Shown here: positions 1 to 32,579 of the stretch, one piece after another | Layout: each line of letters starts with the position of its first letter | How positions within the stretch are numbered: the stretch's first letter is position 1 | Assembly: GCA_025353015.1 (NCBI GenBank) | Contig: JANXRM010000474.1 | Span: 1 to 32,579, forward strand | DNA from: Hyphomicrobiales bacterium | GTDB taxonomy: Bacteria > Pseudomonadota > Alphaproteobacteria > Rhizobiales > Hyphomicrobiaceae | Direction of reading: 5' to 3' | DNA length: 32,579 nt | Translations under genes and position numbers: made by a program | The notes under the pieces: model-generated | Database searches by the model: none | The model's input: only the letters and a program-made list of their open reading frames with translations | What the model was told of the DNA's origin: nothing

Positions 1-33
1 ACCAGCAACCGGCGCGTGGATACGGCTACGCAG

Positions 34-71
34 AAAAAAGCCGCTCCGGGAAACCGGGGCGGCCTTTTTCT
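34..71. terminator. Rho-independent terminator (bidirectional)
   Basis: A 10-bp GC-rich stem (GCCGCTCCGG with CCGGGGCGGC, one G-T wobble) closes on a 4-nt loop. It is flanked by six A's on the left and a CTTTTTCTT run on the right, so it can act as a terminator in both directions. It lies 14 bases past the stop codon of the minus-strand Ldh_2 gene and probably ends that transcript, as well as a rightward one from outside the window. Confidence 0.85.
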
Positions 72-84
72 TGGGCCGTTGATG

Positions 85-1170
85 TTACCCCAGCCGCGGG
101 ATTCCGAGCCGCTTCGCCAGCACCGCAAGGCGCGCTTGCACCTGCGGCGACAGTGGCACACCGTTGCTGGCACGATCGCGGCGGCGCACAGCCCGGTCGT
201 CGCCGGGCAGGCGGATTCGCTCGAACCCCGGCAACCGCGCCGACCGGCGCAACTCCTCCAGGTGCCGCTGCGTTTCCGCCGCGAACTGTGCCGGATCGAT
301 GAACCGCGCGATATCGAGCGCGACGATGAATTGGCCGGTGTTGGTGACGGTTTTGTTGTCGGCGTTGAAATCGACGACATCAGCGCCAACGGCCGCCCCA
401 TTGAGCGCACCAGCCAGCAGGCCCAGAACCAACGCCAACCCCGCGCCCTTGTAGCCGCCGATCGGCAGCAGCACGCCGTTAGAACCGTTGGCAGCATCCT
501 TGACTGGCACGCCGGTCGTGCGGTCGATCATCCAGCCCTCCGGCATGGCGCGGCCCGTCAGCGCGTAATTCTTCACCGTGCCGTAGGAAACGACCGTGGT
601 CGCCATGTCGATGACGACGGGATCGATGCCAGGGCCAAGCGGCAAAGCGACCGCCAACGGATTGGTGCCGAGCAACAGGTCGGTGCCGCCCCAGGGCGCC
701 ATGTGGTTGGCGCTGGCGACGGCCGAATAGATGCCGATCATACCGGCAGCCATGGGGAGCGCGGCATAAACCGAGGCCGCACCCGCATGGTTCGAGCCGC
801 GGATGCCGACCCAGGCAACGCCGGTATCCCGAGCAAGTGTGATGGCCGTGTCCGCGGCTTTCTGCATGACCAGATGGCCAAGCCCGTTGTCGCCGTCGAC
901 GCGCGCCGTGGCCGGCGCCGTGCGTGTCACCTTGATGTCAGGCTTCGGATTGAGCCCGCCCGCCTCGATGCGCTCGATATACTGCGGCAGGCGGAAAATG
1001 CCGTGCGCGTCGGCCCCGATCAGATCGGCCTCGATCATCAGCCTGGCCGCCCGCGCCGCGTCACCTGATGGCAATCCGGCCGCGTCATAGGCAGCAGTGA
1101 TGAATGTGGCGAGCTGAGCCCCGCTGAAACGGCGGTCGGCGGCAGCTGCACCTGCGTTTTGATCACTCAT
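85..1170 (-). CDS. Ldh_2 family malate/(sulfo)lactate/ureidoglycolate-type dehydrogenase
   Basis: The 361-aa protein has the usual length of the malate/L-lactate dehydrogenase family 2 (COG2055), NAD(P)-dependent cytosolic oxidoreductases acting on 2-hydroxy acids. Family signatures seen in order are ADAHGIFRLPQY near residue 54, RGSNHAGAA near 125, the APWGGTDLLLGTNPLA block near 160, DMATTVVSYG near 190 and the C-terminal PIGGYKGAGLAL. The ATG start is supported by AGGA about 8 bases upstream. It is transcribed away from the aldo/keto reductase and ends at a strong hairpin. Members use malate, lactate, sulfolactate, ureidoglycolate or 2,3-diketogulonate, and the substrate cannot be assigned from sequence. 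The catabolic neighbours (DctA, MmgE/PrpD, CoA-transferase) make a hydroxy-dicarboxylate plausible, as an inference only. Confidence 0.92.
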   Translation of the reverse strand: MSDQNAGAAAADRRFSGAQLATFITAAYDAAGLPSGDAARAARLMIEADLIGADAHGIFRLPQYIERIEAGGLNPKPDIKVTRTAPATARVDGDNGLGHLVMQKAADTAITLARDTGVAWVGIRGSNHAGAASVYAALPMAAGMIGIYSAVASANHMAPWGGTDLLLGTNPLAVALPLGPGIDPVVIDMATTVVSYGTVKNYALTGRAMPEGWMIDRTTGVPVKDAANGSNGVLLPIGGYKGAGLALVLGLLAGALNGAAVGADVVDFNADNKTVTNTGQFIVALDIARFIDPAQFAAETQRHLEELRRSARLPGFERIRLPGDDRAVRRRDRASNGVPLSPQVQARLAVLAKRLGIPRLG

Positions 1171-1374
1171 GTTTTCAATCCTGCAAAATCGCGCACCATC
1201 ATTTTGACCGAGCGTGGCCGGAGCCGATGACCTACGATGGATCGGCGATTCCAGCTAGGCGTGCATGTCAGGGTGCCTCTGTATGCACCGGGCACGGCTG
1301 GCCAAGGGTAGTCCCCAGCAGTACCATGCACGACAGAGACCCCGCCCGCACTTCGGCACCAGAGAGGCCACGAC

Positions 1375-2385
1375 ATGGACTACACGACCCTTGGGGCTAG
1401 TGGCCTGCGCGTCTCGCGGCTCTGTCTCGGCACCATGGATTTCGGCGACCGCATGGACGAGGCAACCGCAGCCCAGGTTATCGATCTGGCGCGCGAGGCC
1501 AAGGTCAATTTCATCGACACGGCAGACGCCTACAACAAGGGCGCCTCGGAAAAGATGGTCGGCAAGCTCATCGAAAAGGATCGTGCGGACTGGGTGCTGG
1601 CGACCAAGGTCGGTCAACAGGACGGCCCGGTGCACCGCAAGCAGGGCCTGTCGCGCAAATGGATGTTGCAGGCCATCGACGAAAGCCTGCAGCGGCTCGG
1701 CATCGACTATGTCGACATCTACTACATGCACCACCGCGACCGCGAGACGCCGCTGCTCGAGAGCATCGAGGCGATGCGCGATATCATCGCGTCCGGAAAA
1801 GCCAGCTACTGGGGCTTTTCCAATCACTACGGCTGGGAAATCGGTGAGATCATCCGGCTCTGCGAGCAAACCGGCACACCGCGCCCCGTCATTGCGCAAC
1901 CGATGTACAATATCGCAATGCGCATGGCCGAAAATGATTACCTGCCGGCGTGCGCCCACTACGGCATCGGCGTCGCGCCGTTCTCGCCGCTGGCTCGTGG
2001 CGCATTGTCGGGCAAATACCGCGAGGGCGCCCCGCCGCCGAACGACAGCCGCGCCGCGCGCGGCGACGCCAGCATTCTGACCCGCGATTTCAGCCCGCAG
2101 GTGTTCGCGGCCGTCGAAAAAATCCGCGGCTATGTGGCCGGGCGCGGCATGACTCCGGCAGACTTCGCGGTGCTCTGGGTACTCAACAATCGCACCGTTT
2201 CGAGCGTTATCGCCGGGCCAAGGACGGCGGAACAGTGGGCGGCCTACATCGGCGCGTTCAAGTACACGTTCACAGCGGCCGACGAGAAATTCGCCGATGG
2301 ACTGGTCGCCAAGGGCCACCCCGCGACGCCCGGGCTGATCTGGGCCCGGCATCCCCCCATGGGCCGGAAATCGATCGTCGGTTGA
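1375..2385 (+). CDS. Aldo/keto reductase
   Basis: This 336-aa protein is a soluble NADPH-dependent aldo/keto reductase with a predicted TIM barrel. The catalytic tetrad is visible: Asp48 and Tyr53 in DTADAYNKG, Lys78 in ATKVG, and His119 in the DIYYMHH strand. The N-terminal LGASGLRVSRLCLGTM and the NADPH-binding SVIAGPRTAEQ near residue 235 are also typical. The ATG is preceded by GAGAGG at about the right distance. The gene runs in the same direction as the MFS transporter that starts 75 bases downstream, so the two may be co-transcribed. The substrate, presumably an aldehyde or ketone, is unknown. The family assignment is certain; the subfamily is not. Confidence 0.94.
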   Translation: MDYTTLGASGLRVSRLCLGTMDFGDRMDEATAAQVIDLAREAKVNFIDTADAYNKGASEKMVGKLIEKDRADWVLATKVGQQDGPVHRKQGLSRKWMLQAIDESLQRLGIDYVDIYYMHHRDRETPLLESIEAMRDIIASGKASYWGFSNHYGWEIGEIIRLCEQTGTPRPVIAQPMYNIAMRMAENDYLPACAHYGIGVAPFSPLARGALSGKYREGAPPPNDSRAARGDASILTRDFSPQVFAAVEKIRGYVAGRGMTPADFAVLWVLNNRTVSSVIAGPRTAEQWAAYIGAFKYTFTAADEKFADGLVAKGHPATPGLIWARHPPMGRKSIVG

Positions 2386-2460
2386 TGGCGCGGCCGGCGC
2401 GCTGGCGCTTTTCCCCGTTGCGCCGATTCGCCATCGCACCAACCAGGAAATGCCCTGCTC

Positions 2461-3624
2461 ATGCCGCTGCTGATCTTGCTCTCACTGGCGGGCTTCGCCA
2501 GTTCGCTCGCCGTCCGCGCGCTCGACCCGTTGGTGCCGCAACTCGCCCGTGATCTCGCGAGCGACGCCGGCACGGTCGCCTTGCTCGCCTCGGCGTTCGC
2601 CTTCCCATGCGCGCTCGGGCAACCGATCCTTGGACCAGCAGGCGATGCGTTCGGCAAGGCGCGGACGATCAAGATCTGTCTGGCGTTGTTGACGGTTGGC
2701 TCCATTGCGTCGGCGTTGGCACCGTCGATCGACTTCTTGTTCGCAGCCCGGGTGCTCAGTGGATTTGCGGCCGGCGGCATCGTGCCGCTGTGCTTCGCCA
2801 TGGTCGGCGATCGCTTCGGCATGCAGGACCGCCAAGTGGCGCTATCGCGGATCCTGTCCGCCATTCTCGTCGGCCAATTGGCCGGCGCCATCGGGTCGGG
2901 CCTGATCGCCAGCGCCACGAGCTGGCGGGTTGTGTTGGGCGTGATCAGCATCGCCAGTCTTGTGGCCCTGGCGACATGCTGGCGCGGCTTGAAACCCCTA
3001 CCGCATGCGCAACGCAAACCGTTTACGATGGAGCGCGTGATCGGCAACTACGGCGTCGTCTTCGCCAATCCGCGCGCGATCGTCTGCTTCATGGCCGTGT
3101 TCGTCGAGGGCATGGCGATTTTCGGCATCCTGCCATTCCTGGCGGTCATGCTGGAGGCCGACGGTACCGGCAGCATTCGCGAGGCTGGCTTCATCATTTC
3201 AGGCATGGCGGCGGGCGGCATCCTCTATACTCTGACGGTCAAGGCCATGCTGCGCCACATCAGCATCTTCACGCTGATCCGGCTGGGCGGTATCGTCTGT
3301 TGTTTGGGCCTCGCAGCGCTGGCGCTGTTCCATGCCTGGCCGCCCAAATTCGCGGCCTTCATACTGGTCGGCTTCGGCTTCTACATGATCCACAACTCGA
3401 TCCAGACGCAGGTGACCGAGCTTGCGCCGGAGGCCCGCGGCGCTTCGATGGCGTTGCACGCCTTCTGCTTTTTCTTAGGCCAAGCCATGGGCCCGGTTCT
3501 TTATCGGCATGGCCTAGCCGGCCTTGGCGCGACGGCAACGATCGAAATCTCCGCGCTCATCATGCTCGTGCTCGGCTTTTGTACGGCTGCCGGGTTTGCA
3601 CGGCGTCAGCAGGCGGCCGAGTGA
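2461..3624 (+). CDS. MFS transporter, paralogue A
   Basis: This 387-aa protein is an inner-membrane major facilitator superfamily transporter with about 12 hydrophobic segments. An MFS loop motif follows TM2 (GPAGDAFGKAR), and a second conserved stretch near the C-terminus reads GFYMIHNSIQTQVTELAPEARG. AGGAA about 10 bases upstream supports the start, which leads directly into TM1 without a cytoplasmic tail. The protein shares its TM1 opening (RALDPLVPQ versus RACDPLLPQ) and the GFYMIHN...QT...APEARG block with the MFS gene at 8091, so the two are paralogues in one block. Such proteins are often annotated as drug or arabinose-type efflux permeases, but the substrate is unknown. In this context it could export or import an organic acid. 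Confidence 0.93.
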   Translation: MPLLILLSLAGFASSLAVRALDPLVPQLARDLASDAGTVALLASAFAFPCALGQPILGPAGDAFGKARTIKICLALLTVGSIASALAPSIDFLFAARVLSGFAAGGIVPLCFAMVGDRFGMQDRQVALSRILSAILVGQLAGAIGSGLIASATSWRVVLGVISIASLVALATCWRGLKPLPHAQRKPFTMERVIGNYGVVFANPRAIVCFMAVFVEGMAIFGILPFLAVMLEADGTGSIREAGFIISGMAAGGILYTLTVKAMLRHISIFTLIRLGGIVCCLGLAALALFHAWPPKFAAFILVGFGFYMIHNSIQTQVTELAPEARGASMALHAFCFFLGQAMGPVLYRHGLAGLGATATIEISALIMLVLGFCTAAGFARRQQAAE

Positions 3625-3795
3625 CGCGCCGATGTTGCAGTGCAATGGTGCCAGACCTTCGCAATATCGTTGAACGTCGAAATCATCACGAAATTCTGGC
3701 GAAGTTACTGGCCCAGCGTCCGCGTCCACGTTAAAATATGCCCTTGTCCATCCGGCTGCATGATCGGCCGGGCCTTAGAAAACGCGGGGGAACTT

Positions 3796-5169
3796 ATGGC
3801 AACGGCATCGACGGCCATGGCTTCGGCAGCAAGCCGAAAGCCATTTTACAGAAGCCTTTATGTGCAGGTTCTAACCGCGATCCTCTGCGGCGTCCTGCTC
3901 GGGCATTTCTATCCAGCCCTCGGCGAACAGATGAAGCCGCTCGGCGACATCTTCATCAAGATGATCAAGATGATCATCGCCCCCATCATCTTCTGCACCG
4001 TCGTGCATGGCATCGCCAGCATGCAGGACATGAAGAAGGTGGGTCGCGTCGGGCTGAAATCTCTGGCCTATTTCGAGCTGGTGACGACGCTCGCGCTCAT
4101 TATCGGACTGGTCGTTTCCAACGTGTTGCAACCCGGCGCCGGCATGAATATCGATCCAAAGGCGATCGACACGAAGGCCATTGCTGGTTTCGTCGCCAAA
4201 TCGAAGGAACAGAGCACGCTCCAGTTCCTGATGGATATCGTGCCGAACACCGTCGTCGGTGCGTTCGCGCAAGGCGAAATTCTGCAGGTCCTGTTTTTCG
4301 CCATCCTGTTTGCTTTCGGGCTACAGGGGCTCGGCGAACGCGGCAAGGTTCTGCTCGGTGTCATCGATCAGGCGAGCCACGCTTGCTTCGGCGTCGTCGG
4401 CATCATTATGAAGGTGGCGCCGATCGGGGCCTTCGGCGCCATGGCCTTCACCATCGGCAAGTATGGCGTCGCGACGTTGCTCTCGCTCGCGAAACTGATG
4501 ATCGCCTTCTACGCGACGTGCCTGATCTTCATTTTTGTCGTGCTTGGTTTCTTCGGCTGGCTGGCGGGCGCCAACATCTTCAAGTTCATCCGCTACATCA
4601 AGGAAGAGCTGTTGATCGTTCTGGGCACCTCGTCGTCGGAATCGGTACTGCCACGCATGATCGCCAAGATGGAGAACCTCGGTTGCGAAAAGTCGGTCGT
4701 CGGCCTCGTCATCCCGACCGGATATTCTTTCAATCTCGACGGCACCTGCATCTACCTGACAATGGCCGCTCTCTTCCTGGCGCAGGCCACCAATACCGAC
4801 CTCACGCTTGTCCAGCAGATCGGCATCCTGGGCATTCTGCTGCTGACGTCGAAGGGGGCTGCCGGCGTTACCGGGTCTGGATTCATCGTCCTGGCCGCGA
4901 CTTTGGCGAGCGTCGGCACAATACCGGTGGCGTCGATCGCGCTTATTCTGGGCGTCGACAGGTTCATGTCGGAGGCACGCGCCTTGACCAACCTCATCGG
5001 CAACGGCATCGCGACGTTAGTCGTTTCGAAATGGGAAGGCGCGCTGGATGTGGCACGGATGCACCGCCATCTCGACCAGGAAACCATCGACGAGGCGGAG
5101 GCACCGGAAAAGGTTCTGGTAGCCGAAGAAATTGCGGCATCAGGCGAGTTGAAGCCGGTCAAGATGTAA
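3796..5169 (+). CDS. dctA: C4-dicarboxylate transport protein DctA (Na+/H+:dicarboxylate symporter)
   Basis: The 457-aa inner-membrane protein belongs to the glutamate/dicarboxylate symporter family (SDF, GltPh fold). Its core signatures are all visible: hairpin 1 with the serine-rich [14 protein letters not shown]7 with [10 protein letters not shown], hairpin 2 with [13 protein letters not shown], and TM8 with [17 protein letters not shown], where Asp, Arg and Asn bind substrate and cation. Members import succinate, fumarate, malate and related acids. The ORF track begins at 3640, but the ATG at 3796, preceded by GGGGGAA, gives the normal DctA N-terminus and length (E. coli DctA is about 428 aa). 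No dctB/dctD regulators lie in the window and I saw no convincing sigma-54 site upstream. The next gene starts 119 bases later. Confidence 0.96.
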
Positions 5170-5288
5170 TGGGAGGGATCGGCCGATTGCAACGCCTGGA
5201 TTGCAGGGGGCGGCAAATACCGCCTATGCTCCGCCTCAACGCTGAGAACCGGCAGCCGCACACCCTTCGATCAAGAGGAACCGCTTGC

Positions 5289-6662
5289 ATGACCGCCACC
5301 GCAGCCACCTCCGCAGCCACCTCCACGGAAGTCACCAAGGGCCTTGCCAGCTGGTCCGCCGCCTACAGTCCGAAAGCCGCGACGACGGCCGCCGATACCT
5401 GGGCGAAGCATGCCCTGCTTGATTGGTTCGCGTGCACCATCGCTGGCGCTAAAGAGCCGCTGGCCGATATCCTCGCCGAGGAATTCCGCTCCGGCGCCGG
5501 CAGCGCCTGCACGTTGATCGCGCGCGCCGCCAAGGCCTCGATCCACGACGCAGCGCTGGTCAACGGCGCGCTCTCGCACGCGCTCGACTACGACGACGTC
5601 AACCAGCTGATGGGCGGGCATCCCTCGGCGCAAGTTGCAGCAGCGGTGCTGGCCGTCGGCGAGGCCATGGGCAAGAGCGGCCGCGATACGCTGACGGCCT
5701 TTATTGCGGGCTACGAGGTCGAATGCCGGTTGGGCGAAATGGCGGGCGACAAGCACTATGACCTGGGCTTTCACGCCACCGGCACTTACGGCACGTTCGG
5801 CGCCGCCGCCGGTGCAGCCAAGTTGCTGGGCCTCGATGCCGATAAGACCGCAATAGCCCTCGGCATCGCGGCATCGCAGGCGTCCGGATTGAAGATCAAC
5901 TTCGGCACCATGACAAAGCCGTTCCATGCCGGCAAAGCTGCCCAGAACGGCCTGATGGCCGCACGTTTGGCGGCGCGTGATTTCACGGCGCGCGGCGACG
6001 CGATCGAAGCGCCGCAGGGATTTGTGGCGACGCAGGTGCCCGGCTTCAAGGCCGCCCCCGTCCGGCCCGACGCGAAAGCGCCGATGGCTGTGGAGTCCAA
6101 CCTCTTCAAGTATCACGCCGCCTGCTACCTGACGCATTCCTCGATCGAGGCTATTCGCGAACTGAAGCGCCAGCACAACATCGGCGCCGACGACATGAAA
6201 GCAATGACGCTGCGCGTCGATCCTGGTCATCTCAAGGTCTGCGATATCGCCGATCCGAAGTCGGGCCTCGAGATCAAGTTCGCGATCCGCCACCTCTCAG
6301 GCATGGCGCTCGCCGGAGAGGATACTGCAGCCCTCGGCACCTACTCGGACGCCAACGCCCATGACGATCGTTTCGTTGCGCTTCGCCAGCGCATCAAACT
6401 CGATACGAGTCCCAACCCGCAACGCCATCGCCACGGCGCCAGTGTCGCCATCGAGCTGAAGGACGGGCGCACGATCGAAATCGATCACAACGTTGGTGTG
6501 CCGGCCAAGGACGTGGCGCTGCAGGGTGAGAAGCTCGAGGCCAAGTTCCATGCGCTGGCCGAGCCGGTGATCGGCCGCGCCCGCACTAAGGCCGCAATCA
6601 CCCTCATCAACCGCTTCGAAGACTTGCCGAACCTGAAAGCGCTTATGGAGGCGGTGGCGTGA
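5289..6662 (+). CDS. MmgE/PrpD family protein (2-methylcitrate dehydratase / cis-aconitate decarboxylase-like)
   Basis: This 457-aa cytosolic protein belongs to the MmgE/PrpD superfamily, which contains 2-methylcitrate dehydratase, cis-aconitate decarboxylase and iminodisuccinate epimerase. Family blocks present are HALDYDD...GGHPSAQ near residue 100, GFHATGTYGTFGAAA near 160, the TKPFHAGKAAQNG block with its conserved Lys near 210, and FKYHAACYLTHSSIEAI near 280. The ORF track places it at the end of a 974-aa frame, but the upstream part is out-of-frame dctA sequence. The ATG at 5289 follows AAGAGGAA, which fixes the start. It sits between dctA and a CaiB/BaiF CoA-transferase, which suggests it processes an imported dicarboxylic or tricarboxylic acid. 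The reaction is unassigned; no prpB, prpC or acnB is present here. Confidence 0.93.
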   Translation: MTATAATSAATSTEVTKGLASWSAAYSPKAATTAADTWAKHALLDWFACTIAGAKEPLADILAEEFRSGAGSACTLIARAAKASIHDAALVNGALSHALDYDDVNQLMGGHPSAQVAAAVLAVGEAMGKSGRDTLTAFIAGYEVECRLGEMAGDKHYDLGFHATGTYGTFGAAAGAAKLLGLDADKTAIALGIAASQASGLKINFGTMTKPFHAGKAAQNGLMAARLAARDFTARGDAIEAPQGFVATQVPGFKAAPVRPDAKAPMAVESNLFKYHAACYLTHSSIEAIRELKRQHNIGADDMKAMTLRVDPGHLKVCDIADPKSGLEIKFAIRHLSGMALAGEDTAALGTYSDANAHDDRFVALRQRIKLDTSPNPQRHRHGASVAIELKDGRTIEIDHNVGVPAKDVALQGEKLEAKFHALAEPVIGRARTKAAITLINRFEDLPNLKALMEAVA

Positions 6663-6679
6663 AGCGCCAGCATGCCTAA

Positions 6680-6713
6680 GTCGGGTCGAGCCCTGCACTC
6701 TGCGAGACCCGAC
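6680..6713. other. Hairpin after the MmgE/PrpD gene
   Basis: A perfect 8-bp inverted repeat, GTCGGGTC and GACCCGAC, is separated by 18 bases and lies 18 bases past the stop codon. No T-run follows on either side, so an intrinsic terminator is doubtful. It could stabilise the 3' end of the upstream mRNA or be fortuitous. Confidence 0.35.
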
Positions 6714-6731
6714 ATTGGCTCAAACCGCTCA

Positions 6732-6778
6732 CCACTGACCGCTCAGCGCTGACCACTCACGACTGACCATCTGACCCC
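6732..6778. repeat. Short degenerate CTGACC-type repeats
   Basis: The hexamer CTGACC occurs four times in about 45 bases of the gap before the CoA-transferase, three times as part of a nCTGACC unit spaced by roughly 12 to 15 bases and alternating with CTCA-type words. It looks like a decayed minisatellite or slipped-strand array. No function is evident. It is worth noting because the rest of the window has almost no simple repeats. Confidence 0.5.
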
Positions 6779-6802
6779 TTTGAACTCCCGGCACCCCCAT
6801 CC

Positions 6803-8047
6803 ATGCCTCACTCCAACACCACCACTGGGGCTCTCGACGGTGTCGTCGTCATCGACCTGACCCAGATGTTGTCGGGACCGTTCGCGGCGATGATGCTGGC
6901 GGACCAGGGCGCCCGCGTTATCAAGATCGAGCCGCCGGGCGGCGACCAGACGCGTAAGTTCGGGCCATTCCGCGAGGGCCAATTGCGCATGGAGGCGGGC
7001 GGTTACGGCGGTTATTTCGCTTCGACCAACCGCAACAAGGAATCCCTTGTCGTCGATCTCAAGTCTGAAGCCGGACGCGACGTGATCCGCCGCCTCGCAG
7101 CCTCAGCCGATATCGTGATCGAGAATTTCCGCGCCGGCGTGATGGAGCGGCTCGGGCTTGGCTACGAGACGCTAGCCGAGATCAATCCACGCCTCGTCTA
7201 CGGCGCCATCCGCGGCTTCGGTGACGTACGCACGGGCAAGAGCCCCTACGGCGAATGGCCCGCGTATGACGTGGTGGCGCAGGCCATGGGCGGCATCATG
7301 GGCATCACCAGCACGGAACCCGGCGGCCAGCCCACCAAGATCGGCCCAGGAGTCGGCGACATCGTACCAGCCATGCAGTGCGCGTTCGGGTTGGTATCGG
7401 CCCTCTATCGCGCGCGCGGCACCGGTCGCGGCCAGTTCGTGGACGTTGCCATGGTCGATGGCGTCCTGGCGCTCTGCGAGCGCATCGTCTTCCAGCACGG
7501 CATCGACGGCACGGTGCCGGGACCGGAAGGCAACAGCCACCCGTTGCTCTGCCCCTATGGGCTGTTCCAGGCGAACGACGGCTGGGTCGCGATCGGCTGC
7601 CCGCATGACGATTTCTGGAAGCTGCTGGCGCGCACGATCGGCGTTGGCGAGATGGCCGACGATATCAGGTATGCGACGACGCCTGAACGTCTGAAGCGCC
7701 GCGCCGATGTGGAAGGCACTATCACCGCGTGGACGCGAGCCCGCACCAAGGCAGAGATCGCAACCGTTCTCGGCGGCAAAATTCCGTTCGGCCCCGTGCT
7801 GCAGGTGGACGAGATCTTCGCCGATCGGCACACGGCCGCGCGCGGCATGCTTGCGACCGTCGAACTCCCAGGCGTGCCGGAGCACCCGCTGACCATCGCC
7901 AATACCGCCATCAAGATGACGGACACGCCGGGAGGTGTTCGCCATCGGGCCCCCCTGACGGGCGAGCACACGGCCAAGATCCTAGGCGATTTCGGCTACT
8001 CGGCTGCCGACATAGCAGCCCTGCGCGCCAAGAAAGCCATTGCTTGA
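6803..8047 (+). CDS. CaiB/BaiF family CoA-transferase (class III)
   Basis: The 414-aa protein is a class III (formyl-CoA transferase type) CoA-transferase, which moves CoA between carboxylic acids through a covalent aspartyl intermediate. Visible features are the N-terminal VVVIDLTQMLSGPFAAMMLADQGA with KIEPPGGDQ, the NRNKESLVVDLK segment, the candidate catalytic Asp186 in GPGVGDIVPAM, and the C-terminal HRAPLTGEHT. The length is typical. Relatives act on succinyl-CoA with mesaconate, itaconate, citramalate, malate or crotonobetaine. Placed after dctA and an MmgE/PrpD gene, it most likely activates the acid this block metabolises. The acid cannot be identified from sequence, and no CitE-like lyase or enoyl-CoA hydratase is seen nearby. 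Confidence 0.95.
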   Translation: MPHSNTTTGALDGVVVIDLTQMLSGPFAAMMLADQGARVIKIEPPGGDQTRKFGPFREGQLRMEAGGYGGYFASTNRNKESLVVDLKSEAGRDVIRRLAASADIVIENFRAGVMERLGLGYETLAEINPRLVYGAIRGFGDVRTGKSPYGEWPAYDVVAQAMGGIMGITSTEPGGQPTKIGPGVGDIVPAMQCAFGLVSALYRARGTGRGQFVDVAMVDGVLALCERIVFQHGIDGTVPGPEGNSHPLLCPYGLFQANDGWVAIGCPHDDFWKLLARTIGVGEMADDIRYATTPERLKRRADVEGTITAWTRARTKAEIATVLGGKIPFGPVLQVDEIFADRHTAARGMLATVELPGVPEHPLTIANTAIKMTDTPGGVRHRAPLTGEHTAKILGDFGYSAADIAALRAKKAIA

Positions 8048-8090
8048 GTAGCACTTATGCGGCACGACGCGGCATCGCAGTTAAGTTGCA

Positions 8091-9335
8091 ATGCCGGAGA
8101 AACGTGTGCGCCCGCATGATAGCCGCGAAACCGCCGTCGCCGGCGAGGTGCGAAGCGGCATCCCGAAACGGGCGATCATCCTACTGTCGACCGCGGCCTT
8201 TTCCAGCTCGATCAATATCCGCGCCTGCGACCCGCTGCTGCCGCAGATCGCGCAGAGCTTTTCCGTCAGCGTTGGCTCGGCATCCCTGATCATCACGACG
8301 TTCGCCGTCGGCTATGGCCTGACGCAATTGCTGTTCGGGCCCGTCGGCGACCGTTACGGCAAATATCTGGTCGTCGCGGTGACGACGATACTCGCCGGCA
8401 TCGCCACGGCGTTCAGCGCGTTCATGCCGACGCTGGCCGCATTGACCGGCGCGCGCTTCATGGCCGGCGCCTTTGCCGCTGCCGCCATACCGCTCGCGTT
8501 TGCCTGGATCGGCGACGCCGTGCCCTTCGAGCGGCGGCAGGCGGTACTCGCCCGCTTTTTGTCGGCGCAGATGTCTGGGATCGTGCTCGGCCAGGCCTTC
8601 GGTGGCCTCATCGGCGACCGGTACGGTTGGCCGCGCGTGTTCCTGATCGTCGGCGCCGTACACTGTGTGGCAGGCCTCGCGATGCTCTGGGAACTGCGCA
8701 CAAATCCCGGCGCGCAGCCGCCGGGCGCGACCTCGACACTCCGTCTCGAAACAGTGGTTACGGGAACGCTGGCGATTGCGCGGCGACCATGGGTGCGCGT
8801 GCTGCTGATCGCGGTGTTTGTCGAAGCCTTCGCCATGTACGGCGCTTTTGCCTATATCGGCGCCGATTTGCACACCAGGTTCGGCCTGAGTTTCACATCA
8901 GTCGGGCTGGTCATGTGCACCTACGGCACCGGTGCGATCGCCTATTCCTTGAGTGCACGGCATCTCATCGGCCGGCTTGGCGAGCGCGGGCTGATCATTG
9001 GCGGCGGCGGGTTGTTGGCGCTGGCGTATCTCTGCCTCGCCGCTGTGCCCGGTGTCGCCTTCGTGCCGCCCATCATGATGCTGCTGGGCCTCGGCTTCTA
9101 CATGATCCACAACACCTTGCAGACCAACGCCACGCAGATGGCCCCGGAAGCGCGCGGCCTCAGCGTCTCGATCTTTGCGTTCGCGCTGTTTATGGGCCAG
9201 TCGATGGGCGTAGCCATGGCCGCCCCTATGATGGACCGGTTCGGCGCCCGCCCAATCTATGTGATCTCAGCCGTTCTGCTGCCGCTGCTGGCCCTCTGGT
9301 TACGGTCGCGATTGAGCGTTCGGCCGACGGGCTGA
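8091..9335 (+). CDS. MFS transporter, paralogue B
   Basis: This 414-aa protein is an inner-membrane MFS transporter of about 12 membrane segments. A cytoplasmic tail of about 25 residues precedes TM1, the loop 2-3 motif reads GPVGDRYGKY, and the C-terminal half carries GFYMIHNTLQTNATQMAPEARG, shared with paralogue A at 2461. The start is uncertain: the ATG at 8091 has no clear ribosome site, while a GTG at 8106 has GGAG six bases upstream and would shorten the tail by five residues. The gap after the CoA-transferase is 43 bases, so co-transcription is likely. The end converges on the monooxygenase gene. The substrate is unknown. Confidence 0.93.
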   Translation: MPEKRVRPHDSRETAVAGEVRSGIPKRAIILLSTAAFSSSINIRACDPLLPQIAQSFSVSVGSASLIITTFAVGYGLTQLLFGPVGDRYGKYLVVAVTTILAGIATAFSAFMPTLAALTGARFMAGAFAAAAIPLAFAWIGDAVPFERRQAVLARFLSAQMSGIVLGQAFGGLIGDRYGWPRVFLIVGAVHCVAGLAMLWELRTNPGAQPPGATSTLRLETVVTGTLAIARRPWVRVLLIAVFVEAFAMYGAFAYIGADLHTRFGLSFTSVGLVMCTYGTGAIAYSLSARHLIGRLGERGLIIGGGGLLALAYLCLAAVPGVAFVPPIMMLLGLGFYMIHNTLQTNATQMAPEARGLSVSIFAFALFMGQSMGVAMAAPMMDRFGARPIYVISAVLLPLLALWLRSRLSVRPTG

Positions 9336-9357
9336 GGGGGCTTACGGCTCTTCCGTC

Positions 9358-10743
9358 CTACTCTGCCGCCTGCCGGACGGGTGTCGCACGCGGCGGTAGC
9401 TTGTTTTCAGCGGCGATGCCGATATCGATGGCCGGCTGTCCGCTGCGGTTGTGCGCCTCGCGCATACTGCGGCGAAGATCCGCGAAATAGGGCAGATGCT
9501 CGACCTCGATGTTGTGCCGCGGCGTATCCTTGAAGTGTTTCCGAACCAAGGCTTTGCGTGCCTCGATCTCCATCTGCATCTCTTGTTTCGACGGCAACTT
9601 GGCGCGGCCAAGCTCAAACTCGCGAATCCAGCGGATCTGCGCCTCGCAGATCCAGTTCAGCGCCGTATCCGAATTGAAGAAGGCCAGGAAATAAAGACCA
9701 GACCAGTCCGGGGGGACGATGCGCATGTAAAGATCGAGGCCGTTGTCCTTCGGCTCGATCACGGCCTTGTCCATAAAATCGATGTCGATGAGATAGCCAG
9801 TGGCGGCGATCAGGGTATCGAACTCTTCCGTGCTTCCGTCGTTGAACGTGATGTTGCGGCCGTCGATCTTGTCGATGCCCTGACGGACCAGAACGCGTTT
9901 GTAGTGGATATGATTGACGATGTTGGCGTTCGACGTCGCATGCACCTTTTTCGCGGTCGGCGGGAAGCCAAGTTTCCCCATGTCCCCCTGGATGACATAG
10001 ACCAGTGACTTGAGCACTTTTGTGCGCAGCCAAGTCGGGACCCACGGCTTATAGAACGGCTTGATCGTGTCCCAGAACGGCCGGCCGAAGGCAAGTTTCG
10101 GGATGATCAGGGCGTTGGAGCGCGCGACCAGAACGGTGCGGGCCGACGTCATCGCAAGGTCGCTCGCGATATCGAGCGCGCTATTGCCGACGCCGACAAC
10201 ACAGACCTTCTTGCCAACGTAGGGCGCAGGCTCCCGGTAATAGTGCGAGTGCAGATACTCGCCTTTGAAACCGTCGCGGAAGGCGGGCACCTCGAGCGGG
10301 TTCGTCAAATGCCCGGTCGCGACGATGATCGTATCGTGCTCTGTAATGTCACCGGCAGCTGTTTCCACCTGCCAACGCGGCTTTTCCGCCGTGTAGCCGG
10401 CAGCGGGCACGACCTTCGTCACTTTCGTATTGAAGCGAATGCGCGGCGTGACATCGAAATGGTCGGCATAGTCCTTCAGGTACTTGGCCATGTCCCAGTG
10501 CGACGGGAACGGCGGCACGGACTGGTCGAAGCGCAAATCCGAAAAATTCGTCAGGTTCTTGGCCGTATTGATGTGCAACGTCCGGTAGGCGGACGAGCGG
10601 CCATTGTCGTTCTGATAGACCCACATGCCACCAACATTGCTACCGATCTCATAGACGGTAACCTCGGCCCCGGTCTCCAACATGTGCTTGGCGCCGCAAA
10701 TTCCTGCCGCGCCTGCCCCAATGATGCCGATGGATTTTTGCAC
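9358..10743 (-). CDS. Flavin-containing monooxygenase (FMO / NAD(P)-binding)
   Basis: The 461-aa protein is a class B flavoprotein monooxygenase. It has an FAD dinucleotide-binding motif at residues 9-14 (GAGAAG), the FMO fingerprint FKGEYLHSHYY at 159-169 (F-x-G-x3-H-x3-Y, so FMO rather than Baeyer-Villiger type), a NADPH-binding GVGNSA near 184, and an ATGYLID C-terminal ATG motif. Such enzymes use NADPH and O2 to oxygenate soft nucleophiles (N or S) or ketones. The start is a GTG with only a weak upstream site. It is divergent from a small exported protein and convergent with MFS paralogue B, so it is probably monocistronic. The substrate is unknown. Confidence 0.93.
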   Translation of the reverse strand: MQKSIGIIGAGAAGICGAKHMLETGAEVTVYEIGSNVGGMWVYQNDNGRSSAYRTLHINTAKNLTNFSDLRFDQSVPPFPSHWDMAKYLKDYADHFDVTPRIRFNTKVTKVVPAAGYTAEKPRWQVETAAGDITEHDTIIVATGHLTNPLEVPAFRDGFKGEYLHSHYYREPAPYVGKKVCVVGVGNSALDIASDLAMTSARTVLVARSNALIIPKLAFGRPFWDTIKPFYKPWVPTWLRTKVLKSLVYVIQGDMGKLGFPPTAKKVHATSNANIVNHIHYKRVLVRQGIDKIDGRNITFNDGSTEEFDTLIAATGYLIDIDFMDKAVIEPKDNGLDLYMRIVPPDWSGLYFLAFFNSDTALNWICEAQIRWIREFELGRAKLPSKQEMQMEIEARKALVRKHFKDTPRHNIEVEHLPYFADLRRSMREAHNRSGQPAIDIGIAAENKLPPRATPVRQAAE

Positions 10744-10944
10744 TGTCTTGACCCGCGAATTGTCGATTTTTTGGCAAACTAATGCGGCCGGGCGTCCATG
10801 TCACCCGCCTTGCAGCGAGATGGTTGCACTGCACTGGCGATCGGTTGTGCGGTGCGGGATAACCCCCTTGTGGATGGGGGGCATTGTCCGCGAGGCTCAC
10901 AGGACGGCACTGCTTCGGGGGAAGCTTGGTGCCGGGAGGTGCAA

Positions 10945-11349
10945 ATGCGCGACCGCTGGATCGGTGCCAGTCTAAGTTTTATCGGGGGAGTCCTGGCGAT
11001 TGGCTTGAACGCCTCAGTTCAGGCCGGGCCCCTCGCTGCGCACGGCTCGGTACAATCAGGCACGGCGCAAGCCGAAGCTTTGGGCGTCGAAACTGAGCGG
11101 ATTGAAACCGTGCGCATTGAAAAGGTTCGGGACGATACCACCCGGCGCGGTCGGTGCCGCCAAGCGAAAGGTGTGGGATCGGCGCCAACAGAGCGCCTTG
11201 CCAAGCTGCAGGCTTGGGAGCGTGTCGCGCAGGCGACGGGTAACTGGCCAGTCCCGGCCGATACGTTCAGCAACGAGCGTTACCAATGCCGGAAAGCCGG
11301 CGTGACGTGGGAATGTCGAAGCTTGATCGAAATATGTAAACCGGCCTGA
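10945..11349 (+). CDS. Small exported protein of unknown function with four cysteines
   Basis: I do not recognise this family. The ORF track starts at 10798, but an ATG at 10945 directly behind GGGAGGT gives a 134-aa product with a clean Sec-type signal peptide (MRDRWIG, a hydrophobic core, then NASVQAG). The mature part holds a charged stretch with repeated ETERIETVRIEKVR wording and a C-terminal cysteine motif, YQC...WEC...EICKPA, plus one earlier Cys. Four cysteines in an exported protein suggest two disulfide bonds in the periplasm. It is divergent from the monooxygenase and followed after about 200 bases by another unknown gene. The strong ribosome site and signal peptide argue that it is real. 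Confidence 0.7.
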   Translation: MRDRWIGASLSFIGGVLAIGLNASVQAGPLAAHGSVQSGTAQAEALGVETERIETVRIEKVRDDTTRRGRCRQAKGVGSAPTERLAKLQAWERVAQATGNWPVPADTFSNERYQCRKAGVTWECRSLIEICKPA

Positions 11350-11542
11350 CGAGCCGATCGACTGGGAATGGATGGCAATTGCAAGTTGAGTATAAATTGA
11401 ATGCCGTCTGCAACAATCGGTTGAGCTTTGCCGCATACACTGTTGACTGCTGCCGAGGTACTGGGTTAACGACGGTAGCGGCAAAAAAACGGACTTCACC
11501 GACACGAATTTCACCGGATTGGTGCGCGTTCAGCAGCAAGGG

Positions 11543-11562
11543 CAACACATCTGGATGTGTTG
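11543..11562. promoter_or_regulatory. Perfect 9-bp inverted repeat at the start of the next gene
   Basis: CAACACATC and GATGTGTTG form a perfect inverted repeat with a 2-base centre, lying across the GTG candidate start and just upstream of the ATG candidate start of the 160-aa gene. It could be an operator or an mRNA hairpin limiting translation. It is not followed by a T-run. The surrounding gap (11350-11556) is less GC-rich than the coding sequence and otherwise holds nothing I can assign. Confidence 0.35.
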
Positions 11563-11571
11563 AAAATACCG

Positions 11572-12039
11572 ATGCTCGCAATCGATAGCCGTCAGTTTTT
11601 CTCGCATGTCGAGCAGGTTGTGTCCGCATGCCCGCGGGCTGAGCTTGTTCGTGGGATCGCCAGCATGCGTATCCCGGCGCCACGACCCCAAAGTGAGAAC
11701 TGCCAGCAAGGCTTCGACATTTGCGTCACCTTCGATGACCGGAAGTGCCGCTTGCGCTTCGACCGCTGGTCACTAGATTTTGCGCGCAACGACCACAGGG
11801 CGATGGAGCTCTTTGAGCAAGCCATGCATGGCGACGTTCGGCTGCGCGTCGATACGATCGGCGGCGAGCCGTGGCACTGGACGCTGGAACGGCACACCAG
11901 CGACAAGGGCTGGGTCGCCGAGCAGTCCATGGGCGTGCTCAACCTGCGCTTCTGGGGACAAAGGGGCGTGACCTACCTGTGCAACGATTTCGGCTTCCAG
12001 GCGTGGACGCCATTAGCCAATCGCGCCAACGCGGCCTGA
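11572..12039 (+). CDS. Hypothetical protein, 155 aa
   Basis: I do not recognise this protein. Two starts are possible, a GTG at 11557 and the ATG used here at 11572, and neither has a clear ribosome site. The product is acidic-basic mixed and rich in Trp and Arg, with no signal peptide or membrane segment and three cysteines. Its composition (RLRFDRWSLDF, GEPWHWTLERH, LNLRFWG) suggests a compact soluble beta-rich fold. No catalytic motif is visible. It is convergent with the DUF817 gene 46 bases away. The length and stable codon use across the frame favour a real gene, but a shadow cannot be fully excluded. Confidence 0.55.
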   Translation: MLAIDSRQFFSHVEQVVSACPRAELVRGIASMRIPAPRPQSENCQQGFDICVTFDDRKCRLRFDRWSLDFARNDHRAMELFEQAMHGDVRLRVDTIGGEPWHWTLERHTSDKGWVAEQSMGVLNLRFWGQRGVTYLCNDFGFQAWTPLANRANAA

Positions 12040-12054
12040 TCCTCTGAGGCCTCG

Positions 12055-12072
12055 AGCCGAACTGTATCGGCT
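12055..12072. terminator. Hairpin between convergent genes
   Basis: A 6-bp inverted repeat, AGCCGA and TCGGCT with a 6-base loop, lies in the 46-base gap between the convergent 155-aa and DUF817 genes. No T-run is present, so termination is suggested by position only. Confidence 0.3.
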
Positions 12073-12085
12073 GTGACTGCCATGC

Positions 12086-13024
12086 CTATTCCGCTGGGCT
12101 CACTTCCGATTGCCCGGGGGTCCGTTCGTCCGTTTCGACAGGCAGTCGTTTGATGCCGCTGACGGCCGCGACCAGCGTATAGCTCAAGATCATCAGCAGG
12201 AACCATGCCCCAAGCTTGCCGAATGAGACGAGCGTCCAGCCGTGTTTCTGATGTGGATAAATCCAAGCGGCCGTGAATGTACCGATGTTCTCCGCAACCC
12301 AAATGAATAGCGCCGTCAACAGCGCCGCCAGCAGCATCGGCATAGGACGATGCACATGCCAGATTTTATAATGAATGATGCACGGTCCAAGCAGAACGGC
12401 AGCGGCTGCAAACAGGATCGGTCGAATATCGGTAATGTAATGGTGCGAGAAAAAATTCACGTAGATGGCAAGTGAAAGCGCGCCAAGAGCCCACAGCGGC
12501 GGATGCCGGGTAAACCGGAAATCGAAGAGCCGCCAGCAGCGCGCCATGAACGAGCCGATCGCGGCATACATGAAGCCGGTGAACAGCGGCACGCCGCCGA
12601 TCCGCAGCAGACTCGGTTCCGGGTAAATCCAGGACCCGGCCGAAGTCTTGAAGATCTCCATCGCAGTGCCGACGATGTGAAACAGCAGGATGACGCGCGC
12701 CTCCTCCCATGTCTCAAGTTTGAACGCCAGCATCAGCGCCTGGATCAGAACCGCGGCAATAACCAGGAAATCGTAGCGGGCAAACCACGCGCCTTTCGGG
12801 TACCAGAGATATGTCCCCATGATGAGCCCCAGCATGAGGGCTGCGAACAGGCACGCCCAGGCCTGCTTCACGCCGAAGCGTGCGAATTCGTAGAGAACGT
12901 GCGTAGCCCGCCGTTGGGTAGCCCAGGTCCCGAGCCGGGCTTCACGGGCGATGAATCGGGCAAGGAATGGCCAATTGCGCGCGGCCGAGGCCGCCTCAGG
13001 TCGTACGTCCAGGACGTCACCCAT
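12086..13024 (-). CDS. DUF817 family integral membrane protein
   Basis: The 312-aa protein matches the DUF817 family (relatives include Bacillus YoaT), polytopic inner-membrane proteins without a known function. After a cytoplasmic N-terminus of about 45 residues there are roughly eight hydrophobic segments. Conserved-looking polar positions lie at segment ends: FKLETWEEARVI, FHIVGTAMEIFKT with Glu in the helix, GSWIYPEP, FFSHHYITDIRP, and a second WIYPHQ after AENIGTFTAAW. Repeated W-I-Y-P motifs and buried His and Glu could bind a ligand or metal, which is inference. The gene is divergent from the DUF1552 operon across a 340-base gap. Confidence 0.85.
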   Translation of the reverse strand: MGDVLDVRPEAASAARNWPFLARFIAREARLGTWATQRRATHVLYEFARFGVKQAWACLFAALMLGLIMGTYLWYPKGAWFARYDFLVIAAVLIQALMLAFKLETWEEARVILLFHIVGTAMEIFKTSAGSWIYPEPSLLRIGGVPLFTGFMYAAIGSFMARCWRLFDFRFTRHPPLWALGALSLAIYVNFFSHHYITDIRPILFAAAAVLLGPCIIHYKIWHVHRPMPMLLAALLTALFIWVAENIGTFTAAWIYPHQKHGWTLVSFGKLGAWFLLMILSYTLVAAVSGIKRLPVETDERTPGQSEVSPAE

Positions 13025-13364
13025 GCCCCGATGTCCCCCTCACAAGCCGAGCCGCGAACGTCTTCGGGCCTGCCGCCGTCACCGCCCGCATCGTGACCGG
13101 AGCGGCATCTTTACCGGCGGTTTACCAATTTTAACAAGAATGAAAACACCAGGATTAAGTCGGCGCGGCGGTGACTGCGGTTCGGGTTGGTGAAATGGCC
13201 ACAAAGCCGGCTCGTGACCGCCTGCATTGCGCCCATTTGACGTGATTTCTGGTGGCATGAAACCGTGGCCGGGCTGTTCAGGCTTGGATCGATGGGACTG
13301 CCGGTTGCGCCGCGTTGGTCAAAGCGCGGTGTCGAGGGCGTGGTGTTCAGGAGTTGCGTGTCCG
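13025..13364. other. Intergenic region between divergent DUF817 and DUF1552 genes
   Basis: This 340-base gap contains no gene I can support. It holds an AT-rich patch at about 13120-13160 (TTTACCAATTTTAACAAG) that stands out from the GC-rich surroundings and is the likeliest promoter zone for one or both divergent genes. A TTGACG lies at 13237 but lacks a good -10 partner at normal spacing. The ORF track reads through the right part in the DUF1552 frame, but without start support. Confidence 0.5.
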
Positions 13365-14801
13365 ATGGGTCGTCCCAGTGAGTTATTGTCGCGCCGCGAC
13401 TTGATCAAGACGTATGGCCTTTCCGCTTTGCTGCTGCATCCGGTACTGCGCAGCATGGCGTACGCCGCGGAAACGCCGCTCGCGACCGCACCGCGCTACG
13501 TCATGTTCTTCAAAGGCGGCTCGTTCTATCCGAGCAAGACCAATCCGAGTTCGCTGACCAATCTCGCGGGCACACCGATTGCGCCGCTACAGTCGCACGC
13601 GTCCGACCTGATCCTGTTCAAGGGCATGAATATCCACGGCGGCAGCCCGAAGGCCGATGGCTACCAGGAGGAGCATGCCGCCGGCGTCTATGGCTGCACC
13701 ACAGGCAATCGCTACAAGTATTCCAAGAACGACGCCTACTACGCTTACACGGACAACGAATCGATCGATATCCGTATTGCCAACCACTACAAATCCCGCG
13801 CCGACCTGAAGGACGTGCCGATTGCCAGCCTCCACGTCGGTGGTGGCGCCCATTCCGATGCCGACAACGTCGGTGTCGGCAACCGCTATATCTCGTTCCG
13901 CAACCGCATGGCCGGCGATACGCGTTACGGCAACGCCATCGAGCCGATGCAGGACGCAGGACAGGTATTTGACACGCTGATGCGCGCCGCCAGTACATCG
14001 TGCGGTGTCGCCTCGAATCAGCCGAGCGGCGACAAGGTTAAGATGGGCGCAGCGCTGACCAATCGAACCAGCGTGATCGATTCCATGCTGTCGGATCTTG
14101 ACGATGCCAAGCGGCGCTTCGGCATGGACAGCGAGCACGCACGCAAGCTCGATGGCCTCAAGGAAAATTGGAGCCAGACGCAGAAATCCGCGCAAAAGCG
14201 GGTGGAGGCGCCGCAAAGCAGCGCCAGCGCCAAAGGCCGCCAGTGCGCAGCCCCAAGCCGGCCGACTGCCAACGGCGCCAACAAGAAGAATCTCGACGAC
14301 CTGTCACCGGTGCACGACCAGATGATCAGTCTGATCAAATTTGCGTTCGAAACCGATTTGACGCGCGTGGCCGCCTTCACGCTCTCGGGGGCCTCCAGCG
14401 GCCAGATCTGGCCGAGCAAGGGCATCCACAAGGCGCATCACACGCTCGAGCACAACGGCGACGTCGACAGCCTCGTCAAAATCGACACGTACTATTCCGA
14501 AAAGTTCGCGGGTCTGCTGACCGCGTTGAAGTCCATCGACGACGGCGGCGGCAAGACGGCCTTGCACAACAGCTCGGTATTTCTCGGCATGGAATGCTGG
14601 AGCAACAGCTCCAGCGGCCATTACCTGACTAACATCCCGTTCATCCTGGCGGGCCAAGGCGGCGGCCGCTTCAAGACTGGCCAGATCGTGGATGCCAAGG
14701 GCCGCAATAACAACGACGTGCACATCTCCTGCCTCAACGCAGCCGGTGTCGAAACGAACACATTCGGCCTTGCCAGCCTCTGCAAAGGCCCGATTGTTTG
14801 A
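13365..14801 (+). CDS. DUF1552 family protein, Tat-exported
   Basis: The 478-aa protein matches DUF1552, a family abundant in Planctomycetes, Verrucomicrobia and Myxobacteria and distantly related to DUF1501/alkaline-phosphatase-like folds. It begins with a twin-arginine signal (LSRRDLIKTYG, a hydrophobic core, then AYAAETP), so it should fold in the cytoplasm and be exported by Tat. Family blocks are PRYVMFFKGGSFYP near residue 45, QEEHAAGVYGCTTG near 105, the SPVHDQMISLIKFAFETDLTRV segment near 315, and C-terminal ECWSNSSSGHYLTNIPFILAG and NDVHISCLNAAGV. An AGGAG lies 11 bases before the ATG. The partner DUF1592/DUF1588 gene starts 43 bases downstream, so the two form one unit. The function is unknown. 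Confidence 0.9.
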   Translation: MGRPSELLSRRDLIKTYGLSALLLHPVLRSMAYAAETPLATAPRYVMFFKGGSFYPSKTNPSSLTNLAGTPIAPLQSHASDLILFKGMNIHGGSPKADGYQEEHAAGVYGCTTGNRYKYSKNDAYYAYTDNESIDIRIANHYKSRADLKDVPIASLHVGGGAHSDADNVGVGNRYISFRNRMAGDTRYGNAIEPMQDAGQVFDTLMRAASTSCGVASNQPSGDKVKMGAALTNRTSVIDSMLSDLDDAKRRFGMDSEHARKLDGLKENWSQTQKSAQKRVEAPQSSASAKGRQCAAPSRPTANGANKKNLDDLSPVHDQMISLIKFAFETDLTRVAAFTLSGASSGQIWPSKGIHKAHHTLEHNGDVDSLVKIDTYYSEKFAGLLTALKSIDDGGGKTALHNSSVFLGMECWSNSSSGHYLTNIPFILAGQGGGRFKTGQIVDAKGRNNNDVHISCLNAAGVETNTFGLASLCKGPIV

Positions 14802-14844
14802 AGGTGATTGTTTGCGGCGATCATTCGAGGGTGTGGTGACGACG

Positions 14845-16533
14845 ATGCGCCCAAAGCTGATCCATAAATGCTGGTTCCAGGCGACCGCTTCAGCGATGGC
14901 AATGGCCATTGGCTTGGGATTGGCCGTCGGTGCAGGCGGGGCGGGAGGAATAGCCGCTGGCGCCGCCGAGCCGGACGTCAATGCCGTCGCGCGCAAGTAT
15001 TTTCCCAGCGACGACGCCGACGTCGCGCCGAAGCGCATTTTCCGGCTGACGCGCGATCAGATCGATATCACGGTGGCGTTTCTGCTGCCGGGCTTTTACA
15101 CGAAATCCGTCAAGGAGGTGATGGCGCGCGATCCCCTGCAGACGAACTACGAATACGCGGAATTACTGAGCTTCAATGCCGCCAACATCGGCCCGCTCTC
15201 AGGCTGGATCAAGGCCATCGCAGAGCGCGTCCGCGCCAAACCGGCAGGCGTGATCGATTGCGGCACTGCGAACGATCCCGAATGCCTGAAGGACAAGGCG
15301 CGAGCGTTCATTCTCAAGGCTATGCGCGGCGATCTCAGGGGCGCCAAGGTCGACGAGATGGCGACTGCCTACGCCAGCGGCGTCACAAGTGCCGGCCACG
15401 CCCAGGCAACGGCCGATCTCGTGGAACGCGTGCTCGCATCGCCCTATTTTCTGTTCCGCAAGGAGCAGGTGGATGTGCGCCGCGGCCGTCCCGTACCCGG
15501 TCAGGATCTGGAAGCACTGACGTATATCTTCGCCGATAGTCCGCCTGAGAAGCTGAAGTTCGATTCCAACAACGCCCTCGCCTACCTTCAAACACCCGCC
15601 GATGCCGCACGCACGGTCCAGGAGATCGTCGCCTCGAAGGATGCCCGCGAGAAGCTGGTTCGCTTCTTCAAGGCTTGGCTCGAAATCAAGGAGCCGAACG
15701 AGTTCACGATCTCGCAGAAGGCATTTCCGGCCTTCGATGCCAAGCTGACAGCCGCGATGCTCGACGAGACCGATCGGTTTCTCCGGGCGCAGTTGGCCAA
15801 ACCCGTGCCAAAGCTGACCGACATCACGCAATCGAGCCAGTCATTCGTATCGAAAACGCTGGAACCAATCTACGGGTCGACCAAGGCGGCCGATGCGGCA
15901 GGCACCAAGCCGGTCCAGCTTGATCCGAGCCAACGCTACGGCATCTTCTCGCAGCCGGCGCTGATCGCCTCGCATTCCGGCCCGACGGATACGCGGCCGA
16001 TCAAGCGCGGCGTGTTCTGGGTACGCAAAGTCATGTGCATGGAGATGGAGCCGCCACCGCAAGGGCTCGACATCACGATCTACAACGAAAGCAAGGCTGT
16101 CACGGAACGCCAGAAGATCGAAGACGCGACCGGGGGCAAGGCCTGTATCGGCTGCCACAAGATCATCGATCCCTTCGCCTTCTTCCAGGAAAGCTATGAC
16201 GCGCTCGGCCGGTGGCGGACGACCGACAACGGCGCGCCGGTCGACAGCAGCATGGAGATCGATTTTCTCGACGAGCCGCCCGCGAAAACCACAACACCGG
16301 TCGAAGCGCTGAAGGTGTTGACCAATTCCGCGATGTTCAAGCAGTGTTTCGCGCGCCAGATGTTCCGCTTCTACATGGGGCGCAACGAGGAGCCGGCCGA
16401 CGATCCGCTGCTTCGGCGCATGTTCATCACGTTTGCCGAGAACAACAGCCAGGACATCATGTCGTTGATTGCAGTGATGGCCGATCGCGTCCGCCGCGGC
16501 CCAAAGAGCGACGATAGACCGCCGGTTCAGTAA
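14845..16533 (+). CDS. Exported DUF1587/DUF1595/DUF1592/DUF1588/DUF1585 protein with one c-type heme motif
   Basis: The 562-aa protein has a Sec signal (MRPKLIHKCW, a hydrophobic Ala/Gly core, then AAGAAEP). The domain order follows the planctomycete pattern: RIFRLTRDQIDITVAFLLPG (DUF1587-like), a DUF1595 part, ERVLASPYFLFRKEQ opening DUF1592 near residue 200, RYGIFSQPALIASHSGPTDT (DUF1588), and MFKQCFARQMFRFYMGRNE (DUF1585). CIGCH at residues 434-438, followed by DPFAFFQESYDALGRWR, is the DUF1588 CxxCH motif and predicts covalent heme c. The N-terminal cytochrome (PSCyt1) domain of many relatives is absent. GTG codons at 14833 and 14836 are alternative starts. It is predicted to be periplasmic and redox-active, with an unknown substrate. 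Confidence 0.9.
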   Translation: MRPKLIHKCWFQATASAMAMAIGLGLAVGAGGAGGIAAGAAEPDVNAVARKYFPSDDADVAPKRIFRLTRDQIDITVAFLLPGFYTKSVKEVMARDPLQTNYEYAELLSFNAANIGPLSGWIKAIAERVRAKPAGVIDCGTANDPECLKDKARAFILKAMRGDLRGAKVDEMATAYASGVTSAGHAQATADLVERVLASPYFLFRKEQVDVRRGRPVPGQDLEALTYIFADSPPEKLKFDSNNALAYLQTPADAARTVQEIVASKDAREKLVRFFKAWLEIKEPNEFTISQKAFPAFDAKLTAAMLDETDRFLRAQLAKPVPKLTDITQSSQSFVSKTLEPIYGSTKAADAAGTKPVQLDPSQRYGIFSQPALIASHSGPTDTRPIKRGVFWVRKVMCMEMEPPPQGLDITIYNESKAVTERQKIEDATGGKACIGCHKIIDPFAFFQESYDALGRWRTTDNGAPVDSSMEIDFLDEPPAKTTTPVEALKVLTNSAMFKQCFARQMFRFYMGRNEEPADDPLLRRMFITFAENNSQDIMSLIAVMADRVRRGPKSDDRPPVQ

Positions 16534-16541
16534 CCAGCGGC

Positions 16542-16560
16542 TTGGCGATTAGGTCGCCAA
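16542..16560. terminator. Hairpin between convergent DUF1592 and phosphatase genes
   Basis: TTGGCGA and TCGCCAA form a perfect 7-bp stem with a 5-base loop in the 43-base gap between two convergent genes. No T-run flanks it. Its position favours a shared transcription end signal, but the missing U-tract keeps confidence low. Confidence 0.4.
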
Positions 16561-16576
16561 ATAGGTGGCCCCGCCC

Positions 16577-17374
16577 CTATTCACGCCGCAGCAGCCAGTT
16601 CGTGATGACATTGGCCCAGCCCTTGGCGGAGAACGTACGTTTTAGTTCTTCAGGGTCGTAAACCTTTTCGACCCAATCGAAGAACGGCGTCGGCGTCCGC
16701 GCGTTGTCGGCAAGATAGCGCTCGAAGAAATAATCGAGAATTCCGGTATCCGATTGGCGAATGTGGCCGTACTTGAGCGCCAGTTGCGCCTTGGCCTCGG
16801 CAACCGGCACGTTTTCGTGGGCGATGAGATAAAGCGCGCTCATGAGGCCCGCCCGGTCGGCGCCCGACTTACAATGGAGCAGAACGGGGTATTCGACTCG
16901 CCGGAACAGATCGCGGGCGCCCAGGATCTCATCCTTCGCCGGCGCGGCGCGAGAGCGCACCTGATAATCCTCGAGTTTCAACCCGAGGCGCGCACAGGCC
17001 GATTGCTCGAGCCAGTAGCCGCCACAATGCCGGGCACCCCGGAGATTGACGATGGTGCGAACGCCCTGGTCGGCGGCAGCCTTGATCTGATACGGGGCGG
17101 GCTGGGCAGACCGCCACGCCTCGCGCCCAAGGCGATGCCTGTTGAGGTAGAACAGTCGGAAAATACCGTGATCCACCAACAGCATATCACCATAGTTGAC
17201 GGCCGGTCCGAAAGCGCGCCGGAGTCCGTCCGGACACCGCTCCGAAATGGCGATACGCCAGTTCCGCAGTCTCTGGCGCATCTGCCGCCGCTGGTGCTTG
17301 GCGATTTTTTGCATTGCTTTAGCCGGGACCTTCTGAAACGCCCGCTTGTCTGCCTTGGTGGTGGATGCTTGCAA
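16577..17374 (-). CDS. Dual-specificity/tyrosine-type protein phosphatase (CX5R)
   Basis: The 265-aa protein carries the cysteine-dependent phosphatase loop HCKSGADRAG (Cys168, Arg174) and the upstream block FYLNRHRLGREAWRSAQPAPYQIKAAADQGVRTIVNLRG, typical of bacterial DSP/PTP proteins. The first 55 residues are very basic (KHQRRQMRQRLRNWR), which may bind a membrane surface or nucleic acid. There is no signal peptide or clear membrane helix. The track start is a TTG at 17374; an ATG at 17314 (MQKIAKHQ), with AGAAGG 13 bases upstream, is an alternative. It is divergent from waaA-lpxK. Action on a lipid A or polysaccharide intermediate, rather than on a protein, is possible from context but unproven. 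Confidence 0.88.
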   Translation of the reverse strand: MQASTTKADKRAFQKVPAKAMQKIAKHQRRQMRQRLRNWRIAISERCPDGLRRAFGPAVNYGDMLLVDHGIFRLFYLNRHRLGREAWRSAQPAPYQIKAAADQGVRTIVNLRGARHCGGYWLEQSACARLGLKLEDYQVRSRAAPAKDEILGARDLFRRVEYPVLLHCKSGADRAGLMSALYLIAHENVPVAEAKAQLALKYGHIRQSDTGILDYFFERYLADNARTPTPFFDWVEKVYDPEELKRTFSAKGWANVITNWLLRRE

Positions 17375-17523
17375 GGCAAACCGGACCTGATCGATGCCGG
17401 CTTGGGAAGTCGACAGGGTGTGCGCTTGGCAAGCGGTTCATAAGCCCTATAGAAACGTGGGGTCAACCGTCGTCAATGCAATGACCGTCATTCGATTTCG
17501 GGTTCAGTGTAGAGGAGAATCAA

Positions 17524-17595
17524 TTGATTCGCGTCCGGCAGTGGCAACACGCGTGTGAGATGTTGCTCGCGAGCCTCGCCCGATACCTGCGCTAA
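17524..17595 (+). CDS. Possible 23-aa small protein or leader peptide
   Basis: A TTG codon preceded by AGAGGAGA, the best ribosome site in this gap, opens a 23-residue frame beginning MIRVRQWQHAC and ending SLARYLR. It is too short for the ORF track. The sequence is basic and amphipathic. It lies about 95 bases before waaA in the same direction, so it could be a leader ORF, an independent small protein or chance. The site also overlaps a palindrome, which may mean the region is an operator instead. Confidence 0.3.
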   Translation: MIRVRQWQHACEMLLASLARYLR

Positions 17596-17613
17596 GCCTG
17601 ATACCTGCGCTAA
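17582..17613. repeat. 18-base tandem duplication
   Basis: GATACCTGCGCTAA occurs twice, starting at 17582 and 17600, an exact 18-base period with four divergent spacer bases between the copies. The first copy holds the stop codon of the possible 23-aa ORF. This is a small tandem duplication with no evident role. Confidence 0.7.
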
Positions 17614-17689
17614 ACCGTGCAACACAGCTGCCTGATGCGGCCTGGATGCCGCCGATCAGGGCCGTGCCACCAATGGATGCCCAAACTTG

Positions 17690-19057
17690 ATGTCAAGCCC
17701 GCCGACCAATGCCGATGCAGCACGCCGGGCGGCAATTGTTCGGCCGCGCCCGGTTGCGCCGACGACATTGGAATTGGCGGCCTATCGTGCTGTGACCTGG
17801 GCTGCACGGCCAGCGGCTGGACTGATCCTTCGCTTGCGTGAGCGGCGCGGCAAGGAGGATCCGGACCGCAAGTCTGAGCGCCTGGGGATTCCCGGCCTGG
17901 CGCGACCATCTGGCCACGTCGTCTGGGTGCATGCGGCGAGCGTCGGCGAGGCCAACTCCGTTTTGCCGTTGGTCGCAGCCCTTGCCGAGCGCCGGCCAGG
18001 GATAACGGTCTTGCTGACAACAGGCACGGTCACATCGGCGCGCTCGGTCGCGCGGCAGCTTCCCGCCGGCACCATACATCAATACGTGCCATTGGACGCG
18101 CCGCAGCTAGTGGCCCGGTTCTTGTCGCATTGGCAACCGTCGCTGGCTGTTTTCACTGAGCAGGAAATCTGGCCTAACCTGATCATGGAGACACGGGCAC
18201 GCGGCATTCCGCTGGCCCTTGTGAATGCGCGCATGTCGGAGAACTCCTTCGCGCGCTGGCAAAAGCGGCCAGCGCTTGCCAAAGCGCTGTTCTCGAGTTT
18301 TTCCATTGTGCTGGCGCAGAGCGAGGCATTCGCGGGACGGTTCGCGGCCTTAGGCGCGGAGGCTGCACGAACGGCAGGCAACCTCAAGATCGATGCACCG
18401 GCGCCGCCTGTGAATTCAGTCGAGATGGCTAAGCTCGAGGCCGCACTCGGTGGACGACCGCGGTTCGTCGCGGCAAGTACGCACCCAGGCGAGGAAATAA
18501 TCATTGCCGCAGCCCATCGTTTGCTTGCCGCCCGCACGCCGGGATTTGTCACGATCATCGCACCACGCCATCCCGAGCGTGGGCCGGGCCTTGCCGATAC
18601 GCTGAAATCACAGGGTTTTGCTGTGGCTCTGCGTTCGCAGGGCGAATGGCCATCGACCGGGACGGACATCTACATCGCCGACACGATCGGCGAACTCGGT
18701 ACGTTCTATGCGGCGACGCCGGTGGCGTTCATCGGCGGGTCTTTGATTGCGCGCGGCGGCCAGAACCCGATCGAAGCCGTGCGGCACAATGCAGCCGTAC
18801 TGACCGGTCCGCATTGGACGAACTTCGTCGAAGCCTACGAGGCCTTGCTGGCGCGGGGTGGCGCCGCCGAAGTGCAGAGCGCCGAAGACATCGCCGCCCG
18901 CGTTGCGGGTCTTTTGGCGGATGCCGCCGCCCTGGAAACAATGCGCCTCGAGGCCCAAGCCGCACTCGCCGAACTGGGCGGGGCTCTAGAAAGAACCTTG
19001 CAGGCCTTATTGCCAATGCTGCCCGCATCCGATGAGGCCGCGCGTGTGGCGACATGA
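17690..19057 (+). CDS. waaA: 3-deoxy-D-manno-octulosonic acid (Kdo) transferase WaaA
   Basis: The 455-aa protein matches WaaA/KdtA, which adds Kdo from CMP-Kdo to lipid IVA on the cytoplasmic face of the inner membrane. Visible features are RGKEDPDRKSERLG near residue 55, the catalytic HAASVGEAN motif near 82, TTGTVTSA, FTEQEIWPNLI and VNARMS of the N-terminal GT-B domain, then AASTHPGEE, IAPRHPER and a GGSLIARGGQNPIEA loop in the CMP-Kdo domain. The N-terminal helix (LELAAYRAVTWAARPAAGLIL) likely anchors the protein. The ATG at 17690 is chosen over the TTG one codon earlier, but no strong ribosome site is visible and the first 25 residues are poorly conserved. lpxK overlaps its last 26 bases. 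Confidence 0.95.
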   Translation: MSSPPTNADAARRAAIVRPRPVAPTTLELAAYRAVTWAARPAAGLILRLRERRGKEDPDRKSERLGIPGLARPSGHVVWVHAASVGEANSVLPLVAALAERRPGITVLLTTGTVTSARSVARQLPAGTIHQYVPLDAPQLVARFLSHWQPSLAVFTEQEIWPNLIMETRARGIPLALVNARMSENSFARWQKRPALAKALFSSFSIVLAQSEAFAGRFAALGAEAARTAGNLKIDAPAPPVNSVEMAKLEAALGGRPRFVAASTHPGEEIIIAAAHRLLAARTPGFVTIIAPRHPERGPGLADTLKSQGFAVALRSQGEWPSTGTDIYIADTIGELGTFYAATPVAFIGGSLIARGGQNPIEAVRHNAAVLTGPHWTNFVEAYEALLARGGAAEVQSAEDIAARVAGLLADAAALETMRLEAQAALAELGGALERTLQALLPMLPASDEAARVAT

Positions 19058-20135
19058 CGAACCGGGCTGGTGGTATGGGCCCAACGACGGCCTGATGTCC
19101 CGGTTGCTGATACCCGCCGCCAGCATTTGGGCGAGGATCGCCGAGCGGCGTTGGGCCACCACCCTGCCGTTTCGCGCCGAAAGGCCCGTCATCTGCATCG
19201 GCAATTTCACGGCTGGCGGGACCGGCAAGACGCCGTTGGCTCTAGAGATGGCCGGCATAGTCGAGCGCCTCGGGCGGAGCCCCGTTTATCTGACACGCGG
19301 CTACGGCGGCCGTCTAAAAGGCCCCCATTGGATCGTGCCAGGCAAGGATACGGCCACTGATACTGGGGACGAGCCGCTGTTGTTGGCGCGCCGTGCGCCC
19401 GTAATGTTGGCTCAAAACCGAGCCGCAGGTGCGCGCACCATTGCAGCCGCTGGACGGACAGATCATGTCATCATCATGGATGATGGCTTGCAGAACCCGG
19501 CATTGGCCAAGGACTTTGTCATTGCCGTTGTCGATGGGCGGCGCGGCGTCGGCAATGGTCGCGTGATCCCGGCCGGGCCACTGCGGGCGCCGCTGCCGGC
19601 CCAGTTGGCCCGCGTCGATGCGATCGTCGTCAATCAATCCGCCGGACCGGAAGCCGAAAGCATGGCCAAGGCCATCACCACCCGGTTCAAATCATTGTTG
19701 TCAGCGCCGGTATTCGTCGCCCGCACCATGCCGACGGGCGAGACCGGTTGGCTGCAGGAAAAGCCGGTGCTGGCATACGCAGCGATCGGTTCGCCCGAGC
19801 GTTTTTTCCGCACACTTCGCAGCCTCGGCGCGAAGGTCGAACGTGAGGTGACCTTTCCCGACCATCACCCGTTTACCGAGGCCGACGCAAAATCACTGCT
19901 TCAGACAGCGCGGGCGGCAGGGGCTCAACTGGTCACCACGGAAAAAGACTGGGTTCGCCTGACCGTGAGAGCCGGTGGCGGCGATGGGGGAGCCGTGGGC
20001 CAACTCAAAGCCGCATCACGACCGTTGCCGATTACCCTGGTGTTCGACGCGCCGGATGCCATGCGCCTGGAAACCCTGATTGCATCGGCCATCGCCCGTC
20101 ATGCGGCGGTGGCGTCCTCTTCAAGAGCAAATTGA
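19032..20135 (+). CDS. lpxK: Tetraacyldisaccharide 4'-kinase LpxK
   Basis: The 367-aa protein is LpxK, which phosphorylates the 4' position of the lipid A disaccharide to form lipid IVA, the acceptor for WaaA. The Walker A block reads GNFTAGGTGKTP near residue 57, followed by YLTRGYGGRLKG, TGDEPLLLARRAPV and the DDGLQNPAL segment near 150, where the Asp pair is catalytic. The later FPDHHPF and TTEKDWVR blocks are also typical. An N-terminal hydrophobic helix (LLIPAASIWARIAERR) places it at the inner membrane. It starts inside waaA in another frame, so translation is probably coupled, and the pair form consecutive lipid A steps. The usual length is 320 to 350 aa. Confidence 0.96.
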   Translation: MRPRVWRHDEPGWWYGPNDGLMSRLLIPAASIWARIAERRWATTLPFRAERPVICIGNFTAGGTGKTPLALEMAGIVERLGRSPVYLTRGYGGRLKGPHWIVPGKDTATDTGDEPLLLARRAPVMLAQNRAAGARTIAAAGRTDHVIIMDDGLQNPALAKDFVIAVVDGRRGVGNGRVIPAGPLRAPLPAQLARVDAIVVNQSAGPEAESMAKAITTRFKSLLSAPVFVARTMPTGETGWLQEKPVLAYAAIGSPERFFRTLRSLGAKVEREVTFPDHHPFTEADAKSLLQTARAAGAQLVTTEKDWVRLTVRAGGGDGGAVGQLKAASRPLPITLVFDAPDAMRLETLIASAIARHAAVASSSRAN

Positions 20136-20148
20136 ACTGCAAAGCTGG

Positions 20149-20379
20149 TCAGCTGCCCGAGCGGCGCTTGATCTCGCGGAACCGTTGCAGCGATGCGTCG
20201 GCCGTGGCGTAGGCTTCCTGCAACTCGACGTTCCAATAGCGCAGGTCTGCCAGCGCGATCGGCGTACCAGTAACGGAGCAAACGACGAAATCGCCGGGCG
20301 AAACGACCTGGAATTCGCCATCCATGAAGCGCACACGGGCCTCTCCCTTGAGGCCAAACAGCCGCTCGAACTTATTCAT
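20149..20379 (-). CDS. DUF2093 domain protein
   Basis: The 76-aa cytosolic protein matches DUF2093, a small alphaproteobacterial family of unknown function. The conserved core runs through FERLFGLKGEARVRFMDGEFQVVSPGDFV and VTGTPIALADLRYWNVELQEAY. The ATG at 20379 has GATGAGG at a good distance and gives the usual family N-terminus; the ORF track starts seven codons earlier. It is downstream of xseA on the same strand, an arrangement I recall from other Hyphomicrobiales, and converges on lpxK with only 13 bases between the stops. Confidence 0.9.
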   Translation of the reverse strand: MNKFERLFGLKGEARVRFMDGEFQVVSPGDFVVCSVTGTPIALADLRYWNVELQEAYATADASLQRFREIKRRSGS

Positions 20380-20638
20380 GAACGTCGACCTCATCGTCAA
20401 GTTCTGCGTTTCCGGCCGGCCGATCCAGCCAGCCTATCGAGAATGGGGGGAGGGCAGGTGCCGGCATCGAAGGTGAAATTTCGGCCAGCATCACGACACC
20501 GATGCCACAACAGCGATGCCACATTAGCCAGGGGACAGGCAGCTGCAAAGCCTCCAGCGACGACCAGACTGCGGCAAGGTGAACATCCTGCCCCGATGAA
20601 CACCTGCTCCAACCATGATCGCGCCATGCCCCGCGCGC

Positions 20639-22312
20639 TCAAAACAACGAGCCCTGATTGCCGGGATCGCCGCGCCGTGGCTTGGCATTGCGCGACTGAA
20701 CCGGTGTTGCAGGCGCTTGAAATCTGGATGATGTGTCGGACACTGAACCCGTGCCGGGTCCGCTGGTTCCACTGCCCGATCCTCGACCGGTATCGCCAGC
20801 GTCTGCCGTTCGCGCGCCGGCGACGGCAACGAGCCGGCCGTCACCGAGCTGAATTTCCAGCCGCTGGCCATGGCTGATCGCTTCAACCGAGCGGACAGCC
20901 CGTCCGGCGTCATCGCGCACCAGCGCAAACCCCCGCTGCAGCACACTTTGATAGCTGAGGGACGCTAGCATCTGCGTTTGCCCGCCGAGGGCCCGGCGGC
21001 GCTGTTCGACGCGACCAAGGACGGCCTGCCGCGCGCGCAGCGCCAGCCCGTCCAAGCGCTCGCCTGCCCGCCCGACACGCTCGGCGATGGCCCCGGGACG
21101 CAGCCGCCCCATCAGCCGTTCGAGGCGCGCGCGCCTCAACGCCGCGCCACGGCCGAGCGTATCGCGGGCCTTGGTCCCCAGTCGTTCCAGGCGATCCCGT
21201 GACCGTTCGATGCGCAGCTCCAGCAGCCGCGGTTGCAGACGCGGCGCGATCCGCACGAGACGTTTGCCATGCGCTTGCGTGTTGGCGAAAAGAGCACGGC
21301 CAAGACGCTTGTCGGCCGCGTCGAAGCGCTGGCGGGGCAACGCCAGCAGATCCTCGAGACGCGGCAGACCACGGGCCGCTGCCCGCCAATGGGCGCGGGC
21401 CTCCTCGATCCGCCTGATGGTGCGCGACACCAGCCGCTGGCCCAATTCGCCTGTTCGGAGCATCAGTTCGGAATGCTTCGGAACGGCCCATTCCGCGGCT
21501 TTGGTCGGCGTCGGCGCACGCGCGTCGGCCGCCAAATCGATCAGCGTCCAGTCGGTCTCGTGGCCGACGGCTGATATGAGCGGGATGTCACTTTCGGCAG
21601 CCGCGCGGACGACAGCTTCTTCGTTGAACCCCCACAAGTCTTCGAGACTGCCGCCGCCGCGCGCAACGATGATGATGTCGGGCCTGGGAATGCGGCCGCC
21701 AGGCGCGATCGCGTTGAACCCTCGGATGGCAGCCGCCACCTCGGCCGCGCACGTTTCACCTTGCACCCGCACCGGCCAGACAATCACCCGCGTCGGACAG
21801 CGCTCGGCAAAGCCTGCCAGCATGTCGCGGATGACCGCGCCCGTCGGCGACGTGATGATGCCGACCACAGGCGGCCAGAACGGCAGCTTCCGTTTGCGCG
21901 CCTCTTCGAACAGGCCTTCGGCCGCAAGTTTGCGCTTGCGCTCTTCGAGCAGCGCCATCAGCGCCCCAGCGCCGGCCGGCTCCAGTTGCTCGATGACGAT
22001 TTGGTATTTCGACGAGCCCGGGAAGGTCGTGATACGCCCCTGTGCGATCACCTCCATGCCCTCTTCCGGCCGAAACTTCAACTTCTGGAACCCGCCACGC
22101 CAGATCACCGCTTCGATGCGCGATTTTTCGTCCTTCAGCGAGAAATAGCAATGGCCGGACGAGTGTGGCCCGCGATAGCCTGAAATCTCGCCGCGCAGCC
22201 GCACGAAGCCGAATCCATCCTCCAGCGCCCGCTTGATGGCGCCCGACAGTTCGGACACGGAAAACTCGGCGATATTGACGCCCGGACGGCTGGCGCGGAC
22301 TGGCTCGGCCAC
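20639..22312 (-). CDS. xseA: Exodeoxyribonuclease VII large subunit
   Basis: The 557-aa protein is the catalytic large subunit of ExoVII, which degrades single-stranded DNA with XseB. It has an N-terminal OB fold ([26 protein letters not shown]), then the nuclease region with [30 protein letters not shown] and [28 protein letters not shown], then a long Arg/Leu-rich coiled coil (about 300-440). The end is a Gly/Ser-rich tail of roughly 60 residues finishing in GNQGSLF, longer than the E. coli protein (456 aa). The ORF track begins at 22492, but a GTG at 22312 behind AAAGGAG, eight bases away, clearly sets the start. xseB is not in the window. Confidence 0.96.
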
Positions 22313-22408
22313 GAATCTCGCTCCTTTGTTGCAAAACCCGAACAATGATACATGAAGCCGGTCGAATCTTGGCCGCCGCCGGCCGCAATCCCCCCAGGAT
22401 TTTGTTAG

Positions 22409-22429
22409 GCAATTTGCTGCGCAATTTGC
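22409..22429. repeat. Direct repeat upstream of purD
   Basis: GCAATTTGC occurs twice with a 12-base period, 25 bases before the purD start and inside the divergent xseA-purD promoter region. The two copies would lie on nearly the same helical face, so an operator is conceivable, but nothing else supports it. Confidence 0.35.
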
Positions 22430-22453
22430 AGGGGGAAATACGGGAACCTTGCC

Positions 22454-23734
22454 ATGCATGTGCTGTTGATCGGATCGGGCGGCCGCGAGCATGCCCTGGC
22501 ATGGGCCATGGCAGCGAGCCCGCTGTTAACGAAACTGACGTGTGCGCCGGGCAACGGCGGCATTCAGGAGTTTGCCGGCTGCGGTGCCCTCGATCCAGCC
22601 GACCATGGCCAGATCATCGCTTTCTGCCGCGAAAAGCGGGTCGATTTTGTCGTGATCGGACCTGAAGCGCCGCTGGTGGCAGGGCTGGCGGACGACCTCG
22701 GCAAGGCTGGCATCAAGCATTTCGGCCCGTCGGCGGCAGCGGCAAAGCTCGAGGGATCGAAGGGCTTCACCAAGGATCTTTGCGCCGAGTTCGGTATCCC
22801 AACGGGCCCTTATGGCCGCTTCCGCGACCGCGCCAGCGCCCAGGCCTACCTCACGAAGCAGCCGGTGCCGATCGTGGTCAAGGCCGACGGCCTGGCCGCG
22901 GGCAAGGGCGTCGTCGTCGCCATGACGCGGCCTGAAGCCGAAGCCGCAGTCGACGCCTGTTTCGCGGGCGCCTTCGGGTCAGCCGGGGCCGAAGTCGTGA
23001 TCGAAGCCTTCCTCGACGGCGAGGAAGTGAGCTTCTTCGCGCTTTGTGACGGGAAGAATGTCCTGCCGCTCGCGACCGCCCAGGACCACAAACGGGTCGG
23101 CGATGGCGATACCGGCCCGAACACTGGCGGCATGGGGGCCTACTCGCCAGCGCCCGTGGTGACGCCCGGGATGCACGATCGCATCATGGCCGAGATCATC
23201 CGCCCGACCGTTGCCGGCATGGCCAAGCGTGGCACGCCGTTCCGAGGCGTGCTCTTCGCCGGCCTCATGATCACGCAAACGGGGCCGCAGCTGATCGAAT
23301 ACAACGTCCGCTTCGGCGATCCTGAAACCCAGGTACTGATGCTGCGCTTGAAGTCCGACCTGCTGACGGCGTTGCTCGCCACGGCCGACGGCGGTCTCGG
23401 CGCGTTCGATCTCAGGTGGCACGACGATCCGGCGCTGACCGTCGTCATGGCGGCCAAGGGCTATCCCGGCACGTATGCCAAGGGCACCGAAATCCGCGGG
23501 CTGGACGCGGCAGCCAACATTGCGGGGGTCCAGATCTTTCATGCCGGCACCACCCGCGATGGCGATCGAATTCTCGCCAACGGCGGCCGGGTCCTCAATG
23601 TCACCGCGCGCGGCAGAACAGTGCGCGAGGCGCAGACACGCGCCTACCAGGCCATTGACCACATCGATTGGCCGGAAGGTTTCTGCCGCCGCGATATCGG
23701 CTGGCGTGCCATCGAGCGCGAGGGGATGAAATGA
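22454..23734 (+). CDS. purD: Phosphoribosylamine-glycine ligase
   Basis: The 426-aa cytosolic enzyme is GAR synthetase, the second step of purine synthesis, joining glycine to phosphoribosylamine with ATP. Signatures are [17 protein letters not shown] at the N-terminus, [35 protein letters not shown], the ATP-grasp segment [16 protein letters not shown] near 142, [23 protein letters not shown] near 215, and [12 protein letters not shown] near 290, where Glu and Asn bind magnesium. The length is normal. It is divergent from xseA across 141 bases. Its stop codon overlaps the start of the first dehalogenase-like gene (ATGA), so the two are co-transcribed and probably translationally coupled. Confidence 0.98.
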
Positions 23735-24654
23735 CGGCCGCAGACGACTTATTTCCCGGTTTTGGTGAACACTTGATCGACACGGGAGAAGCCGTCATTC
23801 ATGCTCGCGTCGGCGGCAGCGGTCCAGGATTGTTGCTGCTGCACGGCTATCCGCAAACCCATGCAATGTGGCATCGGGTGACACCGGCACTGGCGCAATC
23901 GTTCACGGTGATCGCAGCTGATCTGCGCGGCTACGGGCAAAGCTCCTGCCCGCCGACGGACATCGAACACAAGCCCTATTCCAAGCGCAGCATAGCGCGC
24001 GACATGATCGTGCTGATGCGCCACTTCGGTTTCAACCAGTTCGCCATCATGGGCCACGACCGGGGTGCGCGCGTCGCCTATCGCATCGCCCTCGATACGC
24101 CGCAACTGGTCGAGCGGCTGGTGCTGCTCGATATCATAAGCACGTTCGATCAATGGTCCGCAGCCAACCAGAAAATGCGTTTGACGATGTTCCATTGGGC
24201 ATTCCTGGCCCAGCCTGCGCCGATGCCCGAAAGCCTGATCGGCCGTGGTCCAGTCGAATGGCTGGATGGCCGATTGAAGCGCGGACTGAAGTCGCGCGCG
24301 CTCGGCGGATTGGATGTCAGGGCCGTTGTCAGCTACCGCGGCAACTTCTCCAACTCTGATCGCATGCACGCGACCTGCGAGGATTTCCGGGCAGGTGCTG
24401 GCTGCGATCTGGCCGCCGATCAAGCCGATATGGAGGCTGGGCGGCGAATTGAATGCCCAACGCTGGTGCTTTGGGCGGATCACGGCCCGCTGGCTGACCT
24501 ATCGGATCCACTGCCACTCTGGCAACCCTGGTGCCGCGATCTCACCGGCGCCAACATCGATTGCGGGCATTTCATTGCCGAGGAATGCCCCGATATACTG
24601 CTCGATCATGCCCTGCCCTTTCTCCAGCGCCGCAATGACGGAGCCCAATCATGA
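23731..24654 (+). CDS. Haloacetate dehalogenase-family alpha/beta-hydrolase, paralogue 1 (altered halide pocket)
   Basis: The 307-aa protein aligns without gaps to the fluoroacetate dehalogenase family, as I recall it from Rhodopseudomonas palustris RPA1163. The nucleophile Asp110 (GHDRGAR), carboxylate-binding Arg111 and Arg114, acid Asp134, His155-Trp156 ([11 protein letters not shown]) and His280 (CGHFIAEE) all fall at the reference numbers. Two pocket positions differ: Phe219 replaces the halide-binding Tyr (CEDFRAG) and Gly185 replaces Trp. It may therefore use another halide or substrate, or hydrolyse an epoxide or ester. The ATG overlaps the purD stop and follows AGGGGATGAA. Its own stop overlaps the next gene in the same way. 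Confidence 0.92.
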
Positions 24655-25562
24655 GCCAGCTGCCCGATCTTTTTCCCGGTTTCGCCGAGCGCCGCTTTAA
24701 AACCGGTGATGCCGAAATCTTCGCCCGGATCGGCGGCTCTGGTCCGCCCTTGCTGCTGTTGCACGGCTATCCGCAGACACACGTCTGCTGGCATAAGATT
24801 GCGCCAGCCCTGGCCAAACATTTCACGCTGGTCATTCCCGATCTGCGCGGCTATGGCGTGAGCACCGGCCCGAAAACCGATGCCGAGCACAGGCCCTATT
24901 CCAAGCGCGCCATGGCCACGGATTTTGCGGCTGTCATGACGGCATTGGGCCATCAGCGGTTTGCGGTCGTTTCGCATGACCGCGGCGGCCGTGTCGGCTA
25001 CCGAATGGCGCTGGATTTCGCTGACCGCGTCGAGCGATTGGCGACGCTGGATATCGTCACGACGTACGACGCCTGGACCGACATGACCAAGGAGAACGCC
25101 ATCGGGCGCTTTCACTGGGCATTTCTGGCGCGACCGGCCCCGTTCCCCGAGACGATGATCGGCGCAAACCCGGTCTATTTCCTCGACTATCTGCTGGCAC
25201 AATGGACGCAAGCGAAGGATCTGAGCGCGTTCGATCCGGGCGCCTTGGCCCACTATCGGGCAGCCTTCTCCCGGCAGTCCGTGATCCACGCAAGTTGCGA
25301 GGATTACCGCGCGGGTGCTGCCTTCGATCCCAATCTTGATGCCAAAGACAAGGCTTCAGGCAAACGCATCACCATGCCGATGCTGGCCTTGTGGGGAGCG
25401 CAGCGCAAGAACGGTTTCGTCAACAAGCCACTCGAAACCTGGAAATCCTGGTGCCCGCACGTGCGCGGCGAACCGATTGAAAGCGGGCATTTCCTGGCCG
25501 AGGAGGCCCCTGATGCAACGCTCGCAGCGCTACTACCGTTCCTGCTCGAAGGACCCCGGTAG
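24651..25562 (+). CDS. Haloacetate dehalogenase (fluoroacetate dehalogenase family), paralogue 2
   Basis: The 303-aa protein is a tandem paralogue of the preceding gene, and both keep the opening DLFPGF and [11 protein letters not shown]. It retains every residue I checked for fluoro/chloroacetate hydrolysis at the RPA1163 numbering: nucleophile Asp110 with Arg111 and Arg114 (SHDRGGRVGYR), Asp134, His155-Trp156 (FHWAFLA), Trp185 (LLAQWTQAKD), Tyr219 (CEDYRAG) and His280 (SGHFLAEE). The predicted reaction is hydrolytic dehalogenation of a haloacetate to glycolate in the cytosol; the actual substrate is untested. It is coupled to paralogue 1 by an ATGA overlap and followed 45 bases later by the patatin gene. 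Confidence 0.94.
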   Translation: MSQLPDLFPGFAERRFKTGDAEIFARIGGSGPPLLLLHGYPQTHVCWHKIAPALAKHFTLVIPDLRGYGVSTGPKTDAEHRPYSKRAMATDFAAVMTALGHQRFAVVSHDRGGRVGYRMALDFADRVERLATLDIVTTYDAWTDMTKENAIGRFHWAFLARPAPFPETMIGANPVYFLDYLLAQWTQAKDLSAFDPGALAHYRAAFSRQSVIHASCEDYRAGAAFDPNLDAKDKASGKRITMPMLALWGAQRKNGFVNKPLETWKSWCPHVRGEPIESGHFLAEEAPDATLAALLPFLLEGPR

Positions 25563-25607
25563 CGGCGTGGACGCCATCGCAGGATTGGCCGATGAAAGGA
25601 CTGGCCA

Positions 25608-26612
25608 ATGACCAAGGCGCTCAGCCGCATCACCCTGGCCCCACTGCCACCATCCCGGCCGCGCATCGGGCTGGCGTTGGGCGGTGGCGGTGCGCGTGGG
25701 CTCGCGCATATCCTCATCATCGAGGCCTTCGAGGAACTGGGACTGCGCCCGGCCGTCATTGCCGGAACCTCGATCGGTGCGATTTTTGGTGCGGCCATGG
25801 CGTCGGGCCTCAAGGCGTCGCACATTCGCGCCCACACCGAAGAAACGCTCTCGCAACGCTTCGATCTGGTGCGCGGCTTGTTCGCGGCGCGGGCTGACCG
25901 TCAGCAAAAATTTTTTAGCTTGCTGCCCCTGCGCCCAGCCTTGCTCAATCCGGAAGCGTTGCTGGACCTCGTTTTGCCACGCGGCGTTGCTGCCGATTTT
26001 TCCAGCCTTGCGATTCCTCTGAAAGTTGTCGCCACCGATTTTTATGGACAGGAAGCAGCGATCCTCGTCGAAGGACCGCTGCAACGCGCGGTCGCCGCTA
26101 GCATGGCGCTGCCGGCGATTTTTCAACCGGTCGTGATCGATGGCCGTGCCCTCATGGACGGCGGCCTGGTCAATCCGTTGCCGTTCGACCTGATCGGTGC
26201 CGGCGTCGACATCACGATTGCCATCGATGTATCGGGGGCTGGCCGGGAACCCAACGCTTCAGGAATGCCTAGCGCCTTCGAGGCCTTGGTCGCATCGTCG
26301 CAGATCCTGCAGCACTCGATCGTGCGCGAGAAACTGAAAAGTTCGCAACCGGATATCTACATCGACGTCGAGGTGGACAAATTCCACGTCCTGGAATTCC
26401 ATCGCTTCCGCGAAATCCTGGCGGCCGCGGCCCCCGCGAAGGCGGCGCTAAAGCGGCAGATCGAAAAAATCCTGGGCAGCAATACTGTGCCACTGATTGA
26501 TGGCGTCGCGGATGCCGGAGCAATGACGGTACTTGCACCGGAAATTCCAACACCAGCACCCAAGAAGCGCCGCCGTCTGGCGCTGCCGAAAAGTCTGAAA
26601 CGCAAGGGCTGA
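25608..26612 (+). CDS. Patatin-like phospholipase family protein
   Basis: The 334-aa protein is a bacterial patatin (RssA/NTE-like) with the Ser-Asp catalytic dyad. It shows the oxyanion-hole loop GGGGARGLAH at residues 25-34, the nucleophile Ser55 in GTSIG, and Asp184 in DGGLVNPLP. SMALPAIFQP just before the Asp motif is also typical. The C-terminal tail ends in a basic PKKRRRLALPKSLKRKG, which could bind a membrane surface. No signal peptide is present, so it should act in the cytoplasm or at the inner membrane on acyl lipids. It is probably the last gene of the purD run, and its stop lies four bases from that of the convergent coiled-coil gene. Confidence 0.94.
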   Translation: MTKALSRITLAPLPPSRPRIGLALGGGGARGLAHILIIEAFEELGLRPAVIAGTSIGAIFGAAMASGLKASHIRAHTEETLSQRFDLVRGLFAARADRQQKFFSLLPLRPALLNPEALLDLVLPRGVAADFSSLAIPLKVVATDFYGQEAAILVEGPLQRAVAASMALPAIFQPVVIDGRALMDGGLVNPLPFDLIGAGVDITIAIDVSGAGREPNASGMPSAFEALVASSQILQHSIVREKLKSSQPDIYIDVEVDKFHVLEFHRFREILAAAAPAKAALKRQIEKILGSNTVPLIDGVADAGAMTVLAPEIPTPAPKKRRRLALPKSLKRKG

Positions 26613-26616
26613 GTGC

Positions 26617-27957
26617 TTACCGGCGCCAACTGCCGGACCCAACATGCGGCAAAGCAGCGTGCTCCTGGTCCGGAAGCCCTTCGGCCAAAGCTCTTTCCAA
26701 GGCAGCAGCACCGGCCGTGCGCGCAATGTCTTCGGGGATCACCCACATCGTGTAGTCGCCGCTCTGGATCGTGCGGCGGCACATAAGGCGTCCCGCCTCC
26801 GCGCGGCAGTCGGCCGGCGCATCAATCGTCTGCGCCGAGCGGCGGTCATGAATCATCACGCGCATGTCGATCGGCTGCATCGAGACCGGCAGGGAACCGA
26901 GATCGATGTCGCGGAACACGCAGCCAAGCGAACGGCTGCAGGCGCCGGCCCGCTCGCCGAAGGTGCGCCCGGCACCCAGCGCTTTGCGGCCAGGAAAGAA
27001 ACTCGCCGCAGCTTCAGGCCCGTTGCTGACGAAACAGCCGCCGCCATTGCACAACAGCGGGTCGGCGGTCTTGTTGTGGCGGCGAATGCCGCGATGACCC
27101 GGCTCCATCAGCAGCAGAATGGTGACGCGCGAGGAATTGCCGGAACGTGCAGCCGTCGTCGTGGTGCTCCAGACATCAGTTGTGGGTGCCCGCACCGGGC
27201 CGCCAAGCGCTGACGGCGGCTCGAGAGTCCGTGGCGGCGCCGTCGCAGTCTCAGTATTGCTGTTGGCTTGTTCGCGGCGGGCGTGCGCCTGACGCAAGCG
27301 CTCGGCAACCCGCTGCCCTTCAGCTTCGCGTTCGGCAGCCATGACTTGGGTCTGGGTCCTTTCCCGCTCCGCTTTCGCTTCGAGCTGACGGCGTTGCTCG
27401 TCGGCGTGCTTCGCCTCGGCCACCCGCCGAGCCTCAGCGGCCTTCCGTTCGAGAATGCGCTTGTCTTCCGCCACACGTTTCCGCTCGTCCGCGACCTTCT
27501 GCTCGGCGATGCGCTTGTCTTCTGCGGCCTGCCGCGCTTCGGCAATCTTGCGGGCTTCTTCGGCCAACTTCTGGTCGGCGAGGCGTTTTGCTTCCGCGGC
27601 CCGTGCGGCGATTTCGGCCGCCTTGCGTTGCTCGGCCTGACGTTCCGCGATTTCGGCATCGACCCTGGCCTTTTCGAGGGCCGCACGACGTGCCTCCGCT
27701 TCGGCCTTGGCTGTGGCAAGCATCTCGGCTTCCTCAGCCTTGCGTAAGGCCTCACGCCGCGCGGCTTCCTTGGCAGCTTCTTTGGCGGGCCGGTCGGCTT
27801 CGGCCGCGAATTTCTCGGCCAGGGCATGTCCAGGGTCGCGCAGCACAGGGCCACTCTGCCCCATGGCCGTTGAATGCGTCAGCACCGACAATCCGAGAAC
27901 GGCTCCAAACGTCTTCCCGAATGCATTCGACGTCAGCAATCGTGCTGCTCTGCCCAT
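26617..27957 (-). CDS. Secreted coiled-coil protein with six-cysteine C-terminal domain
   Basis: The 446-aa product begins at an ATG with ATGGAG ten bases upstream; the ORF track starts 86 codons too early. A Sec signal (MGRAARLL to THSTAMGQ) is followed by a long Ala/Glu/Lys/Arg coiled coil at about 48-245 (TolA-like composition), a Pro/Thr linker, and a globular domain at about 280-446. That domain starts RVTILLLMEPGHRGIRRHNK and has three cysteine pairs: CNGGGC, CSRSLGC and DC-x8-MC. I believe similar proteins occur in Bradyrhizobium relatives without an assigned function. A periplasmic scaffold with a disulfide-rich ligand domain is the likeliest reading. No transmembrane anchor other than the signal is seen. 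Confidence 0.82.
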   Translation of the reverse strand: MGRAARLLTSNAFGKTFGAVLGLSVLTHSTAMGQSGPVLRDPGHALAEKFAAEADRPAKEAAKEAARREALRKAEEAEMLATAKAEAEARRAALEKARVDAEIAERQAEQRKAAEIAARAAEAKRLADQKLAEEARKIAEARQAAEDKRIAEQKVADERKRVAEDKRILERKAAEARRVAEAKHADEQRRQLEAKAERERTQTQVMAAEREAEGQRVAERLRQAHARREQANSNTETATAPPRTLEPPSALGGPVRAPTTDVWSTTTTAARSGNSSRVTILLLMEPGHRGIRRHNKTADPLLCNGGGCFVSNGPEAAASFFPGRKALGAGRTFGERAGACSRSLGCVFRDIDLGSLPVSMQPIDMRVMIHDRRSAQTIDAPADCRAEAGRLMCRRTIQSGDYTMWVIPEDIARTAGAAALERALAEGLPDQEHAALPHVGSGSWRR

Positions 27958-28133
27958 GCGGATGACTCCATCTCTCGGACGCCCGCGAAAATGCGTGAGC
28001 GACCTTACCCAGCCCAGTACAAAATCCAGATACCCTGTTGAGCCCGCCTTGCCAGTTGCCATGGCCTCTTGGTCTCGACCCCGGCCTACATTCCGCCAGG
28101 ATTTGGGCAATAAAGCGGAGTTGAGCTGAACGA

Positions 28134-28161
28134 CGGCTGAACAATCCTCACGTTTCAGCCG
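28134..28161 (-). terminator. Hairpin at the 3' end of the SDR gene
   Basis: CGGCTGAA and TTCAGCCG form a perfect 8-bp stem whose loop contains the TGA stop codon of the minus-strand SDR gene. No T-run follows. It may end the GST-queG-SDR transcript or protect its 3' end. Confidence 0.35.
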
Positions 28162-29047
28162 CAGCGATGGTTGAAAGCCCCTCCCGGTAGCTTGGAAAGG
28201 CGAGCCTGACACCAAGATCCGCCTTCATGCGCCCATTCGAGACGCGTTTCGACTCGCCATAGAAACTGCGCGCCATGGGCGACAATTCAGCCGTGTCGAA
28301 GGGAACGGCTGGCGGCTCCGGCACCCCCAAAAGCCCGGCCGCATAGGACACCACCTCGTCGGGGGGAGCAGGCGCATCGTCGGAGACGTTGTAAATCGTA
28401 TGCCGGCCTTGGCCCTGCATAGAGGCAGCCACTGCGGTCGCGATGTCGTCCACATGGATGCGATTGAACACTTGGCCGGGCTTGATCAGGCGTCGCGCGG
28501 TCCCAGCGCGCACCGCGTCGAGTGTACTGCGGCCGGGCCCATAAATGCCGGGCAGGCGAAAAACGACGGCCCGCTTGTCGCTGCTCTGGCCGAGCCTGAC
28601 CCAGGCCGCTTCGGCGGCAAGGCGGCGGCGCCCCCGGTCGGAATGCGGCGTTGGTGGCGTATCCTCGTCGACCCAGCTGCCTTGATGATCGCCATAGACG
28701 CCAACGGTCGAGAAATAACCGATCCAGCGAACGCCAGGTGATGCGGCGATATCAAGCCCGTACAACTGCAAAGCCGGATCACCGCCTTCGCCGGGGGGAA
28801 CCGAAATCAGAATGTGGCTGGCTACCGCGATCGCTTTGGCTACCGCGCTGGCAGCGGACTGTCCGTCGAATACCAGGCCTTGCCAACCGGCAGCGGAGAT
28901 GGCGGCCGCACCCTCAACCGAACGCGATGTGCCGGAAACTGTCCAATCCTCAGCATCCAAACGGCGGGCAAGAACACGGGCGCTGTAGCCCAGGCCAAAA
29001 CACAGAACATGGCGGCGGGTGGTGCTGACTGTCGTTGGCGTTGTCAT
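28148..29047 (-). CDS. NAD-dependent epimerase/dehydratase-type SDR protein
   Basis: The 299-aa protein is an atypical extended SDR (YeeZ-like, COG0451). It has the nucleotide-binding [18 protein letters not shown] near residue 10, a dinucleotide-fold strand [12 protein letters not shown], the [16 protein letters not shown] region where Tyr is the usual catalytic residue, [13 protein letters not shown], and [13 protein letters not shown]. The conserved Lys four residues after Tyr is not obvious (YGDHQ), which is common in the atypical group and makes the reaction uncertain. The ATG at 29047 overlaps the queG stop (ATGA), so the start is secure and the gene is the last of a coupled GST-queG-SDR set. 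Confidence 0.92.
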
Positions 29048-30201
29048 TGGAGCACGGCATCCCATTCCTGCTGCACATCGGCGTCGTGCTCGGTCACGCG
29101 GGCGCGCTGCGCGATGCCGGCCAATTCGGCCGGATTGACCAATTGGCCAAGCGCCCATACAGCCGCCCCACGCACCAACGGCGAGGCATCGTCGAGCAAG
29201 GGGACGATCCTGTGCTGCAAGTCTCGATCTCCCGAGTTTCCAACGGCAATCAGAACGTTACGCATAAACCGGTTCCGGCCGGTCCGCTTGACCGGCGTGC
29301 CGGCGAAACGCTGCCGGAAAGCTGCGTCGTCGAGTGCGAGCAACTCGGCGAGCGGCGGATTGTCCGTCTCCGGCCGGGCTTTGAGCTGCGTCTCCCGCGC
29401 CGCCGCCGCAAACTTGTTCCACGGACAAACCGCAAGGCAATCATCGCAGCCGTAGATGCGGTTCCCCATCAGTGGCCGGAACTCGCGCGCGATCGGCCCT
29501 TTGTGCTCGATCGTGAGGTACGAGATGCAGCGGCGGGCGTCCAGTTGGTAGGGCGCCGGGAACGCCTTGGTCGGGCAGACGTCGAGGCAACGGCTGCAAC
29601 TGCCGCAATGATCGTCGCCCGGTCTATCGGGCGCGATTTCAGCAGTCGTCAGGATCGCCCCGAGAAAAAGCCAGGATCCATGCTCCCGCGAGACCAGATT
29701 GGTATGCCGCCCCTGCCAGCCGAGGCCTGCCAGCCGGGCAAGCGGCTTTTCCATCAGCGGCGCCGTATCGACGAACACTTTCACCTCGGCACCGGTCTTT
29801 GCCACCAGGGCACGCGCCACCTGCTTCAATCGCGGCTTGATCAGTTCGTGATAATCGCGGCCTTGCGCATAAACCGAGATGACGCTGCGCCAACGGTCTT
29901 CCAGAACCGCCAACGGGTCTTGATCCGGTGCGTAGCTTAACCCAAGGACGATGGCCGTCCGCGCCTCGGGCCAGAGCCTGGAGGGGTGCCCGCGCCGCAC
30001 CGCCGTTTCCGGCATCCAGTCCATATCGCCGTGCCGGCCGGCGGTCACGAATTCAGCCAGTCGATCAGCGGTTTTCTCGGACACATCGGCCACCCGGGCA
30101 ACCCCGACGGTATCAAAACCGGCCGCGCGCGCTTCCGCGTCGATCCATGGGCGAAGGCTCGATGTATCAAGCGCATCGTTGATCTCAGGGGCTCGGGTCA
30201 C
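29044..30201 (-). CDS. queG: Epoxyqueuosine reductase QueG
   Basis: The 385-aa protein is the cobalamin- and iron-sulfur-dependent reductase that converts epoxyqueuosine to queuosine in tRNA. Two 4Fe-4S motifs are clear, [16 protein letters not shown] near residue 198 and [14 protein letters not shown] near 250. The N-terminal half shows [15 protein letters not shown] and [30 protein letters not shown], and the C-terminus has a HEAT-like [17 protein letters not shown] segment. The ORF track starts at 30405 inside the GST gene; the GTG at 30201, 16 bases after the GST stop, gives the normal length (E. coli is 379 aa). The ribosome site there is weak. Neither queA nor tgt is in the window. Confidence 0.97.
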
Positions 30202-30217
30202 GAGAGGGGGCGGTCCG

Positions 30218-30916
30218 TCAAAAATCGAGGTCCGAATAGTGCAGCGGCGGCGGAATGCCCGGTGCGCGATCGGCCAGCAAGGGCCGGAACGATGGCCGGG
30301 ATTTGATCCGAACATACCAGTGCCGGACAGCTGGGATCGTGTCCCAGGCGATCTCGTCGAGATAGTCCAGCAGCGACAGATGGGCAGCGGCCGCGAAATC
30401 CGCAAAGCTCAGGTCGTCGCCAGCCAACCACCGGCGCTGATCCACCAGATAGCCGATATAGCTCGTATGATAGCGCAGATTGGCCCTGAGTGCCCGGAGC
30501 AATTCGGCATCCGGCGGCCCTGCCGGTTGTTCCGGCCGCAAGCGCTGATGCAGTTTTTCGCGCAGAAGGTCACGCGTCACCTCGGCATCGAGTTTACGGT
30601 GGAACCAGTCGACGAGCCGCCGCACCTCGGCCCGGTCTTCCGCATGGCCCGGAAACGGGTCTTTGAGGCGCTCTTCCAGCGGCGCATGGCGCACCATCTC
30701 TCCCAGATATTCCGAGATCGCATAGGCCCCAGACAAAATGACGCCGTCACGCAATTCCAGCACCGGCAGATCACCCGATGGATTGAGCGCCAGAAAGGAC
30801 GGACGCCAGGCCCAGGGCAACTCCTCCGCCAGATCGGCTGGCATATCGAGTTCGGCCAGCAATATGCGGATCGAGCGCGAAGAGGGGCAGAACCGGAAAT
30901 GTGTGAGCTTGCTCAT
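30218..30916 (-). CDS. Glutathione S-transferase family protein
   Basis: The 232-aa cytosolic protein has an N-terminal thioredoxin-like domain ([20 protein letters not shown] with CPSS at the active-site position, then [27 protein letters not shown], where cis-Pro and the Ser near residue 62 bind glutathione) and an all-helical C-terminal domain ([19 protein letters not shown]). It resembles GSTs that Hyphomicrobiales often carry next to queG and uppP. It leads the presumed GST-queG-SDR operon and is divergent from uppP across 261 bases. Its substrate is unknown. Confidence 0.93.
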
Positions 30917-31177
30917 GACGTCGTAAATCGGGCCTTTGCGATGGTGGGCGACACTCTATGCGAGCAGAGAGCGCTGATTCGCCGGAATTGCGGCAGCCCA
31001 AAAGTTACCCTCCTGGCGTCCTTGATCGGGGCGCATCCTGAGATTCGTTCAATTGGCTCGGCAACCCCTGACAACCAACCCAGTTGGCGTCATGTGCCGT
31101 GGAGAGAATCCTGTTATGGAGCCTCCGCGGCCTGCTGGCGCGGTGCCTGGGCCTCCCGATCCTGGAGACGCATCCCG

Positions 31178-31972
31178 ATGTCAATGCTCTACGCTGTTCT
31201 GCTCGGCATCATCGAGGGGGTGACCGAATTCCTGCCGGTTTCCTCGACTGGCCATCTCATCCTGGCCGACCGCTTCCTCGGGCTTAACTCCAGCGGCACA
31301 TTCAAGATCCTCATCCAGCTCGGCGCCATTCTCGCCATCGTCACGGTCTACGCCGCCAAGCTCCTGCAGCTACTGTTCGATGTGCCGCATGACAAGCGCA
31401 CGCAAAAGTTCGTTTTGGCGGTGCTGCTGGCTTTTCTCCCGGCGGCTGTAATCGGCGCTACCTTCCACAAGGTCGTCAAGTCCATCTTGCTTGAAAGCCC
31501 GATGGTCGTGTGCATTTCACTGATCGTCGGCGGCATCATCCTGTTGATGGTCGACCGTTGGCGGCATGAGCCCGTCTATCATGACGTCATGGATATTCCG
31601 CCATTGAAGGCCTTGGCCATCGGCTGCTTCCAGTGCCTGGCGCTGGTGCCGGGCGTCTCGCGCTCCGGCTCGACCATCGTCGGTGCCATGCTGCTTGGCG
31701 TCGACAAGGTGCGCGCCGCGGAGTTCTCGTTTTTCCTCGCCATGCCGACGATGACTGGCGCGTTCGTCTACGACCTCTACAAGAGCCACAGTGAAATCAC
31801 GGCTTCGATGGGCCAAGGGATCGTGATCGGCTTTGTCGTCTCGTTCATCGTCGGCGTCTTCGTCGTCAAGTATCTGCTCGATTTCGTCGGCCGCCACGGC
31901 TTTGCGCCGTTCGCCTGGTGGCGGATCATCGTCGGCGGCCTCGGCGTCGGCGCGCTGCTGGTTGCAGGCTGA
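31178..31972 (+). CDS. uppP: Undecaprenyl-diphosphatase UppP/BacA
   Basis: The 264-aa inner-membrane enzyme dephosphorylates undecaprenyl diphosphate to recycle the lipid carrier for peptidoglycan and other cell-wall polymers. Both family signatures are present: [20 protein letters not shown] at residues 10-29 with the catalytic Glu, and [17 protein letters not shown] near 160 (PGxSRSxxT). About eight hydrophobic segments fit the family. The ORF track extends the frame back to 29951 across queG and GST, which is an artefact; the ATG at 31178 with GGAG 11 bases upstream gives the normal protein. Overexpression of this family confers bacitracin resistance, hence the older name bacA. Confidence 0.97.
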
Positions 31973-31992
31973 ATGTTGCAGTTCGATTGAAT

Positions 31993-32034
31993 CGAAAAAC
32001 GTCCGGCGATGCCCTGCACCGCCGGACGTTTGCG
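31993..32034. terminator. Strong hairpin terminator between uppP and clpB
   Basis: AAACGTCCGGCG and CGCCGGACGTTT form a perfect 12-bp stem with an 11-base loop. On the minus strand it is followed by TTTTTCG, so it is a classical Rho-independent terminator for clpB. On the plus strand only three T's follow, so it may serve uppP less efficiently. It sits between two convergent genes. Confidence 0.9.
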
Positions 32035-32060
32035 ACTTGCCCAGATCGTTATGCCGGCCA

Positions 32061-32579
32061 TCACGCCGCCTGACGCACGGCCTCGCCGTTGATGGCGATC
32101 GTGCCGCCGACGACGCCGATGCGCACCTCGTCGCCATCCTTGACCGTACCTGCAAGGATCATCCCGGCCAGCGCGTCCTGCACGTTCTTCTGGATGACGC
32201 GCTTCAACGGCCTGGCACCATACTGCGGATCGTACCCTTGGTTGGCGAGCCACGTCCTGGCCGCGTCGTCAAGCACGACCGTAATTTTCCGGTCGGCCAG
32301 CAACTTCTGCAACCGCTCGAGCTGGATATCGACAATGCGCCCCATCTCGCTCCGTTGCAGCCGATGGAATACGATGATCTCGTCCAGGCGGTTGAGAAAT
32401 TCCGGCCGGAACTTGGTTTTGACTTCCGCCAGCACCAGCTCGCGCGCCTGCTTCATGTCGCCGCCGTCCTTGACCGCAACCAGATAGTCCGCACCGATGT
32501 TCGAGGTCAGGATGATCAGCGTATTCTTGAAATCGACGGTCCGGCCTTGCCCGTCGGTCAGGCGCCCGTCATCGAGCAC
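32061..32579 (-). CDS. clpB: ATP-dependent chaperone ClpB, C-terminal part (cut by window edge)
   Basis: These 172 residues are the end of ClpB, the Hsp100 disaggregase that works with DnaK. They begin in the second AAA+ domain with LDDGRLTDGQGRTVDFKNT and the sensor-1 strand LIILTSNIGADYL, pass through FRPEFLNRLDEIIVFHRL with the arginine-finger region, and finish in the D2 small domain (GYDPQYGARPLKRVIQKN, the sensor-2 motif). The 5' part, including both Walker A sites, lies beyond the window. The gene ends with a clean stop codon just before the strong hairpin terminator. Confidence 0.97.
   Translation of the reverse strand: MLDDGRLTDGQGRTVDFKNTLIILTSNIGADYLVAVKDGGDMKQARELVLAEVKTKFRPEFLNRLDEIIVFHRLQRSEMGRIVDIQLERLQKLLADRKITVVLDDAARTWLANQGYDPQYGARPLKRVIQKNVQDALAGMILAGTVKDGDEVRIGVVGGTIAINGEAVRQAA

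Follow-up and report, generated by a model that had tools for sequence, protein, structure and literature searches.

The stretch of DNA analysed here (the window; 32,579 nucleotides of contig JANXRM010000474.1) contains two neighbouring genes on the + strand, separated by a gap of 43 bases, that encode a DUF1552 protein and a DUF1592/DUF1588 protein (Table 1). This arrangement had already been noted in a preliminary description of the sequence, and our analysis also bears out its observations that the pair is present as a single copy in its genome and that its base composition resembles that of the neighbouring genes (GC 0.605 and 0.614, against 0.629 for the window).

Table 1. Features of the locus, with positions counted along the window.
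Feature	Position	Strand	Basis
Gene 1: DUF1552 (PF07586, 'HXXSHH') protein, 478 aa, Tat-exported, proposed metalloenzyme subunit	13365..14801	+	profile and alignment
Twin-arginine signal MGRPSELLSRRDLIKTYGLSALLLHPVLRSMAYAA	13365..13469	+	read by eye; Arg kept in 55/56 and 53/56 DUF1552 proteins
Insertion of ~28 residues with AHSDAD (HSDAD at 13851-13865)	13785..13871	+	alignment, 11 subfamily members
HHTLEHN, counterpart of the DUF1552 family motif	14436..14456	+	alignment, 56 DUF1552 proteins
Gene 2: DUF1595(weak)-DUF1592-DUF1588-DUF1585 protein, 562 aa, exported (Sec-like signal), single heme c, X132 counterpart	14845..16533	+	PMC8981238, PMC10916295
CIGCH motif for heme-c attachment in the DUF1588 domain	16144..16158	+	C, C and H invariant in 28/28 homologues
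Synteny boundary	16534..16576		rightward genes collinear with congeners, leftward genes not

A profile search confirmed the assignment of gene 1 to DUF1552 (PF07586), with a score of 110.6 bits (cut-off 30). The product starts with SRRDLIK, and the conserved arginines listed in Table 1 align with its residues R10 and R11, in line with the twin-arginine signal proposed earlier. The literal HXXSHH motif of the family is not found in this protein, which has HTLEHN instead. Since the serine and the last histidine also vary in most alphaproteobacterial members, we consider the outer two histidines to be the conserved part of the motif. Residues H359 and H363 are invariant in all 56 DUF1552 proteins and D135 is kept in 55 of them; together with H104 and H419, these residues form a candidate metal site as judged from the alignment. 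The insertion of ~28 residues is restricted to this DUF1552 subfamily, and its AHSDAD motif, invariant in 11/11 members, could provide an additional metal site.

Neither protein has sequence relatives in the PDB. The predicted structure of the DUF1552 protein (pLDDT 47) found its best PDB matches in a sulfatase, phosphoglycerate mutases and phosphopentomutases, nearly all of them members of the alkaline phosphatase superfamily and all with E values of at least 0.05. These low-confidence matches point weakly towards the alkaline-phosphatase-like fold that had been suggested for gene 1. No fold match was found for the model of the DUF1592 protein (pLDDT 70). The alignments used for structure prediction were shallow, comprising 11 and 9 sequences drawn from the window and related loci. 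DUF1552 is the more conserved subunit, with 61-80% identity versus 42-58% for the DUF1592 protein.

The gene 2 product matches PF07631 (56.3 bits, cut-off 23.3), PF07627 (83.8, cut-off 27) and PF07624 (30.5, cut-off 25.8) in sequence and carries one CxxCH, the order of a PSCyt3/X132-type protein. Thus, of the domain order DUF1587/1595/1592/1588/1585 claimed previously, the last three domains are confirmed, DUF1595 (PF07637) falls slightly below its cut-off (32.2 bits against 34.2), and DUF1587 (PF07626) gave no match in the profile search at E <= 0.01. DUF1587 is likewise missing in the Myxococcaceae and Bdellovibrionales relatives. The single CIGCH motif and the lack of an N-terminal PSCyt1 cytochrome were both described correctly, and the N-terminal signal, read by eye, is Sec-like. 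Taken with the signal of gene 1, this supports the earlier view of one exported Tat subunit and one exported heme-c subunit. The alignment of DUF1592 proteins revealed no second conserved histidine or methionine, which leaves room for an open heme site.

Planctomycetes and Verrucomicrobia have expanded sets of DUF1552 and DUF1592/1588 proteins. In Myxococcota the pair families are ordinary, with matches in 89/147 genomes of the class. Within the order of the source organism the pair is rare, as had been supposed: only 4/398 genomes exceed the cut-off, all in the family Hyphomicrobiaceae. In this family, 9/103 genomes from four genera possess the pair, and it is absent from 3/3 congeners. In the tree, the pair falls into an isolated clade made up of Hyphomicrobiaceae, one Myxococcaceae MAG and one Bdellovibrionales MAG (60-64% identity), set apart by a long stem of 2.42 changes per site (support 100/100). 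The planctomycete-style origin put forward before is not supported by this tree, and we rejected a planctomycete donor as the nearest source: the clade's outside members are the two MAGs, and the single planctomycete sequence falls elsewhere, with few planctomycete sequences compared. An old acquisition, previously argued from base composition, which is a weak basis, is better founded on the monophyly of the Hyphomicrobiaceae copies (99/89) and on the 72-80% identity with the window protein that they show in four genera. In Hyphomicrobiaceae DUF1552 lies upstream, the reverse of the order in all other pairs that were compared.

Synteny with congeners is confined to the right flank of the pair (PTP-waaA-lpxK-xseA-purD, 16.5-26.6 kb) and stops exactly at the gene adjoining the pair. 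The region is therefore not simply rich in housekeeping genes, as it had been characterised. Because this flank is collinear with three congeners, we rejected the idea of a contaminant contig. Nor do the data support a clean insertion at a fixed site, since congeners also differ from one another in the stretch past the PTP gene.

A new finding from the comparison within Hyphomicrobiaceae is that the pair goes together with two further genes, P0001 and P0002, and often with a third, P0004. P0001 is a membrane protein that has four invariant histidines in its transmembrane part and three CxxCH motifs in its C-terminal part; no Pfam or PDB match was found for it. P0002, encoded divergently from P0001, is a membrane-anchored protein with 2[4Fe-4S] and an FAD/NAD(P)H-reductase-like part, and P0004 is a small, PAN-like exported protein. 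Among the 103 family genomes, an orthologue of P0001 (E < 1e-79) occurs in all nine genomes with the pair, and P0001/P0002 are found in 9/9 of these versus 1/94 of the others (Fisher p 4e-12 by genome and 4e-4 by genus, the nine genomes representing four genera rather than nine independent events). P0001/P0002 directly adjoin the pair in 5/9 genomes (G008, G848, G858, G416 and, across a contig break, G846), in two different arrangements, and share one contig with it in G031. P0004 (E < 1e-28) is present in 6/9 pair genomes and in 0/7 of the pair-less family genomes searched; it adjoins the pair in G012, G416 and G846, and P0001 in G031. The partners in the genome of the window reside on other contigs (C337 and C230), so the linkage there rests on relatives. 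Genome G026 encodes a shorter, intact P0001 with P0002 and lacks the pair, and P0001 is absent from pair genomes outside the family, including the Myxococcaceae and Bdellovibrionales relatives. Hence neither set of genes strictly needs the other.

The pair could also be horizontally spread cargo without a fixed pathway, its link to P0001/P0002 and P0004 reflecting shared inheritance in one clade. The patchy spread (9/103 family genomes, 0/3 congeners), the position at a synteny break and the relatives in two other phyla are in accordance with this possibility, but the direct adjacency in 5/9 genomes in two different arrangements, the three-way adjacency with P0004, and the way in which pair and P0001/P0002 vary together in presence and absence within genera g1 and g19 make it decidedly unlikely.

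Our preferred reading, to which we assign a probability of roughly 0.4, is that the pair makes up the periplasmic half of an oxidoreductase module that is driven by electrons and whose genes are dispersed. P0002 would accept electrons from cytosolic NAD(P)H, and P0001 would move them through predicted heme b over the inner membrane to its triheme-c tail, which would reduce the single DUF1588 heme. This heme may then feed electrons to the DUF1552 subunit, or activate an oxidant there; DUF1552, a metal-dependent protein of probable alkaline-phosphatase fold with a candidate metal site, would hold the substrate site. The reaction would use up reductant, not supply it. A recalcitrant organic compound, for instance a carbohydrate, might serve as the substrate, as guessed from distant relatives. 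The linked electron-transfer genes P0001/P0002 lend independent support to a redox role of the pair, as inferred in the preliminary description. A fuller version is doubtful: here, the cytosolic Fe-S flavoprotein and the b/c-heme membrane protein would complete a five-gene NAD(P)H-driven transmembrane system in Hyphomicrobiaceae, powering a periplasmic metalloenzyme composed of DUF1552, as its alkaline-phosphatase-fold subunit, and DUF1592/1588, as a new all-helical heme-c subunit. Besides carrying electrons, the heme would itself join in oxygen-/peroxide-dependent or reductive chemistry on a periplasmic substrate.

An analogous row of genes occurs in Sphingobium herbicidovorans (DUF1592-DUF1552-cytochrome c'-cytochrome b561). 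In Pseudoalteromonas, a gene next to DUF1552 encodes a fusion of a DUF1592 protein with a PQQ-type sugar dehydrogenase and a cytochrome c. We counted both for the module model, along with the stronger conservation of DUF1552, its retained H104, D135, H359, H363 and H419, and the possible open heme site of DUF1592.

The pair may also be read the other way round. DUF1552 could oxidise or hydrolyse a periplasmic compound in the manner of a dehydrogenase, with the DUF1588 heme passing electrons to the respiratory chain; P0001/P0002 would then either offer these electrons a separate route or belong to an unrelated system found in the same niche. The PQQ-type fusion could mean that the heme is an electron acceptor, the cytochrome c'/b561 neighbours could run in either direction, and the pair occurs without P0001/P0002 in Myxococcaceae, Bdellovibrionales and other alphaproteobacteria. 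However, no pair without P0001/P0002 was found among the 103 genomes of the family. Moreover, by established bioenergetics, returning electrons from a heme c to NAD(P) is energetically uphill, and thus a partner linked to NAD(P) speaks for the export of electrons. We consider this substrate-oxidising role unlikely.

The literature search yielded no paper that assigns a reaction to the DUF1552 and DUF1592/1588 pair, and none joining Sphingobium, tomatine and cytochrome c. To call the system undescribed, as was done before, is nonetheless too strong, although no function has been published for the pair: the DUF1587-to-DUF1588 region is known as CAZy X132 in Cellvibrio and Teredinibacter proteins (PMC8981238, PMC10916295, PMC12542752). 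X132 denotes a C-terminal CxxCH region beginning with DUF1587, and gene 2 corresponds to it (PMC8981238, PMC10916295). The pair might accordingly aid the breakdown of carbohydrate polymers in the way of Cellvibrio Cbp2D (X183-X132), by delivering electrons to oxidative polysaccharide-cleaving enzymes or by cutting the polymer directly. Passages on Cbp2D report that growth on insoluble cellulose needs cbp2D (PMC12542752), and relatives carry CBM26 and CBM2 modules (PMC6004670). We nevertheless deem such a role very unlikely, as neither an X183 cytochrome nor a carbohydrate-binding module was found in the gene 2 protein, the Teredinibacter X183 domains tested failed to drive an LPMO (PMC10916295), and the passages on Cbp2D mention no DUF1552 partner.

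The constant company of membrane electron-transfer genes in the few Hyphomicrobiaceae that carry the pair offers a concrete, testable idea of what drives it. A rare, single-copy alphaproteobacterial pair with named electron-transfer partners narrows the problem to a handful of genes open to deletion or reconstitution. Should the electron-driven module prove true, it would tell the direction of electron flow, the likely catalytic subunit and what to measure.

The window pair resembles the DUF1592/DUF1588 (PSD4/PSCyt3) and DUF1552 pairs of Planctomycetes, Verrucomicrobia and Myxococcota in its Pfam families, their adjacency, the one DUF1588 heme and the Tat-type DUF1552. It differs from them in the absence of DUF1587 and of an N-terminal cytochrome, in the long stem of its clade, in the upstream rather than downstream position of DUF1552 in Hyphomicrobiaceae, and in the 28-residue HSDAD insertion.

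Cellvibrio japonicus Cbp2D and Teredinibacter TERTU_2913 and TERTU_3803 (X132 and X183) share with gene 2 the X132 part. These proteins are large, secreted and multidomain, with X183 cytochromes and in many cases CBMs, whereas the gene 2 product is a bare X132-like part accompanied by a separate DUF1552 protein. A Pseudoalteromonas relative has a 7B21 (X183)-like cytochrome followed by DUF1587-1595-1592-1588-1585.

The sphingomonad-type A-DUF1592-DUF1552 operon (Sphingobium herbicidovorans pMSHV and others) has the same two families and a single heme, with the two cytochromes named above as neighbours on pMSHV. It is distinguished by the reversed gene order, only 22-25% identity and an additional exported gene A nearby, and P0001 is lacking in the genomes tested. 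On the electron-transfer side, the FAD/NAD(P) domain of P0002 matches YpdA and thioredoxin reductase; compared with YpdA-like, thioredoxin-reductase-type ferredoxin/bacillithiol reductases, P0002 has an extra membrane anchor and a 2[4Fe-4S] domain, and its gene adjoins that of the multiheme membrane protein P0001.

The preliminary description had placed an adjacent DUF1552 and DUF1592/DUF1588 pair on the plus strand. Both genes are indeed present, separated by 43 bases, and the claim that they are single-copy holds for the 4.86 Mb genome. For the twin-arginine signal of the DUF1552 protein, the alignment shows both arginines to be conserved family-wide. The domain order DUF1587/1595/1592/1588/1585 proposed for the second protein was recovered in part: profile searches left DUF1595 two bits below the cut-off and detected no DUF1587. 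The pair is genuine: a rare, divergent form of a known pair whose function is unassigned.

Features of the window and of two compared loci (L numbers)
Feature	Position	Strand	Evidence or description
Two small genes	10894-11349; 11557-12039		Between FMO-like gene and DUF817, non-syntenic left part; no Pfam match
DUF817 membrane protein	12086-13024		336.5 bits; divergent from DUF1552 gene, ~340 bases apart
DUF1552 gene	13365-14801	+	PF07586, 110.6 bits
DUF1592/DUF1588 gene	14845-16533	+	DUF1592, DUF1588 and DUF1585 above cut-off
CIGCH, the only one in the DUF1592/DUF1588 protein	16144-16158	+	Sequence
Right-flank genes	16.5 to 26.6 kb		PTP, waaA, lpxK, xseA, purD, two hydrolases, patatin-like
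Two alpha/beta hydrolase genes	23668-25562		Adjacent, overlapping, resembling a tandem duplication; duplicated in congeners too
Short P0001/P0002 pair, genome G026	L161:6461-9171		Intact, 412 aa, three CxxCH; no DUF1552/DUF1592 pair
Pseudoalteromonas fusion protein	L148:2712-9185		2157 residues; adjoins DUF1552

Three congeners share the gene order of the right flank, which shows the contig to be authentic. Collinearity stops exactly at the gene adjoining the pair, and a profile of the DUF1552 subfamily found no member in these congeners. A clean insertion was set aside, since the stretch past this boundary differs among the congeners too, which indicates a variable site.

Within the order, DUF1552 exceeded the cut-off in 4 of 398 genomes, each belonging to the window's family; a sample of 385 genomes from the class gave 6, and the subfamily profile recovered members in 9 of 103 family genomes (4 of 25 genera). 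Myxococcota commonly carry other DUF1552 proteins (89 of 147 genomes). The 11 subfamily members form a single clade with 100/100 support in a tree built from 57 DUF1552 proteins; the stem of this clade is long, at 2.42 changes per site. Its Hyphomicrobiaceae members are monophyletic (99/89), with the window protein sister to the other eight. Identity between the window protein and the other alphaproteobacterial DUF1552 proteins compared is only 21-25%. Close relatives outside the family were found only in one Myxococcaceae MAG (64%), whose contig bears MutS and TPR/Ser-Thr kinases, and one Bdellovibrionales MAG (60%). MutS and such kinases are usual in the phylum of the Myxococcaceae. With these MAGs as the nearest outside relatives, a planctomycete descent is, as far as tested, not borne out.

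Several features set the subfamily apart. DUF1552 lies upstream of DUF1592 in 9/9 Hyphomicrobiaceae genomes; DUF1592 comes first in 15 other alphaproteobacterial, two Sphingobium, Planctomyces and Pseudoalteromonas pairs, and also in the Myxococcaceae and Bdellovibrionales members of the window's own clade. The Bdellovibrionales DUF1592 protein has an additional N-terminal cytochrome c, which the Hyphomicrobiaceae proteins lack. Subfamily DUF1552 proteins share an insertion of ~28 residues with an invariant HSDAD and are better conserved (61-80%) than their DUF1592 partners (42-58%). In DUF1552, H104, H359, H363 and H419 are invariant (56/56) and D135 nearly so (55/56). C434, C437 and H438 are invariant in the DUF1592 protein, and the alignment contains no second conserved Met or His, so its heme may have an open coordination site. 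The top PDB matches of the DUF1552 model (pLDDT 47) are almost all sulfatase, phosphoglycerate mutases and phosphopentomutases, weakly suggesting an alkaline-phosphatase superfamily fold. The DUF1592 model (pLDDT 70, pTM 0.74) is largely helical and had no PDB match.

The new observation is the linkage of the DUF pair to a membrane electron-transfer module, through which the function of the pair becomes testable. Neighbourhood comparison revealed a divergent gene pair, P0001/P0002, directly adjoining the DUF pair in five genomes and in two arrangements: G008, G848, G858, G416 and G846, the last across a contig break. In G031 the two pairs share one contig; in G847 the DUF pair occupies a 3.3 kb contig, so adjacency is not readable there. 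P0001, which has no Pfam or PDB match, combines a triheme C-terminal part with a hydrophobic N-terminal part, whose four invariant His appear to resemble the arrangement of di-heme b cytochromes. P0002 is membrane-anchored and combines two [4Fe-4S] motifs with an FAD-NAD(P) domain of the thioredoxin-reductase/YpdA type. The nine family genomes with the DUF pair, out of 103, are precisely those with P0001 orthologues (E < 1e-79). In G026, which lacks the DUF pair, shorter P0001/P0002 genes show the membrane chain being used independently. A third gene, P0004, encodes a small exported PAN-like protein, whose relative P0003 exceeds the PF00024 cut-off. It adjoins the DUF pair in G012, G416 and G846 and P0001 in G031. 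A search at E < 1e-28 recovered it from six of the nine genomes with the DUF pair, the window's among them, and from none of nine further genomes. Three contigs of the window's genome share the module between them: C213 (the window), C337 and C230, the last carrying P0004.

In the simplest reading, electrons from NAD(P)H would be delivered to the DUF1588 heme and then to a DUF1552 active site. The co-occurrence and adjacency of the genes, their domain content and the conserved residues are observed; heme b, flow direction, metal, complex and reaction are inferred. P0001 is absent from the Myxococcaceae, Bdellovibrionales and other DUF1552-bearing alphaproteobacterial genomes, which must therefore rely on different electron partners. 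Examples would be the cytochrome c' and cytochrome b561 directly downstream of DUF1552 in Sphingobium herbicidovorans and, in Pseudoalteromonas, the glucose/sorbosone dehydrogenase and cytochrome c that form one protein with DUF1592. Quinol or sugar oxidation could replace NAD(P)H as the electron source in other lineages.

In sphingomonad-type alphaproteobacteria, DUF1592-DUF1552 has an exported gene 'A' nearby or immediately upstream at 15 loci (L035-L047, L144, L145). The product of 'A', ~390-410 aa long, matches neither Pfam nor NCBIfam. These genes form a conserved operon without an assigned role, often followed by a gene for Lipoprotein_15 (PF03640) or cytochrome c'. The Pseudoalteromonas fusion also carries three CBM26 and the full DUF1587-1595-1592-1588-1585 series, and its cytochrome c is like PDB 7B21.

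The portions of the literature covered contained no link between DUF1552 or the CAZy module X132 and a P0001/P0002-type chain. A study of freshwater Verrucomicrobia (PMC5615132) describes PSCyt3 genes adjoining a family of unknown genes, with functions unknown and carbohydrate metabolism suggested. X132, found in Cellvibrio Cbp2D and Teredinibacter proteins and termed structurally and functionally uncharacterised in PMC8981238 and PMC10916295, would correspond to the DUF1587-to-DUF1588 region, as the DUF1587 label and the order of domains in the Pseudoalteromonas protein suggest. According to PMC12542752, growth on insoluble cellulose requires six genes, cbp2D among them.
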